Source: Alphaproteobacteria bacterium
GTDB taxonomy: Bacteria > Pseudomonadota > Alphaproteobacteria > Sphingomonadales > Sphingomonadaceae
DNA: 63,103 bases
Assembly: GCA_019239415.1 (NCBI GenBank)
Contig: JAFAZW010000067.1
Span: 1-63,103 of the forward strand
Direction of reading: 5' to 3'
Both the position numbers and the translations under genes were made by a program. A model generated the notes under the pieces. The model was not told the origin of the DNA. It did no database searches and saw nothing but the letters and a program-made list of their open reading frames with translations. This document shows, piece by piece, positions 1 to 63,103 of the stretch (position 1 is its first letter; every line of letters begins with the position of its first letter).

Positions 1-1203
1 CGGACGGCCGCGGGTCTTGCCGTCGGCGCCCTGGAAGCCGGTGACGACGTCGATCGGGGGACCCGCCGGTCGCCCGCCGCGGAAGGGCACGAACACCACC
101 TTGTAGCCGGACGGCCGTTGCCGGTTCCAGCTGCCATGCTCCCCGACGAACACGCCGTCCGCAAAGCGCTGGCCCATGGCCGCGGCCGAGAATGCGACGC
201 CGAGCGCGGCGACGTGGGAGCCGAGGCCGTAATCGGGGCGGATCGCGGCGGCGACGAGGCGCGGGTCCTGCGGCTGGGCGCGCGTGTCGACGTGCTGTCC
301 CCAGTAGGAATAAGGCCAGCCGTAGAAGCCGCCGTCCCGCACCGACGTCAGGTAATCGGGCACGAGGTCCGGCCCGATCTCGTCGCGCTCCTGGACGGTC
401 GCCCACAGCTGGCCGGTGCCGGGCTGGATGGCGAGCGCGGTCGGGTTGCGGGTGCCGGTCGCGAAGGCGCGGTGGGCGCCGGTCGCCGCATCGACCTGCC
501 AGATCTGCGCCCGGTCGACCTCGGCGGCTATGCCGCGCTCGGTGATGTTGCTGTTCGAGCCGATGCCGACGAAGAGGAAGCGGCCGTCGGCGCTGGCGGT
601 CAGCGACTTGGTCCAGTGATGGTTGATCACCGACGGCAGGTCGGTCACCTTCACCGGCGGAGCGCTCGCCTTGGTCTGGCCCGGCGCGTAGGCGAAACGC
701 AGCAGCGCGTCCTGGTCGGCGACGTAGAGCTGGCTGCCGACGAGGGCGAGGCCGTATGGGGCGTTGAGCTTGTCGGCGAAGACGATGCGCGTCTCGTAAA
801 CCCCGTCGCCATTCGCGTCGCGCAGCAGGGTGAGGCGGTTGCCGCTCTTCGCCGGACTGGTGCCCTTGGCCTTGATGAAGCCGGCGATGATGTCCTTGGG
901 TCTCAGCGCCGGCTCGCCCCCGCCGCGCCCTTCGGCCACCAGGATGTCGCCGTTGGGCAGCACCAGGGTCTGGCGGCAGATGCCGAAGCCGGTGGCGATG
1001 GCGGTGATCGTATATCCCGCCGGCACCTGCGGCCGCGCGCTGCCCCAGGCGGCGGGGCTGGCGATCTTCATGGTCGGCAGCAGCCCGCGATGCGGCTCGG
1101 GCAATTGCGGGTCGCCGCCATATTGCATCGGATCGGAGCCCGCGCCGCCGCTGCAGCCGCTCGCGAGCGCGCCGAGCGCGACCAAGGGAAGGAGCCGCTT
1201 CAT
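1..1203 (-). CDS. PQQ-dependent sugar dehydrogenase (sorbosone/glucose dehydrogenase family), lipoprotein, 3' end missing
   Basis: The frame is open from an ATG at 1203 to the window edge (401 codons, no stop), so the C-terminus lies outside. It begins with a short lipoprotein signal ending in LASGC (Cys17), which predicts lipidation and a periplasmic location. The body has the repetitive six-blade propeller character of soluble sugar dehydrogenases (LLRDANGDGVYETRIVFAD, LNAPYGLAL, GSNSN, FATGTRNPTALAIQPGTGQLW, VGEHGSWNR). The family oxidises sugars with PQQ, but the substrate cannot be read from sequence. Its start overlaps the stop of the upstream DUF2231 gene by ATGA, so the two are probably co-translated and DUF2231 may be its membrane partner (inference). 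No PQQ synthesis genes are in the window. Confidence 0.88.
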   Translation of the reverse strand, partial: MKRLLPLVALGALASGCSGGAGSDPMQYGGDPQLPEPHRGLLPTMKIASPAAWGSARPQVPAGYTITAIATGFGICRQTLVLPNGDILVAEGRGGGEPALRPKDIIAGFIKAKGTSPAKSGNRLTLLRDANGDGVYETRIVFADKLNAPYGLALVGSQLYVADQDALLRFAYAPGQTKASAPPVKVTDLPSVINHHWTKSLTASADGRFLFVGIGSNSNITERGIAAEVDRAQIWQVDAATGAHRAFATGTRNPTALAIQPGTGQLWATVQERDEIGPDLVPDYLTSVRDGGFYGWPYSYWGQHVDTRAQPQDPRLVAAAIRPDYGLGSHVAALGVAFSAAAMGQRFADGVFVGEHGSWNRQRPSGYKVVFVPFRGGRPAGPPIDVVTGFQGADGKTRGRP

Positions 1204-1628
1204 GTCCGGTTGCCCGTGCGGATGGTGCTGAGGCCGACGGCGGCGGCGAGCAGGGCCACCAGGCTGGTGATCCCCGAGAGGATCGGCGCGGCCGGCATGA
1301 TGGCCCAGGCATCGCGAGCGTGGTGGAGGTTGTCGACCAGGCCCAGGGCGAAGGTGGCCAGCAGGAGCACGAAGCAGAGCAGCACCCACCCCCAACGCGG
1401 CCGGGCGAGGAGGAGGGCGATGAACGCCCACAACAAGGCCAAACCCGTGAACACCATCGCCCCCGCGATCAGCCAGGCGGCGAAATTGGCCCATTGGGGC
1501 TCGGCCGTCCTGCCGTAGGCGAGGTCGCTCAACAGGCCGCCGAGGAACAAAGGTACGTCCGCGGCCAGCAGGAACGCGAACAGCGGGTGGATCGGCCTTG
1601 CCGGTCCGGTCTCGGCACTGGCGGCCAC
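1200..1628 (-). CDS. DUF2231-family integral membrane protein
   Basis: This is a 142-residue protein with about four hydrophobic helices (roughly 13-35, 48-75, 78-100 and 108-130). The first begins with the HPLFAFLLAADVPLF segment typical of DUF2231. It ends in an ATGA overlap with the start of the sugar dehydrogenase. DUF2231 proteins are often encoded next to PQQ or cytochrome-linked dehydrogenases, and a role as membrane anchor or electron acceptor is a reasonable but unproven inference. No haem-binding CxxCH is present, although several His residues (HPLF, LHHA) could serve as ligands. Confidence 0.75.
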   Translation of the reverse strand: MAASAETGPARPIHPLFAFLLAADVPLFLGGLLSDLAYGRTAEPQWANFAAWLIAGAMVFTGLALLWAFIALLLARPRWGWVLLCFVLLLATFALGLVDNLHHARDAWAIMPAAPILSGITSLVALLAAAVGLSTIRTGNRT

Positions 1629-1904
1629 GACGATGGTCCTTCCCGACAGAGGGACGCGATGCGGGAAGGCGGGAGGCCGACCCCGGCGGAGACGAAAGAC
1701 AGGCTCCGCGACAACAGGCGGTGCGCAGGGCCAATGCCGCGCGGGGGCGCTTGTTCCCCCCCGTCGCCCAAGCCACGGCGGCTCGACGGCCGCGGCGCGC
1801 CGCGCCGTTCACGCTCCTCGCGCGCCTGTCCCGCGCCGGGGCAGCGCCGCCGTTAACCCCGTTCACCCATCGACTCGAACGTCGCGGCGAGGGATTCTCC
1901 CGGC

Positions 1905-2831
1905 ATGAAGCGCGCGCTCCTCCTCCTCGCTGTCCTCGCCGGCCCGGCCGCCGCGCAGGATAACGCTCCCTACACGATCCAGGAGACCGGCCAGTCCTTC
2001 GCCTCGCTGCAGCAGGCGGTGCAGGCGATCGGCGGCGGGCGGGGGACGATCGTCGTGGCGCCCGGCCGCTATCGCGACTGTGCGGTGCAGCAGGCCGGGG
2101 ACGTGACCTTCCGTGCCGCCGAGCCGGGCACGGCCGCGTTCGACGGCGGCGCCTGCGAGGGCAAGGCGACGCTCGTGCTGCGCGGCCGCGGCGCCACCGT
2201 CGAGGGCCTCATCTTCGAGAATGTCCGCGTCCCCGACGCCAACGGCGCCGGCATCCGCCTCGAGCACGGCGCGCTGACGGTGCGCGAGACGATGTTCCGC
2301 AATTCCGAGAGCGGCATCCTCTCCGCCAACGACCCCTCGGCGCGCATCCTCGTCGAGCGCTCGACCTTCTCCGGCCTGGGCCGCTGCGACCGCGGCCTCG
2401 CCTGCGCCCATGCGATCTACATCGGCGAATATGGCAGCCTCGCCGTCCATGCGAGCCGCTTCGAGAAGGGCCGCGGCGGCCATTACGTCAAGACCCGCGC
2501 CCGCCGCATCGAGGTCACCGATTCGAGCTTCGACGACAGCGCCGGCCGCCAGACCAACTACATGATCGACCTCTCCGGCGGCGCCACCGGCCTCATCGCC
2601 CGCAACACCTTCGTCCAGGGCCGCGACAAGGAGAATCACAGCGCGATGATCACCGTCGCGCCGGAGGGCACCGTCCACGACGCGAGCGGGCTGACGGTGA
2701 CCGGCAACACCGCCTCGCTCGCCCCCGGCATGGACCAGGGCACCTCCTTCGTCGTCGGCTTCAACGACGCCGCGATCCGCATCGAGGCCAACCGGCTCGG
2801 CCCCGGAATCGAGCGCTTCGAGCGCCGCTGA
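1905..2831 (+). CDS. Secreted right-handed parallel beta-helix repeat protein
   Basis: The 308-residue protein starts with a clear signal peptide (MKRALLLLAVLAGPAAAQ, cleavage near residue 18). The rest shows the periodic pattern of a right-handed beta-helix: successive short strands with Asn, Gly and small residues, as in RYRDCAVQQAGDVTFRAAE, VEGLIFENVRV, GALTVRETMFRNSESGIL, ILVERSTFSGLG, LAVHASRFEKG, RRIEVTDSSFDDS and LIARNTFVQG. Such folds occur in polysaccharide lyases, epimerases and surface proteins, and I see no motif that decides the activity. The ATG follows a GC-rich 276-base spacer with no other recognisable feature. It is a single gene with no operon partner. Confidence 0.75.
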   Translation: MKRALLLLAVLAGPAAAQDNAPYTIQETGQSFASLQQAVQAIGGGRGTIVVAPGRYRDCAVQQAGDVTFRAAEPGTAAFDGGACEGKATLVLRGRGATVEGLIFENVRVPDANGAGIRLEHGALTVRETMFRNSESGILSANDPSARILVERSTFSGLGRCDRGLACAHAIYIGEYGSLAVHASRFEKGRGGHYVKTRARRIEVTDSSFDDSAGRQTNYMIDLSGGATGLIARNTFVQGRDKENHSAMITVAPEGTVHDASGLTVTGNTASLAPGMDQGTSFVVGFNDAAIRIEANRLGPGIERFERR

Positions 2832-2983
2832 CGTCCCCCGCGCCGCCGGCCCGTTTCTTCGCTTCACACCTTCAAAGAAACTCAAACTTCGAGTCGCCCG
2901 GAACATAACCAATACGCGTGAACATGTCAAGAACTATCGCCGCCGTTGCGGCGAGCCCGGCTGCCTCTTAGGGTCGCGCCGCG

Positions 2984-4966
2984 ATGCGCGCGCTCCTCTT
3001 CCTGCTGATGCTCCTCCTCGCCGCCCCGGCGGCGGCACAGCTCGGCGGCGGTGAGCGCCACATCGACGTCCGCCTCGTCGCCGGCGCCGAGGGCACGAAG
3101 GGTGCGCTCGTCCTTGCCATGCACCCGCATCCCGGCTGGCACGGCTATTGGATCAACCCGGGCGATGCGGGCCAGCCGACGGCGGCGACCTGGACGCTGC
3201 CAGAGGGCGCCGCGGCCGGACCGCTCCGCTACCCGGTGCCGGAGCGGCTGCTCATCGGCGGGTTGATGAACTACGTCTTCGCGCACGATTATGCGCTCCT
3301 CGCCGACCTGACGCTGACCAGGCCGCTGCAGCCCGGAGAGACGCTGCCGGTGCGCGCGTCGCTGCGCTACCTCGCCTGCACGGACAAGCTGTGCGTACCC
3401 GAGACCGCGGAGGTGTCCGGCAGCCTCGTCGCCGGCCTGCCGCCCGAAGTCGCGGCGGCGAAGCAGGCGCTGCCGCGTCCGCTCGGCAGCCCCGCCCGCT
3501 TCGGCCGGACCGGCGAGACGCTCCGTCTCGGCATTCCGCTCCCCGCCGCGGTGGCCGTCGCGGATCCCTATTTCTATCCGCTGACCGAGGGCGCGATCGA
3601 CTATGCCGCGCCGCAGCGGGTGAGCCGCAACGGCGACTGGCTCGTCGTCGAGACGAAGGCGGGCGCGAATGCGGCCGCCGCGCTAGAGGGCGTCATCGCC
3701 ATCGGCCGCGGCCAGGGGCTGACCGTCGCCGCGACGCCGGGGCCCGTCCCCGCAGGCGGCGTCCCGGTCGGCGCGCCGGCCCCGGAGGCGGGCTGGCGGG
3801 CCATCCTCGTCGCGCTGGGCGGCGCGTTGCTCGGCGGGCTGCTGCTCAACGTCATGCCCTGCGTCTTCCCGATCCTCAGCCTGAAGGCGCTGAGCCTCGC
3901 CCGGGCGGGCGAAAGCGACCGGGCGGCGCGCATCGAGGCCCTCTCCTACACGGCGGGAGTCGTCCTCGTCTGTCTCGCCCTCGGCGCCGTGCTGCTTGGG
4001 CTGCGCGCCGGGGGCGCGGCGGTCGGCTGGGCGTTCCAGCTGCAGGATCCGCGCGTCGCCCTCTTCTTGCTGCTGCTGATCGGCGGCCTCGCCCTCAACC
4101 TCGCCGGCCTGTTCGAGCTCCCGACGCTCGGCGGCGGGGGCGCGCTCGCCGGGCGGGGGGGTGCCGTGGGCGCCTTCTGGACGGGCGCGCTCGCGGCCTT
4201 CGTCGCCACCCCCTGCACCGGGCCCTTCATGGGCGCCGCCCTCGGCGCCGCGCTCGTCCTCCCGGCGGCGGCGGGGCTGGCGGTGTTCGCGGGTCTCGGC
4301 CTCGGCCTCGCGCTCCCCTTCCTCGCCCTCGGTTTCGTGCCCGCGCTGCGCCGCCGGCTGCCGCGGCCGGGGCCGTGGATGACGATCCTGCGGCGCGTCC
4401 TCGCCGTGCCGATGGCGCTCACCGCCCTCTGGCTCGCCTGGCTGCTCTGGCGCGAAGCCGGGACCGAAGCCCTCGCCGTCGGTGTCGCGGCGCTCCTGCT
4501 CCTCGGCCTCGCCGCCTGGTGGGGCGGCCGCCGCCGAGGCTGGTTCGCGGCCGTTCCGGCGCTTGCCGTCGCCAGCGCCGCACTCCTCCTCGTCCCGGCG
4601 ACCCCCGTCGCTCGCGCCGAGGCCGCCGGGGCCCTTGGCGCCCAGCCCTTCACCGCCGCCCGCCTCGCGCGGCTGCGCGCCGAGGCGCGCCCGGTCTTCC
4701 TCTATTTCACCGCCGACTGGTGCCTCACCTGCAAGGTCAACGAACACGCGGTTCTCGACCGCGCCGAAGTCGCCCAAGCCTTCGGAAAGGCCAAGGTCGC
4801 GGTCCTGGTCGGCGACTGGACGCGCGGCGATCCGGAGATCGGCCGCTTCCTCGAATCCCAGGGCCGCTCCGGCGTGCCGCTTTATCTCTGGTATGCGCCC
4901 GGCAAGCCGCCGCAGGTGCTGCCGCAGCTGCTCACCGTCGGGGGAGTCGCGGCGCTGCCGCGCTGA
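2984..4966 (+). CDS. Protein-disulfide reductase, DsbD/ScsB-like
   Basis: The 660-residue protein has the three-part layout of DsbD. A signal peptide (1-18) is followed by a periplasmic N-terminal domain with Cys132 and Cys137 (ACTDKLCVPE). The membrane domain of about eight helices carries NVMPCVFPILSLK near residue 290 and ATPCTGPFMG near 408, the two transmembrane cysteines. The C-terminal thioredoxin-like domain has the redox motif WCLTC near 578. The family moves electrons from cytoplasmic thioredoxin to periplasmic thiol proteins. Two DsbA-like proteins near 32-33.7 kb are possible partners in the wider pathway. The start was chosen at the ATG that gives the signal peptide. It is a single-gene unit. 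Confidence 0.9.
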   Translation: MRALLFLLMLLLAAPAAAQLGGGERHIDVRLVAGAEGTKGALVLAMHPHPGWHGYWINPGDAGQPTAATWTLPEGAAAGPLRYPVPERLLIGGLMNYVFAHDYALLADLTLTRPLQPGETLPVRASLRYLACTDKLCVPETAEVSGSLVAGLPPEVAAAKQALPRPLGSPARFGRTGETLRLGIPLPAAVAVADPYFYPLTEGAIDYAAPQRVSRNGDWLVVETKAGANAAAALEGVIAIGRGQGLTVAATPGPVPAGGVPVGAPAPEAGWRAILVALGGALLGGLLLNVMPCVFPILSLKALSLARAGESDRAARIEALSYTAGVVLVCLALGAVLLGLRAGGAAVGWAFQLQDPRVALFLLLLIGGLALNLAGLFELPTLGGGGALAGRGGAVGAFWTGALAAFVATPCTGPFMGAALGAALVLPAAAGLAVFAGLGLGLALPFLALGFVPALRRRLPRPGPWMTILRRVLAVPMALTALWLAWLLWREAGTEALAVGVAALLLLGLAAWWGGRRRGWFAAVPALAVASAALLLVPATPVARAEAAGALGAQPFTAARLARLRAEARPVFLYFTADWCLTCKVNEHAVLDRAEVAQAFGKAKVAVLVGDWTRGDPEIGRFLESQGRSGVPLYLWYAPGKPPQVLPQLLTVGGVAALPR

Positions 4967-4970
4967 CCGG

Positions 4971-5156
4971 TCAGCGCGGCGGCAGACGGGACGGACTGCG
5001 GGCCAGCTCGATCATCGTCTCGATGCGGATCAGCCGCTTCTCGTGATCGAGAACGGCCGCCTCCGTCTTTTCGAGGCTCGCCCTCAGCCGCGCGACGTCC
5101 GAGTCGAGCTGGACGATCCGTTTCATCCCGGCCAAAGTGTCGCCGATCCAGCTCAT
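4971..5156 (-). CDS. Small coiled-coil protein of unknown function
   Basis: This gene encodes 61 residues. The ATG at 5156 overlaps the TGA of the ribbon-helix-helix gene by ATGA, which supports both the start and translational coupling. The central part (LDSDVARLRASLEKTEAAVLD and on to about residue 50) is heptad-like and rich in Leu, Glu, Arg and Lys, so a short coiled coil is likely. There is no signal peptide or membrane segment. It may oligomerise with, or modulate, the upstream DNA-binding protein (inference). It lies 4 bases beyond, and convergent with, the dsbD-like gene. Confidence 0.6.
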   Translation of the reverse strand: MSWIGDTLAGMKRIVQLDSDVARLRASLEKTEAAVLDHEKRLIRIETMIELARSPSRLPPR

Positions 5157-5596
5157 TCGTCGGCGCCTTTCGGGACGGCGGTCACGTTCTCCCCCCATGG
5201 CTCCCGCGCCTCGGCGGCACGTGCGAGGACTGGACCCCGCTGTTCGCGGTCGCAGCCGAGCAGAGCCGCCGTCGCCGCCACACCCGCGGGGTCGGCCGCG
5301 ACCTCGCGTCGCACGGCCTCCCGATAGGCGGGTGACGCGAGGCGGGCCAGGTCCTGCGCATGCCTCTCCGAATGCGCAATGGCGGCGGTGAGATTGTCCT
5401 GCATGCGGGCGAGCGCCGCCTCGAATTCCGGGAGCAGCGACTCCATGTCGCCAAGTGCGGCGATGTCGTCGGGATCGAGGAGATCGGCGGCACGGCGGAC
5501 GAACTCGCTCGCGCTGATGCCGAGCGACGCCGCCTTGCGGCCGATCCGCTCTTTCTCGCGCTCGGTAATGAGCAGCGTGAGGCGAGAAGTCTTCAT
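5153..5596 (-). CDS. Ribbon-helix-helix (CopG/MobC-like) DNA-binding protein
   Basis: The protein is 147 residues. Residues 1-40 fit a ribbon-helix-helix fold: a short basic strand (MKTSRLTLLIT) followed by two helices (EREKERIGRKAASLG and SASEFVRRAADLL). This N-terminus resembles plasmid-mobilisation accessory proteins and CopG-type repressors. The remainder is helical and acidic without a known motif. A 16-bp perfect palindrome lies 14 bases upstream of its start codon, suggesting autoregulation. The downstream 61-residue coiled-coil gene overlaps it by 4 bases. The pair has the shape of a toxin-antitoxin or accessory partition unit, but the second product resembles no toxin I know. No relaxase or plasmid gene is nearby. 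Confidence 0.65.
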   Translation of the reverse strand: MKTSRLTLLITEREKERIGRKAASLGISASEFVRRAADLLDPDDIAALGDMESLLPEFEAALARMQDNLTAAIAHSERHAQDLARLASPAYREAVRREVAADPAGVAATAALLGCDREQRGPVLARAAEAREPWGENVTAVPKGADE

Positions 5597-5609
5597 CTGT
5601 ACACATTAT

Positions 5610-5625
5610 CATGTGCATGCACATG
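5610..5625. promoter_or_regulatory. Perfect 16-bp palindrome, candidate operator of the ribbon-helix-helix gene
   Basis: The sequence CATGTGCATGCACATG reads identically on both strands. A related half-site, TGTACACAT, lies at 5598-5606, between the palindrome and the ATG at 5596. The stretch is markedly AT-richer than its surroundings. Ribbon-helix-helix dimers bind short palindromes of this kind, often repeated, so this is a plausible autoregulatory site. Binding is inferred. Confidence 0.5.
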
Positions 5626-5643
5626 TCGGCAAGTAGGGGCGGC

Positions 5644-7332
5644 CTAGCGCGTCCGGTCGCCCTCCGGCCGCGCGGCGACGGGCGTCACCGGCCAGACGCG
5701 CTCCCCGCCCATCCAGGTCTCCAGCACCTTCGTCTCCCGAATCTGCTGGGGCGTCGCGCCGGCGAAGATATCGCGGTCGAGGAACAGGAAGTCGGCATAA
5801 TGGCCCGGCTCGAGGCTGCCCAGTCGGTCCTCGGCGAAGCCGGCATAGGCCGCCGTGCGCGTGAAGGCGACGAGCGCCTGCTCCAGGGTCAGCTTCTGCT
5901 CCGGCTCCCAGCCGCCGGGCGGCTGCCCCTGCGCATCTTCCCGGCTGATCGCGGCTGCCAGCCCCGGAAAAGGATTGGGCGATTCGACCGGATAGTCAGA
6001 GCCGAAGGCGAGCGGCACCCCGTTGGCGAGCATCGTCCGCCAGGCATAGCCACCCCCCAACCGCTCCATCCCCATCCGCGCCTGCGCCATCTTCCAGTCC
6101 GACGTCTCGTGGGTCGGCTGCATCGAGGCGATGGTGCCGTGGCGGGCAAAGCGCGGCAGGTCGGCGGGATCGACGATCTGCGCATGCTCGATGCGCCACC
6201 GCCGGTCGCCCTTGTAGGTGTCGGAAAGCTCCTCGATCGCGCCGAGGATCTGGGCGTTCGCGGCGTCGCCGATGGCGTGGACCGCGACCTGGAAATTGTC
6301 CATCGCCGCCCGGCTCATCAGGTTGCGGATCTCGGCATCGGAGTGGAAGGGGAGGCCGCGCTGGCTCGGCGCGTCCTTGTACGGCTGCTTCAGCCACGCG
6401 CCGCGCGATCCGAGCGCGCCGTCGGCGTAGAGCTTGACGCCGACCATCCGCAGCCGGTCGCCGTACAGCCACGTCGTCGGCCCGGTCCCGGCTACCGCGA
6501 GCGCCGACTCGACGCCGAGCCCGTAGGACATGATTCGGATCCGCAGCCGCCCCGCATCGCCCGAACGACGCATCACCAGCCAGTCCTCCGGGCTCGTCCC
6601 CATGTCGGCGGTGGCGGTGACGCCGTAGCCGAGCAGGATCTGCTGCGCCTTCTCGAACGCCATGTCGCGCACCAGCGGCAGCGGCGGCGGGACGACCTTC
6701 TCGACGAGGCCCTTGGCCGCGTCGACGAGGATGCCGGTGGCCTTGCCCGCCGCCATTTCCACCCGCCCGCCGGAAGGGGAGGGCGTGCGCGCGTCGATCT
6801 TCGCTTCGCGGAGCGCGAGGCTGTTCGCCCAGCCGGCATGGCCGTCGACCCGCTCGAGCCAGACCGGCCGGTCGGCGACCACGGCGTCGATGTCGGCTGC
6901 GGTCGGGAAATGGCCGAGGCCCCAGATTTCCTGGTTCCAGCCCCGTCCCACGATCCAGCGCGGTGTCGGGCTGGCCCGCGCATAGGCCGCGATCTTCGCC
7001 TGCGCCTCGGCGAGGCTCTTCGTGTTCGAAAGGTCGAGCTGGAGCGCCCCGTAGCCCAGCTCCATCACGTGGCCGTGCGCATCGATCAGTCCGGGGATGA
7101 CGGTCCGCCCGCGCCCGTCGAAGCGGAATTTCGGCCGCTCCGCCTTGCGGTCTCCCGGCCGGTAGAGCTGCTGCACCTTGCCGTCGTCGCCGACGAGCAT
7201 CGCGGAGAAGCGGGTGAGACGGCCGCCGTTGTCGATCGTATAGCCGTTGACGTTGTCGACGAGCACGTCCGCGGCGGCCGGTGCGGCGGCGAGCAGGGCG
7301 GCGAAGGCGGCGAGAAGGGTTCGAAGGCGCAT
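5644..7332 (-). CDS. Amidohydrolase, YtcJ-type metal-dependent hydrolase, secreted
   Basis: Starting at the ATG at 7332 gives a 562-residue protein with a signal peptide (MRLRTLLAAFAALLAAAPAAA). The frame stays open further upstream, but only this start gives the export signal. The amidohydrolase beta-barrel begins with VIPGLIDAHGHVMELG (metal ligands His86 and His88). Later metal-site segments include AVHAIGDAAN, IEHAQIVDP and GSDYPVESPNP. The C-terminal GHYADFLFLDRDIF is the usual end of this family. Members act on amides or related bonds in cyclic compounds, and the substrate is unknown. The coding start is separated from the next gene by an inverted repeat (7409-7493). Confidence 0.88.
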   Translation of the reverse strand: MRLRTLLAAFAALLAAAPAAADVLVDNVNGYTIDNGGRLTRFSAMLVGDDGKVQQLYRPGDRKAERPKFRFDGRGRTVIPGLIDAHGHVMELGYGALQLDLSNTKSLAEAQAKIAAYARASPTPRWIVGRGWNQEIWGLGHFPTAADIDAVVADRPVWLERVDGHAGWANSLALREAKIDARTPSPSGGRVEMAAGKATGILVDAAKGLVEKVVPPPLPLVRDMAFEKAQQILLGYGVTATADMGTSPEDWLVMRRSGDAGRLRIRIMSYGLGVESALAVAGTGPTTWLYGDRLRMVGVKLYADGALGSRGAWLKQPYKDAPSQRGLPFHSDAEIRNLMSRAAMDNFQVAVHAIGDAANAQILGAIEELSDTYKGDRRWRIEHAQIVDPADLPRFARHGTIASMQPTHETSDWKMAQARMGMERLGGGYAWRTMLANGVPLAFGSDYPVESPNPFPGLAAAISREDAQGQPPGGWEPEQKLTLEQALVAFTRTAAYAGFAEDRLGSLEPGHYADFLFLDRDIFAGATPQQIRETKVLETWMGGERVWPVTPVAARPEGDRTR

Positions 7333-7408
7333 GCCGCGGCGATAAGGCTTGTTTCGCCGCGAGGCCAGATGGCGAGGAAGCGACTTGATCATCCTCGAGA
7401 TCCACCTC

Positions 7409-7493
7409 CGTTCGGGCTGAGCTTGTCGAAGCCCTGCCCTTCTGCCTCTCTGGACGAACCAAGCCAGGGCTTCGACAGGCTCAGCCCGAACGG
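7409..7493. repeat. Inverted repeat element, family A, copy 1
   Basis: Two 29-base arms (7409-7437 and 7465-7493) are inverted copies with one mismatch and enclose 27 bases. The core of the arm is TTCGGGCTGAGCTTGTCGAA. A second copy lies at 52117-52204. It sits between the divergent starts of the amidohydrolase and threonine ammonia-lyase genes. I recognise this kind of sequence as a dispersed intergenic repeat in sphingomonads. The folded RNA or cruciform would be very stable, but no function is shown. Confidence 0.85.
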
Positions 7494-7531
7494 GCTTGGG
7501 GGTTCCCCCTCGAGCGTGATAACCGCGCGCC

Positions 7532-8770
7532 ATGGCCAGTCCCGCTCGAACCGCCGCCTTTCCCGTCACCCTCGCCGACATCGAGGCGGCGGCGAGGCGG
7601 ATCGAAGGCCAGGTGGTCCGCACCCCCACCTATCGGAGCCGCAACCTCTCCGAGCTCACCGGCGCCGAGGTCTGGGTCAAGCTCGAGAACCTCCAGGTCG
7701 TCGCCGCCTACAAGGAGCGCGGCGCGCTCAACAAATTGCTGCTGATGGACGAGGCGACGCGCAAGCGCGGCGTCATCGCCGCCTCGGCCGGCAACCACGC
7801 CCAGGCGGTCGCCTATCACGGCAGCCGGCTGGGCGTGCCGGTCACCATCGTGATGGCCAGGCCTACCCCGACGGTGAAGGTGGCGCAGACCGAGCGGCAC
7901 GGCGCCCGCGTCATCCTGCACGGCGAGTTGCTCGACGAGGCCTTCGCCGAGGCCCAGCGCCTGGAGGAAGCCGAGGGCCTCACCTTCGTCCACCCGTTCG
8001 ACGAGCCCGATATCATCGCCGGTCAGGGGACGGTGGCGCTGGAGCTGCTCGAGGACGCGCCCGAACTCGACACGCTCATCGTTCCGATCGGCGGCGGCGG
8101 GCTGATCTCCGGCATCGCCACCGCGGCCAAGGCGCTCAGGCCGGACATCGAAGTGATCGGCGTCCAGGCGAAGCTCTACCCCTGGATGTACTGCGCCCGC
8201 ACCGGGGCGCAGCTGCCGTCGGCGGGCGATACGATCGCCGAAGGCATTGCGGTGAAGAAGCCGGGCGTGCTGACCCCGCGCATCATCGCCGAGACGGTCG
8301 ACGACATCCTCCTCGTCGATGAGGACGAGATCGAACATGCGGTCGCCATGTTCCTCCAGCTCGACAAGACGGTCGCCGAGGGCGCCGGCGCGGCGGGCCT
8401 TGCCGCGATGCTCGCCCATCCCGATCGTTTCCGCGGCCGCAAGGTCGGCCTCGTCCTCACCGGCGGCAACATCGATCCGCGGCTGCTCGCCACCGTCATC
8501 CTGCGCGACCTGTTTCGCACCGGCCGCATGTCGCGCCTGCGCATCCAGCTCCAGGACCGGCCGGGCGCGCTCTACTCCGTCGTGCGGCTGTTCGAACGTC
8601 ACGGCGTCAACATCATCGACATCGTTCACCAGCGGGTCTTCACGTCGCTTCCGGCCAAGGACGCGTTTATCGACGTCGACTGCGAAGCCCGCGACGCCGG
8701 CCAGCTCGCGGCGCTGGTCGAGGACATCAAGGCGGCGGGGTTCGAGCTGCACCCCGTTGAGATTCGCTGA
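7532..8770 (+). CDS. ilvA: Threonine ammonia-lyase with C-terminal ACT domain
   Basis: The 412-residue enzyme uses PLP to deaminate L-threonine to 2-oxobutanoate in the cytoplasm, the first step towards isoleucine or threonine catabolism. The PLP lysine is Lys61 in AAYKERGALNKLL. The phosphate-binding glycine loop GGGGLISG is near residue 188, and ASAGNHAQAVAYH holds the substrate loop. The last 80 residues (from RLRIQLQDRPGALYSVV) are a single ACT-type domain. That architecture, about 400 residues with one ACT domain, is shared by catabolic-type and some biosynthetic enzymes, so the physiological direction is open. The ATG was chosen for the conserved N-terminal DIEAAARRI region just downstream. 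Confidence 0.93.
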   Translation: MASPARTAAFPVTLADIEAAARRIEGQVVRTPTYRSRNLSELTGAEVWVKLENLQVVAAYKERGALNKLLLMDEATRKRGVIAASAGNHAQAVAYHGSRLGVPVTIVMARPTPTVKVAQTERHGARVILHGELLDEAFAEAQRLEEAEGLTFVHPFDEPDIIAGQGTVALELLEDAPELDTLIVPIGGGGLISGIATAAKALRPDIEVIGVQAKLYPWMYCARTGAQLPSAGDTIAEGIAVKKPGVLTPRIIAETVDDILLVDEDEIEHAVAMFLQLDKTVAEGAGAAGLAAMLAHPDRFRGRKVGLVLTGGNIDPRLLATVILRDLFRTGRMSRLRIQLQDRPGALYSVVRLFERHGVNIIDIVHQRVFTSLPAKDAFIDVDCEARDAGQLAALVEDIKAAGFELHPVEIR

Positions 8771-8886
8771 CGGCGCCGTCCCGCACCGGAACGCGCGCCC
8801 GTTAACCACGTTTCTGCGCCGGACCGATCTTCCCATTGGGGACGGCAGGCCGCATAACCTTTGCGCAACCACGTCCCTAAACCGTC

Positions 8887-8890
8887 GGAG
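8887..8890 (+). promoter_or_regulatory. Ribosome binding site supporting a TTG start
   Basis: GGAG stands five bases before the TTG at 8896, and no in-frame ATG or GTG exists between them. This supports TTG as the initiation codon of the aminoacyl-tRNA-protein transferase. Confidence 0.5.
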
Positions 8891-8895
8891 CTGAA

Positions 8896-9654
8896 TTGAG
8901 CGCACCGTTCCGCTTTCCCCGCTTCTTCGTGACCAGCCCGGCCCCGTGCCCCTATCTCGCGGGCAAGACCGAGCGGAAGGTGTTCACGGAGCTGACGGGC
9001 GTCCATGCGAGCGAGCTCAACGACGCGCTCGGCCGGATCGGTTTCCGCCGCAGCCAGGGCGTCGCCTACCGGCCCAGCTGCATGGACTGCACGGCCTGCG
9101 TTTCGGTCCGCGTCGTCGCCTCCGAGTTCCAGCCGAGCGCGACCCAGAAGAGGATGCTGAAGCGCCACGCCGACCTCGAGGTCACCGCCTGCAAGCCGTG
9201 GGCGACCGAGGAGCAATATGCGCTGCTGCGCCGCTACCTGAAGAGCCGCCACCCCGACGGCGGCATGGTCGGCATGGATGAATCCGATTTCGCCGACATG
9301 ATCGAGCAGAGCCCGGTCCGCACCTACGTGATCGAATATCGCGAGCCGGCGCGCGACGGCCGGCAAGGCCGCCTCGTCGGCGCCTGCCTCACCGACCAGC
9401 AGGGTGACGGCCTGTCGATGATCTACAGCTTCTTCGAGCCGGACGACGAGGCGCGGCCCGGCCTCGGCACCTACATCATCCTCGATCACATCGTGCGCGC
9501 CGGGAAGGCCGGCTTGCCCTACGTCTACCTAGGCTATTGGGTCGAGAACTCCCGCCGCATGGCCTACAAGGCCCGCTTCCGCCCGCTGGAGCGCCTCGGC
9601 CCCAACGGCTGGTACCGCTTCGAGCCCGACCAGCGCGAGCTGCCCTTGGGCTGA
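8896..9654 (+). CDS. bpt: Aspartate/glutamate leucyltransferase or arginyltransferase (Bpt/Ate family)
   Basis: The 252-residue protein transfers an amino acid from aminoacyl-tRNA to the N-terminus of proteins, marking them for degradation by the N-degron pathway. The N-terminal domain has the cysteine pattern of the ATE family: Cys18 (PCPYL) and Cys62, Cys65 and Cys68 ([13 protein letters not shown]). The C-terminal GNAT-like half carries SMIYSFF and [20 protein letters not shown]. Bacterial Bpt enzymes add leucine to Asp/Glu ends; which amino acid this one uses is not decided by sequence alone. It starts at TTG with a GGAG upstream. It probably forms its own transcription unit after ilvA. 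Confidence 0.9.
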
Positions 9655-9740
9655 CTTTCCTGCCTCCCCCTCGCGTGGCGATGGCGAGGCAAATCCTCTG
9701 AAACTTCCTCTTAATCCCTAATCGCTTAGACACCCTGCTC

Positions 9741-11741
9741 ATGGGGTGGGTGAAGGAGCGCTGGCGCACGATCGTCGATGCCGGCGAGGCGGAGACGCCG
9801 GCCGGCCGCGCGCTCCTCCAGCAGCGTTACGCCGCGCTCCAGCGCCAGATCCCGCTCCTCTACACGGTCGCGCTCACCAACGTGCTCGGTCTCGCCGCCG
9901 CCACCGGCGGGCGCTCGGCGACCTTCTTCAAGGCTTCGGCCGTCCTCGTTCTCCTCGTCCTCCTCCGCCTCGCCCACTGGGTCCGCGCCCGCAATCGCGT
10001 GCTGCCGCCGGAGAAGATCCTCGTCGAGCTGCAGAAGACGTGGGTCTATGCGCTCGTCATCAGCGTCGGCTTCTGTGCCTACGCGCTCATCCTTCTCGAC
10101 GGCGCCGGGCCGGAGGACCATTTCTACGTCATCCTGTTCGGAAGCCTCGCCGCGGTCGGCTGCGCGTACGGCATTTCGAGCTACGGCGGCGCGGCGCGCC
10201 TGCCGCTTCTCTTCCTCGGCTACCCCATCGCCGCCCGGCTCGTCTTCTACCGCGACGCCGCGCATGTCGGCATGGGCATCAGCGTCGGCATGGTGATGCT
10301 GCTCATCCTGCGCCTGCTCGGCATGCACAATCGCGGGTTCCGCAGGCTCGTCGAAGCGCAGGTCGAGACCGAGGCCGAGCGCCGCCGCGCCCGCCGCGCC
10401 GAGCGTGCCGCCAAGGCCGAGAAGGAGCGGGCAACGATCGTCGCCGACACCGATTCCCTGACCGGCCTCGCCAACCGGCGCGCCTTCCTCCGCGAGCTCA
10501 GCGTCCGCGCCGGCCGCGTCCGGCGGCGCGGCGGCGCTTTCGCGCTCGCCGTCATCGACCTCGACGGCTTCAAGCCGATCAACGACACGTTCGGCCATGC
10601 CGCCGGCGACATCGTCCTCCAGCAAGTCGGCGCCCGGTTGGCCGCAGCGACAGGGGCGGGCGCACTCGTTGCCCGCACCGGCGGCGACGAGTTCGCGCTG
10701 GCGCTGCCGGGGATCTCCGATCGCGGCGCCGCCGAGGAGGCCGGGCTCGCCGCCTGCGCCGCGCTCAAGCCGCCGTTCGCAGTCGACGGCCGCGAGTTCC
10801 GCATCTCCGGCTGCTGCGGCCTCACCTTGCTGCGCAAGGGCGATTGCGAGGTCGAGGAGGCGCTGATGCGCGCCGACACCGCCCTGTATCGCGCCAAGGG
10901 CAATGGCCGCGCCGGCGTCGCCGTCTTCACGCCGGAAATGGGGGCGATGCACCGCCGCCGCAGCCTCGTCGAGCAGGCGCTGCGCGACAGCGACACGCAG
11001 GATTCGATCGGCCTCGTCTACCAGCCGGTCCTCGACCTCGCGACCGGCGAGCTGCGCGCGCTCGAGGCGCTGGCGCGCTGGGACCATCCGCAGCTCGGGC
11101 GCGTGCCGCCGGACCAGTTCGTCACCGTCGCCGAGCAGATCAACGTCATCGGCGAGCTGAGCGACCGGCTCCTCGCCAAGGCCGCGCGCGAGGCGCGGGG
11201 CTGGGCCGGGTCGGTGCGCCTGTCGTTCAATGTCAGCGCGATCGAGCTGTGCACCGCGCGCTCGTCGCAGCGCATCCTCGCCGTCGCGCGCGCGGAGGGC
11301 CTGCCGGCGGATCGCCTGCAGATCGAGCTGACCGAGACGGCCTTGCTCGTCGATTTCGAGGCGGCGCGCCGCAACCTCGGCGAGTTGCGCGATGCGGGCG
11401 CCCGCATCGTCCTCGACGATTTCGGCGCCGGCCACGCCTCGATTTCCTACCTGCGCGAAATGCCGTTCGACGGGGTCAAGATCGACGGGTCGCTGGTCGC
11501 CCCCATCGCCCAGTCGCTGCGCGCCCAGCGGCTCCTGAAGGGGGTGCTCGACCTCTGCGCCTCGCTCGGCATGCCGTGCGTCGCCGAGCAGATCGAGACC
11601 GAGGAGCAGGCGGCCCTGCTGCGCGGCCTCGGCTGCCGCGACGGCCAGGGCTTCCACCTCTCGCCCCCGCTCCATGCGGCGGCCGCGGCCGCGCTGGCGG
11701 CACCCAAGGTAGTCCCGATCGGCCGCGCGGCGGCGGCCTGA
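9741..11741 (+). CDS. Membrane-anchored GGDEF-EAL protein (diguanylate cyclase/phosphodiesterase)
   Basis: The 666-residue protein has about six N-terminal membrane helices (roughly residues 30-200), a short charged linker (EAERRRARRAERAAKAEKER), a GGDEF domain and an EAL domain. The active-site motif TGGDEFALALP (near 314) is intact, so cyclic-di-GMP synthesis is possible. The EAL motif (ALEALARW, near 441), DDFGAGHASISYLREMPFD and the terminal GCRDGQGFHLSPPL are also kept, so hydrolysis is possible. Which activity dominates cannot be predicted. No PAS or other soluble sensor domain is present, so the membrane part is the likely sensor. The stop is 24 bases from that of the convergent minus-strand frame. 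Confidence 0.92.
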   Translation: MGWVKERWRTIVDAGEAETPAGRALLQQRYAALQRQIPLLYTVALTNVLGLAAATGGRSATFFKASAVLVLLVLLRLAHWVRARNRVLPPEKILVELQKTWVYALVISVGFCAYALILLDGAGPEDHFYVILFGSLAAVGCAYGISSYGGAARLPLLFLGYPIAARLVFYRDAAHVGMGISVGMVMLLILRLLGMHNRGFRRLVEAQVETEAERRRARRAERAAKAEKERATIVADTDSLTGLANRRAFLRELSVRAGRVRRRGGAFALAVIDLDGFKPINDTFGHAAGDIVLQQVGARLAAATGAGALVARTGGDEFALALPGISDRGAAEEAGLAACAALKPPFAVDGREFRISGCCGLTLLRKGDCEVEEALMRADTALYRAKGNGRAGVAVFTPEMGAMHRRRSLVEQALRDSDTQDSIGLVYQPVLDLATGELRALEALARWDHPQLGRVPPDQFVTVAEQINVIGELSDRLLAKAAREARGWAGSVRLSFNVSAIELCTARSSQRILAVARAEGLPADRLQIELTETALLVDFEAARRNLGELRDAGARIVLDDFGAGHASISYLREMPFDGVKIDGSLVAPIAQSLRAQRLLKGVLDLCASLGMPCVAEQIETEEQAALLRGLGCRDGQGFHLSPPLHAAAAAALAAPKVVPIGRAAAA

Positions 11742-11765
11742 CGGCCGCTGCCCGGGAAAAGCGCC

Positions 11766-12092
11766 TTACCTTGACGGCGGGCCGACCAAGGCGTCGACGA
11801 GGTCATTCTCCTCGACGCGCCCGCTCCGGCAGGCGCGGTCCATCGACTCGACCAGCGCCACCAGACGCTTGTCGGGATCCGTAGCGGGTGTCCATAGCGA
11901 AGCGACCAGCTCGCGCTCCTCCGTCCCTGTGCGAATGAGATAGGTGCCGATGAGACCGGGGGAACCGGTCGCCGGGCCGCCCGGTGCGCGCTGAAACAGG
12001 CGCTCCCACGTTGCGAGGATTTCGGCTGCGAGCCGCGGTTCGATCCGCGCCGCGCATGTGGACAGCGGCAGATCCCGCGGGTCCGCCGGCAC
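11766..12092 (-). CDS. Hypothetical protein, start uncertain
   Basis: The frame ending at TAA 11766 reads as ordinary protein (for example RLAAEILATWERLFQR, LIGTYLIRTG, VALVESMDRACRSGR) with GC-rich third positions, so I believe it is coding. No ATG exists in the gene-sized part of the frame. A GTG at 12092 gives 108 residues and a TTG at 12191 gives 141. The residues between the two candidates (WRCSDAEANRLASS) also look coding, so the longer form is possible. A different frame has a signal-like start at MRLRLPVLAML, so a frameshift that removed an exported N-terminus is another explanation. I recognise no family. It is divergent from glmS. Confidence 0.4.
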   Translation of the reverse strand: MPADPRDLPLSTCAARIEPRLAAEILATWERLFQRAPGGPATGSPGLIGTYLIRTGTEERELVASLWTPATDPDKRLVALVESMDRACRSGRVEENDLVDALVGPPSR

Positions 12093-12281
12093 GGAGGACG
12101 CCAGGCGGTTCGCTTCCGCATCGGAGCATCGCCAGGACGGGAAGGCGAAGGCGCATCCCGCGTCTCTGGCACCCGCGGATGGCGGCCGCAACCGACGCCG
12201 CCGCGGCCGCTCGCGCCACTGGCACGCCGGCCCGAACCGCTCTAGAGGCGGCGGCCAGGTCCAGAGTGAAGCGAGCGGGTC

Positions 12282-14108
<1,827 letters not shown>

Positions 14109-14264
14109 GCGGTCCCTCGGGTCTCCCGCAAGAACCCGGTCAGTCAAGATTCCGGTCCGTCGCGAGCATTCCAAGATCCGCTTTCGACGAGCGGACGACT
14201 GGGGTAAGATGATGACTCGACTCGACTGGCGGGGATCTGTCCGGGTCCTTCGCGCCTTGGAGTT

Positions 14265-14273
14265 GGAGGAGGG
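14265..14273 (+). promoter_or_regulatory. Strong ribosome binding site of the small peptide gene
   Basis: GGAGGAGGG lies three bases before the ATG at 14277. It is among the strongest Shine-Dalgarno matches in the window and argues that the 87-codon frame is genuinely translated. Confidence 0.55.
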
Positions 14274-14276
14274 CCT

Positions 14277-14540
14277 ATGTCCGACCATTCCAGAATCACC
14301 ATCGACGAGATCGTCCATGCCGCGGGGGCTGGCGCGTTGCGGGCGCTCGAAGCCCGTAGCGGCGGCGGCGGCGGCGGAGCCGGCGGAGGGGGCGACGCGG
14401 TGAGCATCGAAAAGCTCGTCCAGTCCGGCTTCGGCGTTCGGTTCGAGATCTGGGCCGGCGGCTGGCCGGGCCCGTGGGGCCCGGGTCCGCTCGGCGGCCT
14501 CGGCACCCTCGGCACGAAGGCCGGCGGACAGCAGGGATGA
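14277..14540 (+). CDS. Small Gly/Trp-rich protein, possible modified-peptide precursor, function unknown
   Basis: The product is 87 residues. Residues 1-27 (MSDHSRITIDEIVHAAGAGA and LRALEAR) form a charged amphipathic helix. Residues 29-39 are a glycine run interrupted by one Ala, then SIEKLVQSGFGVRFEIW, and then a tail rich in Gly, Pro and Trp (Trp59, Trp63, Trp67) ending in polar residues. There is no signal peptide. The helix - Gly linker - aromatic tail layout resembles a leader plus core of a ribosomally made peptide, but no modification enzyme adjoins it. It overlaps the next gene by ATGA, so both are coexpressed. It could equally be a small partner subunit of the Cys-rich protein. Confidence 0.6.
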   Translation: MSDHSRITIDEIVHAAGAGALRALEARSGGGGGGAGGGGDAVSIEKLVQSGFGVRFEIWAGGWPGPWGPGPLGGLGTLGTKAGGQQG

Positions 14541-15007
14541 GCGGCGGCGGCCGCGGCCGTCCCTCGGCCGCGCCGCTCGCCTGTCCGAGCGCCGATCCGG
14601 ACTGGGACGACGCCCGGCTTCTCGGGGTCGTACTCGGCACGGCCGAGGAGCCGCAAACCTGGTTCACCGGCGTCCGTCCCGTCGACCCGGCGATGCTGGC
14701 CGCGGCCGCGCCCGCCGCGCCGGCGGAGGTGTTCCGCTTCACCGCGCGTTGCCGCGAGGGCGCCTGCGCCCAGTTCGTCGGCGGACGCTGCCGGGTCGGA
14801 GAGGCGGTGGCCGCGCACCTGCCTCCGGCGGAAGCGCAGGCGCTGCCGCAATGCGGCCTTCGCCCCGCCTGCCGCTGGTGGCACGAGCAGGGCCCCGCCG
14901 CCTGCCGCCGCTGCCCGGCCGTGGTGACCCAGGACAGCCTCGTCCGCGGCGCCTATACGGAGGCGCTTCGGGGACAAGGGGACCCGGAGAGGGTCACGGC
15001 CGAATAG
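14537..15007 (+). CDS. Cysteine-rich protein of unknown function, possible metal or Fe-S binder
   Basis: The 156-residue protein starts at the ATG overlapping the stop of the peptide gene. It has eight cysteines: 16, 72, 77, 85, 106, 112, 123 and 126. They are grouped as CREGACAQFVGGRC and, later, CGLRPACRWWHEQGPAACRRC, a spacing that suggests one or two metal or Fe-S sites. There is no signal peptide, so a cytoplasmic location is expected. From memory, similar small proteins with the CRWW...C..CP..VT end occur in cyanobacteria and some proteobacteria, sometimes loosely named nitrogen fixation protein; I could not check this. The gene ends 2 bases from the convergent glycosyltransferase gene. 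Confidence 0.65.
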   Translation: MSGGGRGRPSAAPLACPSADPDWDDARLLGVVLGTAEEPQTWFTGVRPVDPAMLAAAAPAAPAEVFRFTARCREGACAQFVGGRCRVGEAVAAHLPPAEAQALPQCGLRPACRWWHEQGPAACRRCPAVVTQDSLVRGAYTEALRGQGDPERVTAE

Positions 15008-15009
15008 AC

Positions 15010-16017
15010 TCAGCGCAGGCGCTTCAGCAGGGCGAGAACAGGCCGGCCGAACAGGCGCGGGAGCAGCGAGCGGCGCTGGGCGCGGCTGCGGGCGCGGGCG
15101 ATGGCGGCGAGGCGGGCGGCGAAGCCCAGCCGGTCCCAGCCGGCGAGCGCCTCGTGGAAGGCCGCGTCGGCGCGCAGCCGGGCGAGGTCGACCGGCGCCG
15201 GCGTGCCCCAGTCGGTGCGAAAGCCTGTTCCCGTCGTCGCCGCCGCCTCGACGTGGCGCAGGATGCGCATCCGTGCCGCGGAGTGGCGGGCGATGCCGGC
15301 CTCCTGGGCCTCGAGCGTGCGAAGGAGGCTCGGGGGGCGGCTCAGCGCCGCCTCGTGGCGCCGCCAGAGGATCAGGGGCTCGTCGACGAAGGCGAAGCGC
15401 GCGCCGCGCAGCGCCAGCATCATGGTGAGGAAGAAATCCTCGGTCGCGACCGGGAAATCGGGCGCGGCCACCGCCTCCACCGCCCGCCGGTCGTAAGCGG
15501 CGGCGGCGCCGTGGAGGACGGGAACATCGCCGCCGGCAAAGTAATCGGCGGCGCGGTCGAGATGGCCCCGCATCGCCGGAAAGGTGTCGGTGGAGCGGGG
15601 GCCGGGGCCCAGCGGACGGCCGGCCTCGTCGATCCGTTCGGACGCCGACCACAGCACCGCCGCGCCCGTCTCCCGCCACCGCGCGGCGAGGCGCGACACC
15701 CGCTCGGGGCGGGACACGTCGTCGCCCGCCGCCGCGACGATCAGCGCGCCCGTGGCCCGGCCAAGGGCGTCGAAGGCGTGGCCCAGGACGCCGAGCGGAG
15801 AAGTGCTGCGGTGGAGGACGATTCGATGCGGGCCGCGATAGGCGGACGCCGCTTCGGCCATGATCGCGAAGGTGCGGTCGCGCGATTCGTGGTCGCTGAG
15901 GAGGATTTCGAGATTGGGATAATCCTGCGCCAAAGCACCGGCGACGGCCTCCCCGACGAACCGCTCCTGGTCGCGGGCGAGGAGCAGGAAGGTGACGCGC
16001 GGCGGATCGGCTGCCAC
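15010..16017 (-). CDS. Glycosyltransferase family 2
   Basis: The start is the GTG at 16017, one base after the stop of the upstream acetyltransferase gene, giving 335 residues. The N-terminal half is a GT-A fold: RVTFLLLARDQERFVGEAVA, then LEILLSDHESRDRT for nucleotide binding and AAAGDDVSRPERV as the DxD-like metal site. The segment ATEDFFLTMML holds the probable catalytic acidic residues. There is no membrane helix. As the last gene of the amino-sugar operon it probably transfers the 3-acylamino-3,6-dideoxyhexose, or a neighbouring sugar, onto a surface glycan (inference from context). Confidence 0.85.
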   Translation of the reverse strand: MAADPPRVTFLLLARDQERFVGEAVAGALAQDYPNLEILLSDHESRDRTFAIMAEAASAYRGPHRIVLHRSTSPLGVLGHAFDALGRATGALIVAAAGDDVSRPERVSRLAARWRETGAAVLWSASERIDEAGRPLGPGPRSTDTFPAMRGHLDRAADYFAGGDVPVLHGAAAAYDRRAVEAVAAPDFPVATEDFFLTMMLALRGARFAFVDEPLILWRRHEAALSRPPSLLRTLEAQEAGIARHSAARMRILRHVEAAATTGTGFRTDWGTPAPVDLARLRADAAFHEALAGWDRLGFAARLAAIARARSRAQRRSLLPRLFGRPVLALLKRLR

Positions 16018-16018
16018 G

Positions 16019-16579
16019 TCAGAACTCGATCCGGAGCGAGGGCGCGAAGCGGCGGTAGCGGGCGAGCGCGCGCTCGATGGCGGCGCGGTCGATCGCGTAG
16101 GACACGGTCTCTTCGTCCTCGCCGGTCCGCACCCCGCCATAATGTTCGTGGAAGCGCCAGACGGCGGCATTGGCCCGGCGCATCTCGCCATGGGCGGCCT
16201 TGAAGCCGCAGGCGAGGGCATAATGGTAGACGAGCAGCGTCGTCTCGATCGCCGCGTAGGCGGGCTTCTGGTCGCTCAGGATCCAGGAGCCCCAGCAAAA
16301 GCTGTCGCCGCGCCGGTCGTAGAGGCGGACGGTGCCGACCGCACGCCCGTCGAGACGCTCGATGAGGAAGTAGATCTGGCCGGGGTCGGCCTGGCAGGCC
16401 TCGACATAGGCAATCTGCCGGGCGAGATCGTCGTCGGTCGCCGACAGGTGGCGGCCGTAGCGCGGGTCGCGCCGGAGGCGGAGGATGAAGGCCGCGTCCG
16501 CGGCGCCCGCCTCGCGCAGCCGCAGGCGCGGCCCCTCCAGCCGGCGCGGGCGGCGGAAAGGCGGCGACTGCCCGTTCAC
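16019..16579 (-). CDS. GNAT-family N-acyltransferase, probably acting on an amino sugar
   Basis: The GTG at 16579 overlaps the aminotransferase stop as GTGA and gives 186 residues. The fold is that of RimJ/RimL-type GNAT proteins: LRLREAGAADAAFILRLRRDP at the start, then IGxGxxx-like AVGTVRLYDR, GSWILS, and an acceptor region AIETTLLVYHYALACGFKAAHGE with a terminal HEHYGGVRTGEDEE. Between an FdtB-like aminotransferase and a glycosyltransferase it probably acylates the 3-amino group of the dTDP-sugar. In the best-known Fuc3NAc and Qui3NAc pathways that step is done by a hexapeptide-repeat enzyme (FdtC/QdtC), so this would be a different enzyme type for the same job. Confidence 0.8.
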   Translation of the reverse strand: MNGQSPPFRRPRRLEGPRLRLREAGAADAAFILRLRRDPRYGRHLSATDDDLARQIAYVEACQADPGQIYFLIERLDGRAVGTVRLYDRRGDSFCWGSWILSDQKPAYAAIETTLLVYHYALACGFKAAHGEMRRANAAVWRFHEHYGGVRTGEDEETVSYAIDRAAIERALARYRRFAPSLRIEF

Positions 16580-17712
16580 CCGGCGCCGGCGCGCGGTGCT
16601 GCGTCCCGCCGGGCGCGGTCCCAGGCGCGGACGGCGTCGATCACCGCGCCCACCGCGTCGTCGCCAAGGTGGGGCCCGATGGGCAGGCTCAGGACCTCGG
16701 CCGCGAGCCGTTCGGCGACGGGAAAGGCGCCGCGCCCGATGTCCGGCTGGACGAAGGCGGGCTGGAGGTGCGGCGGCACCGGGTAATGGACGTCGGTCGC
16801 GATGTCCCGATCGGCGAGCCAGCGGCGCAGCACATCCCGCTCCACCGTGCGCACGACGTAGAGGTGCCACGCCGGGTCCGCCCAGGCCGGCGCGTGGGGC
16901 AGGGCCACCTCCGTGTCGCCGATCCCCTCGCAATAGAGGTCCGCGATCCGACGCCGCCGGAGGTTCCATGCCTCGATATGGGGCAGCTTGACCGCGAGGA
17001 TGGCCGCCTGCAGCGGGTCGAGACGGCTGTTCACGCCGAGGCTGGCGGCGCTGCGGTCGCGCTCGATGCCGTACTGGCCGAGCGTCCGCACCGCCGCGGC
17101 GACGGTCGGGTCGTTGGTCGTCACCGCGCCCCCGTCGCCCATCGCGCCCAGGTTCTTGGTCGGGTAGAAGCTCCACGCGACGAGGTCGCCATGGGCGCCG
17201 ATCGGCCGTCCCCGATAGCGCGCGCCGTGCGCCTGCGCCGCATCTTCGACGAGGGCGAGCCCATGCCGGCGGGCGAGCGCGAGGAGCGGCTGGAGATCGG
17301 CGGGCTGACCGTAGAGGTGCGTCGGCAGGATCGCCCGCGTGCGGGGTCCGATCGCCGCCTCGGCCCGCTCCGGATCGAGGTTGAAAGTCGCTTCCGACGG
17401 CTCGACGAAGACCGGGCAGGCACCCACGGCGCGGACGGCGAGCACGGTGGCGGCAAAGCTGTTGGCGGCGACGATGACCTCGTCTCCGGCGCCGATGCCG
17501 AGGGCGCGCAGGCCCAGGTGGAGCGCGTCGAAGCCGTTGGCGACGCCGATGCAATGGCCGGCGCCGCAATGGTCGGCGAAGGCCGCCTCGAACGCCTCGA
17601 CCTCGCCGCCGCCGACATAGCGGCCGGAGCCGAGCACGCGGGCGACGGCGTCGTCGATCTCCGCCTGCAGCTCGCGATAGGCGGCGAGCGGGTCGTGGAA
17701 GGCGACGTTCAT
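16576..17712 (-). CDS. DegT/DnrJ/EryC1 aminotransferase, FdtB/QdtB-like
   Basis: The 378-residue PLP enzyme starts at the ATG at 17712, which overlaps the stop of the ketoisomerase gene by ATGA. Its PLP lysine is Lys186 (SFYPTKNLGAMGDGG), and Asp157 (VEDAAQAHGA) contacts the pyridine nitrogen. PTHLYGQPAD and SRLDPLQAAIL are typical of the family. FdtB and QdtB convert a dTDP-3-keto-6-deoxyhexose to the 3-amino sugar with glutamate as donor, which fits the ketoisomerase upstream and the acyltransferase downstream. The sugar configuration (Fuc3N or Qui3N) is not decided. Confidence 0.88.
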   Translation of the reverse strand: MNVAFHDPLAAYRELQAEIDDAVARVLGSGRYVGGGEVEAFEAAFADHCGAGHCIGVANGFDALHLGLRALGIGAGDEVIVAANSFAATVLAVRAVGACPVFVEPSEATFNLDPERAEAAIGPRTRAILPTHLYGQPADLQPLLALARRHGLALVEDAAQAHGARYRGRPIGAHGDLVAWSFYPTKNLGAMGDGGAVTTNDPTVAAAVRTLGQYGIERDRSAASLGVNSRLDPLQAAILAVKLPHIEAWNLRRRRIADLYCEGIGDTEVALPHAPAWADPAWHLYVVRTVERDVLRRWLADRDIATDVHYPVPPHLQPAFVQPDIGRGAFPVAERLAAEVLSLPIGPHLGDDAVGAVIDAVRAWDRARRDAAPRAGAG

Positions 17713-18110
17713 GCCGCCCGGGCGGCGGCCGCGCCCAAGAACTCGGCGTAATCGGTGATGTAGTCGTCCTCGTCGTACCGCCGATCGGCGAGCAGCATGA
17801 CGACGCAGCCGGGGGTGAAGTCGCTCATCTCGCGCCACAGGCCGGGGGGCAGCAGGAGGCCCCGGTCGGGCCGGTCGAGACGTATCGTCGTCGGCCCGCC
17901 GCCGTCGTCGACATGGAAGGTGCAGCCGCCGGCGACGCAGATGGCGAATTGGGTGGTCGTGCGGTGGGCGTGGCGGCCGCGCCGGGCGTCGGCGTCCATG
18001 CCGTACAGATAGCAGACGCGCGCGATCGCGAACGGCAGCGCACTCTCCGGCTCGAGCGGCACGAGATTGCCGCGCGCGTCGCGCCGGACCGGCAGTTCCT
18101 GCAAGCGCAT
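17709..18110 (-). CDS. dTDP-4-keto-6-deoxyhexose 3,4-ketoisomerase (FdtA/QdtA cupin)
   Basis: This is a 133-residue single-domain cupin. The catalytic histidines sit in ARRGRHAHRTTTQF, the RGxHAH motif of FdtA and QdtA, and the strand LLLPPGLWREMSDFTPGCVVMLLA follows. It isomerises the 4-keto sugar nucleotide to the 3-keto form, on which the next enzyme puts an amino group. I chose the ATG at 18110, which begins the conserved LQELPVRRDARGNLVPLE; an upstream ATG at 18215 would add about 35 unlikely residues. It is the first gene of a four-gene minus-strand operon with 4-base overlaps. The dTDP-glucose enzymes RmlA and RmlB are not in the window. Confidence 0.88.
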   Translation of the reverse strand: MRLQELPVRRDARGNLVPLEPESALPFAIARVCYLYGMDADARRGRHAHRTTTQFAICVAGGCTFHVDDGGGPTTIRLDRPDRGLLLPPGLWREMSDFTPGCVVMLLADRRYDEDDYITDYAEFLGAAAARAA

Positions 18111-18361
18111 GGGAGCCAATCTTCTTCCCCTCTCTCGCGCGGCGCCGCGGGAAACGCGTCCCGGGGGTCCCCGCACGAGGATGATCCGGCCTTCCCGGCC
18201 GGGGGCGCCCGCCACCGCCCCTTGCGCCCTCTGCCACGGGGTCGCCGACGCCGCAACACGGGAGGCGTTACGATATCTTCATTTGGAACGCGGCGGCATT
18301 TTCCTCTAAGCGACGCGGAAGACGCGCCGGTGGAGGACCGGCCGACGGCGGGGAACGGCGT

Positions 18362-20011
18362 TTGGAAATCTGCGAATCGGGAGCGGGCGAGAGCGGCCTG
18401 CGGCCGCTGTCGGTCTGCCTCATCAACCCGCGGTTCGAGCCTTCTTACTGGGGCTACGACCATGTCCTGCCGTTCGTCGGGGGCGACAAGAGGTGCTGGA
18501 CGGTCACGGGAGCGCTGCCGGCGCTCGCCGCGCTGGCGCCGCCGCATTGCACGGTCGAGCTGGTCGACGAGAATGTCGAGGAGATCGATTTCGCGCGGCT
18601 GGCGCGGTTCGACGTGATCGGCGTCACCGGCATGGTCGTCCAGGCCGAGCGGATGAAGGCCATACTCGCGCGGCTGCGCGAGACGGAAGCCGTCGTGGTC
18701 GTCGGCGGGCCTTACGTCTCGGTCGCCGAATCGCAGTTCGCGGCGCTCGCCGACGTGCGCTTCATCGGCGAGGCCGAGGAGACCTGGCCGGCGTTTCTCG
18801 AGGCTCTCGCCCGCCGGGAGCCGGTGCCGGAGCGGTACGAGCAGGCGGAGCGGACCGACATGGCGCGGGTGCCGCCGCCGCGATACGACCTCCTCAAGGC
18901 CGATCGCTACATGATGGCGTCGCTGCAATTCTCGCGCGGCTGCCCGTTCCGCTGCGAATTTTGCGACATCATCACCATCTTCGGACGCCGGCCGCGGCTG
19001 AAGACGCCGGAGCAGATGCTCGCGGAATTCGAGGCGGTGCGGGTCGCGGGGTTCCGGACCTGCTTCCTCGTCGACGACAATTTCATCGGCAACAAGGCGA
19101 AGGCGAAGGAACTGCTTCACGCGCTGATCGGGTGGCAGAAGGCGAATGGCTACCCGCTCGATATCACCACCGAGGCGAGCATCGACCTCGCCGACGACGC
19201 CGAGATGATCGATCTGATGCGGGAGGCGAACATCCTCTCCGTGTTCATCGGCATCGAGACGCCCCGCGCCGCGTCGCTCAACGAGGTGCGCAAGATCCAG
19301 AATGTCCGCGGCGACCCGATGATCGCCAGGCTGCGCCGCATCCGGGATGGTGGCCTGCAGATCGCCGCCGGCTTCATCGTCGGCTTCGACAATGACGACG
19401 AAGCGATCTTCGACGAGCAGGCCGCCTTCATCGAGGAGGCGGCGATCGCCTTCGCGCTCGTGGCCGTGCTGACGCCGATCCCGACGACGCCGCTCTACGA
19501 CCGGCTGGTGCGCGAGGGGCGGCTCGACTTCGCCGACCACGAGGTGATCTTCCGCCCCAAAGGCATGAGCCGCGAGGCGCTGAAGCGCGGCTATGCCGCG
19601 CTGATGCGGCGACTGTACGAGCCGGACGCGTTCCTCGCGCGGGCCCTCGGCGGCTATGCCGGCGCCCATGGCTATCGCGCGGCCCGACGCCGGCACGCCG
19701 AGGCGACCGGCCGACGTCCGGGCCCGCTCGCCCGCGCGCGTGCCGCCGTCGGTGCGGTCCGGCTGGCGCGTCGCCTCGTCCGGACGGTGCGCGCGGAGGG
19801 GTTGGGGCGGCTCGGCGCCGCTTATTTCGGCGCCTGGTGGCGGCTTAACCGGCCGCTCGGGCGCGCGCGGATGCCGCTCCCGGACTTCGTCGGCCTCTGC
19901 CTCTACCACTGGCATTTCCACCGCATCGCCAATGGCGCGCGTCGCGGCGCGTTCGGCGCCGTGCTGCCGGCCGACCTGCCGCTGTTCGACCAAGACGCGC
20001 GCGCGGCCTGA
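18362..20011 (+). CDS. B12-binding radical SAM protein with DUF4070 C-terminus
   Basis: The 549-residue protein has a Rossmann-like cobalamin-binding N-terminus (LSVCLINPRFEPSYWGYD, then VGGPYVSVAE; no free DxHxxG). It continues with a radical SAM barrel whose 4Fe-4S cysteines are Cys194, Cys198 and Cys201 (RGCPFRCEFCD), and a C-terminal DUF4070 region (GMSREALKRGYAALMRRLYEP). Members include HpnP-like hopanoid methylases and many of unknown substrate, so methylation or another radical reaction on a lipid or large substrate is possible. The residues after about 450 are Arg-rich and variable. The start is a TTG; no ATG fits. It is divergent from the amino-sugar operon across 251 bases with no other feature. 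Confidence 0.85.
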   Translation: MEICESGAGESGLRPLSVCLINPRFEPSYWGYDHVLPFVGGDKRCWTVTGALPALAALAPPHCTVELVDENVEEIDFARLARFDVIGVTGMVVQAERMKAILARLRETEAVVVVGGPYVSVAESQFAALADVRFIGEAEETWPAFLEALARREPVPERYEQAERTDMARVPPPRYDLLKADRYMMASLQFSRGCPFRCEFCDIITIFGRRPRLKTPEQMLAEFEAVRVAGFRTCFLVDDNFIGNKAKAKELLHALIGWQKANGYPLDITTEASIDLADDAEMIDLMREANILSVFIGIETPRAASLNEVRKIQNVRGDPMIARLRRIRDGGLQIAAGFIVGFDNDDEAIFDEQAAFIEEAAIAFALVAVLTPIPTTPLYDRLVREGRLDFADHEVIFRPKGMSREALKRGYAALMRRLYEPDAFLARALGGYAGAHGYRAARRRHAEATGRRPGPLARARAAVGAVRLARRLVRTVRAEGLGRLGAAYFGAWWRLNRPLGRARMPLPDFVGLCLYHWHFHRIANGARRGAFGAVLPADLPLFDQDARAA

Positions 20012-20116
20012 GGGCGGCGCCGTGCTTGCCTTCGGCGGGTGCGTTACCCATGTGACACAGTGTTGCCGCACGGCAAAGCTGGACATTTGGCATCTGGTGG
20101 AAGAACGAACGGAACG

Positions 20117-21073
20117 ATGGCGGACCTCTATTCGACTCTGGGCGTGAAGCGCGACGCGAACGAGGCCGAGATCAAGAAGGCCTACCGGAAGCTCGCCAAG
20201 GAGCTGCACCCCGACCGCAACAAGGACAATCCGAAGGCAGCCGAGCGCTTCTCGAAGGTGACCCAGGCCTACGACCTCCTCACCGACAAGGACAAACGCG
20301 CCCGCTACGATCGCGGCGAGATCGACGACGAGGGCAATCCGCGCGCGCCGTTCGGCTTCGGCGGCGGTGGCCCCGGCGGCGCGGGAGGCTTTCGCGGCCG
20401 CGCCACCAACGGTCCCGGCGGCTTCGGCGGTGCGGAGGAAGTCGATCTCTCCGAGATTTTCGGCGACCTGTTCGGGAGCGGCGGGGGCGCCGGTCGGCGC
20501 GGCGGCCCGTTCGGCGGCTTCGGCGGCTTCGGCCGCTCCGCTCCGCCGGAAAAGGGTGCCGACATGCTCTACCGCCTGCCGGTCTCGTTCGAGGACGCGG
20601 CGGCGCTGAAAGAGCAGCGCGTCACCCTCGAGGGCGGCAAGACCGTGTCGATCAAGCTCCCCAAGGGCGTCGAGGAGGGGACCAAGATCCGTCTCGCCGG
20701 CCAGGGGCGCCAGGGCCCGGGCGGCAATGGCGACGCCATCGTCACCATCTCGATCCAGCCGCACCGTTTTTACACGCGCGAGGGCGACAACATCCGGCTC
20801 GACCTGCCGGTCAGGATCGACGAGGCGCTGCTCGGCGCGAAGGTCAAGGTGCCGACGGTTGAGGGGCCGGTGATGCTGACCGTGCCCAAGGGGTCCACCT
20901 CGGGCAAGACCCTGCGCCTGAAGGGCCGCGGTTTCACCGGCAAGGACGGGACCCGCGGCGACCAGCTCGTCACCCTGATGGTCGACGTCCCGGCGGACGA
21001 CGCCGAGCTCCAGCGCTTCGTCGAAGGCTGGAGCGGCAAGCGAGGCAACCCAAGGGCGGGGATGGGCGTCTAA
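20117..21073 (+). CDS. J-domain co-chaperone, DnaJ/CbpA-like class B
   Basis: From the ATG at 20117 the protein has 318 residues; an upstream in-frame ATG would add 26 unconserved residues. Residues 1-70 are a J domain with the HPD motif at 31-33 (LAKELHPDRN), which stimulates DnaK ATPase. A Gly/Phe-rich linker (GFGGGGPGGAGGF and similar) spans about 75-145. Two C-terminal substrate-binding domains follow (KTVSIKLPKGVEEGTKIRLAGQG and DLPVRIDEALLGAKVKVPT). The zinc-finger cysteines of class A DnaJ are absent, so it is CbpA-like rather than DnaJ proper. It ends 6 bases before the YihY gene and is likely cotranscribed with it. Confidence 0.9.
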   Translation: MADLYSTLGVKRDANEAEIKKAYRKLAKELHPDRNKDNPKAAERFSKVTQAYDLLTDKDKRARYDRGEIDDEGNPRAPFGFGGGGPGGAGGFRGRATNGPGGFGGAEEVDLSEIFGDLFGSGGGAGRRGGPFGGFGGFGRSAPPEKGADMLYRLPVSFEDAAALKEQRVTLEGGKTVSIKLPKGVEEGTKIRLAGQGRQGPGGNGDAIVTISIQPHRFYTREGDNIRLDLPVRIDEALLGAKVKVPTVEGPVMLTVPKGSTSGKTLRLKGRGFTGKDGTRGDQLVTLMVDVPADDAELQRFVEGWSGKRGNPRAGMGV

Positions 21074-21079
21074 CGCGAT

Positions 21080-22078
21080 ATGCTGCCCAATCCGTCCCCC
21101 GAATCGCCGGAGGCAAGACGGAAAAAGCTGGTCCGCGCCCGCGCCCGCTTCGGCCGTATCCGCGACCATATGCGACCGGGCGCCTATACGTTCGAGGTGG
21201 TGAAGCGGGTGGCGATGGGTGTCTATGCCGACGGCTTCATCCACGCCGGCAACCTCGCCTACCTGGCGCTGATGACGGTCTTCCCCTTCATCATCGTCGC
21301 CGCCGCCTTCGCCCACCTGTTCGGGCAGACCGAAGGTGGGGCGCGGGCCGTCGCGGCCTTGTTGCAGACCATGCCCCACGATGTCGCCGAGGTGCTGCGC
21401 AAGCCCATCCACGACGTCCTCCACGCCCGCTCCGGCAACCTGCTCTGGCTCGGCGCCATCGTCGGCCTCTGGACGACGGGCAGCTTCATCGAGACGATCC
21501 GCGACATCCTCCGCCGCGCCTACGGCGTCAAAGGCAGCGCCGCCTTCTGGGAATATCGGCTGTTCTCGATCGGCCTCATCGTCGCCTCGGTGATCCTGAT
21601 GCTGGTCGCCTTCGCCGCCTCGATCCTGCTGTCGGGGATCGAGCGGTTCATCCTCGAGCTGGTGCCGCAGGCGAAGGCGGTGGCGGGGCTGCTGGCCCTG
21701 CTTCACGTCGTGCCCGGGCTGGTGCTGTTCGGCTCGGTCTACTTCATTCTCGTCTCGCTGACGCCGCGCCGCTACCGCCGCATCCAGTGCCGCAAGTGGC
21801 CGGGTGCCCTGTTCATCACCTTGTGGTGGATGGCGACGGCCGCCCTGCTCCCCGTCGTGCTCGCCCAGCTCGGCGGCTACAACCTTACCTACGGCAGCCT
21901 CGCCGGGGTCATCGTCGCGCTCATTTTCTTCTTCATCGTCGGGCTCGGCGTGGTAATCGGCGCGCAGCTCAACGCGGCGCTGGCGGAACCCCCCGAACCG
22001 ACGCTACAGGAGGTCGCGCAGGCCCGCCGTGACGTAGCGGAAGGCAAGGCGGAAACGGTGGGACAGGAGGCGCAATGA
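21080..22078 (+). CDS. YihY/UPF0761 (BrkB-like) inner-membrane protein
   Basis: The 332-residue protein has about six transmembrane helices between residues 50 and 305. The family segments are present: FIHAGNLAYLALMTVFPFIIVAAA in parts, ILRRAYGVKGSAAFWEYRL, and a polar VxPxxRxRxR-like loop before KWPGALFITLWW. The N-terminal 45 and C-terminal 25 residues are charged and cytoplasmic. BrkB was once linked to serum resistance; the family role is not settled, and a transporter is often assumed. The stop overlaps the fabI start as ATGA, so the two are probably translationally coupled. Confidence 0.85.
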   Translation: MLPNPSPESPEARRKKLVRARARFGRIRDHMRPGAYTFEVVKRVAMGVYADGFIHAGNLAYLALMTVFPFIIVAAAFAHLFGQTEGGARAVAALLQTMPHDVAEVLRKPIHDVLHARSGNLLWLGAIVGLWTTGSFIETIRDILRRAYGVKGSAAFWEYRLFSIGLIVASVILMLVAFAASILLSGIERFILELVPQAKAVAGLLALLHVVPGLVLFGSVYFILVSLTPRRYRRIQCRKWPGALFITLWWMATAALLPVVLAQLGGYNLTYGSLAGVIVALIFFFIVGLGVVIGAQLNAALAEPPEPTLQEVAQARRDVAEGKAETVGQEAQ

Positions 22079-22878
22079 CCGGGCTGATGGCGGGCAAGAA
22101 GGGGCTGATCATGGGCCTCGCCAACGACAAGTCGCTCGCCTGGGGCATCGCGCAGAAGCTGGCGGAGCAGGGCGCCGACATGGCCTTCTCCTATCAGGGC
22201 GATGCCCTCAGGAAGCGGGTCGGGCCGCTCGCCGAGCAGCTCGGCTCGGACTTCCTGATCGACTGCGACGTCGCCGACATGGCGGCGCTCGACCGCACCT
22301 TCGACGCGTTGAAGGGCCGCTGGGGGACGATCGACTTCCTCGTCCACGCGATCGGCTTCTCCGACAAGAACGAGCTGCGCGGCAAATATGTCGACACCAG
22401 CCTCGACAACTTCCTGATGTCGATGAACATCTCGGTCTATTCGTTCACCGCGGCGGCGCGCCGCGCGCGCGCGATGATGCCGGAGGGCGGCAGCCTGCTG
22501 ACGCTCACTTATTACGGCGCGGAGAAGGTCATCCCGCACTATAACGTGATGGGCCTCGCCAAGTCCGCGCTCGAGACGAGCGTCAAATATCTCGCCATGG
22601 ACCTCGGGCCCGAGAATATCCGCGTCAACGCGATCTCGGCCGGGCCGATCAAGACGCTGGCGGCGAGCGGCATCGGCGACTTCCGCTACATCCTGAAGTG
22701 GAACGAGTATAACTCGCCGCTGCGCCGCAACGTCACCATCGAGGATGTCGGCGGCGCCGGCCTCTACCTCCTCTCCGACCTCGCCGCCGGCGTGACGGGC
22801 GAGATCCATCATGTCGACGCCGGCTACAACGTCATCGGCATGAAGGCCGAGGACGCGCCGGACATGAGCGTTGCGTGA
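22075..22878 (+). CDS. fabI: Enoyl-[acyl-carrier-protein] reductase (NADH)
   Basis: The 267-residue short-chain dehydrogenase catalyses the last step of each fatty-acid elongation round. Cofactor-binding GLANDKSLAWGIAQ is at 14-27. The catalytic residues align by number with E. coli FabI: Tyr146, Tyr156 and Lys163 in YYGAEKVIPHYNVMGLAKSA. NAISAGPIKTLAASGI and the substrate loop follow. It overlaps the YihY gene upstream and the small membrane-protein gene downstream, so it sits in a run from the J-domain gene to the acylphosphatase gene. FabI is the triclosan and isoniazid-analogue target class; no resistance change is evident from sequence. Confidence 0.96.
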   Translation: MTGLMAGKKGLIMGLANDKSLAWGIAQKLAEQGADMAFSYQGDALRKRVGPLAEQLGSDFLIDCDVADMAALDRTFDALKGRWGTIDFLVHAIGFSDKNELRGKYVDTSLDNFLMSMNISVYSFTAAARRARAMMPEGGSLLTLTYYGAEKVIPHYNVMGLAKSALETSVKYLAMDLGPENIRVNAISAGPIKTLAASGIGDFRYILKWNEYNSPLRRNVTIEDVGGAGLYLLSDLAAGVTGEIHHVDAGYNVIGMKAEDAPDMSVA

Positions 22879-23152
22879 CGCGCTGAGCTTCCTCCTAGTC
22901 GCGGCCGCCTGCACCACCGCCGCAGCCGCACAAGTATGGTTTTTCCCATTCGGCCTCGAAAAGGCCGCGCCGCGCGCCCGCCGCTCGATCATGGCGGCGA
23001 TCTCGCTGCTGGTCATGCTCGGCTCGATCTGGGTGGCGCACCTGATTTTGCCCGGCCAACCCATCCTTGCGACCGCCGGCGGCGCCGTCGTGGGCGTGCT
23101 GCTCATGAAGGCTATCCGGGCGCGGGCGGAAAGCACCCCGCCCGTCCGATGA
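22871..23152 (+). CDS. Small membrane protein of unknown function
   Basis: The 93-residue product begins at a TTG that overlaps the end of fabI by 8 bases and ends in an ATGA overlap with aroC. The tight packing on both sides supports translation. It has three hydrophobic stretches: residues 4-27 (signal-anchor-like), 40-60 and 64-82, with a basic C-terminus. I recognise no family. Its position between two essential biosynthetic genes suggests steady expression rather than a pathway link. Confidence 0.65.
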
Positions 23153-24216
23153 GCGTCAACACCTTCGGTCGCCTGTTTCGCGTCACCACCTGGGGCGAGA
23201 GCCACGGTCCGGCGATCGGCTGTGTCGTCGACGGCTGTCCGCCGGGGCTCGCGCTGTCGGAGGAGGACATCCAGCCGTGGCTCGACCGGCGCCGACCGGG
23301 TCAGTCGCGCTTCACGACGCAGCGGCGCGAGCCGGACCGGGTGCGGATTCTCTCGGGAACCTTCGAGGGGCGCACCACCGGCACGCCGATCGGCCTCGTC
23401 ATCGACAATGTCGACGCGCGCTCGAAGGATTATGGCGAGGCGGTGCCGCCCTACCGCCCCGGCCACGCCGACTATGCCTATGACATGAAGTACGGGCACC
23501 GCGACTGGCGGGGCGGCGGCCGCGCCTCGGCGCGCGAGACGGCGATGCGGGTCGCGGCCGGCGCGGTGGCGCGGCTGGTCATCCCGGAGGTGACGATCCG
23601 CGGGCGGCTGGTCGAACTGGGCGGCGATCGCGCCGAGGCGTCCGAGGACGGGGAGATCGACCGCAATCCCTTCTTCTGCGCCGATCCCGACGCGGCGGCG
23701 CGGTGGGAGACGCTCGTCGACGCGGCGCGCAAGGCGGGGAGCTCCCTCGGCGCCGTCGCCGAATGCGTCGCGACCGGCGTCCCGGCAGGGTGGGGCGCCC
23801 CGGTCTACGCCAAGCTCGACGCCGACCTCGCCGCCGCGCTCATGTCGATCAACGCCGTGAAGGGGGTGGAGATCGGCGACGGCTTCGCGGCGGCGCGGCT
23901 GTCGGGCGAGGAGAATGCCGACGCGATGCGCCCGGGCGCGAAGGGCGGACTTCCCCGCTTCCTCTCCAACCATGCGGGCGGCGTCGCCGGCGGCATTTCG
24001 ACGGGACAGCCCCTGGTGGTGCGCGCCGCGTTCAAGCCGACCTCGTCCATCCTGACCCCTGTCGCGACGGTGGACGTGTCGGGCGCGGCGGCGGAGGCGG
24101 TGACGAGGGGACGGCACGACCCGTGCGTCGGCATACGCGGCGTTCCCGTGCTCGAGGCGATGGTGGCGCTGGTCCTTGCCGACCACAAGCTGCTCCACCG
24201 GGCGCAGTGCGGGTGA
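23149..24216 (+). CDS. aroC: Chorismate synthase
   Basis: The 355-residue enzyme makes chorismate from 5-enolpyruvylshikimate-3-phosphate with reduced FMN, the last common step to aromatic amino acids and folate. Signature segments are [15 protein letters not shown] (residues 10-24), [40 protein letters not shown] in parts, [18 protein letters not shown] and [19 protein letters not shown]. Length and motifs are normal. It is coupled upstream to the small membrane protein gene and overlaps the acylphosphatase start by GTGA. Confidence 0.97.
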
Positions 24217-24488
24217 CGGGCCGGAGCCTCCGCATCCACGGCCGCGTCCAGGGCGTCTTCTACCGTGCCTGGGCGCGCGAGACGGCGATCCGGTTGGGCG
24301 TCGTGGGATGGGTGCGAAACCGCTCGGACGGCAGCGTCGAGCTCGTGGCCTGGGGACCGGAGGCGGCACTCGACGCACTGTACCGGAGCTGCCTCGAAGG
24401 GCCGCCCGCGGCCCATGTGGGCCGGATCGAAGTGGCGGCGGCGCAGGGCGACCCGCCGGAAGGATTCAGGACGCTGCCGACGCTCTAA
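24213..24488 (+). CDS. acyP: Acylphosphatase
   Basis: This 91-residue protein has the acylphosphatase fold. The phosphate-binding loop [11 protein letters not shown] carries the catalytic Arg18, and [12 protein letters not shown] has the catalytic Asn36. The enzyme hydrolyses acyl phosphates such as carbamoyl or acetyl phosphate in the cytoplasm. The GTG start overlaps the aroC stop (GTGA). It is the last gene of the plus-strand run and overlaps by 4 bases the end of the convergent gene at 24485-24751. Confidence 0.92.
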
Positions 24489-24751
24489 TGCGTCGGCGAG
24501 GAAGGCCGCGCCACCGGCGCGGGCTCCTGGACGCGGCCGGCGTCGTTGTCCGGGGTCTTGCGCACATGGAGATAGGGGACCCAGACGTCGCCATATTGCG
24601 CGCGCTGGTACCAGACGTCGACGACGTCGTAGGACGCCCAGAAACCGTCCGGGCCGAGCAGCTGCACGCCTTCGCCGATCCGCGGCAGGACCATGAACTT
24701 CATGGTCGACTGGGTCTGGCAGGTCTCGTTCTGGACTTCGACTTCGAACAA
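24485..24751 (-). CDS. Conserved-looking hypothetical protein
   Basis: The frame encodes 88 residues. The centre (MKFMVLPRIGEGVQLLGPDG, then FWASYDVVDVWYQRAQYGDVWVPYLHV) has a regular pattern of strands with many aromatic residues and reads as a small beta-rich soluble protein. The last 25 residues are Pro/Ala-rich and look disordered. Translation may begin at the internal Met17 instead of the first Met. No signal peptide or membrane helix is seen. I do not recognise the family. It is followed by the convergent acylphosphatase gene. Confidence 0.6.
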   Translation of the reverse strand: MFEVEVQNETCQTQSTMKFMVLPRIGEGVQLLGPDGFWASYDVVDVWYQRAQYGDVWVPYLHVRKTPDNDAGRVQEPAPVARPSSPTH

Positions 24752-24885
24752 GGCGAGCGGCTCCCCCGATTGGCCGTTGCGTCTGGGCTCCTACGGCTAG
24801 CGGAGGATGGTTAAGGAGCCGTAAGCGGCACGGTTGCGCGGGTGACAGGTCTCGTGGTGGTTCTGCACCGCCCGTCCCGTGCTGC

Positions 24886-26463
24886 TCAGAACCTCAGCGC
24901 CGCCACCCGCCTGACGCCGGGGATCGCCTCGAGCCGCGCGACGAGGTCCGCCCCGACCGGGCTGTCCACCGCGACCAGGGCCACCGCCTCGCCGCCCGCC
25001 GCCCGTCGGCCCAGGCTGAAGGTGCCGATGTTGACGCCCGCCTCGCCCAGGGTGGTGCCGAGGCGGCCGATGAACCCGGGTGCGTCGTCGTTGACGATGT
25101 AGATCATCTGCCCTTCCAGCTCCGCCTCGACGCGGATGCCGAACATGTCGACGAGGCGCGGCGCGGCGTTGGCGAACAGGGTGCCGGCCACGGCTTTCTC
25201 CCCCTCCGGGGTCCGGACGGCGACGCGGACCAGCGTGTGATAGTCGCCTTCGCGGTCGTGGCGCACCTCGCGCACGTCGAGGCCGCGCTCCTTGGCCAGG
25301 AACGGCGCGTTCACCATGTTCACCGTGTCCGAATAGACCTTCATCAGGCCGGCCAGGACGGCACCGGTGATCGGCTTCTGGTTCAGCTGGGCGGCCGCGC
25401 CTTCGACCTCGATCGACACGCCGCTCGCCCGCCGCCCCTCGAGCTGGCCGACCAGCGAGCCGAGCTTCTCGGCCAGCGCCATATAGGGCTTCAGCTTCGG
25501 CGCCTCCTCGGCCGAGAGCGACGGCATGTTGAGGGCGTTGGTGACGCCGCCGCGGGTCAGGAACTCGCTCATCTGCTCGGCGACCTGCAGGGCGACGTTC
25601 ACCTGCGCCTCGGTCGTCGAGGCGCCGAGGTGCGGCGTGGCGACGAGGCCCGGCGTGCCGAACAGGGGGTTCGCCTTGGCCGGCTCCTCGACGAACACGT
25701 CGAGCGCCGCGCCGGCGACATGGCCGCTGTCGAGCGCCTCCTTGAGCGCGGCCTCGTCGATCAGGCCGCCGCGCGCGCAATTGACGATGCGCACGCCCTT
25801 CCTGGTCCTGGCGAGATTCTCGCGGCTGAGGATGTTGCGGGTCTGGTCGGTCAGGGGCGTGTGAAGCGTGATGAAGTCGGCGCGGGCGAGCAGCTCGGGC
25901 AGCTCCACTTTGTCGACGCCGAGGTCGAGCGCGCGTTCCGGGGTGAGGAAGGGGTCGTAGGCGATCACCTTCATGCGGAGCCCCAGGGCTCGGTCGGCGA
26001 CGATCGAGCCGATATTTCCGCAGCCGATCAGCCCGAGCGTCTTGCTGGTCAGCTCCACGCCCATGAAGCGGTTCTTCTCCCACTTGCCCGCCTGGGTGGA
26101 GGCATTGGCCTCGGGCAGCTCGCGGGCGAGAGCGAACAGCATCGCGATCGCATGCTCCGCGGTGGTGATCGAGTTGCCGAACGGCGTGTTCATGACGACG
26201 ATGCCGCGCGCCGTGGCGGCCGGAATGTCGACATTGTCGACGCCGATGCCGGCGCGGCCGATCACCTTGAGGTTCGTCGCTGCCTCGAGCAGATCGGCGG
26301 TGACCTTGGTGGCGGAACGGATGGCGAGCCCGTCATAAGCGGGGATGATCGCCTTCAACGCGTCCTTCGTGAGGCCCGGCTTCTCATCCACCTCGACGCC
26401 GCTGGCGCGGAAGATCTCGGCGGCCTTGGGATCCATCGGGTCGGAGATGAGGACTTTGGGCAT
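24886..26463 (-). CDS. serA: D-3-phosphoglycerate dehydrogenase
   Basis: The 525-residue enzyme catalyses the first step of phosphorylated serine synthesis in the cytoplasm. The NAD-binding GLIGCGNIG is at 144-152, and the catalytic residues are Arg231 (CARGGLIDE), Glu260 (VFVEEP) and His278 (PHLGAST). An allosteric substrate-binding region (about 320-440) and a C-terminal ACT domain (from IYIVNDDAPGFIGRLG) follow, which is the long serine-sensing form. It lies downstream of serC on the same strand, 114 bases away, with a repeat element between them. The two probably form one unit. Confidence 0.97.
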   Translation of the reverse strand: MPKVLISDPMDPKAAEIFRASGVEVDEKPGLTKDALKAIIPAYDGLAIRSATKVTADLLEAATNLKVIGRAGIGVDNVDIPAATARGIVVMNTPFGNSITTAEHAIAMLFALARELPEANASTQAGKWEKNRFMGVELTSKTLGLIGCGNIGSIVADRALGLRMKVIAYDPFLTPERALDLGVDKVELPELLARADFITLHTPLTDQTRNILSRENLARTRKGVRIVNCARGGLIDEAALKEALDSGHVAGAALDVFVEEPAKANPLFGTPGLVATPHLGASTTEAQVNVALQVAEQMSEFLTRGGVTNALNMPSLSAEEAPKLKPYMALAEKLGSLVGQLEGRRASGVSIEVEGAAAQLNQKPITGAVLAGLMKVYSDTVNMVNAPFLAKERGLDVREVRHDREGDYHTLVRVAVRTPEGEKAVAGTLFANAAPRLVDMFGIRVEAELEGQMIYIVNDDAPGFIGRLGTTLGEAGVNIGTFSLGRRAAGGEAVALVAVDSPVGADLVARLEAIPGVRRVAALRF

Positions 26464-26490
26464 TGGGGTGCTCCGGTAGGGAGGTGGATC

Positions 26491-26575
26491 GTCATCCCGG
26501 CGAAAGCCGGGATCTCGTGGGGTGGAGGGCGCGGCGCCCGTGGCGACCTGAGATCCGGGCTCTCGCCGGGATGAC
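26491..26575. repeat. Inverted repeat element, family B, copy 1 (between serC and serA)
   Basis: The outer arms GTCATCCCGGCGAAAGCCGG and CTCTCGCCGGGATGAC enclose about 50 bases. Each arm is itself palindromic (ATCCCGGC...GCCGGGAT). Related copies lie at 27816-27903 and 49882-49968. This one sits inside a likely operon, where a strong mRNA hairpin could change the relative yield or stability of serC and serA transcripts (inference). Confidence 0.8.
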
Positions 26576-26577
26576 GG

Positions 26578-27717
26578 TCAGGCCTGCGCCTCCTCGAAGG
26601 CCCAGTCGAGCCAGGGGAAGAGCGCTTCGAGGTCGTCCGTCTCGACGGTCGCACCGCACCAGAGCCTGAGCCCCGGCGGCGCGTCGCGGTAGGAGGCGAC
26701 GTCGTAGGCGGCGCCCTCCGCTTCGAGCAGCGCCGCCATCCTCTTGACCAGCGCCGCCTGCGCCTCGGCGTCGCCATCGTCGGCGAACTTCAGGCAGACG
26801 CTGGTGTTGGAGCGGGTCGCGGCATCCTGGGCGAGGTGGGCGATCCACGGCGTCCCTTCCACCCAGCCGTCGACCGCCGCCGCATTGGCGTCGGCGCGGG
26901 CGACGAGGGCGGGGAGGCCGCCGAGCCCGAGCGCCCACTCGAGCGCCCAGATATAGTCCTCGACCGCCAGCATCGACGGCGTGTTGATCGTGTCGCCCTT
27001 GAAAATGCCCTCGTTGAGCCTGCCGCCTTTCGTCATGCGGAACAGCTTCGGGAGCGGCCAGGGCGGCGTGTAGCTCTCCAGCCGCTCGACGGCGCGGGGG
27101 CCGAGGATCAGCATGCCATGGCCGCCTTCGCCGCCCAGCACCTTCTGCCAGGAGAAGGTGGTGACATCGAGCTTCGCGAACGGCAGCGGCTGCGCGAAGG
27201 CGGCGGACGTCGCGTCCGCGAAGGTCAGGCCCGCGCGGTCGTCGGCGATCCAGGCGCCGTCGGGGACGCGGACGCCGGACGTGGTGCCGTTCCACGTGAA
27301 CACGATATCCGAATCGGCGTTCACCTTCGCGAGATCGGGCAGCTGGCCGTACGGCGCCTTCACCACCGTCGCGTCGAGCTTCAGCTGCCTGACGACGTCG
27401 GTGACCCACCCCTCGCCGAAGCTTTCCCAGGCGAGCATCGTGACCGGCCGCGCCCCCAGCATCGACCAGAGCGCCATCTCGACGGCGCCGGTGTCGGAGG
27501 CGGGGACGATGCCGATGCGGTGGGTGTCGGGGACGCGCAGCACCTTGCGGGTGAGCTCGATCGCGTGGCCGAGCCGCGCCTTGCCGAGCTTGGAGCGGTG
27601 CGAGCGGCCGAGCGACCCCAAGGCGAGATGTTCGGGGCCCCAGCCGGGCGGCTTTGCGCACGGGCCGGAAGAGAAAAAGGGTCGCGCCGGACGCACCTCC
27701 GGCTTCGGCATCCTCAT
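26578..27717 (-). CDS. serC: Phosphoserine transaminase
   Basis: The 379-residue PLP enzyme converts 3-phosphohydroxypyruvate and glutamate to phosphoserine. It is the longer alphaproteobacterial and archaeal-like form rather than the 360-residue E. coli type. The PLP lysine is Lys192 ([13 protein letters not shown]), with conserved [13 protein letters not shown] and [15 protein letters not shown] near the start. Two Met codons lie two residues apart at the start, and the first (27717) was taken. Downstream is serA on the same strand. Confidence 0.93.
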
Positions 27718-27815
27718 GTTCAGTCTCTCCTTCCAGAGAGCGCGCGCCGCGTTGGGACGGCGTGGCCCACGCGCGAGGGTAAGGGGGGCGGGCGGGGTGT
27801 CAACCGGGTTGTGGC

Positions 27816-27903
27816 CGTCATCCCGGCGAAAGCCGGGATCTCGTGGGGTGAAAGTCGCCGCGCCTTTACCGAATGGAGATCCCGGCTTCCGCCGGGATGA
27901 CGG
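27816..27903. repeat. Inverted repeat element, family B, copy 2
   Basis: The left part begins CGTCATCCCGGCGAAAGCCG and the right part ends GCTTCCGCCGGGATGACGG, forming an imperfect 88-base palindrome. It lies in the 238-base divergent region between serC and the extensin-like gene. It is the closest match to the copy at 49882-49968, including the phrase following the left arm. Confidence 0.8.
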
Positions 27904-27955
27904 GGAAGGACGATGACGTTGACCTCCGCCTGACCATCGTAGCAGCATTCCACTC

Positions 27956-28588
27956 GTGCGCCGCGCCCTGTTCCTCGCCCCGCTCCTCCTCGCGAGCTGC
28001 ATTCCGCGTCCGCAAGAGGCGCCGCCGCCGCGTCCCCGTCCCGCGGCCCAGGCCCAGCCGCCGCTGCAATGCTATGCGGGTCTCCGCGCCGCCGGTGCCT
28101 CCTTCCGACCTTTGCCGGACAGCGGCACCCCCGACGGCTGTGGGATGACGGGTGCCGTCCAGCTGCTCGACATCGGCACGCCGGTGCGCGGGCTCGGCGC
28201 GATGACGTGCGGGCTTGCCGAGCGCTTCACCCTCTGGGTACGCGACGCGGTGCAGCCGGCGGCGCGCGGGGCGTTCGGCGTCGCCGTCGCCAGGATCGAC
28301 AGCTTCGGGACCTACAGCTGCCGCCCGCTCAACAACCAGGCGGGGGCCCGGCTCAGCGAGCATGGGCGGGCGAACGCCGTCGACATCGGCGCCTTCGTGC
28401 TGAGGGACGGGCGCCGGATCAGCGTCGCCGCGGACTGGAATGGCGGCGACGCGACGGTCCGCCGCTTCCTGCGCGCCGTCCACGACGAAGGCTGCAGGCG
28501 CTTCAACGTCGTGCTGGGGCCGGACGCCAACGCGTTCCACCGCGACCATCTGCACTTCGACATGGGCCGCGGCCCTTATTGCCGGTGA
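27956..28588 (+). CDS. Extensin-like (Extensin_C) lipoprotein
   Basis: The GTG-started protein has 210 residues. The N-terminus ends in LLLASC, so Cys15 should be lipidated. A Pro-rich linker (residues 17-37) precedes the Extensin_C domain. Conserved pieces include [27 protein letters not shown]-like [34 protein letters not shown], and the terminal [17 protein letters not shown]. The HxxH/HxHxD ends resemble metal-dependent peptidases of the D-Ala-D-Ala family, so a cell-wall role is possible. It stands alone between repeats. Confidence 0.85.
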
Positions 28589-28595
28589 GAAACCG

Positions 28596-28730
28596 CCCCC
28601 CTCCCTGGAAGGGAGGGGCCGGGGGTGGGTACCGCGTAGCGGCCCGTTCGGTTCGATGCTGAAGCGCCAGACGGGGCATCGAGCCCCGCCTGCCGCACCC
28701 ACCCCTCGCCCCTCCCTTGGAAGGAGGGGA
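28596..28730. repeat. Palindromic intergenic repeat, family C, copy 1
   Basis: The element begins CCCCCTCCCTGGAAGGGAGG and ends with the related CGCCCCTCCCTTGGAAGGAG, and its inner arms read GGGGGTGGGTACCGCG and CGCACCCACCCC. It lies between two convergent genes. Related family-C copies are at 30411-30640, 41292-41455, 53742-53875, 56048-56105 and 58260-58369. A bidirectional terminator-like role is possible. Confidence 0.7.
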
Positions 28731-28736
28731 GATTGG

Positions 28737-29450
28737 TTACTTCTTCGTCTGCCCCGCGCGGCCGTCGACGCTGGGCGCCGCCTGGTCCTTGACGTTCTTG
28801 CCGGGGGTCGCCTGACCTTCGTTGAGGACCGGCTGGCTGGCGCCCTTGTCGCCCTGCGGCGGCGCCTTGGCCTCGGCGGCATTGGCGGCGGGACTCGCCT
28901 TGTCGGCGCCGGCGGGCGGGGCGGCCGGCATCGGCTTGGGGGCGTCGCTCTTCGAGTTCAGGAACGCGATGACGTTGGCGCGGTCCTGCGGGTTGGAGAG
29001 GCCGGCGAAGGTCATCTTGGTGCCGGGCGCGAAATCGCGCGGCGACTTCAGCCAGGCGAAGAGATTGTCCCAGGTCCAGTTGCCGCCCTTGCCGGTCAGC
29101 GCCGGCGAATAGGCGAAGCCGGGGGCGTGGTGGCCGATCGGCTGGTCGATGACGCCGTAGAGGTTGGGGCCGGTGCCGTTGGCGCCGCCTTTGTCCGCAT
29201 TGTGGCAGGCGGTGCACTTCTTGAAGACTTCCGAGCCTTTGTTCGGATCGGCCGAGGCGAGGTAGAAGGCGGCCGGCTTCTCGGCCTCGGCCGCGCCGGC
29301 GGTCTCGGCGCCGGTCACGCCTTCGATCGGATAGCCCATCTTCTCGGGTCGCTCGGCGTGGAACATCTCGCCGGTGACGATCGTGGCGCCCAGGGCGACG
29401 ATGCCGGCGCCGAGCACCCAGCCCGCAATCGTGTTGCTGCGATCGTCCAT
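28737..29450 (-). CDS. Membrane-anchored class I cytochrome c (c552/CycM-like)
   Basis: The 237-residue protein has one N-terminal membrane anchor (residues 9-27, not a cleavable signal). A single cytochrome c domain follows with haem-binding Cys79-Thr-Ala-Cys82-His83 and probable axial Met146 (APGTKMTFAG). The region NLYGVIDQPIGHHAPGFAYS is typical of mitochondrial-type cytochromes c. The C-terminal 70 residues are Ala/Pro/Lys-rich and probably disordered. It probably carries electrons between the bc1 complex and terminal oxidases at the periplasmic face. It is a single-gene unit. Confidence 0.9.
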   Translation of the reverse strand: MDDRSNTIAGWVLGAGIVALGATIVTGEMFHAERPEKMGYPIEGVTGAETAGAAEAEKPAAFYLASADPNKGSEVFKKCTACHNADKGGANGTGPNLYGVIDQPIGHHAPGFAYSPALTGKGGNWTWDNLFAWLKSPRDFAPGTKMTFAGLSNPQDRANVIAFLNSKSDAPKPMPAAPPAGADKASPAANAAEAKAPPQGDKGASQPVLNEGQATPGKNVKDQAAPSVDGRAGQTKK

Positions 29451-29528
29451 GCCGTCTCAAGCCTCCGAGGGTCGCGGGGACGAAGGATGCGAAGGGCCCC
29501 GCGCAAGATTGTTGGTTGGGCCGGTCCT

Positions 29529-30410
29529 TTAAGCAGCGCCACGCGGCGGAGCAAGACTGTCTACCCAGGCCTTGAGCAGGGTATTGGCGATCGCGAAGGA
29601 CGGCGGCGCGGCGAAGGGCGCGCCCGGCTCGCCGGCGAGCGCGGCGGCGACCCCCGCCCGGTCCACCCAGATCGCGTCTTCGAGCTCGTTGCTGTCGAGG
29701 ACGATGTCGGGGAAGGCGGCGGTGGCGATGCAGGCGATCATCAGCTGGCCGGGGAACGGCCAGGGCTGGCTGGCGACATAACGCACGTCGGTCACGTCGA
29801 GGCCCGCTTCCTCCTTGATCTCGCGGGCCACCGCTTCCTCGATCGATTCTCCGGGCTCGACGAAGCCGGCAAGGGCCGAATAGCGGCGCGGCGGATAGCG
29901 GTGCTGGCGGCCGACGAGGACGCGTCCCTCATGCTCCGCGAGCATGATGACGACCGGATCGACGCGCGGGAAATGGTCGAGCCCGCAGCCCGTGCAGCGG
30001 CGGCCCCAACCGGCGCGGAACAGGCGCGTGCCGGCGCCGCAGCGCCCGCAGAACAGGTGCCGGTTGTGCCATTCGATGAGGCTGCGCGCCGCGCCCCAGA
30101 TCGCCGCCTCCTCGGCGCGCATCAGGGAAAGGACGGGAAAGACGTTCCAGGCGGGCCGACCGATTTCCACCCGCGGCACCGGCGCGAAGAGGGGTGTCTC
30201 GGCGGCGAGGCCGAGGAAGATCCGCTCGGCCTCCCCGGCGGCGTCGAGCAGGTCCCAGAGCAGCGCGCCCGCTTCGCCGACCAGGGGGTCGTGCCCCTCC
30301 AGCCGCAGCAGCAGCGCGCCCTCCCGCGCCGCGAGCTCGGCGAGCGCCGCCTCGTCCAGCCGAAGATGATCGGCGCGGTCGAGACCGGCGCCGGTAAATC
30401 CGACTCTCAC
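29529..30410 (-). CDS. nudC: NAD+ diphosphatase (NADH pyrophosphatase / NAD decapping)
   Basis: The 293-residue Nudix protein cleaves NAD(H) to NMN and AMP and can remove NAD caps from RNA. A zinc ribbon has Cys121, Cys124, Cys139 and Cys142 (CGRCG and CTGCG). The Nudix box spans residues 182-204 with the REIKEEAGL core. The family-specific SQPWPFP follows at 214-220. The start is a GTG at 30410, overlapping the stop of mutY by GTGA. The overlap means its translation may depend on ribosomes leaving mutY, whose last 80 codons are derived from a repeat. Confidence 0.93.
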   Translation of the reverse strand: MRVGFTGAGLDRADHLRLDEAALAELAAREGALLLRLEGHDPLVGEAGALLWDLLDAAGEAERIFLGLAAETPLFAPVPRVEIGRPAWNVFPVLSLMRAEEAAIWGAARSLIEWHNRHLFCGRCGAGTRLFRAGWGRRCTGCGLDHFPRVDPVVIMLAEHEGRVLVGRQHRYPPRRYSALAGFVEPGESIEEAVAREIKEEAGLDVTDVRYVASQPWPFPGQLMIACIATAAFPDIVLDSNELEDAIWVDRAGVAAALAGEPGAPFAAPPSFAIANTLLKAWVDSLAPPRGAA

Positions 30411-31624
30411 GACCCTTTTCCCATTTCGGGAGAGGGAGGGGCCCAGCCGAAGGCTGGGAGGGTGAGGGAATGGGATTGCTCGGAAATGAGCGGCTCACTC
30501 GCTGGCGCCGTTCCCTCACCCTCCCACCGCCTCGCGGCGGGCCCCTCCATGCGCAGGTCGCCCTGTCCCCCGGACAGGGCTGAACCGCGTGGGGCGCGGT
30601 TCACCTGGGCATTCCGTAAAGGGAGAGGGGATTGGGTTCGCCATTCCGCCCCGCGCATGGCGAGCCGCGCGAAGAGGGTGGGAAGGCCCGCTTCGCCGAG
30701 TCGGTCGATCGGGTGCCAGAGGCCGTCGCCGGCCGCCTCCGTCTTGGCGCAAAGCAGCCGCATCGTCAGCGCGAAGTGGGTGAAGACGTGCTCGACCGCC
30801 CCCGCTTCGCTCCAGTCGGCGTCGGCGGGCTCCTCCTCCGGCAGGGCCAGCATCCCGCCGAGCAAGCCCTTGGGCGGCCGCCTCACCAGCAGCACGCGCC
30901 CGTCATGCTCAAGCCAATAAGCGGTGCCCGCGCGCCGCGGTTTCGGCTTTTTCGCCGCCTTCAACGGGTAGCGTTCCGGCGCGCCCTGCGCCCGCGCCGC
31001 GCAGGCTCCGGCGAGCGGGCAGCGCGGGCAATCGGGCAGGCGCGGGGTGCAGATCATGCTGCCCAGGTCCATCAAGGCCTGGGCGAAGTCGCCGGCGCCC
31101 TCGGCGGGCGTGAGCGTGTCGGCAAGACGGTACAGCGTCTCCCGTGACCCGGGCAGGGCCTCCTCCACCGCGAACAGGCGGGAGACCACCCGCTCGACGT
31201 TGGCGTCGACGACGACCGCCCGCCGGCCGAACGCGATCGCGGCGATCGCGGCGGCGGTGTAGCGGCCGATGCCGGGGAGCTTGCGCAGCGCCTCCTCGCT
31301 GTCCGGGAAGCGGCCGCCATGTTCGCCCGCCACGGCGAGGGCGCAGGCGACGAGGTTGCGGGCGCGGGCATAATAACCAAGGCCCGCCCAGGCGGCCATC
31401 ACCTCCGCCTCGGGCGCCGTCGCCAGCGCCTCGACCGTGGGCCAGCGCCTGGTGAACGTCTCGAAATAGGGCCGGACGGCGGCGACGGTGGTCTGCTGAA
31501 GCATCACCTCCGACAGCCAAATGCGATAGGGGTCGACGGGCTCGCCGGGCAACGTTCTCCACGGCAATCGCCGCTTATCCACAGCAAACCAACGCATAAG
31601 CGGCTCGGAAGCATCGACGGCCAT
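30407..31624 (-). CDS. mutY: Adenine DNA glycosylase with repeat-derived C-terminal extension
   Basis: The 405-residue protein removes adenine opposite 8-oxoguanine. The catalytic Glu39 lies in WLSEVMLQQTT, the helix-hairpin-helix in KLPGIGRYTAAAI, and Asp140 in VVVDANVERVVSR. The Fe-S cluster cysteines are 192, 199, 202 and 208 (CTPRLPDCPRCPLAGAC). A Nudix-like 8-oxoG recognition domain spans about 232-320 (YWLEHDGRVLLVRRP, HVFTHFALTMRL). Residues from about 325 to 405 are low-complexity and encoded by an intergenic-type palindromic repeat (30411-30640), so the original stop appears lost. The core is complete and activity is expected. It is divergent from the DUF721 gene with 27 bases between starts. 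Confidence 0.93.
   Translation of the reverse strand: MAVDASEPLMRWFAVDKRRLPWRTLPGEPVDPYRIWLSEVMLQQTTVAAVRPYFETFTRRWPTVEALATAPEAEVMAAWAGLGYYARARNLVACALAVAGEHGGRFPDSEEALRKLPGIGRYTAAAIAAIAFGRRAVVVDANVERVVSRLFAVEEALPGSRETLYRLADTLTPAEGAGDFAQALMDLGSMICTPRLPDCPRCPLAGACAARAQGAPERYPLKAAKKPKPRRAGTAYWLEHDGRVLLVRRPPKGLLGGMLALPEEEPADADWSEAGAVEHVFTHFALTMRLLCAKTEAAGDGLWHPIDRLGEAGLPTLFARLAMRGAEWRTQSPLPLRNAQVNRAPRGSALSGGQGDLRMEGPAARRWEGEGTAPASEPLISEQSHSLTLPAFGWAPPSPEMGKGS
30411..30640. repeat. Palindromic intergenic-type repeat inside the mutY 3' end, family C, copy 2
   Basis: Arms such as GAGAGGGAGGGGCCCAGCCG, AGGGTGAGGGAATGG, TTCCCTCACCCTCCCACC and AAAGGGAGAGGGGATTGG are inverted copies of each other. In other genomes I associate such sequence with spacers, but here it is read in frame as the last ~80 codons of mutY and lies directly before the nudC start. 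Exact limits are approximate. Confidence 0.65.
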
Positions 31625-31651
31625 GGGCCGCCTATGCCATGGTCTTTCCAA

Positions 31652-32224
31652 ATGGCGAAGCCGGGTGGGACGACGAGACGCAAGGCCGTAGAGGCGCCGC
31701 GGGCGAACCGCGCGCGCGCCGTCGCCGACCTGCTGCCCGCCGTCGGCGGCGCCGCCTTCCGTCGCTTCGGCTTCGTCCAGTCCTCGATCGTCAGCCGCTG
31801 GAGCGAGATCGTCGGTGCGCGCTACGCTGGGGTGTCGTCCCCGGAATCGATCCGCTTCCCGGTCGGCAAGCGCGCGAACGGCGTGCTGAGCCTCGTCGTC
31901 GAGGGCGCCCACGCGCCGATGATGCAGCATGTCGCCCCGGTGATCGTCGAGCGGGTCAACCGCTTCTTCGGCTATCCGGCGATCGAGCGGGTGCAGTTCC
32001 GCCAGGGCATCGTCCGTGTCGCCAGGGCCGTGGCGTCGCGCCAGGCGCCGGCCTCGCTGCGCCCGATACCGCCGGACCTCGGCGATTCGCTGCGCACCAT
32101 TGCCGACCCGGAGCTGCGGGCGTGCCTCGAATCGCTCGCCCGGGGCGTCGCGGAAGCGCCGGCCGCCGGCGCCGCCACCCTCGCCATTCCCGTCATCGGT
32201 AAGATCGGAGACAGCAAGAGATGA
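31652..32224 (+). CDS. DUF721 protein, DciA-like
   Basis: From the ATG at 31652 the protein has 190 residues (an upstream ATG at 31634 adds six). Residues 20-115 match DUF721: AVADLLPAVGGAAFRRFGF, IVSRWSEIVG, SLVVEGAHAPMMQHVAPVI and IVERVNRFFGYPAIERVQFRQG in parts. In many bacteria DUF721 proteins are DciA, the loader or activator of the DnaB helicase, and their C-terminal part is variable, as here. It overlaps the following DsbA-like gene by ATGA. The order with the thiol proteins and smc is one I associate with sphingomonads. Confidence 0.82.
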   Translation: MAKPGGTTRRKAVEAPRANRARAVADLLPAVGGAAFRRFGFVQSSIVSRWSEIVGARYAGVSSPESIRFPVGKRANGVLSLVVEGAHAPMMQHVAPVIVERVNRFFGYPAIERVQFRQGIVRVARAVASRQAPASLRPIPPDLGDSLRTIADPELRACLESLARGVAEAPAAGAATLAIPVIGKIGDSKR

Positions 32225-32964
32225 AGCGTTCCCCCCTGGCCGTGGCCGGCGCCGCGGCGCTCGCCCTCGCCCTCGGCGCCTGCAACAAGGGCGGCGCGTC
32301 GAACGCGCAGGTGTCGAGCGCACCCTTGAAGCAGATCGCCGCGCCGCAGGGCGACTGGACGCAAGTGGTCAGCGAGACGCCGGAAGGCGGCTTCCGCATG
32401 GGCAATCCCGCCGCGCCGGTGAAGCTCGTCGAATATGCCTCGCTGAGCTGCCCCTTCTGCGCCGCGTTCGACCGCGACGGCGTGCCGACGCTGCGCGACA
32501 AATATGTGAAGAGCGGCCAGGTCAGCTGGGAATATCGCCCCTACATGAACCACCCGACCGACCCGGCGCTGACCGTGCTGGTCCGCTGCCAGGGCCCCGA
32601 CGCCTTCTTCGGCCTCGCCGACCAGCTCTACCAGAGCCAGACCGCCTGGTACGGCCGCGTCGCCGACGCCCCGCCGGCGCAGCTCAACGCCATCCAGAAC
32701 ATGCCGCCGATGCAGCGCAACCAGGCGCTGGTGAAGCTGGCCGGGCTCGACGAATTCTTCCGCCAGCGCGGCATGCCGCAGTCGAAGCTCGATTCGTGCC
32801 TCACCAGCCAGGCCAATCTGGACAAGGCGTTGGAGATCACCAACCGCGGCAACAAGGACGGCATCGGCGGCACGCCCGGCTTCCTCATCAACGGCAAGGC
32901 ACAGGCCCCCGACGTGGCGGACTGGAAGACGCTGGAACCGTTGCTCCGCTCGGCGGTCGGCTGA
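32221..32964 (+). CDS. DsbA-family thioredoxin-fold lipoprotein
   Basis: The 247-residue protein begins with a lipoprotein signal ending LGAC (Cys21). The thioredoxin fold has the redox motif Cys77-Pro-Phe-Cys80 in YASLSCPFC, then an inserted helical domain and the cis-Pro loop GGTPGFLING. It is thus a periplasmic, membrane-tethered oxidoreductase or isomerase. CPFC is less oxidising in typical enzymes than DsbA's CPHC, which hints at a role different from its neighbour. It is coupled upstream to the DUF721 gene and abuts the second DsbA-like gene, whose ATG shares the last base of its stop. Confidence 0.87.
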   Translation: MKRSPLAVAGAAALALALGACNKGGASNAQVSSAPLKQIAAPQGDWTQVVSETPEGGFRMGNPAAPVKLVEYASLSCPFCAAFDRDGVPTLRDKYVKSGQVSWEYRPYMNHPTDPALTVLVRCQGPDAFFGLADQLYQSQTAWYGRVADAPPAQLNAIQNMPPMQRNQALVKLAGLDEFFRQRGMPQSKLDSCLTSQANLDKALEITNRGNKDGIGGTPGFLINGKAQAPDVADWKTLEPLLRSAVG

Positions 32965-33686
32965 TGCGCCTCGCTTTCGTCCTGCTGACGGCGGCGCTCG
33001 CCGCGGTCCCGGCGGCGGCGCCGGCGGCGCCGGTCCGCCACCGGCCCGTGCCGCATCGCGCTGCCGCGCCGGCCGCGCGGGACTGGAGCCGGACGGTGGC
33101 GCCGACCCCGGAAGGCGGCTTCCGCATGGGCAACCCCGCGGCGCGGGTGAAGGTGGTCGAATATGGTTCGCTCGCCTGCCCGCATTGCCGCCATTTCGAG
33201 CAGACGGGCTACGGGCCCCTGGTCCACAATTACGTGCGGCGGGGGCGGGTCAGCTACGAGTTCCGCAACCTTATCATCAATGCGCCGGACATTTCGGTGA
33301 GCCTGCTCGCCCGTTGTGCCGGCCCCGCCAATTTCTTCGCGATGTCGGCGGCGGTCTACGCCGGCCAGCCGCAATGGATGCAGAAGCTGATGTCGCTATC
33401 CCCCGCGCAGAAGGCGGAGCTGGAGAAGATGAGCGACGCGCAGCGCATCCTCCGCTTCGCCGCGATCGCCGGCTTCCCGCAGGTGGCGGCGCGGTACGGC
33501 GTCACCCCGGCACGGGCACGCCAGTGCCTCGCCAACCCCGCCGGCCTCAAGCGCCTGCTCGCGATGGCCGACGCGGCGAACCGGGCCGGCGTCGACCACA
33601 CGCCCACCTTCTTCGTCAACGGCGCGAAGACGGAGGCGGCGACTTGGGAGCAGTTGGAGCCCGTCATCAGGAAGGCGGGAGGCTGA
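32964..33686 (+). CDS. DsbA-family thiol:disulfide oxidoreductase, secreted
   Basis: The 240-residue protein has a cleavable signal (about residues 1-21) and an Ala/Pro/His-rich linker. The active site is Cys72-Pro-His-Cys75 (GSLACPHCRHFE), the same as in classical DsbA, and the cis-Pro loop is HTPTFFVNG. It resembles its upstream neighbour over most of its length (EGGFRMGNPAA occurs in both), so the pair arose by tandem duplication. It probably introduces disulfides into periplasmic proteins. It is followed 22 bases later by smc. Confidence 0.88.
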   Translation: MRLAFVLLTAALAAVPAAAPAAPVRHRPVPHRAAAPAARDWSRTVAPTPEGGFRMGNPAARVKVVEYGSLACPHCRHFEQTGYGPLVHNYVRRGRVSYEFRNLIINAPDISVSLLARCAGPANFFAMSAAVYAGQPQWMQKLMSLSPAQKAELEKMSDAQRILRFAAIAGFPQVAARYGVTPARARQCLANPAGLKRLLAMADAANRAGVDHTPTFFVNGAKTEAATWEQLEPVIRKAGG

Positions 33687-33708
33687 GCATGGGGGCGGGG
33701 GGGCTTCG

Positions 33709-36700
33709 ATGCAGATAAAGCGGCTGAAGCTCTCCGGCTTCAAGAGCTTCGTCGAGCCGGCGGAGCTCAGGATCGAGCCCGGCCTCACCGGCGTCGTCGG
33801 CCCGAACGGCTGCGGCAAGTCGAACGTCCTCGAGGCGATCCGCTGGGTGATGGGCGAATCGTCCCCCAAGTCGATGCGCGGCGCCGGCATGGACGACGTC
33901 ATCTTCGCCGGCACCGCCGCGCGGCCCGCGCGCGAGTTCGCCGAGGTTTCGCTGTTGCTCGAGCGGCAGGTGGAGGACATGCCGGGCGACGTGACGCTGG
34001 CGCCGGTCGGCGACGTCGAGGTGACCCGGCGCATCGAGCGCGGCGCCGGCTCGGCCTATCGCGTCAACGGCCGCGACGTGCGGGCCAAGGACGTCGCCCT
34101 GCTCTTCGCCGACGCCGCCACCGGCGCCCACTCGCCGGCGCTGGTCAGCCAGGGCAAGATCAGCCAGGTCATCGCCGCCAAGCCGACCGAGCGGCGGATG
34201 ATGCTCGAGGAAGCGGCCGGCATTTCCGGCCTCCACGTCCGCCGCAAGGACGCCGAGCAGAAATTGCGCGCCACCGAGGCAAACCTCGCGCGGCTCGACG
34301 AAGTGCTCGCCGACATGGAGATGCGCGCGGGCGCGCTGCGGCGGCAGGCCAAGGCCGCCGAACGCTACCGCAAGCTCTCCGACCAGATCCGCGTTGCCGA
34401 GGGCCGGATGATCTTCGCCCGCTGGCGCGAGGCCGCCGACGCCGCGGAGGCCGCGAAGAAGGAAGCCGAGGCCGCGGCCGCGGCGGTGGAGAAGGCATCG
34501 GAAGCGCAGCGCGCCGCCGCCGCCTATCAGCATCAGGCGACGCAGGCGCTGGCGGAGAAGCGCGCGGCCGCTCAGGCGGCGCGGGAAGCGGCGACCTCGC
34601 TCGGGCACCAGCTCGCCACCCTGCGGGCCGAGCGCGACACGGTCGCCCGCCGCATCCGCGAACTGTCCGAACGGCGCGCCACCCTCGCCGCCGACCGTGC
34701 GCGCGAGGCGGCGCTCGGCGACGATGCCCGCGCCGCGCTCTCCCGGCTGGACGCGGAGCAAATCGACATCGCCTCCCGTCTCGCCGCGGCGGAAGCGGCG
34801 AGGGGCACGATCGACATCCGCACCGTGGAGCGCGAGGACGCGGCGCGTGAAGCGGAGGCCGAGCTCGGCAAGGCCCGTGCCGTCCAGGCGGCGGAGCAGG
34901 CGGAAGCACGCGTCGCCCAGGCGGCGCTCGACGCGGCGCGGGCGAAGCTGGCGCGGGCCGAGGCCGAGACGCGGCGGCTCGAGGAGCAGATGGGCGGCCT
35001 CGGCGACCAGGCGCCGCTGGTCGCCTCGCTCCAGCAGGCGCGGGTCCGGCGGGAGGAGGCGGAAACCCGGCTTGAAGAGGCCGGCGAGCGGATTGCCGCG
35101 GCCGAAGCCGCGCGCGCCGAGGCGGCATCCACCCGCGATGGCGCGGAGAGCGAAGGCGCTGCCGCCCGGGCGGCGCTGGCGGCGCTGGAGAGCGAGGCGC
35201 GGGCGCTGAGCAAGGCCGTCGAGGGCGCGAGCGGGGATCGCGCCATCAACCATGTGAAGGCGGGCCGCGGCTATGAGCGCGCGCTTGCCGCGGCGCTCGG
35301 CGACGACCTGGAGGCGGCGCTGACCGGCGATGCTCCCCGCCGATGGACGGGCGCCGATGCGCTGGCGGGGGATCCGCCGCTGCCACCGGGCACGGAAAGC
35401 CTTGCCGCCAGAGTCTACGCGCCGCCCGCGCTGGCCCGCAGGCTCGCCCAGATTGCCGTCGGAGCGGAAGATGACGGCGTCGCCCTCGCGGTGGGGCAAC
35501 GCTTCGTCACCCTCGCCGGCCGGCTGCGGCGCTGGGACGGCTTCGTCGCCACCGGTCTCGGCTCAGCCGCGGCCGAGCGGCTGATCCGGGTCAACCGGCT
35601 TGCCGACATCGAAGCGGCGCTGCCCGCGGCGGCCGAGGCGGTCGAGCAGGCCGGGGCCCGCATCGAGGCGGCGCTCGCCGCGATGCAGGCGGCGCAGGCC
35701 GCCGCCGGAGAGGCGCGGCGCACCGAAGCGGAGGCGGGCGCCGCGATCCGCGAGGCGGCGCGGGCGGAGGACGTCGCCAGGAGCGAGATCGAGCGGCTCG
35801 ACATCCGCCGCTCCGGCCTCGCCGAGCGCATCGAGCAGGCGGGACAGGATCTCGCCGAGGCGCGGCAGGCGCTCACCGACGCCGAGGCCGTGGTCGCCGC
35901 CCTGCCCGACGCCGCCGCGACCGAGGCGGGTGTCGCGACCTTGCGCTCGGCCGCCGAGACGGCGCAACGCGCGCTGGCCGAAGTGCGCGCCGAAGCCGCG
36001 ACCCACGCCCGTGCCGTCAGCGCCGACCGGCAGCGCGGCGAGGCGGCGAAGAAGGAGCATGCCGACTGGTCGGTCCGTGCGGCCGAGGCGGTCAAGCGCC
36101 ACGCCGACATGGGCCGGCGCATCGCGGAGGCCGAGGCGGAGGCCGAGCGGCTCGCCGACGCGCCGGACGAGATCGCCCGCCGGATCGCGGCCATGGAGAG
36201 CGAGGCGGCCGAAGCGGCGCGCGCGGCCGAAGCGGCGCTGCAGGCCGAGCGCGCGGGCGAAGCGGCGCTGCGCGGGACCGAGGCGCGGCTCGCCGAGGTG
36301 GGGGAGGCGCTCGCCACCGCGCGCGAGGCCCGCGCCGGCGCCGCCGCCCGACACGAGAATCAGGAGAGCCGCCGCGTCGAGATGGCGCGCATCTCGGGCG
36401 AGCGGTTCGAATGCCCGCCGCCGCTCCTCCCCGACAAGCTCGGCTTCACGGACGACGGGGTCGCCCCCGCCGCCGAGGAATCGACGCGCCACGAGCGGCT
36501 GATGCAGGAGCGCGAGCGAATCGGCCCGGTCAACCTCGTCGCCGAGCGCGAGCTTGCCGAGCTGGACGAAAACCGCGCCGCGAGCGCCGCCGAGCGGGAG
36601 GAGCTCGGCCAGGCGATCCACCGCTTGCGCGGCTCGATCGGCAGCCTGAACCGGGAAGGCCGCGTCCGCCTGCTCGCGGCCTTCGAGACCGTCGACCGCC

Positions 36701-37146
36701 ACTTCCGCAGCCTCTTCACGACCCTGTTCGAAGGCGGGCAGGCGCATCTCGAGCTGGTCGAATCCGACGATCCGCTGGAAGCGGGGCTGGAGATCATGGC
36801 CCAGCCGCCGGGCAAGCGGCTGTCCACCCTCACTTTGCTGTCCGGCGGGGAGCAGGCACTGACGGCCGTCGCCCTCATCTTCGGCCTGTTCCTGACCAAT
36901 CCGGCGCCGATCTGCGTCCTCGACGAGGTCGACGCGCCGCTCGACGACGCCAATATCGAGCGCTTCTGCGACCTGCTCGACCGGATGACGGACGAGACCG
37001 ACACGCGCTACCTCATCGTCACCCACAACGCCGTGACGATGAGCCGCATGCACCGCCTGTTCGGCGTCACCATGATCGAGAAGGGCATCAGTCGCCTCGT
37101 GAGCGTCGACCTCGGCGGCGCAGAACGGCTGCTCGCGGCGGAATGA
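33709..37146 (+). CDS. smc: Chromosome segregation protein SMC
   Basis: The 1145-residue ATPase compacts and separates chromosomes with ScpA and ScpB. The Walker A motif GPNGCGKSN is at 31-39. Long coiled-coil arms rich in Ala, Glu and Arg flank a hinge near residues 505-620 (NHVKAGRGYERALAAALGDDLEAA in parts). The signature LLSGGEQALTA is near 1043 and the Walker B ICVLDEVDAPLDDAN near 1067. All parts are complete. It ends in an ATGA overlap with the P450 gene. It is the fourth gene of the DUF721 - DsbA-like - DsbA-like - smc run. Confidence 0.97.
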   Translation: MQIKRLKLSGFKSFVEPAELRIEPGLTGVVGPNGCGKSNVLEAIRWVMGESSPKSMRGAGMDDVIFAGTAARPAREFAEVSLLLERQVEDMPGDVTLAPVGDVEVTRRIERGAGSAYRVNGRDVRAKDVALLFADAATGAHSPALVSQGKISQVIAAKPTERRMMLEEAAGISGLHVRRKDAEQKLRATEANLARLDEVLADMEMRAGALRRQAKAAERYRKLSDQIRVAEGRMIFARWREAADAAEAAKKEAEAAAAAVEKASEAQRAAAAYQHQATQALAEKRAAAQAAREAATSLGHQLATLRAERDTVARRIRELSERRATLAADRAREAALGDDARAALSRLDAEQIDIASRLAAAEAARGTIDIRTVEREDAAREAEAELGKARAVQAAEQAEARVAQAALDAARAKLARAEAETRRLEEQMGGLGDQAPLVASLQQARVRREEAETRLEEAGERIAAAEAARAEAASTRDGAESEGAAARAALAALESEARALSKAVEGASGDRAINHVKAGRGYERALAAALGDDLEAALTGDAPRRWTGADALAGDPPLPPGTESLAARVYAPPALARRLAQIAVGAEDDGVALAVGQRFVTLAGRLRRWDGFVATGLGSAAAERLIRVNRLADIEAALPAAAEAVEQAGARIEAALAAMQAAQAAAGEARRTEAEAGAAIREAARAEDVARSEIERLDIRRSGLAERIEQAGQDLAEARQALTDAEAVVAALPDAAATEAGVATLRSAAETAQRALAEVRAEAATHARAVSADRQRGEAAKKEHADWSVRAAEAVKRHADMGRRIAEAEAEAERLADAPDEIARRIAAMESEAAEAARAAEAALQAERAGEAALRGTEARLAEVGEALATAREARAGAAARHENQESRRVEMARISGERFECPPPLLPDKLGFTDDGVAPAAEESTRHERLMQERERIGPVNLVAERELAELDENRAASAAEREELGQAIHRLRGSIGSLNREGRVRLLAAFETVDRHFRSLFTTLFEGGQAHLELVESDDPLEAGLEIMAQPPGKRLSTLTLLSGGEQALTAVALIFGLFLTNPAPICVLDEVDAPLDDANIERFCDLLDRMTDETDTRYLIVTHNAVTMSRMHRLFGVTMIEKGISRLVSVDLGGAERLLAAE

Positions 37147-38492
37147 CCGCGCGCTTCGTCCCGCCGCATCCGCCGCGCGGCAAGCCCGTGGCGATGTGGC
37201 GCGGCTTCGTCGGCGAGCGCGCGCGGACCGCCGTCTACGGCTGGTCGAAGGAGGCATTTCGCAAGCGGCACCTGAGGATGAAGGTGTTCGCCTTCAACGT
37301 GCACATTCCGCTCGACCCGAACGTCGTGGAGCGCGTCCTGCTCGGCAACGCCGGCAATTACGAGAAGCCGCGGGTAGTCAAGAAGCTGCTGCGGCCGCTG
37401 ATCGGCGAGGGGCTGCTGAGCTCCGACGGGGCGCTTTGGCGCGACCAACGGCGGGTCGTCGCCGGAAGCTTCGCCCCTGCGGCGGTGGACGGGAAGGTGC
37501 CGGTCTTTGCCGCGGCAGCACGAGCCGCGGGGGATGCGTGGCGGCCGGGCACCCGCGACATGGCAGCGGCGGCGACGGAGACGACGATGTGCGTCATCGC
37601 CATGAGCCTCTTTGCGGGCGACCCGCGCCTCACCAGCGACATCGCGATGCGCCATATCGCCGCCTCGCTCGAGGGTGGCAATGTGGCGCGCCTGCAGGCG
37701 GTGCTCGGCCTTCCGATCGTTCCGCTGACGCCGAAGGCGCTTCGCGGTTTGCGCGGGCAGAAGTTCCTGCGCGAAACGCTCGCCGCGGTCGTGCACGAGC
37801 GCCTGCCGGACGGCGGCGCCGAAGACTTTCTCGGCCACCTCATCCGCGCGCTGCGCGAACGCTTTCCGCCGGAGGAGGCGACCGCTCTCGCCGTCGACAA
37901 TGCCGCCACCTTCTATCTCGCCGGCCACGAGACGACGGCGAACGCGCTCACTTGGACGCTGTTCATCCTCTCCGAACTCCCCGAGTTGCAGAACGACGCC
38001 GCCCAAGAGGCGCGGCAGGCGCTTTCGGCGGGGGAAGGAGATCCCGGTCTGCCCGAGCGGCTGCCGCTGCTGCACCGCGTCCTCGAAGAGACGCTGCGCC
38101 TCTATCCTCCCGTTCCCCGCTTCGACCGCGAGGCCGTCGGACTGGACAGCCTCGCCGGCCACGAGGTCCGCGCCGGCGACTTCATCTCCATTTGGCCGTG
38201 GCTCCTCCACCGTCACGAAGCGCTGTGGGACGATCCGAACGCGTTCGACCTCGACCGCTGGACGGACGAGCGCCGCCATGCCCGCCACCGGTTCCAGTAC
38301 ATACCTTTCGGCGGCGGTCCCCGCGTCTGCGTCGGTGCCCGATTCGCGACCGTTGAGGCGCTGACGGTCCTCGCGCACTGGCTGTCCCGCTGGTCCTTCG
38401 CGCCGATGCCCGGGCGCGAGGTTGCGGCTTCGGGGATGGTCACGCTGCGCCCGAAGGGCGGCCTGCCGCTCCGTCTGTCGCGACGCGACTGA
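37143..38492 (+). CDS. Cytochrome P450
   Basis: The 449-residue monooxygenase has the three P450 landmarks: the oxygen-binding I-helix AGHETTAN near 259, the ExxR motif in EETLRLYPPVPRFDREA near 315, and the haem loop FGGGPRVCVGARFA with the thiolate Cys near 395. There is no signal or membrane anchor, so it is a soluble bacterial type. Its substrate cannot be assigned. No ferredoxin or reductase gene is nearby. Its ATG overlaps the smc stop, so it is likely co-translated with smc, an unusual partnership. It converges on the SleB-like gene 7 bases downstream. Confidence 0.92.
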   Translation: MTARFVPPHPPRGKPVAMWRGFVGERARTAVYGWSKEAFRKRHLRMKVFAFNVHIPLDPNVVERVLLGNAGNYEKPRVVKKLLRPLIGEGLLSSDGALWRDQRRVVAGSFAPAAVDGKVPVFAAAARAAGDAWRPGTRDMAAAATETTMCVIAMSLFAGDPRLTSDIAMRHIAASLEGGNVARLQAVLGLPIVPLTPKALRGLRGQKFLRETLAAVVHERLPDGGAEDFLGHLIRALRERFPPEEATALAVDNAATFYLAGHETTANALTWTLFILSELPELQNDAAQEARQALSAGEGDPGLPERLPLLHRVLEETLRLYPPVPRFDREAVGLDSLAGHEVRAGDFISIWPWLLHRHEALWDDPNAFDLDRWTDERRHARHRFQYIPFGGGPRVCVGARFATVEALTVLAHWLSRWSFAPMPGREVAASGMVTLRPKGGLPLRLSRRD

Positions 38493-38499
38493 TCGGCCG

Positions 38500-39531
38500 T
38501 CAGCGCGCTGGCGCGGCGTCGCCGATCCAGCGGCCGCTATTCTGGAATTCAGGGCGGATGGTGGAGACCGGAAGGTTGTCGTTCCTCGGCAGCGGCGCGG
38601 CGTCCGCCGCGTCGACATGCGATCGGCCCGGCATGGCACCGGCCGATAGGGCGGCAAGTTGCGTCGGGGCCAGCGCCGGCGCGATCTTCGGGGGGACGTA
38701 GCTCGGCAGCCGGTGGGCGATGACCACGGCCGGCGACGGCTCGCGGCCGGCATAGCGGCGGCCGTAGGTGCCTGCCTCGCCCCAGCCGCCGGGGAGGCGG
38801 TAGAAGCTGTGCGCGCCGATCACCGCCGACTTCGCGAGGCGGAACGCCCAGACCGGCAGCACCTGCTGGGTGTGGTAGTGGGTCGAGAGGCCGACGGGCG
38901 CGTAGACCGATCCGGCGAGCGCGGCGGCGGCGATGCGGCGGGCGGTGAGCCACGCCTCCCCGGAGGGGCGGATGGCGAGCGAGCCGTCGCAGGTGAAGGT
39001 GAACTGGCAGCCGCCGCCGGCGCGCATCGGCCCCTGATAGACGACGCCGCACACGCTGCCGGGATAGGCCGGATGGCGGACGCGGTTCAGCACCACCTGC
39101 GCGACGGCGCGCTGGCCATCCTCGCTTTCCGAGCGCGCCTCGTAATAGACGGCTTCGGCGAGGCACTGGACGGCGCGCAGCTGATCGAGGCCGGTGGCGG
39201 CGCGGAAGACCGTCGCCGGGGCGCCGGGATTGGGTCCGGCGGCGATCGGGATGGTCGCATTGATCGCGGCGGCGTCGGTCGCCGAGACGGGCTTCAAGTC
39301 GAGCGGCTCGGCGGTGGCGACGATCTCCGGGGGGAGGGCGGGCACGCCCGCGGCAAGGCCACTCGCGTGGCGGATCGGGCGCTGCGGTGCCGCGGCTTCT
39401 GGCGCGTAAGCGGCGACGGCGGGCACGCACGACGCGCTGAGCAGCAGCAGCGCGAGGCACGCCGCCTCGCGGCCGCGCGCCGTCGCCGCCTCGCCCAACG
39501 CCTTCGCCGCCACTGAATCTCGAAGCGCCAC
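38500..39531 (-). CDS. Cell wall hydrolase, SleB-type (Hydrolase_2)
   Basis: The 343-residue protein has an N-terminal signal or anchor (residues 24-41) and a Hydrolase_2 domain beginning AVQCLAEAVYYEARSESEDGQRAVAQ in parts. That domain continues with VVLNRVRHPAYPGSVCGVVYQG, QFTFTCDGS and GLSTHYHTQQVLPVWA. SleB-like enzymes cleave the glycan strand of peptidoglycan, with Glu in the YYEAR segment as the catalytic residue. In a non-sporulating organism it probably serves wall remodelling. The C-terminal 75 residues are low-complexity. A 187-base spacer follows to the divergent L,D-transpeptidase gene. Confidence 0.9.
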   Translation of the reverse strand: MALRDSVAAKALGEAATARGREAACLALLLLSASCVPAVAAYAPEAAAPQRPIRHASGLAAGVPALPPEIVATAEPLDLKPVSATDAAAINATIPIAAGPNPGAPATVFRAATGLDQLRAVQCLAEAVYYEARSESEDGQRAVAQVVLNRVRHPAYPGSVCGVVYQGPMRAGGGCQFTFTCDGSLAIRPSGEAWLTARRIAAAALAGSVYAPVGLSTHYHTQQVLPVWAFRLAKSAVIGAHSFYRLPGGWGEAGTYGRRYAGREPSPAVVIAHRLPSYVPPKIAPALAPTQLAALSAGAMPGRSHVDAADAAPLPRNDNLPVSTIRPEFQNSGRWIGDAAPAR

Positions 39532-39718
39532 CGCGTCTCGCCGCCTGTTGCAAGAGGGCCGGTAGCGACGAATAGCTAAGGCCTCTTGCCGCTTCTGCCC
39601 CCCATTTCCGACTGTCCCGCGGCGGGACGGACGGGGCCGCGCGGTTAATCGGGGGCGCGCTTGGATCGGATCGGCGCGCGGGAACGTTCAGCGCCTGATC
39701 CACGATAGGAACGGGTTG

Positions 39719-41272
39719 ATGCGTAAGGCTTTGGTATGCGTTTCGCTGGCGGCGCTCGCGCTCGCCGGCTGCGACAAGATCGGCGGCGGGAGCAGCGGCA
39801 GCAGTCAGGTCCAGGTCAACCCGAAGCAGGTCAGCGCCGCGGACCTGCAGGCGGCGGCGAACGACCCCCGCGTCAAGCGCTTCTACGAGGCGCGGGGTTG
39901 GGCACCCGTCTGGGACGATGCGCACGCGAAGGACCTCACCGCCGCCTTCGCCGACGCCAACCGCCACGGCCTGCGCGGCCAGGCCTTCCTCCAGGAAGCG
40001 AAGCAGGGCGCCACGCCGGCCGAGCGCGAGGCGGCGATGACCCGCAACGCGCTCGATTACGCGCAGGCGCTGGCGACCGGCGTCGTCAACCCGCAGAAGG
40101 TGTTCGACCCCTTCACCGTGCCGCGGAGCGAAGCGGACCTGGTCGGCGGCCTCGCCCAGGCGGTACAGAAGGGCAATGTCCGCGAATGGCTGGCGAGCCT
40201 CGCGCCGCAGGACGACGAATATAAGGCGCTGTCCGACGCCTATGTCCGCTACGCTAGCCAGGCCGCCGGACCCCAGCGCCAGCCGATTGCCCCCGGCGAC
40301 AAGATCGCGCCCGGCGACACGGACAAGCGCGTGCCGGAGATCGTCGCCGCCCTGCGCGCCGGCGGCTACCTCCCGCCCGAGCCGCCGCAGCAGCAGGGCG
40401 CCGCGCCGAAGCAGGCTCCGGAGTCGACGACTTACACGAAGGCGATGGCCGCGGCGGTGTCGCGGGTGCAGCAGAATTACGGCATCAAGCCCGACGGCAT
40501 CGTCGGCAATTCGACGCTGGAGGCGCTGAACGCCGGCGCGGCCGAGCGGGCCCGCATCCTGGCGGTCAACCTGGAGCGCCGCCGCTGGCTGAATCGCCAG
40601 CCGCCCGGCACCCGGATCGACGTCAACACCGCCGCCACCGTCCTCACCTACTGGAAGGACGGCGCGGTCAAGGACAGGCGCGTCGTCGTCGCCGGCCAGC
40701 CGGACTGGGAGACGCCGGAGATCGGCGCGCCGATCGTCAGCCTCGTCGCCAACCCCGACTGGACGATCCCCGACAAGATCGCGAAGGAGGAGATCCTTCC
40801 CAAGGGCGCCGCCTACATGGCGAAGGAGCAGATCAGCGAGAAGAACGGCCGTCTCGTCCAGGCGTCGGGCGACAAGTCGGCGCTCGGCCGGGTCAAGTTC
40901 AACATGGCCGACCCCTACGCCATCTATCTCCACGACACGCCCGGCAAGGCGGCGTTCGGCCAGCCCGAGCGTCACCAGAGCCACGGCTGCGTCCGCGTCA
41001 ACGACGCGATCGGCTTCGCGCGGATGATCGCGGCCGACGAAGGCATCGCGGACCAGTTCGAACAGGCGCTGGCCGGCGGGACGGAGAAGGAGATCGCGAT
41101 CCCGAACAAGATCCCCGTGCGCCTCATGTACCTCACCGCCTATGTCGACGGCGGCCGGGTCGTCTTCCGCGGCGACCCCTATGGCTGGGACGACAAGCTC
41201 GCCCAGGCGCTCGGCCTCGGCGGCCCTCTGCGGCACCGCGTCGTCCAGCACATCCACGAAATGGGCCCGTAA
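39719..41272 (+). CDS. L,D-transpeptidase (YcbB/LdtD-like), lipoprotein
   Basis: The ATG at 39719 was preferred over a TTG immediately before it. The 517-residue product starts with a lipoprotein signal (LALAGC, Cys18). It contains a helical scaffold region (about 40-220), a peptidoglycan-binding motif around KAMAAAVSRVQQNYGIKPDGIVGNST in parts, and the YkuD catalytic domain (DVNTAATVLTYWKDG onward) with catalytic SHGCVRVND near 420. The large family makes 3-3 cross-links in peptidoglycan. It has its own promoter region. A second, shorter L,D-transpeptidase lies at 54678-56033. Confidence 0.93.
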   Translation: MRKALVCVSLAALALAGCDKIGGGSSGSSQVQVNPKQVSAADLQAAANDPRVKRFYEARGWAPVWDDAHAKDLTAAFADANRHGLRGQAFLQEAKQGATPAEREAAMTRNALDYAQALATGVVNPQKVFDPFTVPRSEADLVGGLAQAVQKGNVREWLASLAPQDDEYKALSDAYVRYASQAAGPQRQPIAPGDKIAPGDTDKRVPEIVAALRAGGYLPPEPPQQQGAAPKQAPESTTYTKAMAAAVSRVQQNYGIKPDGIVGNSTLEALNAGAAERARILAVNLERRRWLNRQPPGTRIDVNTAATVLTYWKDGAVKDRRVVVAGQPDWETPEIGAPIVSLVANPDWTIPDKIAKEEILPKGAAYMAKEQISEKNGRLVQASGDKSALGRVKFNMADPYAIYLHDTPGKAAFGQPERHQSHGCVRVNDAIGFARMIAADEGIADQFEQALAGGTEKEIAIPNKIPVRLMYLTAYVDGGRVVFRGDPYGWDDKLAQALGLGGPLRHRVVQHIHEMGP

Positions 41273-41291
41273 AGGGGTTGTTCGAACAGCT

Positions 41292-41455
41292 TGCCTCCCC
41301 ATGAGCCAAGCTCATGGGGAGGGGGACCAGCGGAGCTGGTGGAGGGGTAACCCCACCGGCGGCAGCGGCTCCCGCGCGAACCCCTCCGGCACCACGGCAA
41401 GTCACCCCTCCACCGCCTTCGGCCGTCCCCCTCCCCATCTGGGGATGGGGAGGCA
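41292..41455. repeat. Palindromic intergenic repeat, family C, copy 3
   Basis: It occupies much of the 409-base gap between the L,D-transpeptidase and UrcA genes. The left end TGCCTCCCCATGAGCCAAGC and the right end CATCTGGGGATGGGGAGGCA are inverted, as are inner arms around CTGGTGGAGGGGTAACCCC and CACCCCTCCACCGCC. The remaining 220 bases before UrcA show only an unremarkable GC-rich spacer and a GGAGGAA ribosome site at 41668-41674. Confidence 0.75.
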
Positions 41456-41681
41456 CAAGTTCGCCGCCGCCGCCTCCTCCGTCCCGCCCTTTCGTCGCCG
41501 GATACGCGCCGTTCGTCGGCGCCAAAGACGTTTCGCAGAAGCACCGGGCGGCTGCGTCGAGCAGCGCGCGCCTTCGCCCGGGCCCTGTCGTACGCCCTGA
41601 ATCGCGACGCAGGGACGGCTTGCCTCATCCCCGAGCCGGCTCCTGCGCCGCAACGAACCCAAGCACCGGAGGAAGCGTGCC

Positions 41682-42008
41682 ATGTTGAAGTTTGTAACCG
41701 CCCTCGGCGCGGCCGCCCTCGCGGCCTCGGCGCTGTCCGCCCCCGCCGCCGCCAGCCCCGCGGACGAGACCAGCGTCGTCGTCAGCTATGCCGGCCTCGA
41801 TCTCGCCGATCCCGCCGATGCCGCGCGCTTCGACGCGCGCCTCAAGGCCGCCGCTCGCGCCGTCTGCAGCGAAGCGCCGATCCTCGACCTCCACCTCTCG
41901 GCCAAGGTCGACGCCTGCCGCGCCGACGTCATCGCCCGCGCCAAGGCCGACCTCCAGGTCGCGCTCCGCGCCGGCACCGGCCGGGTCGTCGCCCTGCGGA
42001 CGAACTGA
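41682..42008 (+). CDS. UrcA-family periplasmic protein
   Basis: The 108-residue protein has a signal peptide (about residues 1-25), then the UrcA signature: TSVVVSYAGLDLADPADAARFDARLKAAARAVC in parts, and a second Cys (Cys62, Cys79) likely to form a disulfide. UrcA proteins are short exported proteins common in Sphingomonadales and Caulobacterales with unknown function. A ribosome site GGAGGAA stands 7 bases before the ATG. It converges on the response-regulator gene 44 bases downstream. Confidence 0.85.
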   Translation: MLKFVTALGAAALAASALSAPAAASPADETSVVVSYAGLDLADPADAARFDARLKAAARAVCSEAPILDLHLSAKVDACRADVIARAKADLQVALRAGTGRVVALRTN

Positions 42009-42052
42009 GGTCGCGCGCGAAGCGCTCGCCGCTAAGGGTCCGAATGCGGACC

Positions 42053-42802
42053 CTAACGCCCGGCGAGCGCCTTCGCGTTGGGGACGTAGAGCCGTCCGAC
42101 CTTCTGCTCGTCGCCGTCGGCGAGCCGCGCCCACCAGCGCCCGCCCTCGTCGCGGCGCAGGCCGGTGACGAAGTCCCGCCGCACGATCGCCGAGCGATGC
42201 AGCCGCACGAAGCGACCGGGGGCCAGCTCCTCCTCAAGCCGCGCGATCGTGTGGTTGATCAGCCAGCTGCGCCGCCCGACGTGCAGGCGCATATAGTCGC
42301 GCTCGGCGGTGATGCGGTCGACGTCCTCGGCCGCGAGCCGCACCAGGCCGCGGCTCTCCGACACCCAGAATTCGCGGATATGGTCGGGCGCCTCCTCCGG
42401 CGCGGCGGCGGCTCCCAGCGCCGTGCGGCGCGCCACCCGCTCGCGCGCCCGCTCGACGGCGCGGGCGAGCCGGTCGGCGGCGACCGGCTTCATCACGTAA
42501 TCGACGGCCTCGACGTCGAACGCGGCGACGGCGAAGGCATCGAACGCGGTCACGAACACCACCACCGGCGGCCGCGCCAGCTTCGAGAAGGCGCGGGCGA
42601 CGTCGATCCCGTCCATGCCCGGCATGGCGATGTCGAGCAGCACCGTGTCCGGCGCGAGCGCCTCGACCAGCCGCAGCGCCGACGCGCCGTCCGACGCGGT
42701 GCCGGCGACCTGCACGTCCGCGATCCGCGCCAGCAGCAATTGCAGCCGCTCGACGGCGAGCGGCTCGTCGTCGACGACGAGGAGGCGCAGCGGCTCAGCC
42801 AT
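42053..42802 (-). CDS. LytTR-type response regulator
   Basis: The 249-residue protein has a receiver domain with Asp57 (VLLDIAMPGMDG) preceded by the acidic pocket VVDDEPLA. A LytTR DNA-binding domain follows from about residue 145 (VDRITAERDYMRLHVG, LINHTIARLEEELAPG, VRLHRSAIVRRDFVTG). It is the partner of the histidine kinase whose stop overlaps its start by 8 bases. Such AlgR/AgrA-type pairs control secretion, adhesion and quorum behaviours; the targets here are unknown. Confidence 0.93.
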   Translation of the reverse strand: MAEPLRLLVVDDEPLAVERLQLLLARIADVQVAGTASDGASALRLVEALAPDTVLLDIAMPGMDGIDVARAFSKLARPPVVVFVTAFDAFAVAAFDVEAVDYVMKPVAADRLARAVERARERVARRTALGAAAAPEEAPDHIREFWVSESRGLVRLAAEDVDRITAERDYMRLHVGRRSWLINHTIARLEEELAPGRFVRLHRSAIVRRDFVTGLRRDEGGRWWARLADGDEQKVGRLYVPNAKALAGR

Positions 42803-43997
42803 CCACTTCGAGTGGCATCGCCAGGGTGACCCGCCAGCCGCCGGTGGCGAGAGGCTCGGCCTCGCACTCTCCGGCGGGGCCGAAGCGGGCGACCAGCCGC
42901 TCGCACACGTTGGCGAGGCCGACTCCCGTGCCGTTGCCGGCGCCGGTATTCGCGCCGCTCGGGCCGCGGTCGTTCTCGACGGTGAGGACGAGGCGGGCAT
43001 CCTCCTCGCGGGCGGCGATTGTCAGCGTCACCGGCTCGGTGGTCCGCGCGACGCCGTGCTTGATCGCGTTCTCGACCAGCGGCTGAAGGATGAGCGGCGG
43101 CACCCGCGCCCCGGCGAGGTCGGCCGGAATCGCGATCCGCACCTTGAGGCGCCGCGGGAAGCGCACCTTCTCGATGTCGAGATAGAGCTCCTGCAGCTCG
43201 ATCTCCTGGGCCAGCGTGACGTCGCCGCCCGGATCGAGCGTCAGGCTCGAGCGGAAGAAGGAGGAGAGGTTGACGATCATCGTCTCGGCCTCGTCGGCGC
43301 GGCGCGCGAGGACCAGCGAGGAAAGCGAGTTCAACGTGTTGAACAGGAAGTGCGGGTTGACCTGGTAGCGCAGCGCCCTGAGCTGCGCCGCCTGGGCGTT
43401 GCGCTCGGCCAGGGCGGCGCGCCGCTCGGCGCTGCGCATCCGCGCCGCCGCGCTCATCGCGATGTAGAAGCTCGCCCAGGCGGCAAAGAAGAAATACCAG
43501 CTCACCATCTCGGCGGTGATCAGCTGGGCGGCGCGCTGGCGGACGATGGTGCGGGTGCTCGGCATGTTGAACACGACCGTCGGCTGGCCCGGCCGCTCGA
43601 TGCGGAACTCGCCGCTGGGCGAGCGCTTCATGACGATGCCGTTCTCGCCTTTCTCGGTGATCGTCTTCACCCCGACCGGCTGGTAGACGAAGACGCCGAT
43701 GTTGAAGGTCGCCAGCATGGCGGCCGCGGGCAGGGCGGCGATCGCGGCGGCGATCACCTGCACGCGCATCGTCTCGTTGGCGGCGCGCCGCAGCACGAGC
43801 CAGATGAGGCCGGTGAGGCAGGCGCCGAACACGCAGCTCAGCGCATGCGGGCCGAGGCTGTCGAAGCTGCTCTCCACCGTCGCGGTGCGCAGCAGGACGG
43901 TGGCGAAATAGAAGAGCCAGAAGCCGCCGATCGACACCGCGCCCAGGGTCAGGTCGCGGCGCCGTACGCTCGGCTCGATCAGCTGGCTCATGTCCAT
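42795..43997 (-). CDS. LytS/YehU-type sensor histidine kinase
   Basis: The 400-residue kinase has four predicted membrane segments (about 20-38, 48-68, 80-105 and 157-182) with a small periplasmic loop between the third and fourth (residues 106-156). The His_kinase phosphoacceptor is His216 in YQVNPHFLFNTLNSL, and the HATPase region contains LQPLVENAIKHGVAR and a GxGLANVCERL loop. It is the cognate sensor for the adjacent LytTR regulator, with which it overlaps by 8 bases. Confidence 0.92.
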   Translation of the reverse strand: MDMSQLIEPSVRRRDLTLGAVSIGGFWLFYFATVLLRTATVESSFDSLGPHALSCVFGACLTGLIWLVLRRAANETMRVQVIAAAIAALPAAAMLATFNIGVFVYQPVGVKTITEKGENGIVMKRSPSGEFRIERPGQPTVVFNMPSTRTIVRQRAAQLITAEMVSWYFFFAAWASFYIAMSAAARMRSAERRAALAERNAQAAQLRALRYQVNPHFLFNTLNSLSSLVLARRADEAETMIVNLSSFFRSSLTLDPGGDVTLAQEIELQELYLDIEKVRFPRRLKVRIAIPADLAGARVPPLILQPLVENAIKHGVARTTEPVTLTIAAREEDARLVLTVENDRGPSGANTGAGNGTGVGLANVCERLVARFGPAGECEAEPLATGGWRVTLAMPLEVDG

Positions 43998-44107
43998 CCG
44001 GCCCTCTTACCGGCTTCGGCTCGCGCGCGGGCTGCCGGCGCATGCCGTTGGTAGAAGCGTGCGAGCGGTTTGTCGAAAAGGCGCCCGGCCGCACCCCGGG
44101 TGCGGGG

Positions 44108-44584
44108 TCACTTGAGGACGCTGATCTTGCCGCTCGGCTCGAGCATGACGAGGCGGGTGTCTTCGGCGCGCTCCACCCCCGCCTGGCGCAAGGCCTCGGC
44201 CAGGTCGGCATCGCTGATCGCCACGCGCAGGTCCTTCCGGTGGGTGATGCGGCCGTCGCGCCCCAGCTCGCGCGCGCGTCCCTCGACGAGGCGCGAGACG
44301 AGCGGCCAGCGCGCCGCCGACTGGGCCAGCATCCAGTGGAGCAGCATCAGCAGCGTCGAAGCGGCGAGCGTCCCCCACAGCGGCGCATTGCCGGTGAGGG
44401 CGCGGCTGAGGTTCGAGCCGACGACGATCGAGACGACGATGTCGATCGCCGCCCAGCGCCCGAACACCCGTCGCCCGGCGAATCGGACGAGCAGGAGACC
44501 GTAGAAGAGGATCAGCACGGCCCGGGCGCATTCCTGCCCGACGGTGACGTGGCCGGTGCCGAAGATCCCGTCGAGGACGCCCAT
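44108..44584 (-). CDS. DUF421 membrane protein, YetF-like
   Basis: The 158-residue protein has three helices (about residues 18-37, 46-62 and 72-90) and a C-terminal cytoplasmic part that starts HRKDLRVAISDADLAEALRQAGV. The segment GRRVFGRWAAIDIVVSIVVGSNLSRALTG is the family hallmark, in parts. DUF421 members are widespread; some influence spore germination or membrane stress, but the role is unsettled. It ends 59 bases from the deacetylase gene and is divergently close to nothing else. Confidence 0.82.
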   Translation of the reverse strand: MGVLDGIFGTGHVTVGQECARAVLILFYGLLLVRFAGRRVFGRWAAIDIVVSIVVGSNLSRALTGNAPLWGTLAASTLLMLLHWMLAQSAARWPLVSRLVEGRARELGRDGRITHRKDLRVAISDADLAEALRQAGVERAEDTRLVMLEPSGKISVLK

Positions 44585-44643
44585 GACAGCGAATCGCCGA
44601 AAGGGGCCGCGAAGTTCCCGCTCCTTCCCGTCCCGGGGAGGAG

Positions 44644-45681
44644 CTACTCGGCCGCGGCCAATTCTTCCGCCGCAAGTCCCGCCCGATATCGCGTCAGCGT
44701 CGTGAACGTCCCCCCCAGCACGTCGCGGAAGAAACCGAACACCGCCGCCAGGTTGTCGAGGAACGCCGCCAGATCCGCTTCGGTTCGCACGTACGGCGAA
44801 TGGCCCGGGGCGAGGCTGGGGCTGTGATAGGCGAGGGTGAACAGCCGCTGGCCGCGTGCGGCAAGCGTGGCGAGCAGCCGGCATTGCTCCGCGACGCTGT
44901 GGCCTTCCGGGCTGAGGCGGATCCGCTCGGCGAGGCCGAGGCGGGCGAGGATGCCGGGGATGTGGAGGCGACGCGCGGCATCGCTGTCGAACAGGCCGGC
45001 GCGCCGCTCGGCCGCCGCCGCGAGCGGGCCGGTGAAGCCGCTGGTCAGCGGGATTTCGAGCAGGCGGCACTGGTCGTCGAGCCAGAAGGGCCGGCTGGAG
45101 CGGCCGTAGAAGGAGGGGCCGCCGTCCGCGGCGAAGCTCGTGTGCGGGACGAAGCTGCAGTCGATCTCGTAACCCTGCTCGACCAAGGCCGCCGCCGTAT
45201 GGGGGCCGAAGCCGTACCGGCCGGCCTTGAACACCGTCGGGCGCTTGCCGAAGGCGGTGGCGACGGTTTCCGTCAGCGTCGCGATCTTCGCCCGCTCGAG
45301 GTCCGGCGGCAGGTTGCCGTGATAGGAATTGCGCGACGTCACCGCCTCCTTGAACGGCGGCGTCACCCATGGATGGAGGTGGGCGCCGATCTCCGCCCGT
45401 CCGCCTTCGGCGAGGTTGCGCAGGAAGGCGGCGGCGCCGGGGTCGCTCGCGACCGGGTGGTCGATCACATAGGTCGGGACGATGCCGAAGCGATCGAACA
45501 CCCCATGCGCCCGCGCCTGGGCGGGAATGGTCAGCGTCTCCCGATTCTCGCGCGCGAACGGTGCCGACCAGTCGAACTCCTCCTCGGTGTCGACCACCAC
45601 CGCGAGCTCCAGCGGCGCGCGCGCCAGGGGGCGCGCGGACGCGGCTCCGGAAGCGAAAGGCGCGGCATGCGGTTCGGCCAT
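44644..45681 (-). CDS. Polysaccharide deacetylase family protein (WalW-like)
   Basis: The 345-residue protein starts at the ATG at 45681, which lies 72 bases from the divergent DUF72 gene. It has a NodB-like deacetylase fold: VVVDTEEEFDW (catalytic Asp31 region), HPVASDPGAAAFL, AEIGAHLHPWVTPP (metal histidines) and VFKAGRYGFGPHT. There is no signal peptide, so it may act on a cytoplasmic or membrane-associated glycan. Similar proteins (WalW) occur in polysaccharide and lipooligosaccharide gene clusters, but none of those neighbours is here. Confidence 0.8.
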   Translation of the reverse strand: MAEPHAAPFASGAASARPLARAPLELAVVVDTEEEFDWSAPFARENRETLTIPAQARAHGVFDRFGIVPTYVIDHPVASDPGAAAFLRNLAEGGRAEIGAHLHPWVTPPFKEAVTSRNSYHGNLPPDLERAKIATLTETVATAFGKRPTVFKAGRYGFGPHTAAALVEQGYEIDCSFVPHTSFAADGGPSFYGRSSRPFWLDDQCRLLEIPLTSGFTGPLAAAAERRAGLFDSDAARRLHIPGILARLGLAERIRLSPEGHSVAEQCRLLATLAARGQRLFTLAYHSPSLAPGHSPYVRTEADLAAFLDNLAAVFGFFRDVLGGTFTTLTRYRAGLAAEELAAAE

Positions 45682-45753
45682 CGTGCCCGCCTTACCCGCG
45701 CATGGTGTAAAAGCCGTGAAGGCCGCGCTAGTGACGCAAGCGAGGAGAGGCAG

Positions 45754-46533
45754 ATGATCCGCGTCGGCGTCGGCGGTTGGGACTACGACCCGTGGCGGGA
45801 GACCTTCTATCCGCCGGGCCTCGCCAAGGCGAAGATGCTCGAACACGCCTCCCGCCGGCTCACCGCGATCGAGATCAACGCCACGTACTACAAGCTGCAG
45901 AAGCCCGCGCTCTTCGCCAAATGGCGTGACGCCGTGCCCGAGGGCTTCAAGTTCGCTATCAAGGGCTCGCGCTATTGCTCCAACCGCAAGCTCTTGGCGG
46001 AAGGCGGAGAGGGCATCGAGCGTTTCTGCGGTCAGGGCCTGACCGAGCTCGGCGACAAGCTCGGCCCGATCCTCTGGCAGCTGATGGCGACCAAGCGCTT
46101 CGAGCCGGACGACATGCGCGGCTTCCTCGCCCTCCTCCCGCGCACGCAGGACGGCATCGCGCTCCAGCATGCGATCGAGCCCCGCCACGAAAGCTTCCGC
46201 GATCCCGCCTTCGTCGCGATGTGCCGGGAGGCCGGCGCCGCGATCGTCTTCGGCGACGGCGCCGACTTCCCGCTCGTCCCCGACATCAGCGGCCCGATCG
46301 TTTACGCCCGGGTGATGCGGGCGCAGGCGGAGTTGGAGCAGGGTTACCCCCCGGGGGCGCTCGACCGCTGGGCGGAGACCGCCAAGGCGTGGGCGCGCGG
46401 CGAGAGTCCGGCGCAATTCCCCTACGTTGCCGCCCCCGCGCTGGTGCAGCCGCGCGACGTCTACCTGTTCTTCATCTCCGCCGCCAAGGAGCGCAACCCC
46501 GCCGCCGCCATGGCCCTGATCGAGCGGCTCTGA
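45754..46533 (+). CDS. DUF72 family protein
   Basis: The 259-residue protein starts at the ATG behind GAGGAGAGG. It is a TIM-barrel type DUF72/YecE protein: RVGVGGWDYDPWRETFYP at the N-terminus, then ATYYKLQKPALFAKWRDAVPEGFKFAIKG in parts, and ALQHAIEPRHESF in the centre. Members have been suggested to act in nucleic-acid metabolism, but no reaction is established. A tandem and inverted repeat begins one base after its stop. Confidence 0.85.
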   Translation: MIRVGVGGWDYDPWRETFYPPGLAKAKMLEHASRRLTAIEINATYYKLQKPALFAKWRDAVPEGFKFAIKGSRYCSNRKLLAEGGEGIERFCGQGLTELGDKLGPILWQLMATKRFEPDDMRGFLALLPRTQDGIALQHAIEPRHESFRDPAFVAMCREAGAAIVFGDGADFPLVPDISGPIVYARVMRAQAELEQGYPPGALDRWAETAKAWARGESPAQFPYVAAPALVQPRDVYLFFISAAKERNPAAAMALIERL

Positions 46534-46600
46534 GCAATGGGGACACGTACCTTTTAGGCAATGGGGACACGTACCTTTTCGCGAAAAGGTACGTGTCCCC
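46534..46600. repeat. Direct plus inverted repeats with a perfect 38-bp palindrome
   Basis: The 22-base unit GCAATGGGGACACGTACCTTTT occurs twice in direct orientation (46534-46555 and 46558-46579), and the second copy is followed by its inverse. Positions 46563-46600 are a perfect palindrome: 17-base arms GGGGACACGTACCTTTT around CGCG. This resembles the repeats mobilised by REP-associated tyrosine transposases (RAYT), though no such gene is in the window. It lies between DUF72 and an aminotransferase gene. Confidence 0.85.
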
Positions 46601-46624
46601 TGTTCCAGCCGCTATAGCCCGCGC

Positions 46625-47785
46625 ATGAACCCGCTCTACGCCGAGATGCCGACTTCGATCTTCGCGCACATGTCGGCGCTCGCCGTCGCGCACCACGCGG
46701 TGAACCTCGGCCAGGGCTTTCCCGACTTCGGCTGGCCCGACGACGTGGTGGCGAAAGCGGCCGAGGCGCTGACTCACGGTTCCAACCAGTACGCGCCGAT
46801 GCTGGGCCTGCCCGCCCTGCGCGAGGCGATTGCCGACCATTACCGGCACCACCAGGGCCTGGCCCTCGCTCCGGCGCAGGTCTTCGTCACCTCCGGCGCG
46901 ACGGAGGCGCTGGCGGCGGCGATCCTCGCGCTCGTCTCGCCCGGCGACGAGGTGCTGCTCTTCCAGCCCCTCTACGACGCCTACCTGCCGCTGGTGCTGC
47001 GCGCCGGTGGGGTGCCGCGCTTCCTGGCGCTGGCGCCGCCGGACTGGCGGATCACCGCCGCGGCGCTGGCCGAGGCGTTCACGGAGCGCACGCGCCTCGT
47101 CATCTTCAACAACCCGCACAATCCAACCGCCCGCGTCTTCGGCCGCGACGAGCTGGCCCTGCTCGCCGACGCGTGCGTCGCCCATGACGCCGTCGCCCTC
47201 ACCGACGAGGTCTGGGAGCATCTCGTCTTCGACGGCCGCGCGCACGTCCCGCTGGCGAGCCTGCCCGGCATGGCGGAGCGGACGGTGAAGGTCGGCTCCG
47301 CGGGAAAGATCTTCTCGCTCACCGGCTGGAAGGTCGGCTGGGTGGCGGCCCCGGCGGCCCTCGCCGGACCGATTGCCAAGGCCCACCAATATCTCGCTTA
47401 TGCCACGCCGCCCAACCTCCAGGCCGCCGTCGCCTATGGGCTCGGGAAGGCCGATGCCTATTATGACGGCATGCGCCGCGCCTTCGAAGCCGCGCGGGAC
47501 GACCTTGCCGCGCGGCTGGCGGAGATCGGCTATGTGGCGCTGACCGCGGAAGGGACCTATTTCCTCAACGTCGACCTCGCCGCCTCCGGCATTGCCGGCG
47601 ACGATGCCTGCTTCTGCGACAGGGCGGTGCGCGCGGCCGGCGTCGCGGGCATCCCCGTCTCCGCTTTCTATGCGGAGCGGCCGGTGACGACGATCGTCCG
47701 CCTCTGCTTCGCCAAGCGCGAGGAGACGCTGGCGGCGGGGATCGAGGGCCTCGCCCGCGCCCGCGACCTCATGCGCGCGCCCTGA
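46625..47785 (+). CDS. Class I/II PLP aminotransferase (methionine/kynurenine-type)
   Basis: The 386-residue enzyme shows Asn-Asn-Pro-His-Asn-Pro-Thr at 162-168, Asp194 (LTDEVWEHLVF) and the PLP lysine Lys228 (VGSAGKIFSLTGWKVGW), with Arg near residue 363 (VRLCFAKREE). The N-terminal INLGQGFPDFGWPDD-type region and NQYAPMLGLPALREAIA are those of the YbdL/KAT I group, which transaminates methionine, glutamine and aromatic amino acids. Its physiological substrate is unclear. Its 3' end overlaps the convergent methyltransferase gene by 17 bases. Confidence 0.9.
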   Translation: MNPLYAEMPTSIFAHMSALAVAHHAVNLGQGFPDFGWPDDVVAKAAEALTHGSNQYAPMLGLPALREAIADHYRHHQGLALAPAQVFVTSGATEALAAAILALVSPGDEVLLFQPLYDAYLPLVLRAGGVPRFLALAPPDWRITAAALAEAFTERTRLVIFNNPHNPTARVFGRDELALLADACVAHDAVALTDEVWEHLVFDGRAHVPLASLPGMAERTVKVGSAGKIFSLTGWKVGWVAAPAALAGPIAKAHQYLAYATPPNLQAAVAYGLGKADAYYDGMRRAFEAARDDLAARLAEIGYVALTAEGTYFLNVDLAASGIAGDDACFCDRAVRAAGVAGIPVSAFYAERPVTTIVRLCFAKREETLAAGIEGLARARDLMRAP

Positions 47786-48989
47786 GGCGCCGCTCCTCCT
47801 CGAACATATAGTCGCGGGTGATCGGCACGGCGCGGCGGTCGCGGATATACTGGACCTGGTAGACGCAGCCGCCGCCCTGCTCGAACATGCCGATCGCGCC
47901 GGCCAGGTACATCTCCCACATGCGGAAGAAGCGCGCGTCGTACATCGCCTCGATTTCCGCCCGGTGCGCGCGCGTCCGCTCGAGCCAGTGGCGCAGCGTG
48001 TAGGCATAATGGAGCCGCAGCGTCTCGACGTCGGCGGCGATCAGGCGCCAGCGCTCGCTGCCGCGCAGCATCTCGCTGAGGTTCGGCAGGTGGTAGCCGG
48101 GGAAGATATATTTGTCCGCGAACGGGTCGCCGGTCGAAGGCACGTCGAAGCGCCCGATCGTGTGCAGCAGCATCACCCCGTCCGGCTTCAGGAGCCGCCG
48201 CACCTGCCCGAAAAATTCGTCGTAATGCGCGGCGCCGACATGTTCGAACATGCCGACGGAAACAATCCTGTCGAACGTCCCTTCCACGCGGCGATAGTCG
48301 ATCAGCTCGAACCGGACCTTGTCCGCGACGCCCTCGGCCTCGGCGCGCTCGCGGGCGAGGGCGAGCTGCTCCTCGGAGAGGGTCACGCCCAGCACCTCGA
48401 CGCCGTAATGGCGGTGGAGGTAGAGCGCCATGCCGCCCCAGCCGCAACCGATGTCGAGCACCCGCTGCCCCGGCTTCAGGTAAAGCTTGGCCGCGATATG
48501 CGCCTTCTTGTCCTCCTGGGACTGCTCGAGCGGCACGGCGGGATCGGTGAAATAGGAGCAGCTGTACTGGAGGTCGCGGTCGAGGAAGAGGCGGTAGAGC
48601 GCGTTGCCGATGTCGTAATGGTGGGCGACGTTGCTCTTCGACCGCGCTTCGCGGTTCCTGGCCCGGAACCAGGCCTTGAAGCGCCGCCAGTCGAGCCGCG
48701 GCGGGTGCGGCGAGGCGTCCTCGAAGCGGCCGTTATGGCCGGCGAGGGCGACGAGGCCGACGATATCGCCGTCGTCGAAGGTCAGCCGCCCATCCATATA
48801 GGCCTCGGCGACGCCGAGCTCGGGGCTGCGCAGGATCGCTTTGGCGACGCCGCGGTCGCCGAAGCGCAGGGCGATCGGCGCCACGTCGTCCGATGGCGCG
48901 CCGTAGCGATAGACCTTGCCGTCATGGTCGGTGACGGTCAGCTGGCCGCGGCGGATGAGGCGGCTGAGCGCCTTGTCGAGCAGGTACAT
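47769..48989 (-). CDS. cfa: SAM-dependent methyltransferase, cyclopropane-fatty-acyl-phospholipid synthase family
   Basis: The ATG at 48989 gives 406 residues; an in-frame ATG 48 bases upstream is possible but the conserved YLLDKALSRL start favours this one. SAM-binding VLDIGCGWGG is at 177-186, with NVAHHYDIGNALYRLFLD, YSCSYF, VSVGMFEHVGAAHY and FFRMWEMYLAG typical of CFA synthases. The family methylenates or methylates the double bond of membrane phospholipid acyl chains. The N-terminal 110 residues are family-like too. It overlaps the aminotransferase end and is divergent from the EF-hand gene. Confidence 0.88.
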   Translation of the reverse strand: MYLLDKALSRLIRRGQLTVTDHDGKVYRYGAPSDDVAPIALRFGDRGVAKAILRSPELGVAEAYMDGRLTFDDGDIVGLVALAGHNGRFEDASPHPPRLDWRRFKAWFRARNREARSKSNVAHHYDIGNALYRLFLDRDLQYSCSYFTDPAVPLEQSQEDKKAHIAAKLYLKPGQRVLDIGCGWGGMALYLHRHYGVEVLGVTLSEEQLALARERAEAEGVADKVRFELIDYRRVEGTFDRIVSVGMFEHVGAAHYDEFFGQVRRLLKPDGVMLLHTIGRFDVPSTGDPFADKYIFPGYHLPNLSEMLRGSERWRLIAADVETLRLHYAYTLRHWLERTRAHRAEIEAMYDARFFRMWEMYLAGAIGMFEQGGGCVYQVQYIRDRRAVPITRDYMFEEERRLRARA

Positions 48990-49092
48990 GGGGCGCGCTT
49001 GTACGGCCTCGCAGGCAATGCTCAAGGGCGTGGCCAAATCTTCATTTGACGTTCAGGCCGCCGCCGCCTTTGCTTCGCGCTCACAAGCGGGG

Positions 49093-49860
49093 ATGGAGAT
49101 GCGCCTGTTTATCGGCCTGATGGCCCTCAGCTTTTCGGCGGCGGCGGCCGCGCAGCCACCGGAAGGGTTTCGCGGGCGACCGCACGGAAGCCTGTTCCTC
49201 AGTCCGATGGGGGAGCCGTTCCGCTCCGACGATCCCACCCATGACCTCGTCGGCGACTGGTTCGCGGCCGCCGATACCAATCACGACGGCGCTCTTACCG
49301 TCGCCGAGTTCGAAGCGGACGCGGCGCGCTTCTTCGCGACGCTCGATATCAACCGTGACGGGGAGATCGATCCCGACGAGCTCACCCGCTACGAGACCCA
49401 GCTCGCGCCGGAGGTCCAGGTCGGACGCCAGATGGGGGTCGGCATGGGAGGCTTCCGGCGCGGCGAAGGCGGCGGGCGGGGCGGCGGTCGGGGGGGCTGG
49501 GGCGGTCGCGGCGGCGGCCCCCGCACCCAGGAAGGGCGCGGCAGCCGGATTCCCGAAGGCGCGGGCGGCGCGCGGATGAGCAATGGCGGCTTCGATCCCG
49601 GGCTGGAGGGCGCCGGCCGCTATTCCTTCCTCAACATCCCCGAGCCGGTGATCAGCGCCGACGCCGACTTCAATCGCGGCGTCTCGCTCAAGGAATTCGT
49701 CGCCGCCGCCGGCCAGCGCTTCGTTCTCCTGGACGCGAACCGCGACGGCCGTCTGACCCGCGACGAGCTCCCGCCCCTCCCGCAGCGTCACCAGGGCAAG
49801 TTCAAGCCCGACAAGAAAGCGCCCAAGACGCGGACGCTGGGCACGCCGATCCCGATGTGA
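49093..49860 (+). CDS. Secreted EF-hand calcium-binding protein
   Basis: The 255-residue protein has a signal peptide (about residues 1-20) and four EF-hand-like loops: 61-72 (DTNHDGALTVAEF), 85-96 (DINRDGEIDPDEL), 190-201 (degenerate, ADADFNRGVSLKEF) and 214-225 (DANRDGRLTRDEL). Between pairs lies a Gly/Arg-rich stretch (residues 114-150). Calcium binding in the periplasm or outside is likely; the partner is unknown. Start choice between Met1 and Met3 is arbitrary. It is divergent from the cfa-like gene. Confidence 0.83.
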   Translation: MEMRLFIGLMALSFSAAAAAQPPEGFRGRPHGSLFLSPMGEPFRSDDPTHDLVGDWFAAADTNHDGALTVAEFEADAARFFATLDINRDGEIDPDELTRYETQLAPEVQVGRQMGVGMGGFRRGEGGGRGGGRGGWGGRGGGPRTQEGRGSRIPEGAGGARMSNGGFDPGLEGAGRYSFLNIPEPVISADADFNRGVSLKEFVAAAGQRFVLLDANRDGRLTRDELPPLPQRHQGKFKPDKKAPKTRTLGTPIPM

Positions 49861-49881
49861 CGGGGGACGGCGCTGCGTCCC

Positions 49882-49968
49882 CGTCATCCCGGCGAAAGCC
49901 GGGATCTCAGCTCGCTACGGGTGCGCGCCCTTCACCCGACGAGATCCCGGCTTCCGCCGGGACGACGA
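49882..49968. repeat. Inverted repeat element, family B, copy 3
   Basis: The left part starts CGTCATCCCGGCGAAAGCCG and the right part ends CTTCCGCCGGGACGACG, an imperfect 87-base palindrome with one change from copy 2 (GACGACG for GATGACG). It lies between the convergent EF-hand and M13 peptidase genes and could act as a transcription barrier in both directions. Confidence 0.8.
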
Positions 49969-49999
49969 GGGATAGTCGCTGCGGCTTTCACGACCGCCC

Positions 50000-52042
50000 T
50001 CACCAGATCCGCACCCGGTCCTTCGGCGCCAGGTACAGCTTCTCGCCCGGCTGCACCTTGTAGGCGCCGTACCAGGCATCGATGTTCCGCACCGTCAGCG
50101 CGCGCTCGTGCGCGGGGGCGTGGCCGTCGGTGACGATCGCCTGGCGCAGCGACGCCTCGCGGCGCTTCTGCCGCCACGCCTGGGCGAAGGCGAGGAAGAA
50201 GCGCTGGTCGCCCGTCAGCCCGCCGATCACCGGCGCCGGCTTGCCCTTGAGCGACATGTGATAGGCGTCGAGTGCCGCGGCGAGGCCCGCGACGTCGGCG
50301 ATGTTCTCGCCCAGCGTCTGCTCGCCGTTGACGTGGAGGCCGGGCAGGGGCTGGTAGGCGCTGTACTGGTCGGAGAGCCGCTTCGTCGCCTCCTTGAAAT
50401 GGGCCTGGTCGGCCGGCGTCCACCAGTTGGCGAGCTTGCCCAGCGCGTCGAACTCGGCGCCGGTATTGTCGAAGCTGTGGCTGATCTCGTGGCCGATGAT
50501 CGCGCCGATCGCCCCGTAATTGGCCGCCGCGTCCGCCTTCGGGTCGAAATAGGGCGCCTCGAGGATCGCGGCGGGGAAGTTCAGCGCGTTCTGCAGCGGC
50601 AGGTTGACCGCGTTCACCGTCTGCGGCGTCATCCACCATTCGCCGCGGTCGACCGGGCGGCCGAGCTTGGCGAGCTGGTGGCGATACTCCCATTGCTTCG
50701 CGCGCTCGGCGTTCCCGACAGGATCGTCGGCGGCAACGACGAGCCCGGCATAATCGCGCCAGCTCTCCGGGTAGCCGACGCCGACCCGGAGCGTCCGCAC
50801 CTTCTCCTTCGCTTCGCGCTTGGTCGCCGGCGCCATCCAGGTCAGCGAGTCGATCCGCCGGTTGAAGGCGGCGAGGATGTTCTTCACCATCGCCTGCACC
50901 TCGGCCTTCGAAGAGGCGGGGAAGTAACGCTGGGCGTAGATCCGCCCCACCGCGTCGCCGAGGTCGGCATTGGTGTAGGCGAGCGCCCGCTTCCACCGGT
51001 CCTGCTGGCGCGACGTGCCCTGCAGCGTCTTGCCGTAGAAGCCGAAGCGCAGCTCGTCATAGGGCTTGGGAAGGTACGGCGCCGCGCGGTTCAGCGTGTG
51101 GAAGGCGAGCCAGTCCTTCCAGGTCTGCAGCGGCTCGGAGGCGACCAGCGCCGACAGGCCCTTGATCGCGCCCGGCTGCCACGCGACGAACATCGGCTGG
51201 CCCGCGAGCCCCGCCGCGGCCAGATAGGCATTCCAGTCGAGGCCCGGCGCCAGCCGCGGCAGGTCGGCGCTCCGCCAAACATTGTCGGCCTGGTGGACGT
51301 CCTCGCTCGCGGTGCGGTCGAGATGGGCGGCGGCGATCTTCTCCTCGAGCGCGACGATGCGGCCGGCGCGCCCGTCGGCGTCGGGGATACCGGCGAGCCG
51401 CAGCAGGTCGGCGACATAGGCGCGGTAGGCGGTTCGCGTCGCCGCCATGTGGGCGTCCTTGGCGAGATAATATTCGCGGTCCGGCATGCCGAGCCCGCCC
51501 TGGAGCAGATAGGGGACCGTGCGGCTGGGGTCGTCGAGCGACTGGCTGACCCACAGGCCGAACAGGTTTTCGGTGAAGAAGTTGGTGTTGTTGAGCGGGT
51601 CGACGTCGGCGCGCAGCCGCCTGCCCAGCGCCCGCGCCAGATCCGCCTGCGTGGCGATGCCGTCGATCTCGGCGAGCTGGGGCCTGAGCGGCTCCAGGCC
51701 TCGCGCCTCGATGGCGGCCGTGTCCATATAGGCGTTGTAGTAATCGGCGATCAGCCGCTGCGGCGTTCCGGCCGCCGCCTTCGCCGCCGCCGCGCCGCGC
51801 ACCAGCTCGGCGTTGCGCTGCTCGGCGCGCTGCGACACTTCGTAGCCGACGCCGATCGAGGAGCGGTCAGGCGGGATATCGGCGCCCTTGTACCAGCTGC
51901 CGTTGGCATAATCGAAGAAGTCGTCGCCCGGCTTCACCGACGTGTCGCGATAGTGGAGCGAGACGCCGATGCTGGGCGCCGCCGGCGCAGCCATGGCGGC
52001 GCCGCTCGCGAGGAGAAGGGGGAGGAGAAAGACTGGACGCAT
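50000..52042 (-). CDS. M13 family metallopeptidase (neprilysin-like), secreted
   Basis: The 680-residue protein begins with a signal peptide (residues 1-19), for which the ATG at 52042 was chosen. The N-terminal M13 domain has DDFFDYANGSWYKGADIPPDRS in parts. The zinc site is HEISHSFD near 517 with the third ligand in GENIAD near 570. A C-terminal DRVRIW, as in other M13 enzymes, ends the protein, and the NAxY-type substrate motif appears as NAVNLPLQN. It probably degrades peptides in the periplasm. A family A repeat lies upstream, between it and the ALDH gene. Confidence 0.92.
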   Translation of the reverse strand: MRPVFLLPLLLASGAAMAAPAAPSIGVSLHYRDTSVKPGDDFFDYANGSWYKGADIPPDRSSIGVGYEVSQRAEQRNAELVRGAAAAKAAAGTPQRLIADYYNAYMDTAAIEARGLEPLRPQLAEIDGIATQADLARALGRRLRADVDPLNNTNFFTENLFGLWVSQSLDDPSRTVPYLLQGGLGMPDREYYLAKDAHMAATRTAYRAYVADLLRLAGIPDADGRAGRIVALEEKIAAAHLDRTASEDVHQADNVWRSADLPRLAPGLDWNAYLAAAGLAGQPMFVAWQPGAIKGLSALVASEPLQTWKDWLAFHTLNRAAPYLPKPYDELRFGFYGKTLQGTSRQQDRWKRALAYTNADLGDAVGRIYAQRYFPASSKAEVQAMVKNILAAFNRRIDSLTWMAPATKREAKEKVRTLRVGVGYPESWRDYAGLVVAADDPVGNAERAKQWEYRHQLAKLGRPVDRGEWWMTPQTVNAVNLPLQNALNFPAAILEAPYFDPKADAAANYGAIGAIIGHEISHSFDNTGAEFDALGKLANWWTPADQAHFKEATKRLSDQYSAYQPLPGLHVNGEQTLGENIADVAGLAAALDAYHMSLKGKPAPVIGGLTGDQRFFLAFAQAWRQKRREASLRQAIVTDGHAPAHERALTVRNIDAWYGAYKVQPGEKLYLAPKDRVRIW

Positions 52043-52116
52043 CGTGCGGCTCCCGAAACGAGGTGCCCGGCTCTGTCGCACAAGCCAATGGCCAGACACA
52101 ATGCCGCAACCCACAG

Positions 52117-52204
52117 CCGTTCGGGCTGAGCTTGTCGAAGCCCCTTCCTTCAACTCTTCTCGGTGCGAAGAAGGACAGGTCTTCGACAGGCTCAGCCCGA
52201 ACGG
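52117..52204. repeat. Inverted repeat element, family A, copy 2
   Basis: The 24-base arms at 52117-52140 and 52181-52204 are inverted with one mismatch around a 40-base loop. The arm core TTCGGGCTGAGCTTGTCGAA is identical to copy 1 at 7409-7493. It stands in the divergent region between the M13 peptidase and aldehyde dehydrogenase genes. Confidence 0.85.
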
Positions 52205-52242
52205 TATTTCGGGAACGAGCTGGCGGCGTCTAAAGGGCTGCC

Positions 52243-53736
52243 ATGAGCTTCGATTCCGCCGCCGCCGCCGCCGATATCTTCGACCGCCTTGGCGTGCCGC
52301 GTCCCGAAGGCACGCTCGTCTCCTGTTCGCCGATCGACGGCGGCGCCCTCGGCGGCGTCGCTCCGTCGCCGGCGGCGCAGGTGGGCGAGGCCGTCGAGCG
52401 CGCCCATGCCGCCTTCCTCGCCTGGCGCGGCGTGCCGCCGCCGCGGCGCGGCGAGCTCGTCCGCCTGTTCGGGGAGGAATTGCGCCGCGAGAAGGAGGCG
52501 CTGGGGCGCCTGGTGAGCCTCGAGGCCGGCAAGATCCTCCAGGAGGGGCTCGGCGAGGTCCAGGAGATGATCGACATCTGCGACTTCGCCGTCGGCCTGT
52601 CCCGCCAGCTCTACGGCCTCACCATCGCGACGGAGCGGCCCGGCCACCGCATGATGGAGACCTGGCATCCCCTCGGCATCGTCGGCGTGATCTCCGCCTT
52701 CAACTTCCCGGTCGCGGTCTGGGCGTGGAATGCGTGCCTCGCCTTCGTCTGCGGCGACGCGGTGGTCTGGAAGCCGTCGGAGAAGACCCCGCTCGCCGCC
52801 GTCGCCGTGCAGGCGCTGTTCGACCGCGCCGCCGCCCGCTTCGGCGACGCGCCGCCGCACCTCAGCCAGGTGGTTCACGGCGCGCGCGAGACGGGCGAGG
52901 CGCTGGTCGACCATCCCAAGGTCGCGCTGCTCTCCGCCACCGGCTCGACCCGCATGGGCCGGGCGGTCGCCCCGCGCGTCGCCGCCCGCTTCGGCCGCGT
53001 CCTGCTCGAGCTCGGCGGCAATAACGGCATGGTCGTCGCGCCGAGCGCCGACCTCGCCCTCGCCGAACGCGCCGTCGCCTTCGCCGCCGTCGGCACCGCC
53101 GGCCAGCGCTGCACGACGCTCCGCCGCCTGTTCGTCCATGAGCGGATATACGACACTCTCGTCCCGCGCCTGAAGGAGATCTGGGCGAGCGTCCCCGTCG
53201 GCAATCCGCTCGAAGAGGGGACGCTGGTGGGACCGCTGATCGACGAGGAGGCGGTGGCGGCGATGGCGAGGGCGCTCGATGCCGCCCGCGCGGAAGGCGG
53301 CATCGTCCACGGCGGCGACCCGCTCGGCGGCCTCTGCGTCCGCCCCGCCCTGGTCGAGATGCCGGGTCAGACGCCGATCACGCTCACCGAGACGTTCGCG
53401 CCGATCCTCTACGCGATGCGCTACGCCACCCTCGACGAGGCCATCGCCGCCCACAACGCGGCGCCGCAGGGCCTCTCCTCGGCGATCTTCACCAACGACC
53501 TCCGGGAGGCGGAGCTGTTCCTCTCCGCCGCCGGCTCGGACTGCGGCATCGTCAACGTCAATATCGGTCCCTCGGGCGCCGAGATCGGCGGCGCGTTCGG
53601 CGGCGAGAAGGAAACCGGCGGCGGCCGCGAGAGCGGATCCGACGCCTGGCGCGCCTACATGCGCCGCGCCACCAACACGATCAACTACAGCCGCGACCTG
53701 CCGCTGGCCCAAGGCATCGATTTCGCGATGCCGTGA
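52243..53736 (+). CDS. Aldehyde dehydrogenase, ALDH7 family (aminoadipate-semialdehyde/P6C dehydrogenase-like)
   Basis: The 497-residue NAD-dependent enzyme has the catalytic Cys near 290 (GTAGQRCTTLRR) and the general-base Glu near 257 (LLELGGNNG). The family end GGGRESGSDAWRAYMRRATNT is typical of ALDH7, which oxidises alpha-aminoadipate semialdehyde or piperideine-6-carboxylate in lysine breakdown, in bacteria called AmaB or Pcd. I did not confirm the substrate and no other lysine catabolic gene lies nearby. It is a single-gene unit ending in a family C repeat. Confidence 0.9.
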   Translation: MSFDSAAAAADIFDRLGVPRPEGTLVSCSPIDGGALGGVAPSPAAQVGEAVERAHAAFLAWRGVPPPRRGELVRLFGEELRREKEALGRLVSLEAGKILQEGLGEVQEMIDICDFAVGLSRQLYGLTIATERPGHRMMETWHPLGIVGVISAFNFPVAVWAWNACLAFVCGDAVVWKPSEKTPLAAVAVQALFDRAAARFGDAPPHLSQVVHGARETGEALVDHPKVALLSATGSTRMGRAVAPRVAARFGRVLLELGGNNGMVVAPSADLALAERAVAFAAVGTAGQRCTTLRRLFVHERIYDTLVPRLKEIWASVPVGNPLEEGTLVGPLIDEEAVAAMARALDAARAEGGIVHGGDPLGGLCVRPALVEMPGQTPITLTETFAPILYAMRYATLDEAIAAHNAAPQGLSSAIFTNDLREAELFLSAAGSDCGIVNVNIGPSGAEIGGAFGGEKETGGGRESGSDAWRAYMRRATNTINYSRDLPLAQGIDFAMP

Positions 53737-53741
53737 CCTCC

Positions 53742-53875
53742 GCTCCTCCCCGGAACGGGGAGGGGGACCGCGCCCGCCAGGGCGTGGTGGAGGGGGCCCG
53801 GAGGTGGACGCGGCGGAGACGTGGGCCCCCTCCACCGCACTATGTGCGGTCCCCCTCCCCGTGCCGGGGAGGAGC
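53742..53875. repeat. Palindromic intergenic repeat, family C, copy 4
   Basis: This 134-base element is nearly a full palindrome. GCTCCTCCCCGGAACGGGGA at the left mirrors CCCGTGCCGGGGAGGAGC at the right, and GTGGAGGGGGCCC mirrors GGGCCCCCTCCAC. It lies just after the ALDH stop and would form a very strong hairpin in the transcript. Confidence 0.8.
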
Positions 53876-54021
53876 GGGAGCGCCGCCAACTTCGCGTGCC
53901 TTTGAGCCCTTCCCGATCCGGAACGGGCACGGAATGGCTGGTTGCGCATCCAATCTTCGCGTAAACTCGTAACCGTACGTGTTCGCTTACCTTCGAAGAC
54001 ACAACAGGGAGAGGATTTTCG

Positions 54022-54450
54022 ATGAGCACACGCACCTTCGCCATGATCTTCGGCATCGTGTTCCTGATCGTCGGCGCCGGCGGATTCGTGCCCGGCCTCA
54101 CCGACATGCACGCCGGCATGCATCCCGCCGACGCCAGGATCACGATGACGACGATGTTCGGCTACGAGCTGAAGCTGTTCCCGGTGAACGCGCTCCACTC
54201 GGTCGTCCACCTGCTGTTCGGCGTCTGGGGCATTCTCGCCGCGCGCAGCCTGGGCGGCGCCCGCATGTATTTTCGCGCCGTCGCCGTGATCTACGCGGTG
54301 CTGACGGTGATGGGCCTCGTCGAGGGGCTGCAGACCACCTTCGGCCTCATCCCGCTCTACGGCAACGACGTCTGGCTGCACGCCGTGCTCGCCATCGTCG
54401 CCGCCTATTTCGGCTGGATGAACCGCGACACCGCCGCCGACCGCGCCTAG
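54022..54450 (+). CDS. DUF4383 membrane protein
   Basis: The 142-residue protein has four hydrophobic helices: residues 6-26, 52-73, 84-104 and 113-133. The family pattern is visible: FAMIFGIVFLIVGAGGFVPG, VNALHSVVHLLFGVWGI, YFRAVAVIYAVLTVMGLVEG and NDVWLHAVLAIVAAYFGW. Function is unknown. It is monocistronic: a strong hairpin terminator follows at 54518-54544. Confidence 0.85.
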   Translation: MSTRTFAMIFGIVFLIVGAGGFVPGLTDMHAGMHPADARITMTTMFGYELKLFPVNALHSVVHLLFGVWGILAARSLGGARMYFRAVAVIYAVLTVMGLVEGLQTTFGLIPLYGNDVWLHAVLAIVAAYFGWMNRDTAADRA

Positions 54451-54517
54451 GGACCCCATCACAGTACGACTTCGATGGGAACCCTGAGCGGCTCGCGCAC
54501 CGGCGAGCGCAAGACGG

Positions 54518-54544
54518 AACGGCCCGGCCCTGCGCCGGGCCGTT
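54518..54544 (+). terminator. Rho-independent terminator after the DUF4383 gene
   Basis: AACGGCCCGGC and GCCGGGCCGTT form a perfect 11-bp stem around CCTGC, and the 3' side runs into a pyrimidine-rich tract (TTTCCCTTTCC). It lies 67 bases past the DUF4383 stop. Confidence 0.8.
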
Positions 54545-54677
54545 TCCCTTTCCTTTCAACGCACTTAGCGAAGCGCTTGCCGCCCGGTTCAGCGGGTCTT
54601 AATAGGCGTTGTCACTGATGGCGGCGGGGGTCTGCTGAAGGCAGTTTCCGGCCCCGCACGCCCTCTTAGGAACGCCC

Positions 54678-56033
54678 ATGCCCAGCCGCACCCTTCTCGC
54701 CTTCCTCCTCGCCGCCGCCGCGCCCGCGGCCGCCTTCGCGCAGTCCGCGCAGGAGCTGAAGCCCGCCGCGCCGCCGCCCGGCGTCACCGCCGGCCCGCCG
54801 ACGCCGGTCGTCGCGCCCGCGCCCGTCATCGTCGCCGGCGACTGGAAGAAGCGCGACGCGCAGGACCTCCTCGCCTTCATCGACGCGATCGGGGACGACG
54901 GCCTCGACCCCGCCGACTACAACCGGGCGGCCCTCGCCGCCGCGATCGACGGCAAGGACGACTCCCTCTTGAGCCAGGTCGCGACCAAGGCCTTCGTCAA
55001 GGTGGCGAGCGACCTCAGCCTCGGCCATGTCGTCCCCGACGCCCGGCTCGACTGGCACGTCAAGGACGACCCGTTCACGGCCGCCGACCAGCAGGCCCTG
55101 CTCACCCGCGCCCTCGCCGGCCACGCCGTCGCCGACACCCTGCGCTCCGTGCTCCCGACCCACCCGCAATATGCGGCGCTGAGGAAGCTGCTCGCCGACA
55201 CGGCCGACCCGAAGCTCAAGGAGAAGATCCGGCTCAACATGGACCGCTGGCGCTGGCTGCCGCGGGACCTCGGCAGCAAGTACGTCATCGTCAACGTGCC
55301 GGCCTACACCGTCTCGATCGTCGAGAACGGCACCACCCTCAATCGCCGCAAGGCCGTCGCCGGCGCCTTGAAGACGCCGACGCCGCAGCTCTCCGCCGTC
55401 ATCACCGGCGCCATCTTCAATCCGTGGTGGGAAGTCCCCTCGAGCCTCAGCCACGAGGTCGCCGGCAGGAAGGGCTACGTCTCGGTGCCGAACGGCAGCG
55501 GCGTGCGCTGGCGCCAGCCGCCGGGGCCGACCAACGCGCTCGGCCGGGTCAAGCTGGTGATGGGCAACCCCTATGCCATCTACCTCCACGACACCAACGC
55601 CAAGAACCTGTTCAACGCCAGGGCCCGCGCCTACAGCCACGGCTGCATCCGCACCGAGGAAGCGGTCGGCTTCGCCGAGACCCTGCTCCAGGGCACCGAA
55701 TGGGACCGCCCCAAGATCGACGAGGTCCTCGCCTCCAAGAAGAGCGTCCAGGCCAACCTCGCGACGCCGATCCCCGTCTACATCGTCTACTTCACCATCG
55801 CGACGACCAGCGACAAGGAAGGCTATCTCTCCTACGCCGACCTCTACGGCCGCGACCCGCTGGCGACCCTCGCCCTCAACGACAAGCCCCTGCCGCCGAA
55901 GCCGGTGAAGGCCGCGGCGGCGGCGAAGCCGGGCGCCAAGCCAGCGGTGGTGAAGGCCGGCGGCAAGCCCGGTCCCGCGAAGCCCGTCGTCGCCGCCGCC
56001 AAGAAACCCCAGGTCGCCGCCGCCGCGCACTAG
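54678..56033 (+). CDS. L,D-transpeptidase, secreted, with Ala/Lys/Pro-rich tail
   Basis: The 451-residue protein has a signal peptide (about residues 1-21), a Pro-rich stretch, a helical N-terminal domain and the YkuD catalytic domain. Its landmarks are NMDRWRWLPRDLGSKYVIVNVPAYT in parts, KTPTPQLSA, FNPWWEVPSSL and the active site YSHGCIRTEEAVG near 318-330. The last 55 residues are Ala/Lys/Pro-rich with repeats of the KPGAKPA type, which may bind anionic wall polymer. It is a second, shorter paralogue of the transpeptidase at 39719. Confidence 0.92.
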   Translation: MPSRTLLAFLLAAAAPAAAFAQSAQELKPAAPPPGVTAGPPTPVVAPAPVIVAGDWKKRDAQDLLAFIDAIGDDGLDPADYNRAALAAAIDGKDDSLLSQVATKAFVKVASDLSLGHVVPDARLDWHVKDDPFTAADQQALLTRALAGHAVADTLRSVLPTHPQYAALRKLLADTADPKLKEKIRLNMDRWRWLPRDLGSKYVIVNVPAYTVSIVENGTTLNRRKAVAGALKTPTPQLSAVITGAIFNPWWEVPSSLSHEVAGRKGYVSVPNGSGVRWRQPPGPTNALGRVKLVMGNPYAIYLHDTNAKNLFNARARAYSHGCIRTEEAVGFAETLLQGTEWDRPKIDEVLASKKSVQANLATPIPVYIVYFTIATTSDKEGYLSYADLYGRDPLATLALNDKPLPPKPVKAAAAAKPGAKPAVVKAGGKPGPAKPVVAAAKKPQVAAAAH

Positions 56034-56047
56034 GCTCTGAGCCCCTG

Positions 56048-56105
56048 GTCCCCCCCTTGCGAAGCAATAGGGAGGGGCCATGCAAATCATGGTGAAGGGG
56101 TGCTG
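56048..56105. repeat. Partial family C repeat
   Basis: Positions 56048-56105 carry one half of a family C element (CCCCCCTTGCGAAGCAATAG, then GGAGGGGCCATGCAAATCAT and GGTGAAGGGGTGC) without its inverted partner. The missing half may have been lost with the event that brought in the AT-richer DUF4236 gene just downstream. Confidence 0.5.
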
Positions 56106-56270
56106 CGCGCCCGAGTCGATCTGATGCCCACCTGGAAGAATCGGGGTTTGTCCAGGCTCTTACGGGCGAGCGAAAGGCCGTGGGGGTAAGCTCAACCGTA
56201 CCTAAAGAGGCTTCCGAAAGCGACTTGCATAGCGACGCGATCCGCTCGATGCTTGTCGCTGGAGGGATAG

Positions 56271-56843
56271 ATGCCGTTCTACTTCCGCAAATCGGTGTCC
56301 GCGGGGCCATTTAGATTCAACTTTTCTCAGCACGGAGTTGGTGCTTCCGTCGGCGTGAAGGGTTTCCGGGTCGGCACCGGACCTCGCGGCCACTACGTGC
56401 ACGCGGGCCGCAACGGATTTTACTATCGTGCGACGATAGGCCGGCCATCCGCGAGAACGATAGCACCAACGCCCGCCCCCCGAGGTCGATATCCGGAACC
56501 CAGTTCGGATGGAATGTACACGATTACTTCTGGAAGCGTCCTGGCTATGCAGGATTCGGCTTTCGCCGATGTGCTCCACGACATCAACGCGAAGAGCCGT
56601 CAGCTCAGACTGAGCGTGATTTTCGCTGCTGTGGCGGCCTTATTGTGCACCGGCGTAACCGTGAATCTGGGTGCTGTTGCTTCACCAATCTTCCTGCTGA
56701 TTGGTGCTGCGGCCGCATTCGGAGCCTGGCTCGATTCGTACAAGCGGGCGACAGTCATTTATTACGACGAGGAGGCACTTCAGGTAAGCTTCCGCGAGAT
56801 CTGTGAAGCCTTCGACGGCCTGACTGCGTGTGCGGGAAAATGG
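56271..56843 (+). pseudogene. Truncated DUF4236 gene, probably horizontally acquired
   Basis: Residues 3-55 are an intact DUF4236 domain (FYFRKSVSAGPFRFNFSQHG and VGVKGFRVGTGPRGHYVHAG). A linker follows, then two membrane helices (about 115-155, LSVIFAAVAALLCTG and FLLIGAAAAFGAWLD). Up to about residue 190 (CAGKWHVSA) the sequence reads as a normal protein of this type. After that it becomes the GC-rich leader of purA and stays open by chance in a shadow frame to 57362. Full proteins continue with a wall-facing or DNA-related C-terminal region, which is missing here. The gene is clearly AT-richer than its neighbours. It has a good ribosome site GGAGGG at 56261-56266. Limits are approximate. 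Confidence 0.6.
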
Positions 56844-56949
56844 CATGTCAGCGCGGCGAAGCCGGTCCGCGGCGGGGAGGCAAGGCGCGCTGGACCTCCC
56901 GCCCCCGACCGCCTAGAGCCGCCGCGTCTCCGGCATGGAAAGCGCCTTC

Positions 56950-58239
56950 ATGGCCAACGTCACCGTGATCGGCGCCCAGTGGGGCGACGAGGGGAAGGGC
57001 AAGATCGTCGACTGGCTGGCGAGCCGGGCCGACGTCGTCGTCCGCTTCCAGGGCGGGCACAATGCCGGCCATACGCTCGTCGTCGGCAACGAGACCTACA
57101 AGCTCTCGCTGCTGCCCTCCGGCATCGTCCGCGGCACCCTCTCCGTCATCGGCAACGGCGTCGTGCTCGATCCGTGGGCCTTCCGCGACGAGGTCGAAAC
57201 GCTCGCGGGCCAGGGCGTCGAGATCGACCCCGACACGCTCCAGATTTCCGACACCTGCCCGCTCATCCTCCCCATCCACCGCGACCTCGACGCGCTGCGC
57301 GAGGACGCCTCGGGCCAGGGCAAGATCGGCACCACCCGCCGCGGCATCGGCCCGGCCTATGAGGACAAGGTCGGCCGCCGCGCCATCCGCGTCTGCGACC
57401 TCGCCCATTTGGGCGATCTCGGTCCGCAGCTCGACCGCCTCTGCGCCCACCACGACGCGCTGCGCGCCGGTTTCGGCGAGCCGCCGGTCGACCGCGAGGC
57501 GCTGGAGCGCGAGCTCGGCGAGATCGCCGGCTTCGTCCTCCCCTTCGCCCGCCCGGTGTGGCGGACGCTCGAGGCGGCGCGGCTTCGCGGCGACCGCATC
57601 CTGTTCGAAGGCGCGCAGGGGGTGCTGCTCGACGTCGACCACGGCACCTATCCGTTCGTCACCTCATCGAACACGGTGGCGGGTACCGCCGCCGCCGGCA
57701 CCGGCATGGGGCCGTCCGCGGCCGGCTTCGTGCTCGGCATCGTCAAGGCCTACACCACCCGGGTCGGCTCCGGACCCTTCCCGACCGAGCTGGACGACGC
57801 AACCGGGCAGCGGCTCGGCGAACGGGGCCGCGAGTTCGGCACGGTGACCGGCCGCAAGCGCCGCTGCGGCTGGTTCGACGCGGTGCTGGTCCGCCAGTCC
57901 TGCGCGGTCGCCGGCGTCACCGGCATCGCGCTCACCAAGGTCGACGTATTGGACGGCCTCGACGAGATCCGCATCTGCACGGGCTACCGGCTCGGCGGCC
58001 GCACGCTCGACCATTTCCCCGCCCACGCGGCCGACCAGGCGGCGGTCGAGCCGGTCTACGAGAGCATGGGCGGCTGGGCCGAATCCACCGCCGGTGCGCG
58101 CAGCTGGGCGCAGCTCCCGGCGCAGGCGATCAAATATGTCCGCCGCGTCGAGGAGCTGATCCGCTGCCCCGTCGCCCTCGTCTCGACCAGCCCCGAGCGC
58201 GAGGACACGATCCTGGTCCGCGATCCGTTCGCGAACTGA
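56950..58239 (+). CDS. purA: Adenylosuccinate synthetase
   Basis: The 429-residue GTP-dependent enzyme joins IMP and aspartate in AMP synthesis. The start was set at the ATG in [18 protein letters not shown], as usual for PurA; an ATG 15 bases upstream is also in frame. Conserved sites include [58 protein letters not shown] in parts, and [10 protein letters not shown]. It directly follows the truncated DUF4236 gene, whose junction lies about 100 bases upstream. Confidence 0.96.
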
Positions 58240-58259
58240 GGGGGGAAGCTCGTATTTTT

Positions 58260-58369
58260 CCCCTCCCCGTGAGGGGGAGGGGCAGGGGAGGGGTAAAGTG
58301 AATGCCGTACGGTGACTCTCAGGAGACTCCACCCCCACCCGGACCCTCCCCCCTCAAGGGGGCGGGAGT
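58260..58369. repeat. Palindromic intergenic repeat, family C, copy 5
   Basis: CCCCTCCCCGTGAGGGGGAG at the left and CCCTCCCCCCTCAAGGGGGC at the right are inverted arms in the 322-base gap after purA. The rest of the gap (58370-58525) is an unremarkable GC-rich spacer before the GbsR promoter region. Confidence 0.7.
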
Positions 58370-58526
58370 TTGCGGCGAAGGTGGCGACCGCCGCCCGGCT
58401 CGTGGGGATCTGGACGACGGCCGCCGCCGCGGCTTGAGCCGCTGCGCCCTGAAGGCGGTCTCACCGAATCGGCTTAATTTCCGCCTCACCCTGTTTCGAC
58501 GGGGAAATCTCCTGCTTTCCGCTCCC

Positions 58527-58555
58527 TTGACTCTTCGCCGTTTCTAGCAGACATT
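58527..58555 (+). promoter_or_regulatory. Candidate promoter of the GbsR/MarR gene
   Basis: TTGACT at 58527-58532 matches a sigma-70 -35 box. A weak -10 (GACATT, 58550-58555) lies 17 bases on, which would place transcription start near the ATG at 58562. The -10 overlaps the palindrome, which suits repression by steric blocking. The -10 match is poor, so this is a hypothesis. Confidence 0.4.
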
Positions 58556-58572
58556 TCTGTCATGACAGAAAT
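58553..58572. promoter_or_regulatory. Perfect 20-bp palindrome over the GbsR start codon, candidate operator
   Basis: ATTTCTGTCATGACAGAAAT is its own reverse complement and contains the ATG of the regulator at 58562-58564. MarR/GbsR dimers bind palindromes of this length, so autoregulation is likely. It is AT-rich against the 70% GC background. Confidence 0.6.
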
Positions 58573-59140
58573 TACCGTCGACGCGAACCTTCCCCCCGCC
58601 GTCGAGCGCTTCGTCCTCCAATGGGGCGACATGGGCGGGCAATGGGGGGTGAACCGCTCGGTCGCGCAGATCCACGCCTTGCTCTACCTGGCCGAGCGGC
58701 CGCTGACCGCCGAGGCGATCGCCGAGACGCTCGGCATGGCGCGGTCCAACGTGTCGACCAGCCTCAGGGAGCTGACCGGCTGGAAACTCGTGCGCCGCGT
58801 GCCGGTGCTCGGCGACCGGCGCGACCATTATGAGGCGGAGACCGACCTCTGGGAGATGGTCACCCGCATCGCGCAAGGGCGCAAGGAGCGCGAGATCGAC
58901 CCGGCGGCGGCGGCGCTGCGGGCGTGCCGCGCGGCGGCGGAGGGCGACCCGCGGGTCAGCGCCGTGGCGAAGCGGCGCCTCGCCGAGATGGAGGCGTTCG
59001 TCGCCACCCTGTCGCGCTGGTACGACCAGATGCTCGGCGTGCCCGCGCCCAAGATCATGGCGCTCATCCGCATGGGCAGCCGCGTCGTCAATTTCCTCAG
59101 CTTCGGGCGCGGCGGCAAGGGCGGGGCGGCGGACGCATAG
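58562..59140 (+). CDS. GbsR/MarR-family transcriptional regulator
   Basis: The 192-residue protein has a winged helix-turn-helix domain (about 28-100): MGGQWGVNRSVAQIHALLYLA, EAIAETLGMARSNVSTSLREL and VRRVPVLGDRRDHYEAETD. The C-terminal half is helical (WYDQMLGVPAPKIMALIRMG) and may serve in dimerisation or ligand binding. GbsR/MarR members often sense small molecules and repress their own and neighbouring genes. Its start lies inside a perfect palindrome. It precedes the DUF4166, DCC and dehydrogenase genes on the same strand. Confidence 0.88.
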   Translation: MTEITVDANLPPAVERFVLQWGDMGGQWGVNRSVAQIHALLYLAERPLTAEAIAETLGMARSNVSTSLRELTGWKLVRRVPVLGDRRDHYEAETDLWEMVTRIAQGRKEREIDPAAAALRACRAAAEGDPRVSAVAKRRLAEMEAFVATLSRWYDQMLGVPAPKIMALIRMGSRVVNFLSFGRGGKGGAADA

Positions 59141-59167
59141 GGCCGGGGGCGGCGAAGGAGAAAGGGG

Positions 59168-59857
59168 ATGGAAGCGCGCCGCATCGAAACCGGAGTCATT
59201 CCCTTCCCGGCGTGTCGCGGCCGCCGCTCCGATCTCGGCGATCTCCGCTTCCGCCGCCTCGTCGGGGAGGACGGATGGGCGCGGCTACCCGAAGCGGTCC
59301 GCCGCCGCTTCTCCCACCGCGTCGGCGCCGGCCGCACTATCGTCTACGCCGGCGAGGTGGTCGAATGCCGGATGAGCCGCTGCGGCTGGCTCCTCGCCCA
59401 GCTCTGTCGCCTCGTCGGGGCGCCGCTGCCGCTCCGCCGCGATGCCTACGTTCCCGCCATCGTCAGCGTCACCGAGGACCAAGCGGGCGGCGGCCAGCTC
59501 TGGACCCGCGTCTACGGCCGCCGCCGCGGCCTCCCGCAGGCGATCCACAGCGCCAAGCGCTTTGCGGGCCCGACCGGGCTCGAGGAATATATCGGCCGCG
59601 GCCTCGGCATCGCGCTGCGCGTCGCGGTCGAGAAGGAGGCGCTGCACTTCCTCAGCGATCATTATTTCCTGCGCCTGGGGCCGCTGCGCCTGCGCTTCCC
59701 GCGCTGGCTCGCGCCGGGGCGGATGCGGGTCAGCCACATCGACTGCGGCGGCGGCTGGTTCGCCTTCGTGCTGCGCCTCGACCATCCCTGGCTCGGCCTC
59801 CTCCTGCGCCAGACCGCCTTGTTCGAGGAGCGCGCCGCGCCGGAGGGCGGGGCGTGA
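59168..59857 (+). CDS. DUF4166 protein
   Basis: The 229-residue protein matches DUF4166: FRRLVGEDGWARLPEAVRRRFSH near residue 30 in parts, YVPAIVSVTEDQAGGGQLWTRVYGR, FLSDHYFLRLGPLRLRFPRWLAPG and GGWFAFVLRLDHPWLG. The function is unknown; the fold may bind a lipid or hydrophobic ligand. It overlaps the next gene by GTGA. The protein at 60240-61898 carries a second copy of the same domain at its C-terminus, so the two may interact or process the same substrate (inference). Confidence 0.8.
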   Translation: MEARRIETGVIPFPACRGRRSDLGDLRFRRLVGEDGWARLPEAVRRRFSHRVGAGRTIVYAGEVVECRMSRCGWLLAQLCRLVGAPLPLRRDAYVPAIVSVTEDQAGGGQLWTRVYGRRRGLPQAIHSAKRFAGPTGLEEYIGRGLGIALRVAVEKEALHFLSDHYFLRLGPLRLRFPRWLAPGRMRVSHIDCGGGWFAFVLRLDHPWLGLLLRQTALFEERAAPEGGA

Positions 59858-60243
59858 TCGTCGTCTTCGACGCGCTCTGCCCGCTCTGCTCGCGCAATGA
59901 CCGCTTCATCCTGGAGCGCGACCGCGCCCGCCACTTCCGCCTTGCCTCGGTGCAGAGCGAGGCCGGCCGCGCCCTCTATCGCCGCTTCGCCCTCGACGCC
60001 GACGACCCCGAGACGATGCTGGTCGTCGACGGCGACCGCCTCCACCGCGACAGCGACGCCGTTCTCGCCATCGCCCGCGCCCTCGGCGCCCCCTGGCGGG
60101 CCGCCGCGGCCGCGCTCCGCCTCGTTCCCCGGCGCCTCCGCGACGCCGCCTACCGCTGGGTCGCCCGCAACCGCTTCCGCCTGTTCGGCCGGCACGACAC
60201 ATGCTGGCTGCCGCCGCCGGGCTATCGCGACCGGCTGCTGTGA
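59854..60243 (+). CDS. Thiol-disulfide oxidoreductase-like DCC family protein (DUF393)
   Basis: The 129-residue GTG-started protein has the DxxCxxC motif that names the family: Asp6, Cys9 and Cys12 (FDALCPLCSRND). Later ADDPETMLVVDGDRLHRDSDAVLAIARALG in parts, and a basic helix ending RFRLFGRHDTCWLPP, are also typical. DCC proteins are predicted redox enzymes without firm substrates. It sits between the two DUF4166 genes with 4-base overlaps on each side (GTGA). Confidence 0.82.
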   Translation: MIVVFDALCPLCSRNDRFILERDRARHFRLASVQSEAGRALYRRFALDADDPETMLVVDGDRLHRDSDAVLAIARALGAPWRAAAAALRLVPRRLRDAAYRWVARNRFRLFGRHDTCWLPPPGYRDRLL

Positions 60244-61898
60244 GCCGCATCCTCGTCATCGGCGGCTATGGCGGCTTCGGCGCCCGCCTCAGCGCCCGGC
60301 TGGCGAGCGCGGGGCATTCCGTCCTCGTCGCCGGCCGCAGCCGGGCGAAGGCGACGGCCTTCTGCGCGGGCCTCCCCGATGCCGAGCCGCTGGTCCTCGA
60401 CCGCAGCGGAAACATCGCCCCCAGTCTTGCGGCGACCCGGCCCGATCTCGTCGTCGATGCGGCCGGCCCGTTCCAGGACAGCGGCTACGCGGTCCCTGCG
60501 GCCTGCATCGTCGCCGGCATCCCCTATCTGGACCTCGCCGACGGACGCGACTTCGTCGCCGGCATCGCGCGCCTCGACGCGGCCGCCAGGGCCGCGGGCG
60601 TCGCGATCGTCTCCGGCGCGTCGAGCCTGCCGGCGCTGACCGGCGCCGTCGTTCGCGCCCTTGCCGCCGGCCTCGACCGCGTCGATGCGGTCGAGGCCGC
60701 GCTCAGCGCCTCGAACCGCGCCAGCGGCGGCGCTTCGGTGGTGGCGGCAATCCTATCCTATGCCGGCCGCCCCATCCGGCTGTGGCGGGGCGAGCGGTGG
60801 GCCACCTCCTATGGCTGGCAGGAGCTGCGCCGCGTCGACTTCCGCCTGGCGGGCGGCCGCGGCCTTCCCGGCCGTCTCGTCGCCCTGGTCGATGTCCCCG
60901 ACCTCGAGCTTCTCCCCGACCTCCTCCCCGGCCGTCCCGCCGTGACCTTCCGCGCCGGGACCGAGCTCAGCTTCCAGATGCTCGGCCTGTGGTCGGCGAG
61001 CTGGTTCGTCCGCTGGGGCTGGCTCAACTCGCTCCGGCCGTTCGCGCCCCTGCTGCTGCGCCTCTACCGCGCGACCCTCGGCCTGGGCGGCGCCCGCTCG
61101 GCGATGCACGTCGTCCTCACCGGCCGCGCCGGCAAGCGCTCGGTCGAGCGTATCTGGACCATCGTCGCCGAGCGCGGCGAGGGCCTCCACATCCCGACCC
61201 TCGCCGCCCAGATCCTCGCCGGCGACATGCTCGCCGGCCGCCTCCCCGCCGGCGCCCGCACCGCCGCCGGCCTGCTCAGCCTCGACCACTTCGAGCCGCT
61301 CTTCGCCGGCCTCGCCGTCCGTCATGAAACCGCCGAGCGCGACCTCCCGCCGCCGCTCTACGCACGCGCCATGGGCGCCGCGTTCGACGCCTTGCCGCAA
61401 GCGGTTCGCGCCCTCCACGACGTCGCTGCAGACGCCGGCGCGGCGGGCGAAGCGGTCGTCACCCGCGGCCGCGGCCCGGTGGTCGCCCTCCTCGCCCGTC
61501 TGATGGGCTTCCCGCCGGCCGGGCGGTGGCCGCTCCACCTCTCCTTTGCCGAGCGCGGCGGGGCCGAGACCTGGACCCGCCATTATGGCGGCCACGTCAT
61601 GCGCAGCGTCCTCACGCATCGCGCGGGCGGCGTGGTCGAGCGCTTCGGCCCGATTCGCCTGGCCTTCGACCTCCTGCCGGGACCCGACGGCCTCGCCATG
61701 CGGTTCGCCGGCTGGAGCCTGTTCCGCGTCCCGCTGCCGCGCCTGCTCGCGCCGCGCATCCACGCGACGGAGCGCGAGGCGGGCGGCCGCTTCCATTTCG
61801 ACGTCTCCGCCTCGCTGCCGCTGGTCGGCGAGGTGGTCCGTTATGCCGGCTGGCTGGTGCCGACGAACGGTGCTGGCGAACCGCCGTCGCCGCGTTAG
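60240..61898 (+). CDS. Saccharopine-dehydrogenase-type NADP-binding protein fused to DUF4166
   Basis: The 552-residue GTG-started protein has a Rossmann N-terminus (ILVIGGYGGFGARL, residues 4-17) followed by the SACCHRP_dh_NADP pattern AATRPDLVVDAAGPFQDSGY and GASSLPALTGAVVRAL. A middle catalytic-type region (about 200-350) leads to a C-terminal DUF4166 domain (from about 375, DLPPPLYARAMGAAFDALP, and ending GEVVRYAGWLV). It therefore combines a dehydrogenase-like module with the same domain as the 229-residue protein two genes upstream. The substrate is unknown. Confidence 0.82.
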   Translation: MSRILVIGGYGGFGARLSARLASAGHSVLVAGRSRAKATAFCAGLPDAEPLVLDRSGNIAPSLAATRPDLVVDAAGPFQDSGYAVPAACIVAGIPYLDLADGRDFVAGIARLDAAARAAGVAIVSGASSLPALTGAVVRALAAGLDRVDAVEAALSASNRASGGASVVAAILSYAGRPIRLWRGERWATSYGWQELRRVDFRLAGGRGLPGRLVALVDVPDLELLPDLLPGRPAVTFRAGTELSFQMLGLWSASWFVRWGWLNSLRPFAPLLLRLYRATLGLGGARSAMHVVLTGRAGKRSVERIWTIVAERGEGLHIPTLAAQILAGDMLAGRLPAGARTAAGLLSLDHFEPLFAGLAVRHETAERDLPPPLYARAMGAAFDALPQAVRALHDVAADAGAAGEAVVTRGRGPVVALLARLMGFPPAGRWPLHLSFAERGGAETWTRHYGGHVMRSVLTHRAGGVVERFGPIRLAFDLLPGPDGLAMRFAGWSLFRVPLPRLLAPRIHATEREAGGRFHFDVSASLPLVGEVVRYAGWLVPTNGAGEPPSPR

Positions 61899-61919
61899 GA
61901 TGGGAGCGGGGAGGGGGAT

Positions 61920-62336
61920 ATGGCCGCCAACAAGACGCAGGAGACCGGCGAGAGCTTCGAGAGCTTCCTCGCCTCGATCGCCGACCCGGTCCGCCGCGCC
62001 GACGCGCGGGCGCTCGGCGAGACGATGACGCGGGTGACGGGCGAGCCGCCGGCCCTGTGGGGGAAGATCGTCGGCTTCGGCCGTTGCCATTATCGCTACG
62101 AAAGCGGCCGCGAAGGCGACTGGATGCTCTCCGGCTTCGCGGTGCGGGCGAAGGAGCTCGTCCTCTATCTCGGCTGCGACGCGCGCCGTAACGGCGACCT
62201 ACTCGGCCGGCTCGGCAGGCACAAGATGGGCAAGGGGTGCCTCTATCTCCAGCGGCTGTCCGATGCCGATCCGGCGGTGCTGGAGGAGCTCATCGCGCGG
62301 TCGCACGCCGCCGCCAAGGCGCGCTACCCCGGATGA
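61920..62336 (+). CDS. DUF1801 protein (YdhG-like)
   Basis: The 138-residue protein matches DUF1801: SFESFLASIADPVRRADARALGETM in parts, PPALWGKIVGFGRCHYRY, ELVLYLGCDARRNGDLLGRLGRHKMGKGCLYLQRL in parts and a terminal LIARSHAAAKARYPG. The family is widely distributed, cytoplasmic and of unknown function. It may be the last gene of the GbsR operon; it starts 21 bases after the dehydrogenase gene, with GGAGCGGGGAGGGGG before the ATG. Confidence 0.85.
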   Translation: MAANKTQETGESFESFLASIADPVRRADARALGETMTRVTGEPPALWGKIVGFGRCHYRYESGREGDWMLSGFAVRAKELVLYLGCDARRNGDLLGRLGRHKMGKGCLYLQRLSDADPAVLEELIARSHAAAKARYPG

Positions 62337-62392
62337 GAAAAGGCGGCCCGGGGGGAGCCCGAGCCGCCTCGTCATTTCGCCTCCGCCGGTGG

Positions 62393-62419
62393 CGTCACGC
62401 GGAGTGAATCCGCGTGACG
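62393..62419. terminator. Perfect 11-bp stem-loop between convergent genes
   Basis: CGTCACGCGGA and TCCGCGTGACG pair around GTGAA. It lies between the DUF1801 stop and the rpsI stop, so it may end transcription from either side. Its flanks lack a clear T-run in either direction, so intrinsic termination is not certain. Confidence 0.5.
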
Positions 62420-62513
62420 TCGGTCCTGTCGCTGCGCGCAGGCCGGCCGGGGGAAGCCGTCTCTTCGCGCTGCTCCAGCGGCGCTTCGCGCCGGTGTCGC
62501 TGCGCTCGGCGGC

Positions 62514-63092
62514 TTACCTCTTCGAGAACTGGAAGCTGCGGCGGGCCTTGGCCTTGCCGTACTTCTTGCGCTCGACGACTCGCGGGTCGCGGGTGAGGAA
62601 GCCCTCGCGCTTGACCGCGCTGCGGAGCGACGGCTCGTAACGGGTCAGCGCGGTCGAAATGCCGTGGCGGACCGCTCCGGCCTGGCCGGAAAGGCCGCCG
62701 CCCTTGACCGTCGCGACGACGTCATACTGGCCGCGGCGATCGGTGACGTCGAACACCTGGTTGATGATCAGGCGAAGCGTCGGGCGGGCGAAATAGACTT
62801 CCTGGTCGCGGCCGTTGACCACGATCTTGCCGGTGCCGGGCTTCAGCCACACCCGAGCGACGGCGTCCTTGCGGCGGCCGGTGGCATAGGCGCGGCCCTG
62901 CTTGTCGAGCTGCTGCTCGCGAAGCACCGCCTGGATTTGCGGGCCCTGGGTGGCGACTCCCTGCAGATTGTCCTCGCCGCCGCCGGCGGCCGGAGCCTCG
63001 TCGGCGGTCGTCTCGGGAGCGGGCGGGGGCGCGGCAGCGGCGGCGCCGGTCAGCGCGCCGAGATCGGAAAGGGACTGGCGATTGTCGGACAT
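62514..63092 (-). CDS. rpsI: 30S ribosomal protein S9
   Basis: The 192-residue protein has the S9 core from about residue 65: [22 protein letters not shown] in parts, [35 protein letters not shown] and the C-terminus [17 protein letters not shown], which reaches the P-site tRNA. An N-terminal extension of about 60 residues, rich in Ala and Pro, exceeds the ~130-residue E. coli protein and is typical of alphaproteobacteria. The ATG overlaps the stop of the upstream gene (TAATG), consistent with the usual rplM-rpsI operon. Confidence 0.95.
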
Positions 63093-63103
63093 TACTGGCC
63101 CAC
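63092..63103 (-). CDS. rplM: 3' end of upstream gene, probably ribosomal protein L13
   Basis: Only the last codons GTG GGC CAG and the stop TAA lie in the window, overlapping the rpsI ATG by one base (TAATG). rplM precedes rpsI in most bacteria, so the name is based on gene order, not on sequence. Confidence 0.4.

Follow-up and report, generated by a model that had tools for sequence, protein, structure and literature searches.

We describe a pair of genes, encoding a small peptide and an eight-cysteine protein (Cys protein below), in a 63,103-nucleotide stretch of alphaproteobacterial DNA that was analysed whole and that we call the window. The pairing is more than chance, because the two-gene layout recurs in distant genomes and because the N-terminus of the peptide beats 1,000 shuffled sequences, narrowly. 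Relatives are scattered over several phyla, which suggests an undescribed peptide-making system, and comparison of their sequences suggests that in some of its lineages the peptide keeps its head and its partner protein but exchanges its tail. On balance, and only a little beyond an even chance, we favour reading the pair as a precursor peptide with a maturation or carrier protein that is guided by the leader and probably binds metal. The features of the pair are as follows.

14265..14269, + strand: GGAGG ribosome-binding site of the peptide gene (from the sequence)
14277..14540, + strand: small peptide gene, proposed precursor, 87 aa (from the sequence; relatives adjoin the Cys gene in genomes G020, G007 and G1578)
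14292..14363, + strand: proposed leader, residues about 6-29, with a helix at 9-29 (leave-one-out profile test; AlphaFold)
14358..14396, + strand: glycine-rich linker, residues about 28-40 (comparison with the two closest relatives)
14430..14537, + strand: proposed core, a Trp/Pro/Gly-rich tail predicted to be disordered (AlphaFold; IWAG...GP segment)
14537..14540, + strand: ATGA overlap of the two genes, probably coupling their translation (from the sequence)
14537..15007, + strand: eight-cysteine protein, 156 aa, proposed leader-guided and probably metal-binding partner (from the sequence; AlphaFold)

The peptide gene starts with the ATG at 14277, and the strong ribosome site and ATGA overlap named in the initial annotation are both present at the positions listed. 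The same 4-nt overlap recurs in six further loci, with start codons that we picked ourselves. Third-position G+C is 0.84 in the peptide gene, 0.88 in the Cys gene and 0.91 in glmS, the upstream neighbour on the same strand, and falls to 0.54 in the 168 bases separating glmS from the peptide gene when these are scored as coding. The downstream neighbour, a family-2 glycosyltransferase gene, lies on the opposite strand; flanked in this way, the pair therefore stands alone. A single copy of the Cys gene was found in its own genome, a 3.49-Mb assembly of 103 contigs in which the window is contig C20.

The cysteines of the window protein are C16, C72, C77, C85, C106, C112, C123 and C126. Eight had been counted from the sequence and placed in two groups; the count holds, and the grouping is one alone, then three, then four. 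Across 37 aligned members, R67, C72, C77, C85, C106, R109, C112, W114, C123 and C126 are invariant, and C16 is conserved in more than 90% (the L017 row is cut short at the C16 end). Another 15 loci lie outside this alignment, and 12 of them keep all eight cysteines; the exceptions are L020, which lacks C85 (C16 is not covered), L098, which is truncated, and L052, whose frame is broken. With seven of eight invariant among the 37 members, these cysteines could serve as metal or Fe-S ligands, and the protein probably binds Zn or an Fe-S cluster. AlphaFold gives a compact model from a 29-sequence alignment (pLDDT 82.1, pTM 0.73), for which Foldseek and VIA-align returned no fold match in the PDB. 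A sequence profile search of the PDB gave two matches, with E values of 1.6 and 2.1, and none when a larger alignment was used.

The proposal that neither protein belongs to a standard family agrees with searches of Pfam, NCBIfam, PHROGs and PADLOC (six proteins for PADLOC), which gave no meaningful match; the best in Pfam, wHTH-HSP90_Na-assoc, is noise (E 1.4). Two identities tried for the Cys protein were rejected as noise, a Zn-ribbon, with model matches in 3 of the 37 members (best E 0.01), and DUF6083, matched by one member only (E 0.005). No publication among the matches listed described the pair in its title or the opening of its abstract. The Cys family is undescribed in the databases and literature listings that we searched.

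Cys-gene relatives are patchily distributed. They were found in 3 of 60 relatives, 3 of 26 genomes of the genus, 13 of 397 of the family, 4 of 385 of the class and 7 of 398 of the phylum, as well as in 12 of 295 genomes of family f19, 9 of 199 of f9 and 2 of 199 of f16. These samples overlap and include the window's own genome wherever it was searched, and the counts are lower bounds because the large samples were scored on no more than 10 to 20 first-look candidates per genome. Further relatives occur in five named genome records (three Nitrosomonas, Cognatazoarcus and a betaproteobacterium) and in nine plasmid records (three Agrobacterium, three Streptomyces, Nostoc, Spirosoma and Polymorphobacter). 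One relative also sits on an 11-kb scaffold, unverified and labelled as phage, that comes from human faecal samples. Three scans of a set of viral contigs gave no relative, and the peptide of G007 used as a query matched nothing among plasmids. Altogether we compiled 52 loci, the window included, from four phyla.

Adjacency had been set as one test of the pair, and the relatives bear it out: a small gene adjoins or is fused to the Cys gene in 48 of the 52 loci, with peptides assigned partly by eye and five loci weak (L019, with an 83-aa ORF downstream, L033, L020, L055 and L052, with its broken frame). The gap between the two genes is at most 21 nt in 27 of 30 measured pairs; the gap of -7 at L055 is weak, as are the 45-aa Streptomyces partners at L020 and L055. 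The peptide gene precedes the Cys gene in most loci and follows it in L030, L090, L091, L092, L093 and L094. No adjacent peptide was found at L072, L073, L074 or L098. The Cys genes of the first three (L072:8774-9193, L073:8862-9284 and L074:8940-9362) are diverged, keep all eight cysteines despite having no peptide neighbour, and have neighbours matching those of L032, where a peptide is present.

The partner peptides are highly diverse. Mean column identity over 33 partner peptides is 17%, and the Streptomyces, Spirosoma and RFVVDLGD partners (the last found in f19, f16, g973 and part of f9) have no recognisable sequence relation to the window peptide. A group that includes the window peptide and extends beyond its family, which we call group A, shares an N-terminal helix. 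In a leave-one-out test, all 18 group-A peptides scored above every shuffle, L071 narrowly (15.4 versus 14.9 bits), with some training rows being close kin of the peptide scored. A model built without all four sphingomonads gave the window peptide 10.0 bits, against 9.1 for the best of 1,000 shuffles. When the group-A alignment was searched against four sphingomonad genomes it gave one clear match in each, always beside the Cys gene, these four peptides being already part of the searching model.

Double-glycine leaders are present in L004-L008, L016 and L090-L094, and as GA in L030; Nitrosomonas and six sphingomonads have leaders of this type. The group-A model placed five of seven sphingomonad double-glycine peptides above all 1,000 shuffles, whereas for the other two, L093 and L090a, 9 and 2 shuffles scored as high. 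A model made from those seven placed L005 and L006 above all shuffles and L004 nearly so (1 of 1,000). It failed on the window peptide, whose score was reached by 130 of 1,000 shuffles, and on L089 (43), L029 (22), L015 (11) and L054 (10). Of the RFVVDLGD type, L031, L032, L051 and L075 were scored with the group-A model, the g973 peptides being left out, and they were borderline at best, so that the model did not recognise this type. At a Nostoc locus within an NHLP/TOMM/Nif11 neighbourhood, a leader-like helix and the Cys domain are joined in one protein (L014:11707-12408); the fused helix scores 15.5 bits with the leader model, the best shuffle 5.1.

The layout read from the window peptide at the outset, a helix, a glycine linker and a Trp/Pro/Gly tail, is present. 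Modelled alone by AlphaFold with 18 sequences, the peptide has a confident helix at residues 9-29 (pLDDT by tens 77/91/81 in the helix region) and is mostly disordered elsewhere (mean pLDDT 59.2). Its leader helix is that of group A. Its tail is partly conserved in the only two close relatives available for comparison, with an IWAG...GP segment also present in L089 and L054; its linker stretch is longer than in these two closest relatives. By eye, a canonical double-glycine site is absent from the window peptide, and the genes adjoining the window pair include no exporter.

The replacement of cores beside constant leaders is evident in close double-glycine relatives. Between the Nitrosomonas loci L006 and L008, 39 of 47 leader residues are identical, 13 of 30 in the core and 142 of 144 in the Cys protein; between L007 and L008 the figures are 44/50, 9/30 and 135/144, and between L006 and L007 the core is conserved as well (31/34). 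The Nitrosomonas DNA is nearly identical through the leader, breaks at the double-glycine region and resumes near-identity at the start codon of the Cys gene. Two sphingomonads of one genus (L092 and L093) repeat this pattern, with 42/45 in the leader, 15/37 in the core and 137/149 in the Cys protein, and their DNA identity drops from 36-37 to 16-24 per block of 40 at the putative cleavage site. At L090 (reverse strand, 9400-10176 in its own coordinates) the Cys gene is followed by two tandem double-glycine precursors with related leaders (23/42) and different cores (13/34).

The expectation of a conserved N-terminus and a variable C-terminus thus held in the closest double-glycine pairs (L006/L008, L007/L008 and L092/L093), where it matches the contrast of ribosomally synthesized and post-translationally modified peptides (RiPPs). 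This contrast is not evident in more distant double-glycine pairs: leader and core identities are 22/50 and 13/31 for L006 versus L004, 23/50 and 14/29 for L005 versus L004, and 17/44 and 15/30 for L092 versus L030. In genus g787 of f9, conservation favours the N-terminal part over the tail in five of six pairs, L068 and L069 being nearly equal. The RFVVDLGD type diverges more evenly: within f19 the N-terminal half is the better conserved one in 18 of 21 pairs, with a lead of no more than about 26 points. The long f19 and f16-type peptides behave much like this group, with identities in the two halves of 30/53 and 23/55, 24/55 and 23/55, and 26/54 and 21/54 for long f19 peptides. The idea of a leader and core with a partner is partly supported, by adjacency and core replacement among relatives, and is weakened by this other peptide type, which many alphaproteobacterial relatives carry and which lacks the double-glycine break.

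Export genes accompany some of the pairs. Genes for a C39 transporter and HlyD flank the pair in L004, L006, L007 and L008, and NHLP export operons lie near it in Nostoc (L014) and Spirosoma (L016). Three Nitrosomonas loci have a second tiny double-glycine ORF of 39-47 aa between the Cys gene and hlyD (L006:6617-6736, L008:6617-6736 and L007:6644-6787). We searched 25 pair-bearing genomes for C39, leaving G1468 (truncated Cys gene, no C39) out of the comparison, and found it in all six double-glycine sphingomonads versus 6 of 18 others (Fisher p 0.014, ignoring kinship); within the family only, the figures are 6/6 versus 3/7 (p 0.07, again ignoring kinship). The domain is common, being present in 8 of 14 control genomes, and none of the six sphingomonad C39 genes lies beside the pair. 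C39 was found in none of eight RFVVDLGD-type genomes tested, none of three tested f19 genomes with long group-A peptides, and not in G1578, a relative of the window type. The window genome has five C39 domains, all on other contigs and none adjoining the pair, and a regular-expression search for double-glycine ORFs near them gave chance-looking frames only.

No recurring modifying enzyme was seen near the pair among 42 loci in the 45 gene clusters listed, the neighbourhoods of L089-L098 being probed with 15 proteins only; nor did the loci compared share any constant neighbours. Seven f19 loci have an FAD-dependent oxidoreductase gene no more than about 3 kb away from the pair (L033, L045, L046, L047, L049, L050 and L052), five of which also have an aldo-keto reductase nearby, and GH25 occurs near six f19 and f9 loci. 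These enzymes are lineage-limited; we do not count them as parts of the system.

We propose that the first gene would give a ribosomal precursor with an N-terminal helical leader (about residues 6-29), a glycine linker and a disordered Trp/Pro/Gly core. The compact Cys protein would recognize the leader helix and act on, carry or protect the core, probably through bound Zn or Fe-S, with gene coupling ensuring that both products are made together. In double-glycine relatives, a C39 ABC transporter may then cut and export the peptide. Adjacency, the common helix, the conserved cysteines and the exchange of cores between close double-glycine relatives can be read directly from the sequences; leader binding, metal binding, modification, cleavage and export are inferred.

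One rival is a bacteriocin with its immunity protein: the peptide would be a toxin of double-glycine type that carries no modification, and the Cys protein would protect the producer. A small coupled gene behind that of the toxin is the classic bacteriocin order, and the C39 and HlyD genes adjoining the pair in L004 and L006-L008, the further tiny double-glycine ORFs and faint matches to bacteriocin models for a few of the 33 peptides (best E 0.0066) would all fit. However, a core-specific immunity protein should change with its core, and the near-identity of the Cys proteins of L006 and L008 across a replaced core counts against immunity, as do the reversed gene order in six sphingomonads and the 12 pair-bearing genomes in which C39 was not found (G1468 again left out). 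We hold this explanation to be decidedly improbable. Core-specific immunity does not easily explain a Cys protein that stays constant next to exchangeable cores, whereas action through the leader fits, and for this reason we prefer a precursor with a leader-guided partner. The same swapping of cores beside a constant partner, together with double-glycine leaders and exporter linkage, speaks against a mobile toxin-antitoxin unit, in which one product would be toxic and the other would neutralize it. The two-gene layout, the patchy spread through the family, the plasmid copies and the lack of constant neighbours seen are compatible with such a unit, yet no known toxin or antitoxin family was matched in Pfam, NCBIfam or PADLOC, and we regard it as the least probable of the explanations considered, and very improbable.

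A more serious rival is an intracellular two-subunit complex, in which the small protein folds on, regulates or completes the Cys protein and the double-glycine versions are derived. Our preferred reading is weakest in the window type, which has no canonical cleavage site, and in the RFVVDLGD-type partner, which could be a folded small protein. This partner diverges fairly evenly and occurs in genomes where C39 was not found (0 of 8). The long f19 peptides likewise diverge fairly evenly, and the Nostoc fusion also speaks for a complex. Such a complex accounts poorly for the exchange of cores next to an unchanged leader between close relatives, for a window peptide predicted mostly disordered when modelled alone and for partners as diverse as those aligned here, and we consider it unlikely overall. 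Returning to the precursor with a leader-guided partner, a bolder version is that the pairs represent a new class of ribosomal peptide, with the eight-cysteine metalloprotein as its sole constant maturation factor, at least three kinds of precursor (window type, double-glycine type and RFVVDLGD type) in four phyla, and cores exchanged as cassettes in some lineages. This we offer tentatively, as a possibility that we doubt more than we believe.

Comparison with known systems places the pair near several of them. With NHLP and Nif11 RiPP precursors (PMC2887384) the pairs share a conserved leader, with a Gly-Gly end in one subset, a core that is hypervariable between close relatives, and linked C39 ABC/HlyD exporters; NHLP export operons also lie near the Nostoc and Spirosoma members of the Cys family. 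The pairs differ in their short leaders of about 40-50 aa, in the absence of Gly-Gly and an exporter from many members, and in the constant partner, which is an eight-Cys protein and not LanM, TOMM or radical SAM. Additionally, no NHLP or Nif11 model matched the window peptide, and neither was among the families listed for the 33 peptides. Class II (double-glycine) bacteriocins and microcins share the Gly-Gly leader, C39 and HlyD with the Nitrosomonas and Cognatazoarcus loci; here, however, the partner is constant while the core varies, and the window peptide lacks the site. The Cys protein resembles RiPP recognition proteins such as PqqD/RRE, and partner-dependent systems such as methanobactin, in being a small partner with putative leader binding, and differs in being Cys-rich and in having no PDB fold or meaningful PDB profile match.

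A protein for which our searches gave no family, fold match or description nevertheless stands beside peptide genes in four phyla. It could be a hook for a hidden class of bacterial peptides, many of whose genes are too small for annotation. Inspection by eye showed no modifiable residue that the cores share, which raises the question of how an eight-Cys protein of 120-170 aa acts on peptides without an obvious one. Elsewhere in the window, a B12-type radical SAM protein is encoded at 18362-20011, about 3.3 kb downstream of the pair, with all NCBIfam matches below cut-off and nothing seen that ties it to the pair, and an arginyltransferase-family protein at 8896-9654 (NCBIfam PRK01305, above cut-off).
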